From the NCBI GenBank assembly GCA_902519445.1, contig CABYJR010000005.1, positions 1 through 34,377 on the forward strand: DNA of 34,377 nt, in the 5' to 3' direction. Within the stretch, counting starts at the first letter, position 1. Every line of letters begins with the position of its first letter. Below, piece by piece: positions 1-34,377 of the stretch. The notes beneath the pieces were generated by a model. The model was not told the DNA's origin. It saw only the letters and a program-made list of their open reading frames with translations, and searched no databases. The stretch comes from an uncultured Pelagibacteraceae bacterium. Lineage in GTDB: Bacteria > Pseudomonadota > Alphaproteobacteria > Pelagibacterales > Pelagibacteraceae. A program made the position numbers and the translations under genes.

Positions 1-2
1 TT

Positions 3-842
3 TTAGATAAAAATTATTCTCCAAAAAATTACATTACAGAAAGATTGGAATGTAAATCTCATGATGGAAGATTAATACCTTTAACCATAACTCGACATAA
101 AGATACCAAAATTGATGGAACCGCTAATGTTTTGTTATACGGATATGGGAGTTATGGCAATAGCCTAGGATTTGGCTTTTCAAATACCAGACTAACTTTA
201 CTTAATAGAAATATTATTTGGTGTGACGCATCAATCAGAGGTGGGCGTGAGCGTGGAGAAATCTGGCACGAGGAAGGCAAAATGTTAAATAAAAAAAATA
301 CCTTTGAAGATTATATATCTGCAGCAAAATTTTTGATTGAAAAAAAATATACCTACAAGGGCGGAATAGTAGGTTACGGCGGAAGTGCGGGGGGATTGCT
401 TTTGGGAGGAGTGGTAAATAAATCTCCAGAATTATTTTTAGGAATGGTTATTCAAGTAGGATTTTTGGATTCACTTACCACTAATCTAGATCACTCTTTA
501 CCACTTACATTAGGAGAATTAACTGAGTTTGGTGATGGAAAAAATAATAAAAAACATTTTGAATATATTAAATCCTATTCTCCTTATCATAATATTAAAA
601 AAATGGATTATCCAAATTTACTATTAGTGACCAACTTGAAAGATGTGAGAGTTATTTTTGATGAACCAACTAAGTTTACGGCTAAGCTTAGACTGCATAA
701 GACTGATAAAAATTTATTACTTTTAAAATGTGAACTAAAAGATGCAGGTCACGGTGGAAAATCTGGAAGAGATTCTGCTATTGAAGAAATAGCTTTCGAT
801 TATAGTTTTATTTTAAAAATCACAAATAAATTAAACACCTAA
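3..842 (+). CDS. ptrB: Oligopeptidase B-like serine peptidase (S9A), C-terminal part; 5' end outside window
   Basis: The frame is open to the left edge (it reads LDKNYSPKNYITERL before the listed TTG), so the annotated start at 45 is not the real one and this is the catalytic C-terminal part of a longer gene. All three catalytic elements of the prolyl oligopeptidase family are visible: the nucleophile motif GGSAGG, the Asp in NLKDVRV, and the His in DAGHGG. The stretches SHDGRLIPL, LPLTLGEL and YIKSYSPYHN match oligopeptidase B rather than prolyl endopeptidase. The family cleaves short peptides after basic residues, usually in the cytoplasm. The missing N-terminal beta-propeller should lie upstream. 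The stop codon is directly followed by the heat-shock promoter of the next gene. Confidence 0.9.
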   Translation, partial: LDKNYSPKNYITERLECKSHDGRLIPLTITRHKDTKIDGTANVLLYGYGSYGNSLGFGFSNTRLTLLNRNIIWCDASIRGGRERGEIWHEEGKMLNKKNTFEDYISAAKFLIEKKYTYKGGIVGYGGSAGGLLLGGVVNKSPELFLGMVIQVGFLDSLTTNLDHSLPLTLGELTEFGDGKNNKKHFEYIKSYSPYHNIKKMDYPNLLLVTNLKDVRVIFDEPTKFTAKLRLHKTDKNLLLLKCELKDAGHGGKSGRDSAIEEIAFDYSFILKITNKLNT

Positions 843-843
843 T

Positions 844-871
844 CTTGAAATTTTTAAAAAAGCACCCATAT
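844..871 (+). promoter_or_regulatory. Sigma-32 (RpoH) type heat-shock promoter for the hsp20 gene
   Basis: CTTGAAA at 844-850 is an exact match to the sigma-32 -35 element. After a 13-base spacer, ACCCATAT at 864-871 matches 7 of 8 positions of the -10 consensus CCCCATNT. Transcription would start near 878, giving a leader of about 58 bases before the hsp20 ATG. It begins two bases after the stop codon of the upstream peptidase gene. The downstream gene is a classic RpoH target, so motif and context agree. Confidence 0.8.
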
Positions 872-877
872 AAACTT

Positions 878-935
878 TTGTAAGTTGCCATTGTGGGACT
901 TATATAAATTAACCTTGCTAACAATGGAGGTAAAT
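878..935 (+). promoter_or_regulatory. Candidate ROSE-like RNA thermometer in the hsp20 leader
   Basis: Two short hairpins can be drawn by eye. Hairpin 1 pairs 882-890 with 894-901 (AAGUU, G bulge, CCA / UGGGACUU). Hairpin 2 pairs 912-918 with 926-931 (ACCUU, G bulge, C / GGAGGU) and buries the whole Shine-Dalgarno GGAGG. The UUGCU at 915-919 facing the ribosome-binding site, with an unpaired G, is the signature of ROSE elements found upstream of small heat-shock genes in alpha- and gammaproteobacteria. The fold is hand-drawn and energies were not computed. Confidence 0.55.
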
Positions 936-1376
936 ATGACAAGTAAGGATTTATCAATCTTTAATTCTCTTAAACCTTTTAGCATTGGGTTCGACAGTAT
1001 GTTCGATCAGTTTGAATCAATGTTAGGTAATGGCGGAATGGTACAAAGTAACTATCCCCCTTACAACATCAGAAAGGCCGGTAAAGACAAGTATGCTATC
1101 GAAGTAGCGGTTGCTGGTTTTAATAAAGATGATGTTGAAGTTGAGTTTGAAGATAATTTTTTAACAGTTAGAACTAAAAAAATTGATAAAACTGTTGAAA
1201 AAGATGGTGATGAGATAATTCATAAAGGAATATCTCAAAGATCGTTTTCTAGATCATTTACTATTGCAGATGATGTAAAGGTAAATGGCGCTCAGTTAAA
1301 AGATGGTCTTTTGACAGTAACTTGTGAAAAAATCATACCAGAACAAAAGAAAAAAAAACTAATTCCAATTAGATAA
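936..1376 (+). CDS. ibpA: IbpA-like small heat-shock protein (Hsp20)
   Basis: An ATP-independent holdase that binds unfolding proteins in the cytoplasm. The N-terminal stretch FSIGFDSMFDQFE and the motif YPPYNI opening the alpha-crystallin domain are typical of IbpA-type proteins. AVAGFNKDDVEVEF, the beta-strand core, and a C-terminal I-x-I anchor (LIPIR) are all present. The track start at 885 (TTG) is rejected: the ATG at 936 has an ideal GGAGG five bases upstream and gives 146 residues, normal for the family. The gene is preceded by a sigma-32 promoter and a thermometer-like leader and followed by an intrinsic terminator, so it is probably a single-gene transcript induced by heat at both transcription and translation. 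Confidence 0.93.
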   Translation: MTSKDLSIFNSLKPFSIGFDSMFDQFESMLGNGGMVQSNYPPYNIRKAGKDKYAIEVAVAGFNKDDVEVEFEDNFLTVRTKKIDKTVEKDGDEIIHKGISQRSFSRSFTIADDVKVNGAQLKDGLLTVTCEKIIPEQKKKKLIPIR

Positions 1377-1388
1377 ATTGGAACCTTG

Positions 1389-1420
1389 CTTGCGGGAACT
1401 AAGGTTTCCGCAAGTATTTT
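1389..1420 (+). terminator. Rho-independent terminator of the hsp20 gene
   Basis: An 11-bp stem (CTTGCGGGAAC with GTTTCCGCAAG, one G-U pair) closes on the tetraloop TAAG and is followed by TATTTT. It lies 13 bases after the hsp20 stop and abuts the stop codon of the convergent lipoprotein gene, so it may also help end that transcript, although the T-tract on the minus side is poor. Confidence 0.85.
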
Positions 1421-1715
1421 AAAAACATCCCCTGCTTGATACCCCTATAACCATTTTGCTTTGATCAATTTCAAATTTTCTTTCGCAAGTAATTCCATAT
1501 TTTTTCTTGTTATAGATAAAAAATTTTGAGCCTTTATCGTCATACTTAACTTCGTCAGGTTCACCCATTACTATTTTCAATTCTGATTCGGGTTGTTGAA
1601 TAAATTTGCTTATTTCCTTAACTTCTTTCTTTCCTATTTTGTCCGTTTTATTTTCAATAGTTTGACAACCTGAAAGTAAAAAAAAAGATAGTAATATTGC
1701 AAAAAATAATTTCAT
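1419..1715 (-). CDS. Small lipoprotein, BamE/SmpA-like domain
   Basis: A 98-residue protein with a lipoprotein signal peptide: a short basic start, a hydrophobic core and the lipobox LSGC with Cys17 as the lipidated residue. The rest resembles the BamE-like fold: an MGEPDEVKYDDKG turn, then a Y-x-K strand and a Cys-containing hairpin (TCERKFEIDQ, SSRGCF). The two downstream cysteines could form a disulfide in the periplasm. True BamE acts in the outer-membrane Bam complex. This one is shorter and stands alone, so I call the fold and location, not the function. It converges on the hsp20 gene. Confidence 0.6.
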   Translation of the reverse strand: MKLFFAILLSFFLLSGCQTIENKTDKIGKKEVKEISKFIQQPESELKIVMGEPDEVKYDDKGSKFFIYNKKKYGITCERKFEIDQSKMVIGVSSRGCF

Positions 1716-1763
1716 AAGTACAACTTAACATAGAATATCATAAATCTTATAAACAAAAATAGC

Positions 1764-1791
1764 CTGAAAGTTGTATTTTATTTTTTATTAT
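1764..1791 (+). promoter_or_regulatory. Possible sigma-70 promoter of the purine permease gene
   Basis: CTGAAA (1764-1769, 4 of 6 to TTGACA) and TATTAT (1786-1791, 5 of 6 to TATAAT) are separated by 16 bases. The predicted transcript starts near 1798 and includes the inverted repeats at 1805-1835. In AT-rich DNA such matches are common, so support is modest. Confidence 0.35.
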
Positions 1792-1804
1792 CGTTGTGAC
1801 TTCT

Positions 1805-1835
1805 TTAATAAGGTTTATTAAGATCGACTTATTAA
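1805..1835 (+). promoter_or_regulatory. Overlapping inverted repeats in the permease leader (possible operator or switch)
   Basis: TTAATAA at 1805-1811 can pair either with TTATTAA at 1815-1821 (3-base loop) or, extended to TTAATAAG, with CTTATTAA at 1828-1835 (15-base loop). The two hairpins exclude each other and lie just before the Shine-Dalgarno GGAGGA of the permease. The stems are almost all A-T, so this may be an operator-like palindrome, a leader switch or chance. Confidence 0.3.
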
Positions 1836-1858
1836 TAATTTTATGGAGGAAAATATTT

Positions 1859-3145
1859 ATGATGGATAAATATTTCGACTATAGAAAACACAAAACCGAT
1901 TTTAAAACAGAAGTAATAGCCGGAGTTTCAACTTTCTTAACAATGGCTTACATTTTGTTTTTAAATCCTGTCATACTTGCAGATGGTGGTTTTGACTTTG
2001 GCGGTGTTTTCACAGCTACAGTTTTGGCGACAGCCATTGCTTGTTTCATAGCTGCATTTTACGCTAAGACATGGCCAGTAGGCTTGGCACCAGGAATGGG
2101 TATCAATGCTTTTATAGCTTATGGAGTTTGTTTGGGTATGAACTATACCCCAGCGGAAGCTCTTGGAGCTGTATTTGTCGCTGGTGTGGTCTTCTTAATA
2201 ATTTCACTAACTCCAGTAAGAGCTTGGCTAATCAACTCAATTCCAAAAAGTTTAAAACTTGGAATTGGTGCTGGAATAGGTTTGTTCTTAGCAATCATTG
2301 GTTTTGAAATTATGGGATTGACTGGTGACCATCCAGTTACACTTGTAACTCTTGGTGATCTTAGCAACCCATTACTTCTTTTAGGTGCTGGTGCATTTAT
2401 ATCAATGATCGTAATGGAAAAATATAAGATCAAAGGAAACATCATCATTGGAATCATTGCCTTTAGTATTATTGCTTGGGTATTTGGTTTAGCAAAATTT
2501 AATGGTGTTGCTTCTGCTCCACCTCCAATGACGCACTTGTTTGCATTTGATTTGGGTGCTGCACTTTCGGCTTCAATGGTAACAGTAGTCTTTACTCTGT
2601 TCTTCATTGACTTTTTTGATACTGCAGGAACTTTAACTAGCGTTGCAAATGTATCAGGGAAAATTGGAAAAGACGGAAAAATCCAAGATATCGACAAAGC
2701 TATGCTTTCAGACAGCGTATCAACTGTTGCGGGTTCGTTATTAGGAACAAGTACAGTTACTACATATGTAGAATCAGCTGCTGGAGTAAAAGCTGGCGGA
2801 AGAACGGGAATGACTTCTCTTGTAATAGGACTTTTATTCTTGGCTTGTATATTCTTAGCGCCGTTAGCAACAAGTCTTCCAAAAGAAATCGATGGAGCTG
2901 CATTAATTTATATTGCAACTCTTTTCGTTCGTAACATTGTAGATATTGAATGGGATGATATTGCTGAAGCAGGACCTGCTGTTCTGGCTATGATAGCAAT
3001 GCCATTCACTTATTCAATTTCTCATGGAATAGCTTTGGCATTTATTTCTTATGCAGCAATTAAAATCTGTACAGGAAAAACAAATGTTAGCCCCGCGATT
3101 TGGGTAATAGCAGCAGCGAGCGTAATAAGCTTCGTTGTAGCTTAA
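1859..3145 (+). CDS. AzgA-type (NCS2) guanine/hypoxanthine/adenine permease
   Basis: An inner-membrane purine base:proton symporter of the AzgA/PbuG/GhxP branch. Visible hallmarks are FKTEVIAGVSTFLTMAYI near the start, GLAPGMGINAF, the substrate/proton motif FDTAGTL, and TVTTYVESAAGVKAGGRTG. About 12-14 hydrophobic segments span the protein, and the length (428 residues) is normal. The GTG at 1796 in the track is rejected in favour of ATG 1859, which has GGAGGA eight bases upstream and starts with the family-typical MMDKYFDYRKH. Exact substrate cannot be read from sequence. The nearby purine phosphoribosyltransferase and guanine-to-allantoin genes favour guanine, hypoxanthine or xanthine uptake. 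Confidence 0.92.
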   Translation: MMDKYFDYRKHKTDFKTEVIAGVSTFLTMAYILFLNPVILADGGFDFGGVFTATVLATAIACFIAAFYAKTWPVGLAPGMGINAFIAYGVCLGMNYTPAEALGAVFVAGVVFLIISLTPVRAWLINSIPKSLKLGIGAGIGLFLAIIGFEIMGLTGDHPVTLVTLGDLSNPLLLLGAGAFISMIVMEKYKIKGNIIIGIIAFSIIAWVFGLAKFNGVASAPPPMTHLFAFDLGAALSASMVTVVFTLFFIDFFDTAGTLTSVANVSGKIGKDGKIQDIDKAMLSDSVSTVAGSLLGTSTVTTYVESAAGVKAGGRTGMTSLVIGLLFLACIFLAPLATSLPKEIDGAALIYIATLFVRNIVDIEWDDIAEAGPAVLAMIAMPFTYSISHGIALAFISYAAIKICTGKTNVSPAIWVIAAASVISFVVA

Positions 3146-3168
3146 CTAAAAAAATTAATTTTTTATAG

Positions 3169-3200
3169 AAAGGGGCCGGATTTATTCTGGCCCTTTTTTA
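3169..3200 (+). terminator. Strong intrinsic terminator, probably bidirectional
   Basis: A stem of about 12 bp (AAAGGGGCCGGA with TTCTGGCCCTTT, two G-U pairs) with loop TTTAT ends in a T-run at 3194-3199. It lies 24 bases after the permease stop and runs into the stop codon of the convergent phosphoribosyltransferase gene. On the minus strand the same stem is followed by a T-rich stretch, so it can serve both genes. Confidence 0.88.
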
Positions 3201-3722
3201 TTTAGAGTGTTTCTTTTTTATATCTTCAATTCTTATTTCTTCGTAATGTTCAAAAGGTTGTACAATCCAAGGATTATCTGGCAATTTAACAGCACAATAA
3301 TCTGGTTCAAATGTTGATTTCTTTTTTTTCCATAAAGTGGCTGTCTTTATATCTTCAATTTTACCTTTAATTGTTTCATAATTCTTTAGCCAATCAACAC
3401 TTTTATTAAGAGTAATCCCAGTATCAGAAAGATCGTCACACAAAAGTATTTTGCCACCCATATTTTTTGCAATCGAACTCATTTCGCGAGAAAAGACTAT
3501 ATCTCCTTGTTCGTCTTCAACACCTTTGCCGCTATATGATTCTACCGCAAGGTAAGCACACTTTAGTTTAAAAACTCTGCTTAATAAATCTATCATAGGA
3601 GCACCTCCTCTCATTATACCAACTAGCAAGGTAGGTTTATAACCGCTATCGTGAACCATGATAGCTAACTTTTCTACAGTTTTGTTATATTCGTCCCAGG
3701 AAACAATTAATTTTTCTGACAT
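3198..3722 (-). CDS. Purine-type phosphoribosyltransferase (type I PRTase)
   Basis: 174 residues with the type I PRTase fold. The PRPP-binding loop is ILLCDDLSDTGITL at residues 92-105, and an early VGIMRGGAPM (about 34-43) forms the pyrophosphate loop. The C-terminal DYCAVKLPDNPWIVQPFE resembles the hood of Gpt/xanthine-type and COG2236 enzymes, which convert a free purine base plus PRPP to a nucleotide. Xanthine, guanine and hypoxanthine are all possible bases. It faces the purine permease across a shared terminator and lies 340 bases from the purine-catabolic run, which suggests salvage of imported bases before degradation. Confidence 0.8.
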   Translation of the reverse strand: MSEKLIVSWDEYNKTVEKLAIMVHDSGYKPTLLVGIMRGGAPMIDLLSRVFKLKCAYLAVESYSGKGVEDEQGDIVFSREMSSIAKNMGGKILLCDDLSDTGITLNKSVDWLKNYETIKGKIEDIKTATLWKKKKSTFEPDYCAVKLPDNPWIVQPFEHYEEIRIEDIKKKHSK

Positions 3723-3774
3723 ATTAATTCTGCTATCATAGTTAAAAAAAACTTAATTAAAAAGGAGAAAATTC

Positions 3775-4065
3775 ATGTCAAAAGGAATTTGGATAGCTGT
3801 ATATGAAAAAATAGAAAATATGGAAACTTTGAAAAAATATGCCACTAAAGCAACGGAAGCTATTGGTAAATATTCAGGTAAATTTCTAGTAAGAGGAGGA
3901 AAAAATATAACTCTTGAGGGAAATCAATCACCAAGAACAGTAATAGTTGAATTTCCATCTTTTGCAGATGCCGAAAAATGTTACAATTCTGACGAGTACC
4001 AAGAAGCTCATAATATATTAAAAGGCTCTGTAAAAAGAAATTTACAGATTATAGAAGGAGTTTAA
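3775..4065 (+). CDS. DUF1330 family protein
   Basis: 96 residues matching the DUF1330 pattern, a dimeric ferredoxin-like alpha/beta fold: GIWIAVYEKIEN as strand one, a central GKFLVRGGKNITLEG, then TVIVEFPSFADAEKCYNSDEY, typical of the family. The biochemical role is not known for most members. A strong Shine-Dalgarno AAGGAGA lies six bases before the ATG. The gene is divergent from the phosphoribosyltransferase (52-base gap) and its stop interlocks with that of puuD, so its position suggests, without proving, a link to purine use. Confidence 0.85.
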   Translation: MSKGIWIAVYEKIENMETLKKYATKATEAIGKYSGKFLVRGGKNITLEGNQSPRTVIVEFPSFADAEKCYNSDEYQEAHNILKGSVKRNLQIIEGV

Positions 4066-4904
4066 CTAGATTCTTTTTTATTTTTCCAGTTAACATAATA
4101 TTGAATTGTTCCAAAAATTATTGCCAATACAAAAAGAATTATCCAATTGTATTTACTATTCGAAATGAAGGATGCGTGTCCACTTAACATTATAAACAAA
4201 ACTAATAATGTAATAATATTGTTGTGAACTGATCTCACCTTTGCTCGAACTGAAAGATTTAAATCAATTTTTTCTTTTTTAGAAGCGGCTAACGCTATTT
4301 TTCTACCGTTTGGTGCTATTACAAAGAATACATTCATGGTCATTATACTTCCTAAAATAATACCTGATTGTAAAAAAGCAAATCGTTGGCCGTAGATTTT
4401 AGTTAAACCAAGTGAAATAGCTGTTCCAATAATTAAAAGTACAGCTGGAAAAATAATTTTGGAGTTTATTAATTTAGACTTACAAATAAAATCGTAAAGT
4501 AACCACGACCCTATTATAGATAATATTGAAATTGCTATAGCGATTGAAGGAGAAATATTTTCATTTACTCTTTTATCAACCATTAAAATATCTGCATTTA
4601 CAAAATAAATTAATATCAATAACGCTATACCTGATAAAAAAGTCAAATAGGAAGTGTACTTCCAAAGAATTACATTCTTTGGAACTTCCTGCGGTGCACC
4701 ATAATATCTGGTTAATTTATAATAATAACCGCTGTGTTGTAAAATTCCTTCAGCTTCAGCATCTTCTGCTTTTGAACTTTTTGGTAATTTGTTATCTAAA
4801 TAATTAAAAGTAAAAGATGTACCCACCCATAGTATGGCAAAAAAAACATGTCCCCATCTAAGTAAAGCTTGAGTCCATTTGGTAATATCAGGTAGGAATT
4901 CCAT
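4062..4904 (-). CDS. puuD: PuuD-type membrane urate oxidase/hydroxylase, membrane domain only
   Basis: 280 residues with about 7-8 membrane helices matching the Urate_ox_N (DUF989) domain: LRWGHVFFAILWVGTSFTFNYLD at the start, ILQHSGYYY, VILWKYTSYLTFLSGI, and a late HNNIITLLVLFIMLSGH. Conserved histidines in these helices are likely heme or quinone ligands. The reaction is oxidation of urate to 5-hydroxyisourate. Characterised PuuD carries a C-terminal cytochrome c domain. Here the protein ends just after the last helix (YYVNWKNKKESS) with no CxxCH, so electrons must go to a separate carrier. It is the last gene of uraH-xdhA-xdhB-guaD-puuD, and its ATG directly follows the guaD stop. Confidence 0.85.
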   Translation of the reverse strand: MEFLPDITKWTQALLRWGHVFFAILWVGTSFTFNYLDNKLPKSSKAEDAEAEGILQHSGYYYKLTRYYGAPQEVPKNVILWKYTSYLTFLSGIALLILIYFVNADILMVDKRVNENISPSIAIAISILSIIGSWLLYDFICKSKLINSKIIFPAVLLIIGTAISLGLTKIYGQRFAFLQSGIILGSIMTMNVFFVIAPNGRKIALAASKKEKIDLNLSVRAKVRSVHNNIITLLVLFIMLSGHASFISNSKYNWIILFVLAIIFGTIQYYVNWKNKKESS

Positions 4905-5369
4905 TTAATATTTAACCTTATCTGTTTTTTTATCCCACATTTCAAAAGCTTTTAAAGCTTCATTTCTCATCATTTGAATCATAGGAATTTTTCTTTTATC
5001 AATGTTTTTTTGTAATTCTGTATAAATTAATGAATCATCAAAATCAATTTTTCGAGCATCTTCTCTGGTGTTCGCATAATATATTTTATCAATCCTTGCC
5101 CAGTAAATTGCAGATAAACACATGGGACACGGTTCACATGTTGAATATAATTCGCAACCGTTAAGACTAAAATTATTTAATTTTTTACATGCCTCACGAA
5201 TAGCAACTATTTCGCCATGTGCAGTAGGATCGTTATTTGATGTAACTTTATTTGAACCTTCTGCTATAATTTTATCACCTTTAACAATAACACTTCCAAA
5301 AGGCCCTCCGCCATTATTTACACTTTTAATTGAAAGCTCTATGGCTTTTTTCATAAATTCATTTTTCAT
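4905..5369 (-). CDS. guaD: Guanine deaminase, CDA-fold (GuaD type)
   Basis: 154 residues of the cytidine-deaminase-like zinc hydrolase fold. Zinc ligands are His51 in the HxE motif (TAHGEI, with catalytic Glu53) and Cys81/Cys84 in EPCPMC. NNDPTAHGE, CEPCPMCLSAIYWARI and DDSLIYTE are characteristic of Bacillus GuaD-type guanine deaminases rather than tRNA adenosine deaminase TadA, which lacks the extended C-terminal tail. It converts guanine to xanthine and ammonia, supplying substrate for the XdhAB encoded just upstream. The start overlaps the xdhB stop as ATGA, indicating translational coupling. Confidence 0.9.
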   Translation of the reverse strand: MKNEFMKKAIELSIKSVNNGGGPFGSVIVKGDKIIAEGSNKVTSNNDPTAHGEIVAIREACKKLNNFSLNGCELYSTCEPCPMCLSAIYWARIDKIYYANTREDARKIDFDDSLIYTELQKNIDKRKIPMIQMMRNEALKAFEMWDKKTDKVKY

Positions 5370-7666
5370 AATTTAGCTTTCAAATTGTTTATACTCATAA
5401 GTATTTTTTCAGGTGTTGCAGGTGCATTAATAATTGGTGTTATATCGTAATTTCCTACAGAAGAAATAGCATCCTTAATAGCAAAAAAAACACTCATTGC
5501 ATTCATAAGCGGCGGTTCGCCTGTAGTCTTGGATTTGTTCACAACATTTTCCTTGTTTTTTCCTTCTTTAAAAATTTCTACAATAAAATTTTCTGGCATA
5601 TCATTAACCGCAGGAATTTTATAAGTAGAAGGTGAATGAGTTGTGATTTGACCATTTGTTTTCCATTTTACCTCTTCCATGGTTAACCAACCTGCACCCT
5701 GCAAAAATCCACCTTCAATTTGTCCAAGTTCTATAGCTGGATTGATAGCTCTTCCTGCGTCATGCAATATATCAACTCTTAAAATTTTATTTTCTCCAGT
5801 TAAAGTATCAATTATTACCTCAGAAACTGCTGCGCCATAACAGAAATATAAAAATGGTCTGCCATGAAATTTTTTTGGGTTGAAGCGTATTTTTGGAGTT
5901 GTATAAAAACCTGAAGAAGATAATGAAACTCTATTTAAATAAGCTTCTTTAATTAATTTATTAAATTTAAATGATTTTCCTTTAAACTTAACTAATCCGT
6001 TTTCATAAATAGCTTCTTCATTTTTAATTTTATATTTACGTTTTACAAATAAAAAAAGATTTCTTTTTATTTTCGCAATAGCATCAAGCATAGCAGCTCC
6101 ATTAAGATCAGTGGTTGAGCTTGCTGCTGAGGCCGATGTGTTTGGAACTTTATCAGTCCTAGTCGCTGAAACTTTAATTTTGTTAAGTGGCAAACCTAAT
6201 TCTGCTGCAGCTAGTTGCGCAATTTTAGTATATGTGCCTTGGCCCATTTCAATAGCACCTGTATTAATATGGCAGCTTCCATCATTACAGTAAATATGAA
6301 CTAATGCTCCCGCTTGATTGAGGTGCATGGTTGTAAAGCTTATTCCAAATTTAACTGGAGTTATTGCTATTCCTTTTTTTATATATTTATTTATTGAATT
6401 AAATTTTTTTATTTCTGATCTACGTACTTTATAATTTGAAGATTTTATCAATTTGTCAAAAATTACTTGGATCACGTTATCTTCTATTTTCATACCGTAG
6501 TGCGTGATATTTTTCTTATAATTTTGGTAAAAATTTCTTCGTCTTATTTCTGCAGGGTCTTTTTTTAGTGATTGCGCAATATTATCAATAATATTTTCTA
6601 TAACCATCATTCCTTGATTTCCTCCAAAACCACGAAATGCTGTATTTGAAGCAGTATTTGTTTTACATAAATAATTTTCTGCTAATATATTTTCTATATA
6701 ATAAGCGTTATCAAGATGCAAAAGAGCTCTCTGATTTATAGCTCCAGATAGATCTGGAGAGATTCCACATTTAGAAGCCAGTTTGATTTTTAATCCTTGG
6801 ATAACTCCTAGTTCGTCAAAACCTACTTCATATTCAGAATTAAAATCATGTCTTTTTCCTGTAATAATTATTTCATCATCTCTATCTACTCTAAGCTTTA
6901 CCGGGCGTTTAGTTTTTTTAGATAACAAGGTACAAATGGCTGCAAATATAAAAGACTGTGTTTCTTTTCCACCAAAACCGCCGCCGATTCTTCTTACTTC
7001 AACTGTAATAGTATTGCTTTTTTGGTTAAGCATTTTTGCTATTATTTGTTGAGTCTCGCTTGGATGTTGAGTTGAAGAATAAACTTTATAATCATTATCT
7101 TCCTCTGGAATCGTAAACGCCACATGACCTTCAAGTGCGAAATGTTCTTGACTACCGGTAGTAAAATTTCCTTTTAATTTATATGGAGCTTGATTAATTT
7201 TATTAATAGGCTCTCCTTTTTTAATTTTATTCTCTTTTAAAACAAATAATTTTTTTTTTAATGCTTCTTGAATGCTGTTAGTTACTTTCAATGACTTATA
7301 AGAAATTTTAGCCTTCAAAACTGCTTTTCTGGCAAGTTCCGTTGTTGTTGCCGCCACTGCAAATAGTGGTTGACCAAAATACTCGACCTTTTTAGGAAAT
7401 ATAGGATCACCATCATATACGGGCCCAACGTCATTTCGGCCGGGTATATCTTTTGATGTTATTACAGAAACTACCCCTTCACTTTTTTTAACTTCTTCAA
7501 GGTTCATTTTTTTAATTATAGCGTGAGCTCTTTTACTCCATCCAATTGCCCCATATAAAGTGTTGGGCACTTCAGGAATATCATCCGTATAATGAGCTTG
7601 ACCAGTTACATGTTTTATACCACTTTCATGAGGCCTTTCTTCGTTTATAAAAATTTCTTTATTCAT
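5366..7666 (-). CDS. xdhB: Xanthine dehydrogenase, molybdopterin-binding subunit
   Basis: 766 residues, full length for bacterial XdhB (Moco subunit). HVTGQAHYTDDIPEVPNTLYG opens the family's N-terminal domain. GGGFGGKETQ and AFRGFGGNQG form the molybdopterin and purine pocket, the Arg of the latter contacting the substrate. GEPPLM near residue 717 carries the catalytic Glu. It hydroxylates hypoxanthine and xanthine to urate and passes electrons to XdhA. ATG directly follows the xdhA stop with no spacer, and the end overlaps guaD by four bases. No xdhC cofactor-insertion gene lies in the window, so it must be encoded elsewhere or be dispensable. Confidence 0.95.
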   Translation of the reverse strand: MNKEIFINEERPHESGIKHVTGQAHYTDDIPEVPNTLYGAIGWSKRAHAIIKKMNLEEVKKSEGVVSVITSKDIPGRNDVGPVYDGDPIFPKKVEYFGQPLFAVAATTTELARKAVLKAKISYKSLKVTNSIQEALKKKLFVLKENKIKKGEPINKINQAPYKLKGNFTTGSQEHFALEGHVAFTIPEEDNDYKVYSSTQHPSETQQIIAKMLNQKSNTITVEVRRIGGGFGGKETQSFIFAAICTLLSKKTKRPVKLRVDRDDEIIITGKRHDFNSEYEVGFDELGVIQGLKIKLASKCGISPDLSGAINQRALLHLDNAYYIENILAENYLCKTNTASNTAFRGFGGNQGMMVIENIIDNIAQSLKKDPAEIRRRNFYQNYKKNITHYGMKIEDNVIQVIFDKLIKSSNYKVRRSEIKKFNSINKYIKKGIAITPVKFGISFTTMHLNQAGALVHIYCNDGSCHINTGAIEMGQGTYTKIAQLAAAELGLPLNKIKVSATRTDKVPNTSASAASSTTDLNGAAMLDAIAKIKRNLFLFVKRKYKIKNEEAIYENGLVKFKGKSFKFNKLIKEAYLNRVSLSSSGFYTTPKIRFNPKKFHGRPFLYFCYGAAVSEVIIDTLTGENKILRVDILHDAGRAINPAIELGQIEGGFLQGAGWLTMEEVKWKTNGQITTHSPSTYKIPAVNDMPENFIVEIFKEGKNKENVVNKSKTTGEPPLMNAMSVFFAIKDAISSVGNYDITPIINAPATPEKILMSINNLKAKL

Positions 7667-9106
7667 TTAACTATATATTCCAATTATTTTTTTTTCATTT
7701 ATTTCTAAAAAACATTTTTCTAGAAGATTTTTTGCAATTATTTTTCGATACTTCCCGCTTGCTCTCATGTCGCTGATTGGAAGAAAATCTTTTTCTAAAG
7801 CATTTTTTGCTTTATTAATTACGTCTTTTGTAATTGAAGAATTTAAAAGGACTCTTTCGCAAGAAAGAGCTCGCTTAGGGATTTCGGCCATACCGCCATA
7901 TGCAATTTTTATCTTTTTAATTTTTTTGTTTTCAATTAATAAATTAAAAGCAGCACAGACTGAAGATATGTCATCATCAAAACGTTTAGATATTTTATAA
8001 GCTTTAAAAATATTTTTATCAAAAATAGGGATTCTAATAGAGTGAATGAATTGTCCTTCTTTTAACTTGGTTTTACGATAGTTAATAAAAAAATTGTTAA
8101 TTGGTAAAATTTTACTCTTTTTAATACCTTGTAATACTACCTGAGAATCTAAAGCTAACAATAATGGAAGATTATCACCTATTGGCGATGCGGTCGCTAT
8201 ATTTCCTGCTATAGTTGCTACATTTCTTATTTGTACCGATCCATAGCGTTTAAGAATTTTATTAAAATCTGGATAGAACTTTTTTATATATGTTTCAAAA
8301 CTGCTTAATGAAGTTGTAGCACCTACTTCAATATATTTATTATTATTTTTAATATAATTTAATTCCTCTATTGAATTCATATAAACAATAGACTCGATAT
8401 CTTTTCTATCTTTAGTTACAGCCAAAGATAAATCTGTGCCACCGCTAAGTAACTTTGAGTTAGAATTTTTTTTAAGAATTTTTTTAAGTTCCGAAACATA
8501 ACGTGGCGCAAAATATTTTTTATCTTTTTTGTAAATAGAAATACTTTTGTTTCCTATTTTTTTTAACAGAGCGATGGTATGCTTTTTATTTTTTACAAAA
8601 TGATCAATTTTATTTTTTGTACGTAAACTTTTTGCTGCTTTAATTATAGGTTTATATCCTGTGCAACGACACAAATTTCCTGCTATAGAATCCTTAATTA
8701 TTTCTTCTTTTAATTGTGAGTAATTTTTAAACATTGAAAATAAAGACATAACAAAACCTGGTGTGCAGAAACCACATTGCGAGCCATGACACTTAACCAT
8801 AGCTTCTTGAACAGGGTGCAATGAATTATCTTTTGAAATTAAATCTTCTACTAGTATAAGTTGTTTTCCAGTTAGAGTAGGTAAAAAAGTAATGCATGAA
8901 TTAACAGCTGTATAATTAATATTATTATCTTTTAATTCTCCCAAAACAACTGTGCAAGCTCCACAGCCTCCCTCAGCGCAACCTTCTTTTGTGCCAGTTT
9001 TTTTTAATTTATTTCTAACAAAATTAAGCAATGTTTCATTAGGATCAGGATTCCGAATTTCAACAACCTTTTCAGAATGAATAAACCTAATTGTGTTTGA
9101 AGACAC
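7667..9106 (-). CDS. xdhA: Xanthine dehydrogenase, FeS/FAD subunit
   Basis: 479 residues with the XdhA architecture. A plant-type [2Fe-2S] domain has Cys43, 48, 51 and 71. The second, helical [2Fe-2S] domain has CGFC (111/114) and CRC (146/148). The FAD-binding domain follows, with LLSGGTDL and NIATASPIGD. It relays electrons from the Moco subunit to NAD+. The start is a GTG that overlaps the uraH TAG by one base (TAGTG), a coupled junction. All eight cluster cysteines are present, so nothing suggests decay. Confidence 0.95.
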   Translation of the reverse strand: MSSNTIRFIHSEKVVEIRNPDPNETLLNFVRNKLKKTGTKEGCAEGGCGACTVVLGELKDNNINYTAVNSCITFLPTLTGKQLILVEDLISKDNSLHPVQEAMVKCHGSQCGFCTPGFVMSLFSMFKNYSQLKEEIIKDSIAGNLCRCTGYKPIIKAAKSLRTKNKIDHFVKNKKHTIALLKKIGNKSISIYKKDKKYFAPRYVSELKKILKKNSNSKLLSGGTDLSLAVTKDRKDIESIVYMNSIEELNYIKNNNKYIEVGATTSLSSFETYIKKFYPDFNKILKRYGSVQIRNVATIAGNIATASPIGDNLPLLLALDSQVVLQGIKKSKILPINNFFINYRKTKLKEGQFIHSIRIPIFDKNIFKAYKISKRFDDDISSVCAAFNLLIENKKIKKIKIAYGGMAEIPKRALSCERVLLNSSITKDVINKAKNALEKDFLPISDMRASGKYRKIIAKNLLEKCFLEINEKKIIGIYS

Positions 9107-9453
9107 TAGCTACCTCTATAAGTAGAATAACTCCAAGGACTAACAAGTAAAGGTACATGGTAATGTTCTTTGGGATTAGAAACTCCAAACCTTATTATCA
9201 CTTCATTTAAAAAAGGTATTTTGGGTAAATTAGGTATATTTTTAAAATAATCCCCTACAAAAAAAACAAGTTCATACTCTCCTTCTTTAAAATTGCTTCC
9301 TTCAAGCAAAGCTTTGTCTGACCGTCCGTTATTATTCAGTATTGTTGAATTAATTTTTTCCTTTTTGCCAGAAACTGTATAAATATCTACTTTAATACCT
9401 TTTGCAGGCTTGCCGGAAAAAGTGTCTAGGCAATGTGTGGTTAATTTTGTCAT
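9106..9453 (-). CDS. uraH: 5-hydroxyisourate hydrolase (transthyretin-like)
   Basis: 115 residues of the transthyretin-related family. The diagnostic C-terminal tetrapeptide YRGS is intact at the very end. The N-terminal LTTHCLDTFSGKPAKGI carries the conserved His7, NNGRSD the conserved Arg44, and KEHYHVPLLVSPWSYSTY the last strand pair. It opens the ring of 5-hydroxyisourate, the product of PuuD, to give OHCU. It is the first gene of the minus-strand purine operon and lies 25 bases from divergent uraD. A near-ideal promoter ends five bases before its ATG, and no Shine-Dalgarno is visible, so the mRNA may be leaderless. Confidence 0.95.
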   Translation of the reverse strand: MTKLTTHCLDTFSGKPAKGIKVDIYTVSGKKEKINSTILNNNGRSDKALLEGSNFKEGEYELVFFVGDYFKNIPNLPKIPFLNEVIIRFGVSNPKEHYHVPLLVSPWSYSTYRGS

Positions 9454-9458
9454 AAGAT

Positions 9459-9486
9459 ATTATATAAACTAAATAAATATGATCAA
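9459..9486 (-). promoter_or_regulatory. Promoter of the uraH-xdhAB-guaD-puuD operon, probably leaderless
   Basis: Read on the minus strand: TTGATC (9486-9481, 4 of 6), a 16-base spacer, the perfect -10 TATAAT (9464-9459), five bases, then the uraH ATG at 9453. The expected start of transcription falls on or beside the A of ATG. The -35 box covers the first codons of divergent uraD, so the two genes share their control region. Confidence 0.6.
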
Positions 9487-9982
9487 TAAAATTAATAAAT
9501 TATCTAAAAGTGAGTTTGCTAAAGTTTTTGCCAATATTTTCGAAAATGCAAGTTGGATTGCCAATAAACTATACGATCTGAAACCATTTACCAGCTTTGA
9601 AGAGTTATCTTCAAAAATGATTAATATTTTTGAATCTTGTCCAAAAGAGAAAAAATTGGAAATTCTTAATGCTCATCCTGACTTAGCAGACAAAACAAAA
9701 ATTTCATCACTAACACCCGATTCTAAAAAAGAGCAAAATAGTGCAGGTCTCGATCAATGTACAGAAGATGAATTTAATGAATTTAAAAAACTTAATGATA
9801 CTTATAAAAAATTTGGATTTCCTTTTATACTTGCAGTAAAAGGAAAAAATAAAAATGAAATTTTAAATAACTTTAGAAAAAGAATTTCATCTGAACCTGA
9901 AATAGAATTTAACGAAGCTATAAAGCAGGTAAAAAAAATTGCTAGTTTACGTTTAAAAGATTTAAATAAAAATGGTATTTAA
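9479..9982 (+). CDS. uraD: OHCU decarboxylase
   Basis: 167 residues of the 2-oxo-4-hydroxy-4-carboxy-5-ureidoimidazoline decarboxylase family. The catalytic His66 sits in AHPDLA. KKEQNSAGLDQCTEDEF and the C-terminal YKKFGFPFILAVKG are family signatures. It converts OHCU stereospecifically to S-allantoin, the last step of the urate branch encoded here. It is divergent from uraH with only 25 bases between the start codons. A TATTAT box at 9458-9463 could serve it with a leader of about nine bases, and no Shine-Dalgarno is seen. Its stop interlocks with that of the convergent DNA glycosylase. Confidence 0.95.
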   Translation: MINKINKLSKSEFAKVFANIFENASWIANKLYDLKPFTSFEELSSKMINIFESCPKEKKLEILNAHPDLADKTKISSLTPDSKKEQNSAGLDQCTEDEFNEFKKLNDTYKKFGFPFILAVKGKNKNEILNNFRKRISSEPEIEFNEAIKQVKKIASLRLKDLNKNGI

Positions 9983-10605
9983 TATTCAACATCTTCTGAA
10001 TCAATATCCCTCCAAAGATACCACGTACTGACGGTTCTATAACCAGAATGAAGATTAGAAATTTTATTTAAAAATTTTTTGCTAGGAGGATAGAATGTTT
10101 TATAATTTTTTGAAAGAGATCTAAGTAAACCAATATCTTTAATTGGAAATATATCTGGTCTATTTAAATTAAACATGAGAAACATTTCGGCACTCCAAAC
10201 TCCTAAGCCTTTGAGTTTAGTAATATAACTTATAGCTTCAAGATCATTCATTTTTTTAAGTTTTTTAACATTAAAAGATCTAGTTTTAAAAGCTTTTGCA
10301 ATATTTTTTAAATAACTAACTTTTTGACGGGAAAGACCGGCACTTTTTAAATTTTGAGAAGATAATTTTAATACTATTTTGGGAACAATACGTTTTTTAC
10401 ATTTTTTTTCAAACTTAGACCAAATTGAATCTGCCGCTTTAGTAGAAATTTGTTGACCAACAATAGTTCTGCATAATGAGAAAAAAGGATCGTTTTTAGT
10501 TGTTAAAAAACCTCTTTTGTGTTTCTTAATTATTTTCCTTAGTACAGGATCTCTCTTGGACAATATCCTTTTCGCTTTTTCCCAATAAACTGGAACACGT
10601 TTCAT
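9979..10605 (-). CDS. DNA-3-methyladenine glycosylase II-like (AlkA/HhH-GPD)
   Basis: 208 residues of the HhH-GPD base-excision superfamily. The helix-hairpin-helix is LKGLGVWSAE (131-140) and the catalytic Asp157 lies in FPIKDIGL. TIVGQQISTKAADSIW is the typical AlkA N-terminal helix motif. There is no C-terminal four-cysteine cluster, which separates it from MutY and endonuclease III. It would remove alkylated bases such as 3-methyladenine. The length equals the short AlkA lineage without the extra N-terminal beta domain of E. coli AlkA. Its ATG overlaps the upstream transporter stop as ATGA. Confidence 0.88.
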   Translation of the reverse strand: MKRVPVYWEKAKRILSKRDPVLRKIIKKHKRGFLTTKNDPFFSLCRTIVGQQISTKAADSIWSKFEKKCKKRIVPKIVLKLSSQNLKSAGLSRQKVSYLKNIAKAFKTRSFNVKKLKKMNDLEAISYITKLKGLGVWSAEMFLMFNLNRPDIFPIKDIGLLRSLSKNYKTFYPPSKKFLNKISNLHSGYRTVSTWYLWRDIDSEDVEY

Positions 10606-11495
10606 TGTTGTCTAGGCAATGTTGTTATTGGTTTTTTTAACTGATGCTCTCTCACAAAAATTATGGCAGAAGAAATAACAATTAAACTAGCGCCAACTAA
10701 AGTATAAACCGTTGGAATTTCATTAAAAAGATAGAAGCCAAAAATAATTGCAAAAACAAGAGATAAATATTTTAAAGGTGTTGTTAATGATACTTCAGCT
10801 AATTGATAGGATTTTGTAAGAAGCAAGTTCGCTATGCTGCCCAAAAGTCCTATTAAAATTAGTAAAACCAAATCATAACTTGTTGGCATTGACCATCCAC
10901 CAAAAGGTAAAGTAAAAAGACCGAAAATTGCTGAACAAACAGAAAAATAAAAAGCAATTAGATAAACTGGTTCACCAACAAGTGTAAGCTTGCGAATGAA
11001 TATAGATACTCCCGCAAAACCCAAAGTAAATATTACAGGGTAAATGTAATAAAAATTTAAATTATCAAAACCAGGTTTTGAAATTATAAGAACTCCCACA
11101 AACCCGAGGGCTACGGCAATCCAACGCTTTGCTCTTATTTTTTCACCTAAAAATAAAATTGAAAATATTACTACCCAAATTGGGCCAGAAAAAGCTAAAC
11201 TAGTAACTTCAGAAAGTTGTAAATTTCTTAGACCTACAAAAATTGCATACATTGCAACAGCACCAACAAAGGATCGATAAAAATGTAAAAGTTTATGTTT
11301 TGTTTTATAAAAATCTTTAATTTTATTTTTTGGTATTAAAAAAAAAATAGGAATAAGACCAAATATCGCTCGAGAAAACATGACTTGACCAACATCATAT
11401 TCATTAGTTATTTTTATTAGAACATCCATTAGTGAGAAAAAAAGCACACTTAAGATCATGCATATTCCACCTAGTTGATTTTGATTTTTGATCAT
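10602..11495 (-). CDS. EamA/DMT-superfamily transporter
   Basis: 297 residues with ten hydrophobic segments arranged as two EamA repeats. The first begins GGICMILSVLFFSLMDVLIKI, and the second ends LKYLSLVFAIIFGFYLFNEIPT then TLVGASLIVISSAIIF. The pattern SEVTSLAFSGPIWVVIFSILFLGEKI is typical of the repeat joint. Such proteins export or exchange metabolites across the inner membrane. Substrate cannot be assigned. It is translationally coupled to the downstream DNA glycosylase and divergent from msrA. A TAAAAT box ends six bases before the ATG, so it too might have a very short or absent leader. Confidence 0.88.
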   Translation of the reverse strand: MIKNQNQLGGICMILSVLFFSLMDVLIKITNEYDVGQVMFSRAIFGLIPIFFLIPKNKIKDFYKTKHKLLHFYRSFVGAVAMYAIFVGLRNLQLSEVTSLAFSGPIWVVIFSILFLGEKIRAKRWIAVALGFVGVLIISKPGFDNLNFYYIYPVIFTLGFAGVSIFIRKLTLVGEPVYLIAFYFSVCSAIFGLFTLPFGGWSMPTSYDLVLLILIGLLGSIANLLLTKSYQLAEVSLTTPLKYLSLVFAIIFGFYLFNEIPTVYTLVGASLIVISSAIIFVREHQLKKPITTLPRQQ

Positions 11496-11538
11496 TTTGG
11501 TATTTTAATTTATATTTATCATTAAATTAAAAAATATT

Positions 11539-11988
11539 ATGCAAAAATTTATAGGTGGAATTGGCTGCTTCTGGGATGAAACTGAATATCAAGGCGTTCC
11601 TGGTATTATTTCCACAGAATGTGGGTATTGTGGCGGAAAAGATCCGAAAGTAACTTATGAACAAGTTTGTGGTGGAGATACTGAACATATAGAAGTTGTT
11701 AAAGTTATTTTTGATCCTAAAATAATTTCTTATGAAAACATAACTAGACTATTTTTCAAAATTCATGATCCTACAACTCTTAATCGCCAAGGTCCCAATG
11801 TAGGTTATCAGTATCGATCAGAAATTTTTTATACAACTGAAAAGGAAAAAATATCTGCCCAAAAAGTATTAGATGAGGTTAATAAAAAACTTAATGGTAA
11901 AGTAGTTACAATTATCAGGAAAGAAAAAAATTATTGTAAAGCAGAAGAATATCATCAAAAATATTTTGAAAAACGAAATAAAAAATGA
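11539..11988 (+). CDS. msrA: Peptide-methionine (S)-S-oxide reductase
   Basis: 149 residues. The catalytic Cys10 lies in GCFW. ISTECGYCGGKDPKVTYEQVCGGDTEHIEVV, HDPTTLNRQGPNVGYQYRS and the C-terminal AEEYHQKY are MsrA signatures. It reduces methionine-S-sulfoxide in oxidised proteins. Further cysteines at the VCGG segment and near the C-terminus (NYCKAE) may act in recycling. It lacks the usual N-terminal extension and has no MsrB fusion, and no msrB is in the window. It starts a plus-strand run with sseA, the adaptor and the RND pump, and overlaps sseA as ATGA. Confidence 0.95.
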   Translation: MQKFIGGIGCFWDETEYQGVPGIISTECGYCGGKDPKVTYEQVCGGDTEHIEVVKVIFDPKIISYENITRLFFKIHDPTTLNRQGPNVGYQYRSEIFYTTEKEKISAQKVLDEVNKKLNGKVVTIIRKEKNYCKAEEYHQKYFEKRNKK

Positions 11989-12800
11989 CTTTAGTTTCAA
12001 CAGATTGGCTAAATGAAAATTTAAATAAGGTAAAAATTATTGATGCATCCTGGCATTTAGATAAAAGTCGTAATGCTATTAAAGAGTATAATGAAGATCA
12101 CATAGAAAATGCAATTTTTTTTGATCTAGACAAAAATTCAAATCAGAAGAAAGATTTGCCGCATGGGCATTTTCTTCCGTCAGTAAGTGAACACGAAAAA
12201 ACTATTTCTGAAATGGGAATTTTGAATACCGATAGAATTATTATTTATTGTTACAGTAATTTAATTTCTAGTTGTCGTGCTTGGTTTCAATTTCTTTATT
12301 TTGGACATGACCCAAAGCTAGTTTCAGTATTAAATGGTGGTATGAAAAAATGGAAGTTAGAAGGTCGAAAAGTTACAAATGAAAAAACTGAAATAATTCC
12401 AACTAAATATAAAGCTACCGAAAATATAAATATGATTAAAGTAAAATATCAAATTAATGAAAATATAAAAAGAAAAGAGTTCACTGTACTTGATGCTAGA
12501 AGCAAAAAACGATTTTTAGGTCTAGAATCTGAACCAAGACCAGGAATTAAATCTGGCTCTATTAAAGAATCAAAGTCATTACCGCTAAGCGAAATTGTAA
12601 ATATTAAAGATAATACATTTTTAAATACAAAAAAATTGCGAGATATATTTAATTCGAGTGGAATTAATAGTAATAAAATAGTAATGAGCTGCGGAAGTTC
12701 AGTATCAGCGGCAAGTCTAGCTCTTGCATATTCTTTGATAAATGATGATTATATGCCAAAAATATATATTGGAAGTTGGACTGAATTTGGAAAAAAATAA
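11985..12800 (+). CDS. sseA: Rhodanese-type sulfurtransferase, 3-mercaptopyruvate type
   Basis: 271 residues with two rhodanese domains. The N-terminal one (about 1-130) contains DASWHLDKSRNA, HIENAIFFDLD and LPHGHFLPS, all as in SseA. The C-terminal one carries VLDARSKKRFLG, EPRPGIKSGSI and the active Cys236 in the loop CGSSVSA. Mercaptopyruvate enzymes usually have CGSGVTA and thiosulfate enzymes CRKGVT. This loop has Ser in place of the second Gly and of the Thr, so I favour mercaptopyruvate, with unusual loop chemistry. It is coupled to msrA upstream, and the adaptor gene starts immediately after its stop. Confidence 0.85.
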   Translation: MTLVSTDWLNENLNKVKIIDASWHLDKSRNAIKEYNEDHIENAIFFDLDKNSNQKKDLPHGHFLPSVSEHEKTISEMGILNTDRIIIYCYSNLISSCRAWFQFLYFGHDPKLVSVLNGGMKKWKLEGRKVTNEKTEIIPTKYKATENINMIKVKYQINENIKRKEFTVLDARSKKRFLGLESEPRPGIKSGSIKESKSLPLSEIVNIKDNTFLNTKKLRDIFNSSGINSNKIVMSCGSSVSAASLALAYSLINDDYMPKIYIGSWTEFGKK

Positions 12801-13670
12801 ATGAAAAGATCAAAAAAAATAACCATTGGTATAATAATATTTTTTTTAGTAATCGCTATAATTATAATTGGAAGATATAGCGTAGGACTTTATTTTAAAA
12901 AAAAATTTTCTAAACGCCCTCCTCCAGGAGTAATTGTAGAAATTGTTTCAAATAAAAATTTTAGCCAATCACTAGAAAGTTATTGCACATCGCTAAGTAG
13001 CAAAACTAAATCTTTTAAAATTAAAAAAAATGAATTACTGGAACCAATTGAATATAATAGAAATGTGAATAAAGGTGACATTATAGCAAAATTATCAACT
13101 AAAAGTATTACTGCACCCTTTTCTGGAATTATTGGTAAGAGAGGTATTAGCGGAAGTAGTTTGGGTTCTGAAAATACAATTATTCTAACATTAGACGATT
13201 CTCAAAAAGTTTTATGTGATTTAAAAATACCAGAAGTTTACGCTGCTATTTTAAAAAAAGATCTTAAATTAAATGCAAAATTTTCTGCATATAAAAATAA
13301 AATTTATGAAGGAAAAATTGAATCTGTAGCATCTCGTGTAGACGCCCAGACAAGATCGATATTGGCCAGAGCTAAAATTATTAATGATGCTTCTGAAATA
13401 ATTCCTGGCTCCCTTCTTGAAATAGAAATATTTTACAATGAAAAACAATCTCTGGGTATACCTGATACTAGTATTATGTATGAAGGAGGTAAAAAATTTA
13501 TCTATAAAATAATTGAAAATAATATGATTAAAAAGATCGAAATTGAAACTGGTATTCGAAACATGGGAAATATTGAAGTCTTGAAAGGTCTAAATAAAGA
13601 CGACCAAATAATTGCGGAAGGGTTAACTAAAGTTAGGCCAGGCATGAAAGTTAAGCCGATTATTAAATAA
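12801..13670 (+). CDS. RND efflux periplasmic adaptor lacking the alpha-helical hairpin
   Basis: 289 residues. One N-terminal membrane anchor (about 8-32, no lipobox Cys) is followed by the membrane-fusion-protein core. The first lipoyl half ends VNKGDIIAKLSTK and the second begins ITAPFSGIIGKRG directly after it near residue 101. Family members normally carry a coiled-coil hairpin of 60 or more residues between these halves. The beta-barrel (ASRVDAQTRSILARAKI) and membrane-proximal domain (LNKDDQIIAEGLTKVRPGMKV) follow. It abuts the RND pump gene (16-base gap) and should work with it. Without the hairpin, contact with a TolC-like channel must differ. Confidence 0.88.
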   Translation: MKRSKKITIGIIIFFLVIAIIIIGRYSVGLYFKKKFSKRPPPGVIVEIVSNKNFSQSLESYCTSLSSKTKSFKIKKNELLEPIEYNRNVNKGDIIAKLSTKSITAPFSGIIGKRGISGSSLGSENTIILTLDDSQKVLCDLKIPEVYAAILKKDLKLNAKFSAYKNKIYEGKIESVASRVDAQTRSILARAKIINDASEIIPGSLLEIEIFYNEKQSLGIPDTSIMYEGGKKFIYKIIENNMIKKIEIETGIRNMGNIEVLKGLNKDDQIIAEGLTKVRPGMKVKPIIK

Positions 13671-13686
13671 CAGTAAAAAATTAAAA

Positions 13687-16600
13687 ATGTTTATTACCGA
13701 TCTATCAATTCGCAGACCAGTCGTATCAGCAGTTTTTTCAATGATATTAGTGGTTTTTGGATTGTTTGTTTTTTGGAAATTACCAGTAAGAGAATTGCCT
13801 GCAGGCCTGCAACCTCCTGTTGTCCAAATCCAAGTAGATTACGATGGAGCTTCATCTGAAATTATTTCAAGTGAAATAGTAGAGATAATAGAAGACGTCA
13901 TTGGTGGAGCGGAAGGAATAAAAAATATAGACTCAACTTCAGAAAATGGGAGAGCTACTATAAAAATTGAATTTGACACTTCTATTGATCTTGATGCAGC
14001 AACAAATGATATAAGAGACAGAGTAAGTAGAGTTAAAGATAACCTTCCAGAAGATTCTAATTCCCCAGAAATACTTAAACAAAGCGCTGGTTTTACAACT
14101 TCAATGTGGCTTTCCGTTTCTTCAACCACTTGGACTGATTTAGAACTTGGAGATTATACAAGGAGATATCTTGTAGATAATTTTTCAAATGTTAAAGGTG
14201 TAGGAAGAATTCTGGTTGGAGGGCTTCGCGAATTAAGCGTTAGAATTTATATTTCTCCAGCTAAACTAGCAGCTAATGATCTAACTGTTCAAGAAGTTGA
14301 GCAAGCTTTAAGAAAAGAAAATATTAGTCTCCCAGCTGGCAGTTTAGAAGCTACTAATATTGATTTTACAATCAATCTTGATAAAGCATATAAAGATTTA
14401 AGATCCATAAAACAGTTACCTATAAAAAAAATAAAAAATAGCGTTATTCGTTTAGAAAATATTGCTGAGGTAAAATATGGTCCTGTTTCCGAAAAAACTC
14501 TTTTTAAAGCTCAAAGTAAAGATGGAAAACCTAATGAAAAAGTTGTTGGAATAGGAATTTATGCAAAAAGTGGTGCTTCTACTGTAGAATTATCAAAAAA
14601 AATAAGAGAGCGGATTAAAATAGTTCAAAAAACTTTACCCGAAAATTTAAAACTAGGTGTTTCTTTTGATAGGGCTACTTATATAAATGCTGCAATAAAT
14701 GAAGTTTATAAAACTTTAGCAATTGCTTTTGTATTAGTAGTAATAATTATTTATCTATTTTTGGGAAATCTAAGAGCTGTAATTGTGCCTGCAGTTGCTT
14801 TGCCTGTTAGTTTAATTTCGGCAGCTTTGGGTTTATGGTTTTTTGACTTGTCTATAAACATATTTGTACTACTAGCTGCAATTTTGGCAATAGGAATAGT
14901 AGTAGACGATTCTATAATAATGACAGATGCAATTTACAATAGAGTGGAAAATGGAGAAACTCCCTTAGTGGCTTCTGTTAATGGAGCAAAAAGTGTAACT
15001 TTTGCTATTATTTCAACTACTCTAGTTTTGGTCGCAGTTTTTTTACCATTAATCTTTATAGAAGGACTATCGGGTACGCTCTTTAGAGAAACTGCAATTT
15101 CTTTAACTTTTGCTATTGTTGTATCTTCTTTCGTAGCCCTTACTCTTTCCCCAATGCTTGGAAGTAAATTTCTTAATAAAAATACAAAAAAATCTAAAAT
15201 TGTTTTAAAATTTGAAAAATATTATGAATCTTTTTTAGAATTTTATTCAGAAACTTTAAATTACTGGATAAATAAACAAAAAATCATAATTGGATTTATG
15301 TTTTTTATAGTAATAGCATCTATACTCCTTTTTAATTTTTCTCCTAAAGAATTACTTCCTCAAGAAGATAGGGGTGTATATTTAGTCATAGGTAAAACTG
15401 ACGAGGGAAGTTCTTTTCAATATACTGCTGATAAAGCCAAAGAAATAGAAAGAAGATTAATCCCTTTAATTAAAAAAGATGGAGAATCTTACAAAAGAGT
15501 TATTATGAGAGTGCCTGGCTTTGGAAGAGCAAGCAAATCTTATAATAGTTTTATTATTATAGCTTTGTTAGATGATTGGAAAGATAGAGATGAAAGCGCA
15601 ATAAAAATCATGAGAAAAGCTATAGGAAAAATTGTAACTGTGCCACAAGCTCTTGCTTTTCCTATTTCACCGCAAAGTATTCGGGTTAGTAGTTATAACA
15701 AACCTGTTCAAATGGTTTTATTAGGAAATAGTTACGATCAACTTGAAAAATGGCAAAAATCAATAATGATAGAATTAAGAAAAAATAGAAACTTAGCAGC
15801 AATCGAATCTGATTATTCAAAAAATAAACCAGAAATAAAGTTGGAAATAAATAGAAAAAAAGCTCAAGATTTAGGAGTCTCTGTTCAATCTATCGGTTCA
15901 ACGATTAGCACTCTTTTTTCTGGTAAAACTGTTACAAAGTTCAACAGGTTAGGAAAAGAATATCCAATAATTCTACAAGCTGACATAGAAAATAGAAAAA
16001 GAAGTGAAAGTTTAAGCAAAATTTTTGTACGTTCAGATACTACAGGAAAGTTAATATCAGTAGCAAATCTCGTTGAATTTAAAGAAGTGGGTTCTGCAAA
16101 AATTTTAGCACGTTATGACAGACAGCGTGCTGTTACAATTAGTGCAAGACTAGTTGGCGATTACACTCTTTCTGAAGCTTTAAGTTATTTTGAAAAAACA
16201 GTGAACAAAAATGTTCCAGATGCAAGAATTGAATGGAAAGGAAAATCAGAAGAACTTAAAGAAACAAGTAATGAATTATTTATTATATTTGGGTTGGCTT
16301 TGATTACTGCTTTTTTAGTAATGTCAGCTAACTTCAATAGTTTCATTCATCCTGCGGTAATTATGTTAACGGTTCCATTAAGTGTTTTTGGAGGAATTAT
16401 TTTTATTTTATTATTCAACTCAAGTGTAAATATTTTTTCACAAATCGCTTTGGTTATCTTAATTGGAATTTCCACAAAAAACTCAATTTTGATTGTAGAT
16501 TGGGCAAATCAATTGAGAAGAGCTGGAAAAAATATTCAAAGTGCAGCCTTGGAAGCTTGTAGAAGAAGATTTCGTGCAATTATCATGACTTCTCTTTCTA

Positions 16601-16815
16601 CTATGATCGCAATGATTCCCTTGCTAATTGGTAACATAGGTCCTGGCGCTGGTGAAGGAAGCCGTTTAGCTGTCGGAGCAACAATATTTGGAGGTATGCT
16701 TATATCAACTTTCTTTACACTTTATGTAACACCAACAATGTATGTCCTGCTTACAAAAAACACAAAAAGAATTGATGCTGTTGATATTCAGCTTAATAAA
16801 GAACTTAAAAGATAA
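13687..16815 (+). CDS. RND multidrug efflux pump, HAE1/AcrB family
   Basis: 1042 residues with the usual pattern of 12 helices: one at about 10-30, a block near 340-490, one near 535, and a block from about 870 to 1030, with two large periplasmic loops between. The proton-relay Asp407-Asp408 (GIVVDDSI) fall at the same numbers as in AcrB. Lys931 (STKNSIL) and an Arg in RRRFRAIIMTS complete the relay. LSIRRPVVSAVFSM is the typical start. It exports drugs, detergents or lipids with proton influx. No outer-membrane channel gene lies nearby. Its end overlaps the convergent lipoprotein gene by 11 bases. Confidence 0.95.
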   Translation: MFITDLSIRRPVVSAVFSMILVVFGLFVFWKLPVRELPAGLQPPVVQIQVDYDGASSEIISSEIVEIIEDVIGGAEGIKNIDSTSENGRATIKIEFDTSIDLDAATNDIRDRVSRVKDNLPEDSNSPEILKQSAGFTTSMWLSVSSTTWTDLELGDYTRRYLVDNFSNVKGVGRILVGGLRELSVRIYISPAKLAANDLTVQEVEQALRKENISLPAGSLEATNIDFTINLDKAYKDLRSIKQLPIKKIKNSVIRLENIAEVKYGPVSEKTLFKAQSKDGKPNEKVVGIGIYAKSGASTVELSKKIRERIKIVQKTLPENLKLGVSFDRATYINAAINEVYKTLAIAFVLVVIIIYLFLGNLRAVIVPAVALPVSLISAALGLWFFDLSINIFVLLAAILAIGIVVDDSIIMTDAIYNRVENGETPLVASVNGAKSVTFAIISTTLVLVAVFLPLIFIEGLSGTLFRETAISLTFAIVVSSFVALTLSPMLGSKFLNKNTKKSKIVLKFEKYYESFLEFYSETLNYWINKQKIIIGFMFFIVIASILLFNFSPKELLPQEDRGVYLVIGKTDEGSSFQYTADKAKEIERRLIPLIKKDGESYKRVIMRVPGFGRASKSYNSFIIIALLDDWKDRDESAIKIMRKAIGKIVTVPQALAFPISPQSIRVSSYNKPVQMVLLGNSYDQLEKWQKSIMIELRKNRNLAAIESDYSKNKPEIKLEINRKKAQDLGVSVQSIGSTISTLFSGKTVTKFNRLGKEYPIILQADIENRKRSESLSKIFVRSDTTGKLISVANLVEFKEVGSAKILARYDRQRAVTISARLVGDYTLSEALSYFEKTVNKNVPDARIEWKGKSEELKETSNELFIIFGLALITAFLVMSANFNSFIHPAVIMLTVPLSVFGGIIFILLFNSSVNIFSQIALVILIGISTKNSILIVDWANQLRRAGKNIQSAALEACRRRFRAIIMTSLSTMIAMIPLLIGNIGPGAGEGSRLAVGATIFGGMLISTFFTLYVTPTMYVLLTKNTKRIDAVDIQLNKELKR

Positions 16816-17413
16816 TATAATTCTTATCTAAAATTGATTTGCATTCTTGTAATTGAATTCTATAAATCTTAGCTTGTTTCTCTACACTTTTTGCAAATAT
16901 TATAGCTTTCTTATCTTTCTCATAAGCTTTGTTTTTATAAGCGCCCCATCCTAAATAATAATTTAAATACATATTTCTGGTATCTTTAAGAGAAACTTTA
17001 TTAATTTTATTTGTTTTCCAAAAATACCATCCTATAAAATCAGAACTATTTTTAAAGCTTATACGCAGTGCCGCTGGTTTGTTGTTTTCTTTTTTATATA
17101 AATCCCATGTTTTGTTAACAGCCTGGCTAAATCCCAAGCTAGAGCTGGGACGCCGATAAGGAATTATTTTAAAAAGTTTTGTTCTTTTTGGTTTTGCAAA
17201 TCTTTTAAAACTGCTTTCCTTATTAATTACAGCCAAAATACTTGAAATTGGAACCCCCCATTTTTTGGATGATGCCCTGGTATATTTTAAATAAAAATAT
17301 TTTTCACTAAAAATTTTACATGCATTTTGAGGGTATTTAGGAACAGATGAACAGGCACTTAAAAAAAAGAAAATAACTAAAACAAATTTATTTATTTTAT
17401 AAAAATGAATCAC
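16805..17413 (-). CDS. Lytic transglycosylase-like lipoprotein (SLT domain)
   Basis: 202 residues from a GTG start. The signal peptide ends in the lipobox LSAC with Cys21. The lysozyme-like SLT fold follows: WGVPISSILAVINKESSFKRFAKP with probable catalytic Glu66, then RPSSSLGFSQAVNKTWDLY (the G-x-x-Q strand) and YLNYYLGWGAY. This matches an alphaproteobacterial transglycosylase-like lipoprotein family with an insertion around KLFKIIPYRRP. It should cut peptidoglycan at the cell envelope, presumably attached to the outer membrane. It is last in the VanZ - zeta - nuclease - lipoprotein run, 20 bases after the nuclease. Confidence 0.82.
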   Translation of the reverse strand: MIHFYKINKFVLVIFFFLSACSSVPKYPQNACKIFSEKYFYLKYTRASSKKWGVPISSILAVINKESSFKRFAKPKRTKLFKIIPYRRPSSSLGFSQAVNKTWDLYKKENNKPAALRISFKNSSDFIGWYFWKTNKINKVSLKDTRNMYLNYYLGWGAYKNKAYEKDKKAIIFAKSVEKQAKIYRIQLQECKSILDKNYIIF

Positions 17414-17433
17414 TTCTTATTTTATATAAGAAT

Positions 17434-17949
17434 TTAATTCATAATTCTTCTCCATTTTTCAGGTTCTACAAAAGCACCCCTCCATATTCCTAATTTATTT
17501 TCCTTAGCATATTGTTCTTCTAGTACATATTTTTTTGAATATCTTGTATAAGCTATTGCATAACCGTTTTTTACAAGCCAACTATTAATATCTTGATTTT
17601 TAATATAGCAAGTGCCAATATTTCTATTATATTTGTCCTTATTTTTTTTAATAACGCATTTAACTTTTTTGTCTTTTAATTTCTTTAATAATGCTAAAGT
17701 TGATTTTTCTCCACATTTATAATTTTTTTGAAAATTAAATATTAAAAAACTTATATATATTTTTTTACAAATTTGTTTTTTCTCTGGTGCATCAATACCA
17801 AAAAGTCTGATTTTTATTTTATTTATTTTTATTGTATCTCCATCAATAACCTCTGCTTGCCCTGAAATATTTCTTTCATTGGAAATAGATAGTGTTGTTA
17901 ATGAAAAAAAAATTAGTAAACTAAATAAAATCAGACTTAGCTTTTGCAT
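17434..17949 (-). CDS. Secreted thermonuclease-like protein (SNase fold)
   Basis: 171 residues with a signal peptide (MQKLSLILFS..., likely cleaved near residue 23). The staphylococcal-nuclease fold is complete: calcium ligands in VIDGDTI (Asp36/Asp38) and Asp53; catalytic Arg48 and Glu56 in IRLFGIDAPE; and Arg109 in DKYNRNIG matching the third catalytic residue. An insertion rich in lysine and aromatics (about 60-80) contains two Cys. It would degrade DNA or RNA in the periplasm or outside. The start lies 29 bases inside the zeta-inhibitor gene in another frame, a long overlap for this window. Confidence 0.85.
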   Translation of the reverse strand: MQKLSLILFSLLIFFSLTTLSISNERNISGQAEVIDGDTIKINKIKIRLFGIDAPEKKQICKKIYISFLIFNFQKNYKCGEKSTLALLKKLKDKKVKCVIKKNKDKYNRNIGTCYIKNQDINSWLVKNGYAIAYTRYSKKYVLEEQYAKENKLGIWRGAFVEPEKWRRIMN

Positions 17950-18232
17950 TTAGCTCGTCCATTTTTTTTCTGATATCTTGATCTGAAACATTTTGATCTT
18001 TTAAATCTTCTTTGATTTTCCTAAAAACGTCTTCATCTCCCGCTTCTTGAAAATCAGCTTTAATTACGGACTGTATATATTCTTTTTCTTTCTCTAAATT
18101 ATATCCAAATTTTTGCGAGACCCATTGACCAAGATATTTATTTCTTCTAGCGGCAATTTTAAACTGGAGTTCTTCGTCTCTTGCAAATTTTTTTTCAAAG
18201 CTTTTTTCTCTTTCTGTAAATTTATCACTCAT
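17921..18232 (-). CDS. DUF1476 / zeta subunit-type F1-ATPase inhibitor
   Basis: 103 highly charged residues, almost all helical, matching DUF1476. The N-terminal half (TEREKSFEKKFARDEELQFKIAARRNKYLGQW) closely follows the inhibitory region of the Paracoccus zeta subunit, which blocks F1-ATPase hydrolysis in alphaproteobacteria. The C-terminal four-helix part is present. The family is essentially alphaproteobacterial, supporting the host assignment. It is not beside ATP synthase genes here but between a VanZ-like protein (ATGA overlap) and a nuclease (29-base overlap). Confidence 0.88.
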   Translation of the reverse strand: MSDKFTEREKSFEKKFARDEELQFKIAARRNKYLGQWVSQKFGYNLEKEKEYIQSVIKADFQEAGDEDVFRKIKEDLKDQNVSDQDIRKKMDELNAKAKSDFI

Positions 18233-18612
18233 GGTTTATTAAAGAATAGATAAATCCTTATTACAAAATAAGCAACCATTACACCAAAAATATTAGCTAA
18301 CAAATCCTGTAATTGAAAAGAACGATTAGGTATTATGGAGTGGAAAATTTCAAGAGTTATTGATAAAAAAAACAACCCATACACTAAATTTTTAAAGTTT
18401 TCATTTTTTACATAAATAAAAAAACCCATTAAAGAAATGCACAGATAGCAAATAAAATGATTAATTGTTGTCCCAAAAGGATTTTTAATTAAATATGGTT
18501 GTAAACTCCAATCGTTATATAATAAAAAACCAATCAAACTTCCGGGCCAAAGTGAGATGACTATCAAAAATAATACGGAAATATGAAAAATAGATTTCAA
18601 AACTTTGTTCAT
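18229..18612 (-). CDS. VanZ-like membrane protein
   Basis: 127 residues with four membrane helices and the VanZ-like pattern: INHFICYLCISLMGFF, then a late EIFHSIIPNRSFQLQDLLANIFGVMVAY in which the E...PNR and D-x-x-A-N-x-x-G positions are the family core. Function of the family is unclear beyond an envelope location. The track start at 18627 is a TTG, and I prefer ATG 18612 (MNKVLKS), with a TATATT box six bases upstream. It is first in a four-gene minus run, divergent from gpmA with a 26-base gap. Confidence 0.75.
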   Translation of the reverse strand: MNKVLKSIFHISVLFLIVISLWPGSLIGFLLYNDWSLQPYLIKNPFGTTINHFICYLCISLMGFFIYVKNENFKNLVYGLFFLSITLEIFHSIIPNRSFQLQDLLANIFGVMVAYFVIRIYLFFNKP

Positions 18613-18638
18613 TTTAATAATATACAACTGTTATCAAA

Positions 18639-19334
18639 ATGAATAATTTAATACTAGTCCGTCATGGACAATCTAAGTTTAATTTAGAACGTAGATTTAC
18701 AGGATTCTACGATGTTAATCTGACCTCAAAAGGTGAATCTGAAGCAAAATATGCAGGTGAATTAATTAAAAAATTAAAAATTAAATTTGATGCACATTTT
18801 ACATCTGAATTAATGCGCGCTTCCAATACTTTAGATATAATACTAAAAGTTTTAAATACACCAAATGTCGAAATTAATAAATCATGGGAACTTAACGAAA
18901 GACATTATGGAGGACTTACTGGTTTGAATAAGGACGAAACAATAAAAAAATATGGAGTAGAACAAGTAAAAATTTGGAGAAGAAGTTTTGATATACCTCC
19001 TCCAAAAATGGAATCGGATCATCCACTTAAAAAAAAAATTAAATCTAAAATTTTGGGAGAATCGCTAAAAGACACTTTTGACCGTGTTGTACCTTATTTT
19101 GATGAAAAAATTAAACCACTTATCCTATCTAATAAAAATATTCTTATTGTATTTCACGGGAATAGCTGTAGAGCCTTATTAATGAAAATTTTAAAATTAT
19201 CTGAAAAAAAAATTGTGGATTTAGAAATTCCTACCGGCAATCCCTTGCTAATTAAATTTGAAAATAATCTTGAAGTTAAAGATTGTAAATACCTTGATAA
19301 AAAAAGGGAAAAAAAAATATTATTTAATATTTAA
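18639..19334 (+). CDS. gpmA: 2,3-bisphosphoglycerate-dependent phosphoglycerate mutase
   Basis: 231 residues of the histidine phosphatase superfamily. The phosphorylated His9 lies in LVRHGQS. ELNERHYGGLTGLNK with Glu87 is the dPGM-specific segment, and the second His173 sits in FHGNSCRAL. It interconverts 3- and 2-phosphoglycerate in glycolysis or gluconeogenesis. RRFTGFYDVNLT fits the substrate loop. It is a single plus-strand gene whose last 15 bases overlap the end of the convergent nucleotidyltransferase. Confidence 0.95.
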   Translation: MNNLILVRHGQSKFNLERRFTGFYDVNLTSKGESEAKYAGELIKKLKIKFDAHFTSELMRASNTLDIILKVLNTPNVEINKSWELNERHYGGLTGLNKDETIKKYGVEQVKIWRRSFDIPPPKMESDHPLKKKIKSKILGESLKDTFDRVVPYFDEKIKPLILSNKNILIVFHGNSCRALLMKILKLSEKKIVDLEIPTGNPLLIKFENNLEVKDCKYLDKKREKKILFNI

Positions 19335-20009
19335 TTTTTTATAAATATCCAAAGTACTAACATGTAAAAAATTGATATTACTTTCTAGGGCAAGCAATTT
19401 CTCATTTTTAATTAATTCATTCCATACTTTATTCATTGAAAAAACTTGATCCTTAATATTTGAGAAAACTTTTGGGTTAATAATTTGTAACCCGGTGTAT
19501 ATATATTTTAAATTTTGATTTTCTGTTCTTGTGACTATAGTATTTTGCAAATTGAAATCTCCTTTCATATTTTTATCAAAACTTTTTTCCTTGTTTACAA
19601 TCAATAAATAACATTTTTCTTTATTCATAAAAAAATTATTTTCCATTTTTTTTAGTTCCTCTAAATAATTTAGATTCCAAATTGTGTCGGGGTTTATGCA
19701 AACAAAACTCTCTTTAAAATATTTTAATGCATTTAGTATACCTCCTCCTGTATCCAAAATTTTTTCTTTTTCATTAACTATCGTAATTTTTAAATTAAAC
19801 TTTTTTTTATTTACATATTCAGTAATTTGATCTGAAAAATAGTGTACGTTTATCACAGCTTCTTCGGTCCCATAATTTTCAAGAAAATTTATTGTATTAG
19901 ATAATAATGTTTCTCTTCCAATTTTAAGTAAAGGTTTGGGAATATTTAGTGTAAGAGGATTCAATCGCTTTCCAAAACCTGCTGCAAGGATCATTGCTTT
20001 TTTAATCAT
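19320..20009 (-). CDS. NDP-sugar-type nucleotidyltransferase (MurU-like)
   Basis: 229 residues with the nucleotidyltransferase signature AMILAAGFGKRLNPLT..IPKPLLKI at the N-terminus and the metal/nucleotide segment LDTGGGILNAL followed by INPDTIW. Size and motifs resemble MurU (N-acetylmuramate-1-phosphate uridylyltransferase) more than the longer glucose-1-phosphate enzymes. The partner kinase AmgK is not in the window, so the substrate is uncertain. It follows lpdA by 18 bases at the end of the TCA run and may simply be co-transcribed. It overlaps gpmA tail-to-tail by 15 bases, so no separate terminator fits between them. Confidence 0.75.
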   Translation of the reverse strand: MIKKAMILAAGFGKRLNPLTLNIPKPLLKIGRETLLSNTINFLENYGTEEAVINVHYFSDQITEYVNKKKFNLKITIVNEKEKILDTGGGILNALKYFKESFVCINPDTIWNLNYLEELKKMENNFFMNKEKCYLLIVNKEKSFDKNMKGDFNLQNTIVTRTENQNLKYIYTGLQIINPKVFSNIKDQVFSMNKVWNELIKNEKLLALESNINFLHVSTLDIYKKLNIK

Positions 20010-20027
20010 AATTTAGTTTAACAAATG

Positions 20028-21434
20028 TTAGAAATGAATTGGTCTTTTATCTACTGCCATGGCAGCTTCTTTAACTGCTTCACTGTGAGTGGGATGAGCA
20101 TGACATGTACGAGCAATATCTTCAGCGCTTGCACCAAATTCCATTGCTAAAGCCACCTCTCCAATCATAGTTCCGGCCAATGAACTAATTAAAGAAACTC
20201 CTAAAACCTTATCACTTTTTTCATCAGCTATTATTTTAACAAACCCTTCGGTTTCATTATTAACTTTAGCCCTTGAATTTGCCATAAACGGAAATTTTCC
20301 AACTTTATATTTAATATTTTCTTTTTTTAGTTCATTTTCAGTTTTACCAACCATAGCTACTTCAGGAGATGTATAAATTACTGCAGGTATAACATTGTAA
20401 TTCACATGACCTGCCTGGCCTGCAATGATTTCGGCTACTGCTATTCCTTCGTCTTCAGCTTTGTGCGCTAACATCGGCCCTTTATCTATTACATCACCGA
20501 TTGCATAAATATTTTTAATTGAAGTTTCAAATTTTCTATTAACTTGAATTTTTTTTTGATTGTTTACTTTAATGCCTAGTTTCCCTATATCCTCGCCAAG
20601 ATTTGGGGCTCTACCTGTTGCAATTAGAACTTTTTCGCATTCAACTTTTTCTTTTTTTTTACTCTTATTGTCAGTAAAATTTACAACGATTCTATCTTTT
20701 AAAATATTAGTTTCTGTAACCTTGCAGTCTAACTTGAAATTAATTCCTTGTTTATTTAGAATTTTTAAAAATTCACTTGAAATATCTTTGTCCATTCCAG
20801 GGAGGATATGATCTAAATATTCAATAACTGTAACGGTTGAACCTAACCTTTTCCAAACACTAGAAAGTTCTAATCCAATATATCCGCCGCCTATAACTAC
20901 CAATTCTTTTGGAGGGGTATCAAAAGATAATGCTCCTGTTGAAGAAACAACTCTTTTTTCATCAATTTTTATTCCTGGTAAAGATGTAGGGGTTGATCCG
21001 GTAGCAATTATTATATTTTCGGTTTTATAAGTTTCTTTTTTACCAGAATTATCTACGACTGCTACAGTATTTTTATCTAATATTAAACCCTTACCTTTTA
21101 AATGTGAAATTTTATTTTTTTTAAACAAAAATTCTATTCCCTTGGTAAGCGTAAGAACAGATTTATTTTTATTTCCCATCATTTTGGGCAAATTTAATTT
21201 TATATCTGCTGTTTCAATGCCTAAATTCTTAAATTCATTTTTTGTCTTATGATACATTTCAGAAGCATGAAGTAAGCTCTTTGAAGGTATACATCCAACA
21301 TTAAGGCATGTGCCTCCTAATGTTTTTCTAGATTCTACGCACGCTGTTTTGAGACCAAGTTGGGCGGATCTAATTGAAGCTACATATCCCCCTGGACCAG
21401 ATCCAACTACAATGACATCAAATTTATTATCCAT
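20028..21434 (-). CDS. lpdA: Dihydrolipoamide dehydrogenase (E3)
   Basis: 468 residues, the normal length. The FAD site is VVGSGPGGYVA, the redox disulfide Cys43/Cys48 lies in GGTCLNVGCIPSK, the NAD site is VVIGGGYIGLE, and the active-site His447/Glu452 pair of the partner subunit lies in HAHPTHSE. It reoxidises lipoyl groups of 2-oxoacid dehydrogenases. Lying 10 bases after sucB, it is probably the E3 of the 2-oxoglutarate complex, though it may be shared with pyruvate dehydrogenase or glycine cleavage. Confidence 0.97.
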   Translation of the reverse strand: MDNKFDVIVVGSGPGGYVASIRSAQLGLKTACVESRKTLGGTCLNVGCIPSKSLLHASEMYHKTKNEFKNLGIETADIKLNLPKMMGNKNKSVLTLTKGIEFLFKKNKISHLKGKGLILDKNTVAVVDNSGKKETYKTENIIIATGSTPTSLPGIKIDEKRVVSSTGALSFDTPPKELVVIGGGYIGLELSSVWKRLGSTVTVIEYLDHILPGMDKDISSEFLKILNKQGINFKLDCKVTETNILKDRIVVNFTDNKSKKKEKVECEKVLIATGRAPNLGEDIGKLGIKVNNQKKIQVNRKFETSIKNIYAIGDVIDKGPMLAHKAEDEGIAVAEIIAGQAGHVNYNVIPAVIYTSPEVAMVGKTENELKKENIKYKVGKFPFMANSRAKVNNETEGFVKIIADEKSDKVLGVSLISSLAGTMIGEVALAMEFGASAEDIARTCHAHPTHSEAVKEAAMAVDKRPIHF

Positions 21435-21444
21435 TATTAATTTT

Positions 21445-22794
21445 TTAGAGATCTAAAAATAATCTGCGAGGTTCTTCAAGACATTCTTTAACAGTTTTTA
21501 GAAAAGATACAGCTTCCTTTCCGTCAATTATTCTATGATCATAAGATAAAGCCAAATACATAATTGGTCTCACGATTATATTACCATCTTTTGCAATCGG
21601 TCTTTCAACAATATTATGCATACCTAATATACCTGTTTGTGGAGGATTTAGTATTGGAGTTGATAACATTGATCCATATATTCCTCCATTGCTTATTGTA
21701 AAAGTTCCTCCTTGAAGATCATTAATTGTAATTTTTCCTAATCTAGCTTTTTCAGAAAGCAAAAATATATTTCTTTCTATATCAGCAAAAGAAAGTTCAT
21801 CTGCTTTTTTAAGTACAGGAACTACCAACCCTCGATCAGTGCCAATAGCAATTGAAATATTATAATAGTTTTTATAAGTAATGTGATCTCCTGATATTTC
21901 TGCATTAACTGCTGGAAAGTTTTTTAAAGCCACAACAGAAGCCTTAACAAAAAAAGACATAAATCCTAATTTAACTGAATATTTTTTTTTAAAATCTTCT
22001 TTATAATCTTGCTTCATTTGCATTATGCTATGCATATCCACTTCGTTGAAAGTTGTTAGCATGGCGGCATTATCTTGAGCCTCTTTTAAACGTTTAGCAA
22101 TAGTAGCCCTTAATCTTGTCATTTTGACTCTCTCTTCTGGACCATGGCTAATTTTTCTTTTGGATGGTTGTGGAATATTTCCCATTAAGTTAATTAAATC
22201 CCCTTTAGATATTCTTCCAGATTTTCCTGTTCCTTCTATATTTGAAATATCAATATTATTTTCTTCAACCATTTTTCTCACTGCAGGAGATAAATTTTTT
22301 CTAGTTTTTGGAGGTATATATTTTTCTTCTTCTTTTTCACTGATATCTTCTTCAGTTTCTTTTTCACTGATATCTTCTTCGGCTAATGTTTCTAAAACTA
22401 AAGTTTGGCTAGAATTTTCTTGCTTAACATCTTTATCTAAAGTTAAAACTTCTTCATTTTTTTTTAATTTTTTTTCCTTAGATTTTTTTGGTGGTGTATA
22501 AGATTCTTTTTTTAAATCAGTTTGAGTTACTTTAGCAGCTTTTTTTGAAGCAATTTTGCTCTCATTAACTTCCCCTAACAATGCTCCAACCTCAACGGTA
22601 TCACCTTCTTTTACTTTAATTGATGTCAAAGTTCCGGCTAAAGGAGAAGGCACTTCTACATTAACTTTATCAGTTTCTAATTCTACAAGAGGCTCATCCG
22701 AATCAACTTTCTCACCCACTTGTTTAAGCCACTTTGATACTGTTGCTTCAGTTACGGATTCTCCCAAAGAAGGAACTATAATTTGATTCGACAT
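21445..22794 (-). CDS. sucB: 2-oxoglutarate dehydrogenase E2 (dihydrolipoyl succinyltransferase)
   Basis: 449 residues. One lipoyl domain (1-78) carries the lipoylated Lys43 in ETDKVNVEV. An acidic/basic linker (about 80-165) contains a nine-residue tandem repeat. The E3-binding domain is [29 protein letters not shown]. The acyltransferase domain ends with catalytic His420 and Asp424 in SYDHRIIDG. It transfers the succinyl group to CoA. The succinyl specificity is inferred from the family-typical [17 protein letters not shown] and the adjacent sucA. Only two bases separate it from sucA. Confidence 0.96.
22331..22380 (-). repeat. 23-bp direct repeat, 27-bp period, inside sucB
   Basis: tctttttcactgatatcttc (plus ttc) occurs at 22331-22353 and again identically at 22358-22380. 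The 27-base period equals nine codons and encodes the repeated peptide [18 protein letters not shown] in the disordered linker between the lipoyl and E3-binding domains. It keeps the reading frame, so the linker can vary in length. Confidence 0.9.
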
Positions 22795-22796
22795 GT

Positions 22797-25685
22797 TTAG
22801 CTAAGTACCTTATGCAAGATCTCATTCTGCTGTGCAAGATGTTTTTTTAGATATCCACTAGCAGGGGATGCGGCAGGTTTTCTACCAATATATTTAACCT
22901 CTCTGTTTTCTGCTTTTATTAAATCCAAGCTCCACTGGATATAATTTCTAGCTGTGTTCCAAGCTCCCATATTTTTAGGTTCTTCTTGACACCAATAAAA
23001 TTTGGAATTTTTTTTGAACCGTTTTAACTCTTTAGCAAGAGTTTTTACAGGAAAAGGGTATAATTGTTCTATTCTAATAATAAATACCTCTCTATTTTTT
23101 ATTTTTTCTCTAGCCTCGATTAGATCAAAATAAATTTTTCCTGAACATATAATTACTTTTTTTATTTTTTTATCTTCTTTAAGCTCAATTAAACCGTATT
23201 TTTTAAAATCCGCATGATCATTAAGAATCCTATGAAATGTATTTTTTTTAGTAAAATCTTCAATATTTGAAGTGCATCTTTTATTCCTTAACAAAGATTT
23301 TGGTGTCATAATAATTAAAGGTTTTCTAAAATCCCTATGAATTTGCCTTCTTAAAGCATGAAAATAATTTGCTGGTGTAGTGCAATTCATAACTTGAATA
23401 TTTTCCTGAGCACATAATTGTAAAAATCTTTCTAATCTGGCTGATGAATGTTCTGGTCCTTGTCCTTCATAACCGTGCGGTAGCAACATTACTAAACCAT
23501 TTGCTCTCGCCCATTTTCTTTCAGCAGATGTAATAAATTGATCTATTATAACTTGCGCTCCATTTGCAAAATCTCCGAACTGAGCTTCCCAAACTACTAG
23601 GGTAGTTGGTTCTGATAATGCATATCCGTATTCAAATCCAAGAACAGCCATTTCTGAAAGCAAACTATCAATTACTTCATATCTTTTTTGATTTTTTAAA
23701 ATATTGTTCAATGGGGTATAGTAAGAGCTATCTCTTTGATCCCTAAGAACAGAATGACGCTGGCTGAAAGTACCTCTGCCAGAATCTTGACCAGAAAGTC
23801 TAACTGGATAACCTTCTTCCAATAATGTTGCAAATGCTAATAGCTCAGCAGTGGCCCAATCAAATCCCTTACCTGAAAGAAACATCTTTTTTTTATTTTC
23901 AAATATTTTTTTTATTGTTGGATGAGGATTAAATTCTTTTGGAATTGTTGTAATTTTTTCCCCAATTTCTTTTATTTTTTCAATTGATACACCGGTGACT
24001 CCTCTTCTATCTTTTCCTCTTTCGGGTTTGTATCTTGACCAAACACCAGCGTACCATTCTAATTTTGGTTTATATTCTTTTGCTGTTTTAAATTGATTTT
24101 CAAGAAGATTTTTAAATTGCATTTTCATGCTATTAAATTCTTCTTTATTAATGGTTCCTTCTTTAATTAATTTATTAGCATAAATATTTAGTGCTGTTTC
24201 ATGTTTCTTAATATTTTTATACATGACAGGTTGAGTAAAAGATGGTTCGTCACCTTCGTTGTGACCAAATCTTCTATAGCAAATCATATCCAGTACCACG
24301 TCTCGATTAAATTTTTGTCTAAATTCCATTGCAATTCTTGCACAATGCACTACCGCTTCAGGATCGTCACCATTCACATGTAAAATTGGAGCATCAACCA
24401 TTTTTGCTAAATCAGATGGATAAGGAGAAGACCTTGCAAATTTTGGACTTGTGGTAAATCCTATTTGATTATTGACTATAATATGTATTGTTCCTCCAGT
24501 ATTATGACCTGGAAGTCCTGACATTGCAAAACATTCGGCAACAACGCCTTGACCAGCGAATGCAGCGTCACCATGAATCAAAATTGGAACTACCTGTCTT
24601 CTTTTTTTATCTTTATGAAAAAATTGTTTAGCACGTGTTTGCCCAAGAACTACTGGATTTACAGCTTCAAGATGTGAAGGGTTATCCGCCAAAGATATGT
24701 GAACTAAATTGCCATCAAATTCTCTATTTGATGAAGCTCCCAAATGATATTTTACATCTCCAGTAGAATCTGCGTTGAAAGAAGCATACTCGCCAGCAAA
24801 CTCATTAAACATTCTCTTGTAAGATTTTTGTAATACATTCGCCAAAATATTTAATCTGCCTCTATGCGGTTGGCCAATTTTAATTTCTTTAACTCCTAGT
24901 TGTCCACCTCGTTTTATTAATTGTTCTAAGGCTGGTATTAAAGATTCACCCCCATCTATACCAAATCTTTTTGTTCCAACAAATTTAACTGCTAAAAACT
25001 TTTCAAAACCTTCAGCCTGTATTAATTTATTTAATATGGCTTTTTTACCATTAGTAGTAAATTTTATTTTATTTTCCTCTTTTTCCATTCGTTCCCTAAA
25101 CCATATTTTTTCGATTGGATCTGAAATATGCATGTATTCTACTCCAATAGTTGAGCAATATGTTTTTCTAAAAAATGAAAGAATTTCATTAATCGTTGCA
25201 TACCCTTTATCCATATATGCGCCAATATAAATTTTTTTATTATAATCTTCTTTTTTAAAACCGTGGTCAGCTGGATGTAAATCCTCAAGATATTTTCGTT
25301 CCATCATTCCAAGAGGATCAAGATTTGCAATAAGATGACCTCTAATTCTATATGCTCTGATTAAGGCAATAGCTTTTACAGATTCTTCTTTTTCTTTTTC
25401 GTTGGTAATATCTGTAACTGTAGCAGGACTTTTATTACTTAAATTTTTTTGATTATAATTAATTTCTAAATTGCTTTTTTTTCTTGGCGCCCAACTTGGT
25501 CCCAGTATTTCCTTTTTAATAATTTCTTGATCATCATTAAGTCCATCAAAAAATTCAATCCAGCTTTGAGGAATAGATTTTGGGTTATTTAAATATTTTA
25601 AATACAATTCTTTAATAAATGGACTATTAACTCCATGCAAAAAAGAAGTTTTTTCAAAAATTAAATTATCTTTATTTGTTGTCAT
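22797..25685 (-). CDS. sucA: 2-oxoglutarate dehydrogenase E1
   Basis: 962 residues, full length for SucA. The N-terminal segment binding E2 is present ([32 protein letters not shown]). The thiamine diphosphate motif runs from GDAAFAGQG to [37 protein letters not shown] and [16 protein letters not shown] are classic SucA blocks. It decarboxylates 2-oxoglutarate and passes the succinyl group to SucB. A 41-base gap before it, the largest in this run, contains a plausible promoter. No clear Shine-Dalgarno precedes the ATG. Confidence 0.97.
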
Positions 25686-25708
25686 GAACTGAAAAATAAA
25701 TTTTCTTT

Positions 25709-25737
25709 ATTATAAAATCGTTAAAACTATCTTGCAA
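25709..25737 (-). promoter_or_regulatory. Possible internal promoter for sucA-sucB-lpdA
   Basis: Read on the minus strand: TTGCAA (25737-25732, 4 of 6) lies within the last codons of sucD, followed by 17 bases and a perfect TATAAT (25714-25709). Transcription would start near 25702, 17 bases before the sucA ATG. This would allow the 2-oxoglutarate dehydrogenase genes to be expressed apart from sdh-mdh-sucCD. Confidence 0.5.
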
Positions 25738-26602
25738 GTTTGTCATGCAAAGTTTTGCCAATTTCTGCTGGCGACTCTGCTATAAAAATACCACTAGACT
25801 TCATTTTTTCTATTTTTTCTTCAGCGCCACCCTTTCCGCCTGATATAATTGCTCCTGCATGCCCCATTCTTCTGCCTGGAGGCGCAGTTTTTCCTGCAAT
25901 AAATCCAACTATAGGTTTTTTGGTTTTTGAGGATTTGATAAATTCTGCCGCTTCTTCTTCTGAAGATCCTCCTATTTCTCCTATTAATAAAATTGATTCT
26001 GTTTTTTTATCTTTTAAAAAAAGCTCTAAACAGTCTATAAAGCTTGTTCCAAAAATAGGATCACCTCCAATACCTATTACCGTTGATTGACCTAATCCAT
26101 TTTCACTTGTTTGTGCAACAGCCTCGTATGTAAGTGTTCCAGAACGAGAAACAATTCCACATGTACCTTTTTTGTGAATATTTCCAGGCATAATTCCAAT
26201 CTTACATTCATCTGGAGTAATAATTCCTGGACAATTTGGACCAATTAAACGAGATTTTGATTTAACTAATTTTTCTTTAACTTTAATCATATCTAAAACT
26301 GGAATTCCCTCTGTTATACAAACAATCAAAGGAATTTCGCTTTCGATTGCTTCGATTATTGCCGATGCTGCAAATTTGGCGGGTACATAAATCATTGTTG
26401 CATTTGCTTTAGTTTTTTTTACGGCCTCTTCGACTGTATTAAAAACAGGTCTGTCCAAATGAACTTGCCCTCCTTTTTTAGGGGTGACGCCTCCAACTAA
26501 ATTAGTTCCATAGGAAATAGCTTGTTCTGAATGAAAAGTTCCATGAGAACCTGTAAAACCCTGACAAATTACTCTCGTATTTTTATCGATCAAAACAGAC
26601 AT
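25727..26602 (-). CDS. sucD: Succinyl-CoA synthetase, alpha subunit
   Basis: 291 residues. CoA-binding N-terminal domain ([20 protein letters not shown]), [11 protein letters not shown], and the phosphorylated His248 in [17 protein letters not shown] identify the alpha subunit. [14 protein letters not shown] supplies the contact Glu. With SucC it forms ATP or GTP from succinyl-CoA. The spacing to sucC is one base, indicating coupling, and the standard length shows an intact gene. Confidence 0.97.
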
Positions 26603-26603
26603 T

Positions 26604-27764
26604 TTATTTTGTAGCCTCTACTATTTTTTTTGCAGCATCAGATAAATTGTTTGCTGATATAATTTTTAAATTTGATTTTTCTAAGATTTCTTTACCCAAT
26701 TTTGCATTTGTGCCTGATAACCTAACAACCAGGGGTACTGACAAATTAATTTCTTTTGCTGCATCAACTACACCTTGGGCAAGAACATCACACCTCATAA
26801 TTCCACCAAAGATATTGATTAAAATTCCTTTTACATTTTTATCTGACAGTATAATTTTAAATGCTGCTGATACTTTTTCCTTTGAAGCTCCGCCACCCAC
26901 ATCAAGAAAATTGGCAGGTTCAGACCCATATAATTTAATAATATCTAAAGTTGCCATAGCTAATCCCGCTCCATTCACCATGCAACCAATTGTTCCGTCT
27001 AATTTAATATAAGATAAATCATACTTGCTAGCTTCTAATTCTATTGGGTCTATTTCATTTGGATCTTTTAATAATAAAATATCTTCATGACGGTATAGTG
27101 CGTTATCATCAAAATTAATCTTAGCATCTAAACATATTAGTTCTTCTTTATTGGTTAAAACTAGTGGATTTATCTCAATTAAACTTGCATCTTTCTCAAT
27201 TAAAATTTTGTGAATTGCTTTAATAAGATTAAAAGCTTTGCTCTTTAATTTTTCTGGCAAATTAAATGGTTTTACTATCTTATTAATTTCTGAATCTTCA
27301 ATTAATTTAGAAAAATTTAACTTAACTGTAGTAATTTTCTCAGGATTTTTTTTTGCAACTTTTTCAATATCAACCCCACCTTCGAAACTGCTGATAAAGG
27401 CAATTTTTGAACTAGATCTATCAACCAAACAAGATAAGTAAAATTCTTTGTTTATTTCACAGGTTTCTTCAATATATATTCTTTTAACTTTTTTCCCAGC
27501 TGGACCGGTTTGATGGGTAACAAGCGTTTTTCCAAGCATATTTTTCGCTTCTTCATTTAGTTCGTTAAAATTTTTTATTATTTTAATTCCACCAGCCTTA
27601 CCCCTCCCTCCAGCATGAATTTGGGCTTTTAAAATAAAATTAGCAGAATTTAATTTTTTGATTTTTTTAGTTACTTCAGAAAGATCATAAATTACAACAC
27701 CATTTAAAATGGGTATACCAAATCTTTTTAGTATTTCTTTAGCTTGGTGTTCGTGAATATTCAT
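26604..27764 (-). CDS. sucC: Succinyl-CoA synthetase, beta subunit
   Basis: 386 residues, normal for SucC. The ATP-grasp N-terminal domain starts [19 protein letters not shown] with [15 protein letters not shown] for nucleotide binding. [10 protein letters not shown] supplies metal ligands, and [13 protein letters not shown] and [15 protein letters not shown] the CoA-ligase domain. It lies five bases after the membrane protein gene and one base before sucD. Nucleotide preference (ATP or GTP) is not called. Confidence 0.97.
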
Positions 27765-27769
27765 AAATT

Positions 27770-29329
27770 TTAGTCATTAATTTCTTTACAATTTTTTATT
27801 TCATAGCTTGTTAATATTTTGTTTATTTTATTCTCTTGAAAACATTCATTATCAACATAGTCATATAAATTTGATGATTGTACAGGATGCACTATATAAA
27901 CAACTTTTATATTATTATTTTTTAATGAATTTATTATTAGTTTCTTATAACTCGTAAAATACTCGCTATTAACTTGAGGATAATCGGTTCCATCAAATAT
28001 ATGCCATCTCGTAGTGGAGAAAGTTTTGTTCTCTAAAATAGCAGAGAAAAAAGAGTAATTTGTCATAATCATTTTATTTCTATTGTCATTTTTAAAGTAA
28101 TTTTTCATTTCGTTAATTAAATTTATTTCTTGGTTAGGATTTTCGCTATATTCTGGACTAATCCATTTTAACCCTGAAAGTTTTTTATCTATTTGGTCAG
28201 CATTAACTGCTAGGTTCAAATCCGAGTAGGTTAACTCATGAAACTTTCTGTTTTCATTAAATCTAAGGTGATACTTGGTCGTGAGCCCCAAACAAAATAA
28301 TATAAGTACCACAGATATAATTAATTTATTTGAATTAATACTTATATGCGAAAATGCAATTAAAATTGGAATTAAAAAAAATATAAAAGTTTGATTTCTT
28401 GTAAGCAGTTGATGAAAAATCAATGAAAATGTTAATAAAACTAAAATTATGAAATAAAAAAAATCTTTACTTTTAAAATATTTTTTTTCTGAGAATAAAT
28501 TTTTAATATTAATATAAGCCAAAGGTAGTAATGATATGTAGATGAATTTAAAATGTGCAACTAAATTACTAAAATCAAGTCCTAGATTGCTAAATCTTTT
28601 GTTTCCTATTGTTTGTGGATACAAAATATATTGTTCTAAAAAAGAAGATAAGCTAATTCCCTGAAATTTTCCAAAAATTATTACAAATAATATTGTAAAA
28701 ATAAAGCTCAAAAATGAATAAAAAATCCATTTAAATTTTTTTAGAGATATAGAATAATAAATCAGAATTATAATTGCTGATATTATTACATATGTTGCGG
28801 GAACTTGTTTTGACAAAAATGCAAAAATAAAAGCAATAGGTAATAAAATCCAATAATAAATTTTATTGTTTTTAATTGCTAATATTAAAAAATAAATACC
28901 TATTAACGAAAAAAAAGCTGAATGGTGATCTACAAAAGGAGTGCCGCTAGAAGGATAAGCAAGTATAGAAAAAAACAAAGAATAAATAAAACTATAGATA
29001 GTATTTAGATTGAAATTTCTTAAAACTATATAAGTTATAATAGCTAAAATCGCATTAATAATTGAAGCGTGTAATATATAAATTTGCCAATTAACTCCGA
29101 ACAAATAAAAAAAGAGTGCTTGAAAATAATCTACAAATGGTCCAGAAACAATCCAGTAATCTTTAAAGGGATGCTCATTTAATAGAATTCTATATCCTGT
29201 ATCAAAATGAGAAAAACTATCAACGGGAAAAACTCCTATATTCCCATAGTATTGATTTATTAAAATAGAAAAAAGAAAAAGCGCAACAAATATAAAAAAC
29301 TTATTATTAAACAATATGATATTTTTCAT
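27770..29329 (-). CDS. Multi-pass membrane protein, GT-C glycosyltransferase-like
   Basis: 519 residues, not recognised as a named family member. About 10-11 membrane helices fill residues 10 to about 360, followed by a soluble tail of about 150 residues. The N-terminal periplasmic loop, VFPVDSFSHFDTGYRILLNEHPFKDYW then GPFVDYF, resembles the first loop of GT-C enzymes (GT39/GT83, ArnT-like), where an acidic residue is catalytic and a lipid-linked sugar is the donor. An FVDHHSAFF motif adds possible metal or acid residues. It sits between mdh (20-base gap) and sucC (5-base gap), so it is co-transcribed with TCA genes. A sugar-transfer role is inferred from fold-like features only. Confidence 0.5.
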   Translation of the reverse strand: MKNIILFNNKFFIFVALFLFSILINQYYGNIGVFPVDSFSHFDTGYRILLNEHPFKDYWIVSGPFVDYFQALFFYLFGVNWQIYILHASIINAILAIITYIVLRNFNLNTIYSFIYSLFFSILAYPSSGTPFVDHHSAFFSLIGIYFLILAIKNNKIYYWILLPIAFIFAFLSKQVPATYVIISAIIILIYYSISLKKFKWIFYSFLSFIFTILFVIIFGKFQGISLSSFLEQYILYPQTIGNKRFSNLGLDFSNLVAHFKFIYISLLPLAYINIKNLFSEKKYFKSKDFFYFIILVLLTFSLIFHQLLTRNQTFIFFLIPILIAFSHISINSNKLIISVVLILFCLGLTTKYHLRFNENRKFHELTYSDLNLAVNADQIDKKLSGLKWISPEYSENPNQEINLINEMKNYFKNDNRNKMIMTNYSFFSAILENKTFSTTRWHIFDGTDYPQVNSEYFTSYKKLIINSLKNNNIKVVYIVHPVQSSNLYDYVDNECFQENKINKILTSYEIKNCKEIND

Positions 29330-29349
29330 TATTGGGTTCTTTTAAATAT

Positions 29350-30291
29350 TTATAAATTTTTATCGATATTTTTTGCTGCTTGATATAAATCTTTTACTGC
29401 TTTTATTGATAAATTAAATTGTTCTTTTTCTTCACTTGATAAATCAATTTCTACAACTTTTTCAACACCGTTTTTTCCTATTATTACAGGAACTCCTGCA
29501 TATAAATGCTTTACTCCATACTCTCCATTAAGATAAGCAGCACAGGGCAATATTTTTCTTAGATCTTTTAGATATGATTCTGCCATTTCAACTCCTGAAG
29601 CTGCTGGTGCATAAAATGCTGAACCTTTTTGAAGAAATTTAATAATTTCTGCTCCACCTTTTCTTGTTCTCTCAATTATTAATTCTAGTTTATCTTTTTT
29701 TATAAAATCAGATAAAGAATTTCCATTAACAGTGGTATGATTTGGCATAGGAACCATTGTATCGCCATGACCGCCTAGTACTAAAGTTTCTATATTCTTA
29801 ACTGGAACTTTAAGTTCTTGAGAAAGAAAATATTTAAATCTTGATGAGTCCAAAATTCCAGCCATTCCAACAACTTTGTTAGTGGGCAATCCAGAATACT
29901 TTTGAAGCGCCATAACCATTATATCTAGTGGGTTTGTAATACAAATTACAAAAGCATTTGGAGATGTCTTTTTTATTTCTTGCCCGACTTGCTTTATAAT
30001 TTTTAAATTTGTTTCAAGCAAATCATCTCTTGTCATGCCCGGCTTTCTTGGAACGCCTGCGGTAATAATTATTACATCAGAATTTTCTGTATCTTTATAA
30101 CTGTTAGTTCCAATTAAATTTATGTTAAATCCATCAACTGAAGTTGATTGGGCTATATCTAATGCTTTTCCCTTTGCTAGGCTCTCCGCAACATCAAAAA
30201 GTACTACATCGCCAAGTTCTTTAATACTAATAAGATGCGCTAATGTGCCTCCAATTTGACCTGCTCCTATTAATGTAATTTTTTTTTTCAT
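29350..30291 (-). CDS. mdh: Malate dehydrogenase (LDH-like type)
   Basis: 313 residues. The NAD motif is LIGAGQIGG, and the dicarboxylate-specific arginines Arg82 and Arg88 lie in [23 protein letters not shown], the catalytic pair Asp148/His175 ([16 protein letters not shown]) and substrate Arg151 are all present. The sequence follows the LDH-like MDH of alphaproteobacteria, not the E. coli type. It oxidises malate to oxaloacetate. Seven bases separate it from mmsA. Confidence 0.97.
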
Positions 30292-30298
30292 TTATAAT

Positions 30299-31792
30299 TT
30301 ATTTCATTATTGGCATTACAAATTCTGGGTCTGATCTTATACCTGAAGGCCATTTAGAAGTAATAGTTTTTAATTTTGTATAAAATCTTACACCTTCTGG
30401 TCCATGCATGTGCTGATCGCCAAATAAAGATCTTTTCCAACCACCAAATGAATGGTACGCAACAGGTACTGGTATAGGAATATTAATTCCAACCATTCCA
30501 ATTTTAATTTTGCTTGCAAAAGTTCTTCCAACATCTCCGTCTCGAGTGTATATGCTTGTTCCATTTCCAAATTCATGTTCGTTTACTAAATTAACGGCCG
30601 ATTCAAAATCTTTAACCCTAACTATTGAAAGAACTGGTCCAAAAATTTCTTCTTTGTAAATTTTCATTTTTTTATCAACATTATCGAAAAGACAACCTCC
30701 AATATAGAAACCTTTTTCATAACCCTGTAATTTTATATTTCTTCCATCAACAACAAGATTTGCTCCTTCTTTAACTCCTAAATCTACATACCCTTTAACT
30801 TTTTCTAAATGTTCTTTTGTAACCAATGGTCCCATTTCTGAATTTTTATCTAGACCAGGACCAACTTTTAATGATTGAACTTTTTTTGAAAGTTTACTAA
30901 CAAGTTGATCTCCCACTTTACCAACAGCTACAGCAACCGATTGCGCCATGCATCTTTCTCCAGCTGAACCATAAGCAGCCCCCATTAAACCATTTACAGC
31001 TTGGTCTAGATCACAATCTGGCATAACTACGCAATGATTTTTTGCTCCACCTAAAGCCTGAACTCTTTTTTCATTTTTTGCAGCATTTTCATAAATATAT
31101 TTTGCAATTGGAGTCGAGCCAACAAAGCTTATGGCAACTACATCTTTATTTGTTAGCAAAGCATCTACTGCTTCCTTGTCCCCATTAACAACATTAAAAA
31201 CTCCATCGGGCAATCCTGCCTGTTTAAATAATTCTGCCAATTTAATCGAACATGATGGGTCTTTTTCGCTAGGTTTTAAAACAAATGTATTTCCGCATGC
31301 TATGGCCATTGGAAACATCCACATTGGAACCATTGCAGGAAAATTAAAAGGCGTAATGCCAGCACAAACTCCTAATGGTTGTCTAATTGACCAACTATCT
31401 ACATCAGTTCCAACATTCTCTGAAAATTCTCCTTTAAGAAGATGGGGTATGCCACAAGCAAACTCTACTACTTCTAATCCTCTGGTTAATGAACCCTTGG
31501 CGTCTTCATAAACTTTTCCATGCTCAGAAACTATAAGTTTAGTTATTTCATCTGAATTTTTTTCTATTAACTCTTTAAATTTAAATATTATTCTTGCTCT
31601 TTGTGCCGGCGGCTTTCTAGACCAATCTAGAAAAGCTTTTTTTGCTTTTTCTACAGCTAAATCTATATCAGCCTTGGAAGCTAAATTAACTTCAGCCGTT
31701 TGTTCACCAGTAGCTGGATTAAATACTTTGGATTTTTTCCTAGAAGATCCCTTAGTTATTTTGCCATCTATAAAATGTTCAATTGAATTCAT
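30299..31792 (-). CDS. mmsA: CoA-acylating methylmalonate-semialdehyde dehydrogenase
   Basis: 497 residues of the aldehyde dehydrogenase superfamily. The catalytic Cys281 lies in GSAGERCMAQS, and TPFNFPAMVPMWMFPMAIACGNTFVLKPSE and INIPIPVPVAYHSFGGWKRSLFGD are the MmsA/IolA signatures that distinguish it from non-acylating relatives. It converts methylmalonate or malonate semialdehyde to propionyl- or acetyl-CoA with NAD+ and CoA, as in valine, beta-alanine or inositol breakdown. No other gene of those pathways is nearby. It sits between sdhB (28-base gap) and mdh (7-base gap), so it is probably expressed with the TCA cycle. AGG lies close before the ATG. Confidence 0.92.
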   Translation of the reverse strand: MNSIEHFIDGKITKGSSRKKSKVFNPATGEQTAEVNLASKADIDLAVEKAKKAFLDWSRKPPAQRARIIFKFKELIEKNSDEITKLIVSEHGKVYEDAKGSLTRGLEVVEFACGIPHLLKGEFSENVGTDVDSWSIRQPLGVCAGITPFNFPAMVPMWMFPMAIACGNTFVLKPSEKDPSCSIKLAELFKQAGLPDGVFNVVNGDKEAVDALLTNKDVVAISFVGSTPIAKYIYENAAKNEKRVQALGGAKNHCVVMPDCDLDQAVNGLMGAAYGSAGERCMAQSVAVAVGKVGDQLVSKLSKKVQSLKVGPGLDKNSEMGPLVTKEHLEKVKGYVDLGVKEGANLVVDGRNIKLQGYEKGFYIGGCLFDNVDKKMKIYKEEIFGPVLSIVRVKDFESAVNLVNEHEFGNGTSIYTRDGDVGRTFASKIKIGMVGINIPIPVPVAYHSFGGWKRSLFGDQHMHGPEGVRFYTKLKTITSKWPSGIRSDPEFVMPIMK

Positions 31793-31820
31793 TTCTGCCT
31801 AAAATGATTTAATTAAGCTT

Positions 31821-32597
31821 CTAGCTTGTTGCAAGCATTTTTTTAATTGAACCTATTGCTCTTGCGGGATTCAAGCCTTTTGGGCAAGAACTGGTACAAT
31901 TCATTATGGTATGACACCTATATAATTTAAGTTTATCAGCTACCATTTTTAACCTTTCTTTTTTTTCATCATCTCTACTATCTGATATCCAACGATACGC
32001 TTGAAGTAAAACTGCGGGTCCCAGATAACTCTCCCCATTCCACCAATAACTCGGGCAAGAAGTTGAGCAGCAAGCACACATAATACACTCGTACAAGCCA
32101 TCAAGCTTTTCTCTATTTTCCTTAGATTGATTAATTTCATTTTTTTCAGATTTAGCTTTTTTTATTTTTAACCAAGGTTCTATTGATTCATATTGTTTAT
32201 ATAATGTGCTTAAATCTGGCACTAAATCTTTCACGACCTTTAAATGCGGAAGAGGAAAAATACGTAAATCTCCCTTTATATCTTTATGTGACTTCATGCA
32301 GGATAGTGTATTTTGGCCATCAACGTTCATAGCACAGGATCCACATACTCCATGGGCGCATGATTTTCTAAATGTCAAAGATGAGTCTATCTCGTTTTTT
32401 ATTTTATTTAGAATATCCAATACTTTATTTCCACATGTATTTAAATCTACCTCAAAGGTATCTTCTCTAGGATTTTCATTTTTTTCAGGATTCCATCTGT
32501 ATATGTGAACTATTTTTATATTTAAAGATCCTGTTTTATCTTTGAAGTATTGTCCTTTTAAAATTTTAGAATTTTTTGGAAGATTAAATTGTACCAT
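31821..32597 (-). CDS. sdhB: Succinate dehydrogenase iron-sulfur subunit
   Basis: 258 residues. The [2Fe-2S] cluster ligands Cys80, 85, 88 and 100 lie in [13 protein letters not shown] and LSC. The [4Fe-4S] and [3Fe-4S] sites are [16 protein letters not shown] and [17 protein letters not shown]. The Ala-His after the first Cys replaces the common Arg-Glu, a small change near the cluster. It links SdhA to the quinone pocket in the membrane. Its ATG overlaps the sdhA stop by one base (TAATG). Confidence 0.96.
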
Positions 32598-34372
32598 TAA
32601 TAAACTCTTTCTTTTGGTGGAAAAGTTTGAACATCATTTGTCAACGTTGATAAATTAACTTTGCGATAATTAATTTTAACTTCTTTTCCATTATGCCAGC
32701 TTAAAGTATGTTTCATATAATTTTCATCATCTCTTTTTGGAAAATCCTCTCTAGCGTGTGCACCTCGACTTTCCTTTCTATGATATGCAGATTCCATAGT
32801 TGTTATGGCTTGACGGATAAGATTATCAAATTCTAGCGTTTCCATTAAATCCGTATTAAAAATTAATGATTTATCTTTAATTGATATAGATTCCATCCCC
32901 TCAAAAGGTTTTTTAATTTCATCAATTCCCTGCTTTAAAGTTTTTTCAGTTCTAAATACAGCACATTTTGATTGCATTGTTTTTTGCATTGACAATCTAA
33001 GTTCTGAAGTTTTATTTGAACCATTTCCGTTTCTTAATTTATCAAATCTATCAAGAGACTTGTCGGTTTCGTTTTGTGAAATTTTTTCGTGTGGTGAATT
33101 TGGTTTTACCAGTTCAATAGCCCTCTTAGCTGCTGCTTTTCCAAAAACTACCAGGTCTATCAACGAATTTGAACCTAATCTGTTTGCTCCATGCACTGAA
33201 ACACAAGCTGCCTCTCCTATGGCCATTAATCCTGAAACAGTTTTATCATTACCATTTGATGTTATAACTTCCGCTTTATAGTTCGCGGGTATACCTCCCA
33301 TATTATAGTGAACCGTTGGAACAACTGGAATTGGATCCTTAGTAACATCTCGATGTACAAAAGTTTCCACGGATTCGGATATGCCTGGTAGACGACTTTC
33401 TATAATTTTTCTATCTATATGGTTAATATGCAAATGAATATGATCTTTATTTTTTCCTATTCCTCTTCCCTCGTTAATCTCTATTGCCATTGATCTGCTA
33501 ACCACATCTCTAGAGGCAAGATCTTTAGCTTTGGGTGCATACTTTTCCATGAAGCGCTCACCTTTAGAATTTACTAAATAACCACCTTCTCCCCTAACTG
33601 CTTCAGAAATTAAACATCCAATTCCATAAAGTCCCGTAGGATGAAATTGAACAAATTCCATGTCTTGCAATGGCAAGCCGGCTCTTAAGGCCATTCCGTT
33701 GCCGTCTCCAGTACAAGTATGTGCCGCTGTAGCTGAATAATAAATTTTACCATAACCTCCTGTAGCTAAAATTGTAATATGTGATCTAAATCGATGAATA
33801 GTTCCATCATTTAAATTCCAGGCTAACACACCTTTGCACTCTCCATTTTTCATTAATAAATCTAAAGCGAAATATTCGATGAAAAATTCTGTCTTATGTT
33901 TAAGTGCCTGCCCATATAATGTATGTAAAATTGCATGACCTGTTCTATCTGCAGCAGCACAAGTTCTTTGTACTGGTTCATTTCCATAATTTTTTGTCAT
34001 GCCTCCAAATGCCCGCTGGTATATTTTGCCGTCCTTAGTTCTACTAAAGGGAACGCCATAATGCTCTAGTTCTATAACTGCTTCAGGCGCCTCTTTACAT
34101 AAATATTCTATACAATCTTGATCTCCTAGCCAATCTGATCCCTTAACCGTATCATACATATGCCAACGCCAATCATCTTCACCAGCATTTCCTAAAGCGG
34201 CTGAAATTCCACCTTGGGCTGCAGCTGTATGACTTCTAGTTGGAAACACTTTTGATATGCAGGCAGTTTTTAAACCAGATTCGCTTAATCCAACAGCTGC
34301 TCGCAAACCTGACCCTCCAGCACCTACAACCAGAACATCGTATTCGTGATCAATTATATTATATGCACTCAT
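32597..34372 (-). CDS. sdhA: Succinate dehydrogenase flavoprotein subunit
   Basis: 591 residues, complete, with the ATG five bases from the window edge. The FAD dinucleotide site is [12 protein letters not shown], and the covalent-FAD His48 lies in [11 protein letters not shown]. The active-site segments are [27 protein letters not shown] and [14 protein letters not shown]. It oxidises succinate to fumarate. The membrane anchor genes sdhC and sdhD are expected just upstream, to the right of the window. No promoter can be judged here. Confidence 0.97.
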
Positions 34373-34377
34373 TAAAT

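Follow-up and report, generated by a model that had tools for sequence, protein, structure and literature searches.

A sigma-32 promoter and a predicted ROSE-like leader before hsp20 of SAR11 bacteria, and matches of the same leader model before hsp20 of marine phages

The region directly upstream of hsp20 in a marine alphaproteobacterium raises the question of whether a small heat-shock gene is controlled at two levels, by sigma-32 at transcription and by an RNA thermometer in the leader of its mRNA. The window, i.e. the whole stretch of 34,377 nucleotides analysed here, is contig C5 of a genome of 733 kb that is 64% complete. The preliminary description had named a SAR11-like host only as a condition. 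The nearest named relatives of the window's Hsp20, with up to 92% match, come from uncultured Pelagibacteraceae, and the host is thus SAR11. Elsewhere in the window, the Rfam family snoU54 matched positions 25766-25829 on the minus strand at 35.3 bits (cut-off 35); this match is almost certainly due to chance, snoU54 being a family of eukaryotic snoRNAs. The features of the hsp20 locus are given below, where R1 denotes a covariance model built from 66 SAR11 leaders with no phage included.

844..850, + strand: -35 element of the sigma-32 promoter, CTTGAAA, exact consensus, kept in 123 distinct related leaders
864..871, + strand: -10 element of the sigma-32 promoter, ACCCATAT, 13 bases 3' of the -35 element, a spacing shared by relatives
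878..935, + strand: predicted 5' leader of about 58 bases, its start near 878 inferred from the promoter position; R1 match at 873-934 (59.2 bits, E 1.3e-9)
880..903, + strand: hairpin 1, GUAAGUUGCC-AUUGU-GGGACUUAU, with U886.G897, bulged G887, C888-G896 and C889-G895 (from fold and covariation)
912..931, + strand: hairpin 2, ROSE-like, with A912-U931, C913-G930, C914-G929, U915-A928, U916.G927, bulged G917 and C918-G926 (from fold and conservation)
915..919, + strand: UUGCU, the ROSE motif (from sequence and conservation)
926..930, + strand: GGAGG, the Shine-Dalgarno sequence (from sequence)
936..1376, + strand: hsp20, small heat-shock protein of 146 aa, ATG at 936 (PF00011, E 1e-19)
942..948, + strand: AGUAAGG, codons 3-5, partner of 913-919 in an alternative fold (from fold and codon usage in relatives)
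1387..1420, + strand: likely intrinsic terminator 3' of hsp20, CTTGCGG...CCGCAAG followed by a T-rich stretch (read from the sequence, unscored)

The promoter at 844-871 has the two elements of a sigma-32 promoter, CTTGAAA at -35 and CCCATNT at -10, at the correct spacing. The pattern CTTGAAA-N14-CCCATAT occurred once without mismatch in the window, whereas shuffled sequence would be expected to yield 0.05 sites even when one mismatch is allowed. The promoter was also recognisable in nearly all of the 123 distinct related leaders, of which 120 had exactly the same 13-base spacing. The same genome encodes RpoH (TIGR02392, 349 bits, over the cut-off), so the near-perfect sigma-32 promoter that had been described at first reading was borne out. 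Judging from the promoter sequence together with the presence of rpoH, RNA polymerase carrying RpoH would start transcription here when sigma-32 is active.

Folded alone, the leader (878-935) formed two hairpins, and GGAGG was paired from 5 to 42 C. In hairpin 2, CCUUGCU (913-919) pairs with the ribosome-binding site around the bulged G; its top pair in the window is a U.U mismatch (919/925), where nearly all relatives have U-A. The leader carries U(U/C)GCU in its 5' UTR, imperfectly paired with the Shine-Dalgarno sequence and with a predicted bulged G, as in the motif definition of ROSE-like thermometers (PMC11342760), and its two stem-loops in about 58 bases agree with the two to four stem-loops in about 60 bases or more used to define ROSE-like elements (PMC10474464). 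The energy of the fold was ordinary (z -0.37), which makes the single sequence weak evidence by itself, and energy was not used as proof. A long-range pairing of CCAUUGU (888-894) with ACAAUGG (921-927), seen by eye in the window, was dismissed as chance because relatives do not keep it.

Comparison with related leaders decided the matter, confirming that the promoter and the predicted ROSE-like leader are a real observation. Related genomes yielded 123 distinct leaders, 122 of which were parsed for the core of hairpin 2; the conservation counts score related sequences separately, and independent events are fewer. The U(U/C)GCU motif with its bulged-G helix was present in all 122 (UUGCU in 119, UCGCU in 3), as it is by sequence in the window. 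The core was nearly invariant, consisting of C-G, U-A, U.G (119) or C-G (3), the bulged G, C-G and U-A, and the outermost pair varied among C-G, A-U and U-A. Leaders that had lost the usual outer C-G always showed the inner U-A, so that the helix comprised six pairs in 117 and seven pairs in 5 of the 122 leaders. Hairpin 2 covaried little because both of its strands are nearly invariant. The compensatory changes that had been sought by aligning leaders were found abundantly in hairpin 1 instead: among 66 leaders, 99.2% of cells were paired, both-sided changes occurred at five of the nine pairs, and one position was represented by C-G, A-U, U-A and G-C alike. One relative (L014) lacked two facing bases together. 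Hairpin 1 also repeats the core of hairpin 2 (Y:G, bulged G, C-G), with a full UCGCU in genus g9. Two assertions of the preliminary description were thereby upheld, namely a leader of two hairpins, by the fold of 878-935 and the covarying hairpin 1, and a second hairpin that covers GGAGG and bears UUGCU with an unpaired G, by fold, by sequence and by its retention in the parsed leaders.

The temperature response was less clear. Between 5 and 42 C the computed pairing of GGAGG barely changed and stayed largely intact, and the isolated hairpins were calculated to melt only above 50 C; computation thus does not support thermosensing at the temperatures of the organism. Since the computed melting points of the SAR11 hairpins fell outside the living temperature range, they were not used, and the energy model may be inadequate for the ROSE motif. 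Of the two-level heat control proposed at the outset, the promoter, the structure and the conservation stood, but melting at physiological temperature found no support in the computed folds. Such computed melting, together with the ordinary fold energy, would also suit a leader that serves mRNA stability or ribosome standby and resembles ROSE by chance, with heat control left to sigma-32 alone. We consider this very improbable, as neither an invariant U(U/C)GCU with a bulged G facing the Shine-Dalgarno sequence, in SAR11 and in phages, nor the constant number of pairs in hairpin 2 would be expected of a generic stabiliser.

As had been claimed, folding of the leader alone, or of the RNA as far as 945, left GGAGG closed at low temperature. 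When the RNA extended to 950 or beyond, however, CCUUGCU preferred codons 3-5 and left GGAGG in a loop, so that the claimed masking held for the shorter RNAs but not for the longer ones. This alternative fold would be expected of a bistable switch, in which CCUUGCU pairs with either the Shine-Dalgarno sequence or AGUAAGG, and translation depends on how the two folds are balanced. Codon usage is consistent with such a switch: codon 4 is AAG in 106 of 106 relatives of the MTSKD/MTGKD type, despite a preference of about 3:1 for AAA over AAG in the gene, and a relative with arginine in place of lysine 4 (L169) uses AGG, by which the pairing is retained. Yet the motif paired predominantly with the coding region in just 9-17% of relatives, several genera without AGUAAGG retain the ROSE helix, and no double compensatory change was seen, leaving the bistable switch improbable in our estimation.

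We regard it as very probable that hsp20 is controlled at two levels, by sigma-32 transcription and by a ROSE-like thermometer leader. The mRNA would begin with the short two-hairpin ROSE-like element, in which hairpin 2 would mask the Shine-Dalgarno sequence through the pairing of CCUUGCU around the U.G pair and the bulged G, the two elements that make this helix weak. Warming would open hairpin 2 and allow the 30S subunit to bind. Hairpin 1, lying away from the Shine-Dalgarno sequence, would probably protect or insulate the 5' end or provide a binding platform.

Feedback by Hsp20 might form a third layer, because the leader-binding residues of IbpA are mostly conserved in SAR11 Hsp20. IbpA of Escherichia coli represses its own 5' UTR via Arg93, with Tyr34, Arg97 and Lys98 (PMC10474464). 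In the alignment, Arg93 and Tyr34 were conserved in 123 of 123 SAR11 Hsp20 proteins, and position 97 was Arg or Lys in all 123; Arg93 was also found in 60 of 63 and 13 of 15 phage Hsp20 proteins. The leader could accordingly be viewed mainly as an Hsp20 binding site, where free Hsp20 binds both hairpins and represses, unfolded proteins draw Hsp20 off, and temperature acts only via protein damage. This reading would explain why hairpin 1 has a specific core although it makes no Shine-Dalgarno contact, as well as the retention of the leader in phages. On the other hand, the basic residue at position 98 is not conserved: E. coli IbpA requires Lys98, and 115 of 123 SAR11 proteins carry Ser there. 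Arg93, moreover, is so general in alpha- and gammaproteobacterial IbpA that its presence is weak evidence. As the main function of the leader, Hsp20 binding appears to us a tentative and rather doubtful proposal. As a mechanism additional to thermosensing, with which it is compatible, Hsp20 feedback is plausible from the protein sequences.

How widely the element is distributed was assessed with R1, which matched as many as 218 of the 297 Pelagibacteraceae genomes; this number is slightly inflated by a few of the weakest matches, which are due to chance. The E-values of the covariance models are rough. Matches were found in 117 of the 127 near-complete genomes and in 12 of 14 genera. Within the window's genome, the hsp20 leader was the sole significant match (E 1.3e-9), followed by one at E 0.84. 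Weak matches elsewhere in SAR11 genomes (14-27 bits) were rejected, as none placed a ROSE core in front of a heat-shock gene. All eight of the Pelagibacteraceae genomes without a clear element that were checked lacked an Hsp20 match. SAR11 are among the most abundant cell lineages of the ocean and have few regulators; the putative layered heat switch is retained wherever hsp20 is retained.

Outside the family, hsp20 of the sister family f2 (L310-L316) has a different leader, whose upstream part is unlike that of SAR11 and to which the models gave weak scores of 12-13 bits. By eye, the f2 leaders contain AAUCGCUUAAGGAGGAUU, a UCGCU hairpin with a bulged G, and UCGCU facing AGGA. A second model, R2, matched the hsp20 leaders of other AT-rich alphaproteobacteria strongly (L281, L282 and L283; 44-52 bits) and the dnaK leaders of two further alphaproteobacteria weakly (L288:1501-1568, 26.2 bits; L291:1501-1563, 22.8 bits), the former having UCUUGCUU 5' of AAGGAGA.

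The larger point of this analysis concerns phages. One pointer was the R1 match L160, located on a contig of 19 kb (G031:C13); a viral contig of 58 kb encodes an Hsp20 protein identical to the one on this contig. The 19 kb contig had been binned with a SAR11 genome of 8% contamination and is probably a phage sequence in the SAR11 bin. When R1 was applied to 74 loci, nearly all of them viral hsp20 loci, the best matches lay directly upstream of hsp20. In 337 kb from 72 mixed sources, a model built from SAR11 alone gave 70 matches at E <= 0.3, one per source and all in the hsp20 leader. These 70 SAR11 and phage leaders, when aligned, showed double changes at 10 of 15 pairs, with 148 doubly changed cells; shuffles gave 33 such cells and slid controls no more than 35. 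These counts lean towards the model because the alignment (A4) was fitted to it. A MAFFT alignment of SAR11 and phage leaders (A3) had broken hairpin 1 and was replaced by A4.

Among 17 named phage loci, R2 matched the hsp20 leader at E below 1e-4 in 14, including P-SSM3, P-TIM40, S-RIM4, HTVC008M and Pseudomonas phage PA5oct; the match was weak in phage Y7 (E 0.017), and none was obtained in HTVC103P or Vibrio phage PWH3a-P1. In HTVC103P, AUCGCUU facing AAGGAU can be seen by eye. The exact TATAAATA, a T4-type late promoter, was located within 130 bases upstream of 20 of 61 phage leaders versus 10 of 1214 control windows. The typical hairpin 1 was missing in 11 of the 54 phage leaders having hairpin 2. 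A ROSE-like leader of two hairpins, frequently downstream of TATAAATA, precedes hsp20 in marine T4-like and other phages, among them L181, L183, L221, L262, L263, L264, L296, L298, L300 and L308. In one further hsp20 leader behind TATAAATA (L016:1444-1502; weak R2 match, 21.8 bits), UGUCU replaces UUGCU opposite AGGAGG.

We are inclined to think, with some reservation, that one hsp20 RNA switch is common to SAR11, their phages, cyanophages and other marine myoviruses, with the promoter exchanged: where the host has sigma-32, many phages would have a late promoter of the T4 type. The T4-like cyanophages have hsp20 among their core genes (PMC3037559), and RNA thermometers or Hsp20-feedback switches would in that case be a regular feature of a cyanophage core gene. 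If true, the supply of phage Hsp20 during infection would be gated by temperature or protein damage. If the leaders are functional, the temperature dependence of marine phage infection could be tested directly via simple leader fusions. In the literature covered, which left out most subscription papers, we found no paper on a thermometer before phage hsp20.

Among known systems, the curated ROSE families did not include this leader, and Rfam as a whole gave no hit to it. The Rfam ROSE covariance models (release 15), which the preliminary description had proposed to run, gave no match at E <= 10 in the window leader and none in L081, and RF02523 (ROSE_3) had no match in the window's genome (G000) at E <= 1. 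By motif and architecture, the leader is a divergent ROSE-like member with a layout nearest to ROSE_3, the consensus of which likewise has two hairpins, GAUGCC...GGGUC and then ACUCGCU...AGGAGGU. ROSE_3 scored the related phage leader Melnitz-3 at 34.1 bits, under its gathering score of 43. The RF02523 matches in other alphaproteobacteria were mostly chance, with the exception of L268, a true hsp20 leader.

The ROSE-like thermometer of Providencia stuartii oppF, for which a crystal structure exists and whose Shine-Dalgarno stem alone confers about 8-fold heat induction (PMC11342760), resembles the SAR11 leader in having an upstream hairpin and a Shine-Dalgarno hairpin, in the imperfect pairing of U(U/C)GCU with the Shine-Dalgarno sequence, and in the adjacent U.G, bulged G and C-G seen in the crystal. 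In contrast, the SAR11 leader is AT-rich and shorter, controls hsp20 and repeats the ROSE core in its upstream hairpin, and its heat response is inferred whereas that of oppF was measured. Another candidate from SAR11 is a structured intergenic RNA of strain HIMB5, proposed as a 'possible RNA thermometer' by Stav et al. (2019) (PMC6429828), the main text of which does not name the gene; it may be the same hsp20 leader. The E. coli ibpA leader shares a sigma-32-type promoter (CTTGAAA...CCCATTT), an upstream hairpin and UCUCGCUG facing AGGAG, albeit in a longer leader that neither R1 nor R2 matched (ibpB was matched weakly, at 13.7 bits). Layered control of small heat-shock genes by sigma-32 and a thermometer has been described for proteobacteria (PMC10474464), and the combination of sigma-32 with ROSE, which E. 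coli ibpA has as well, is not new. What is new here is that a model derived from SAR11 leaders alone detects the same leader immediately upstream of hsp20 in marine phages, often with a T4-type late promoter in place of sigma-32.
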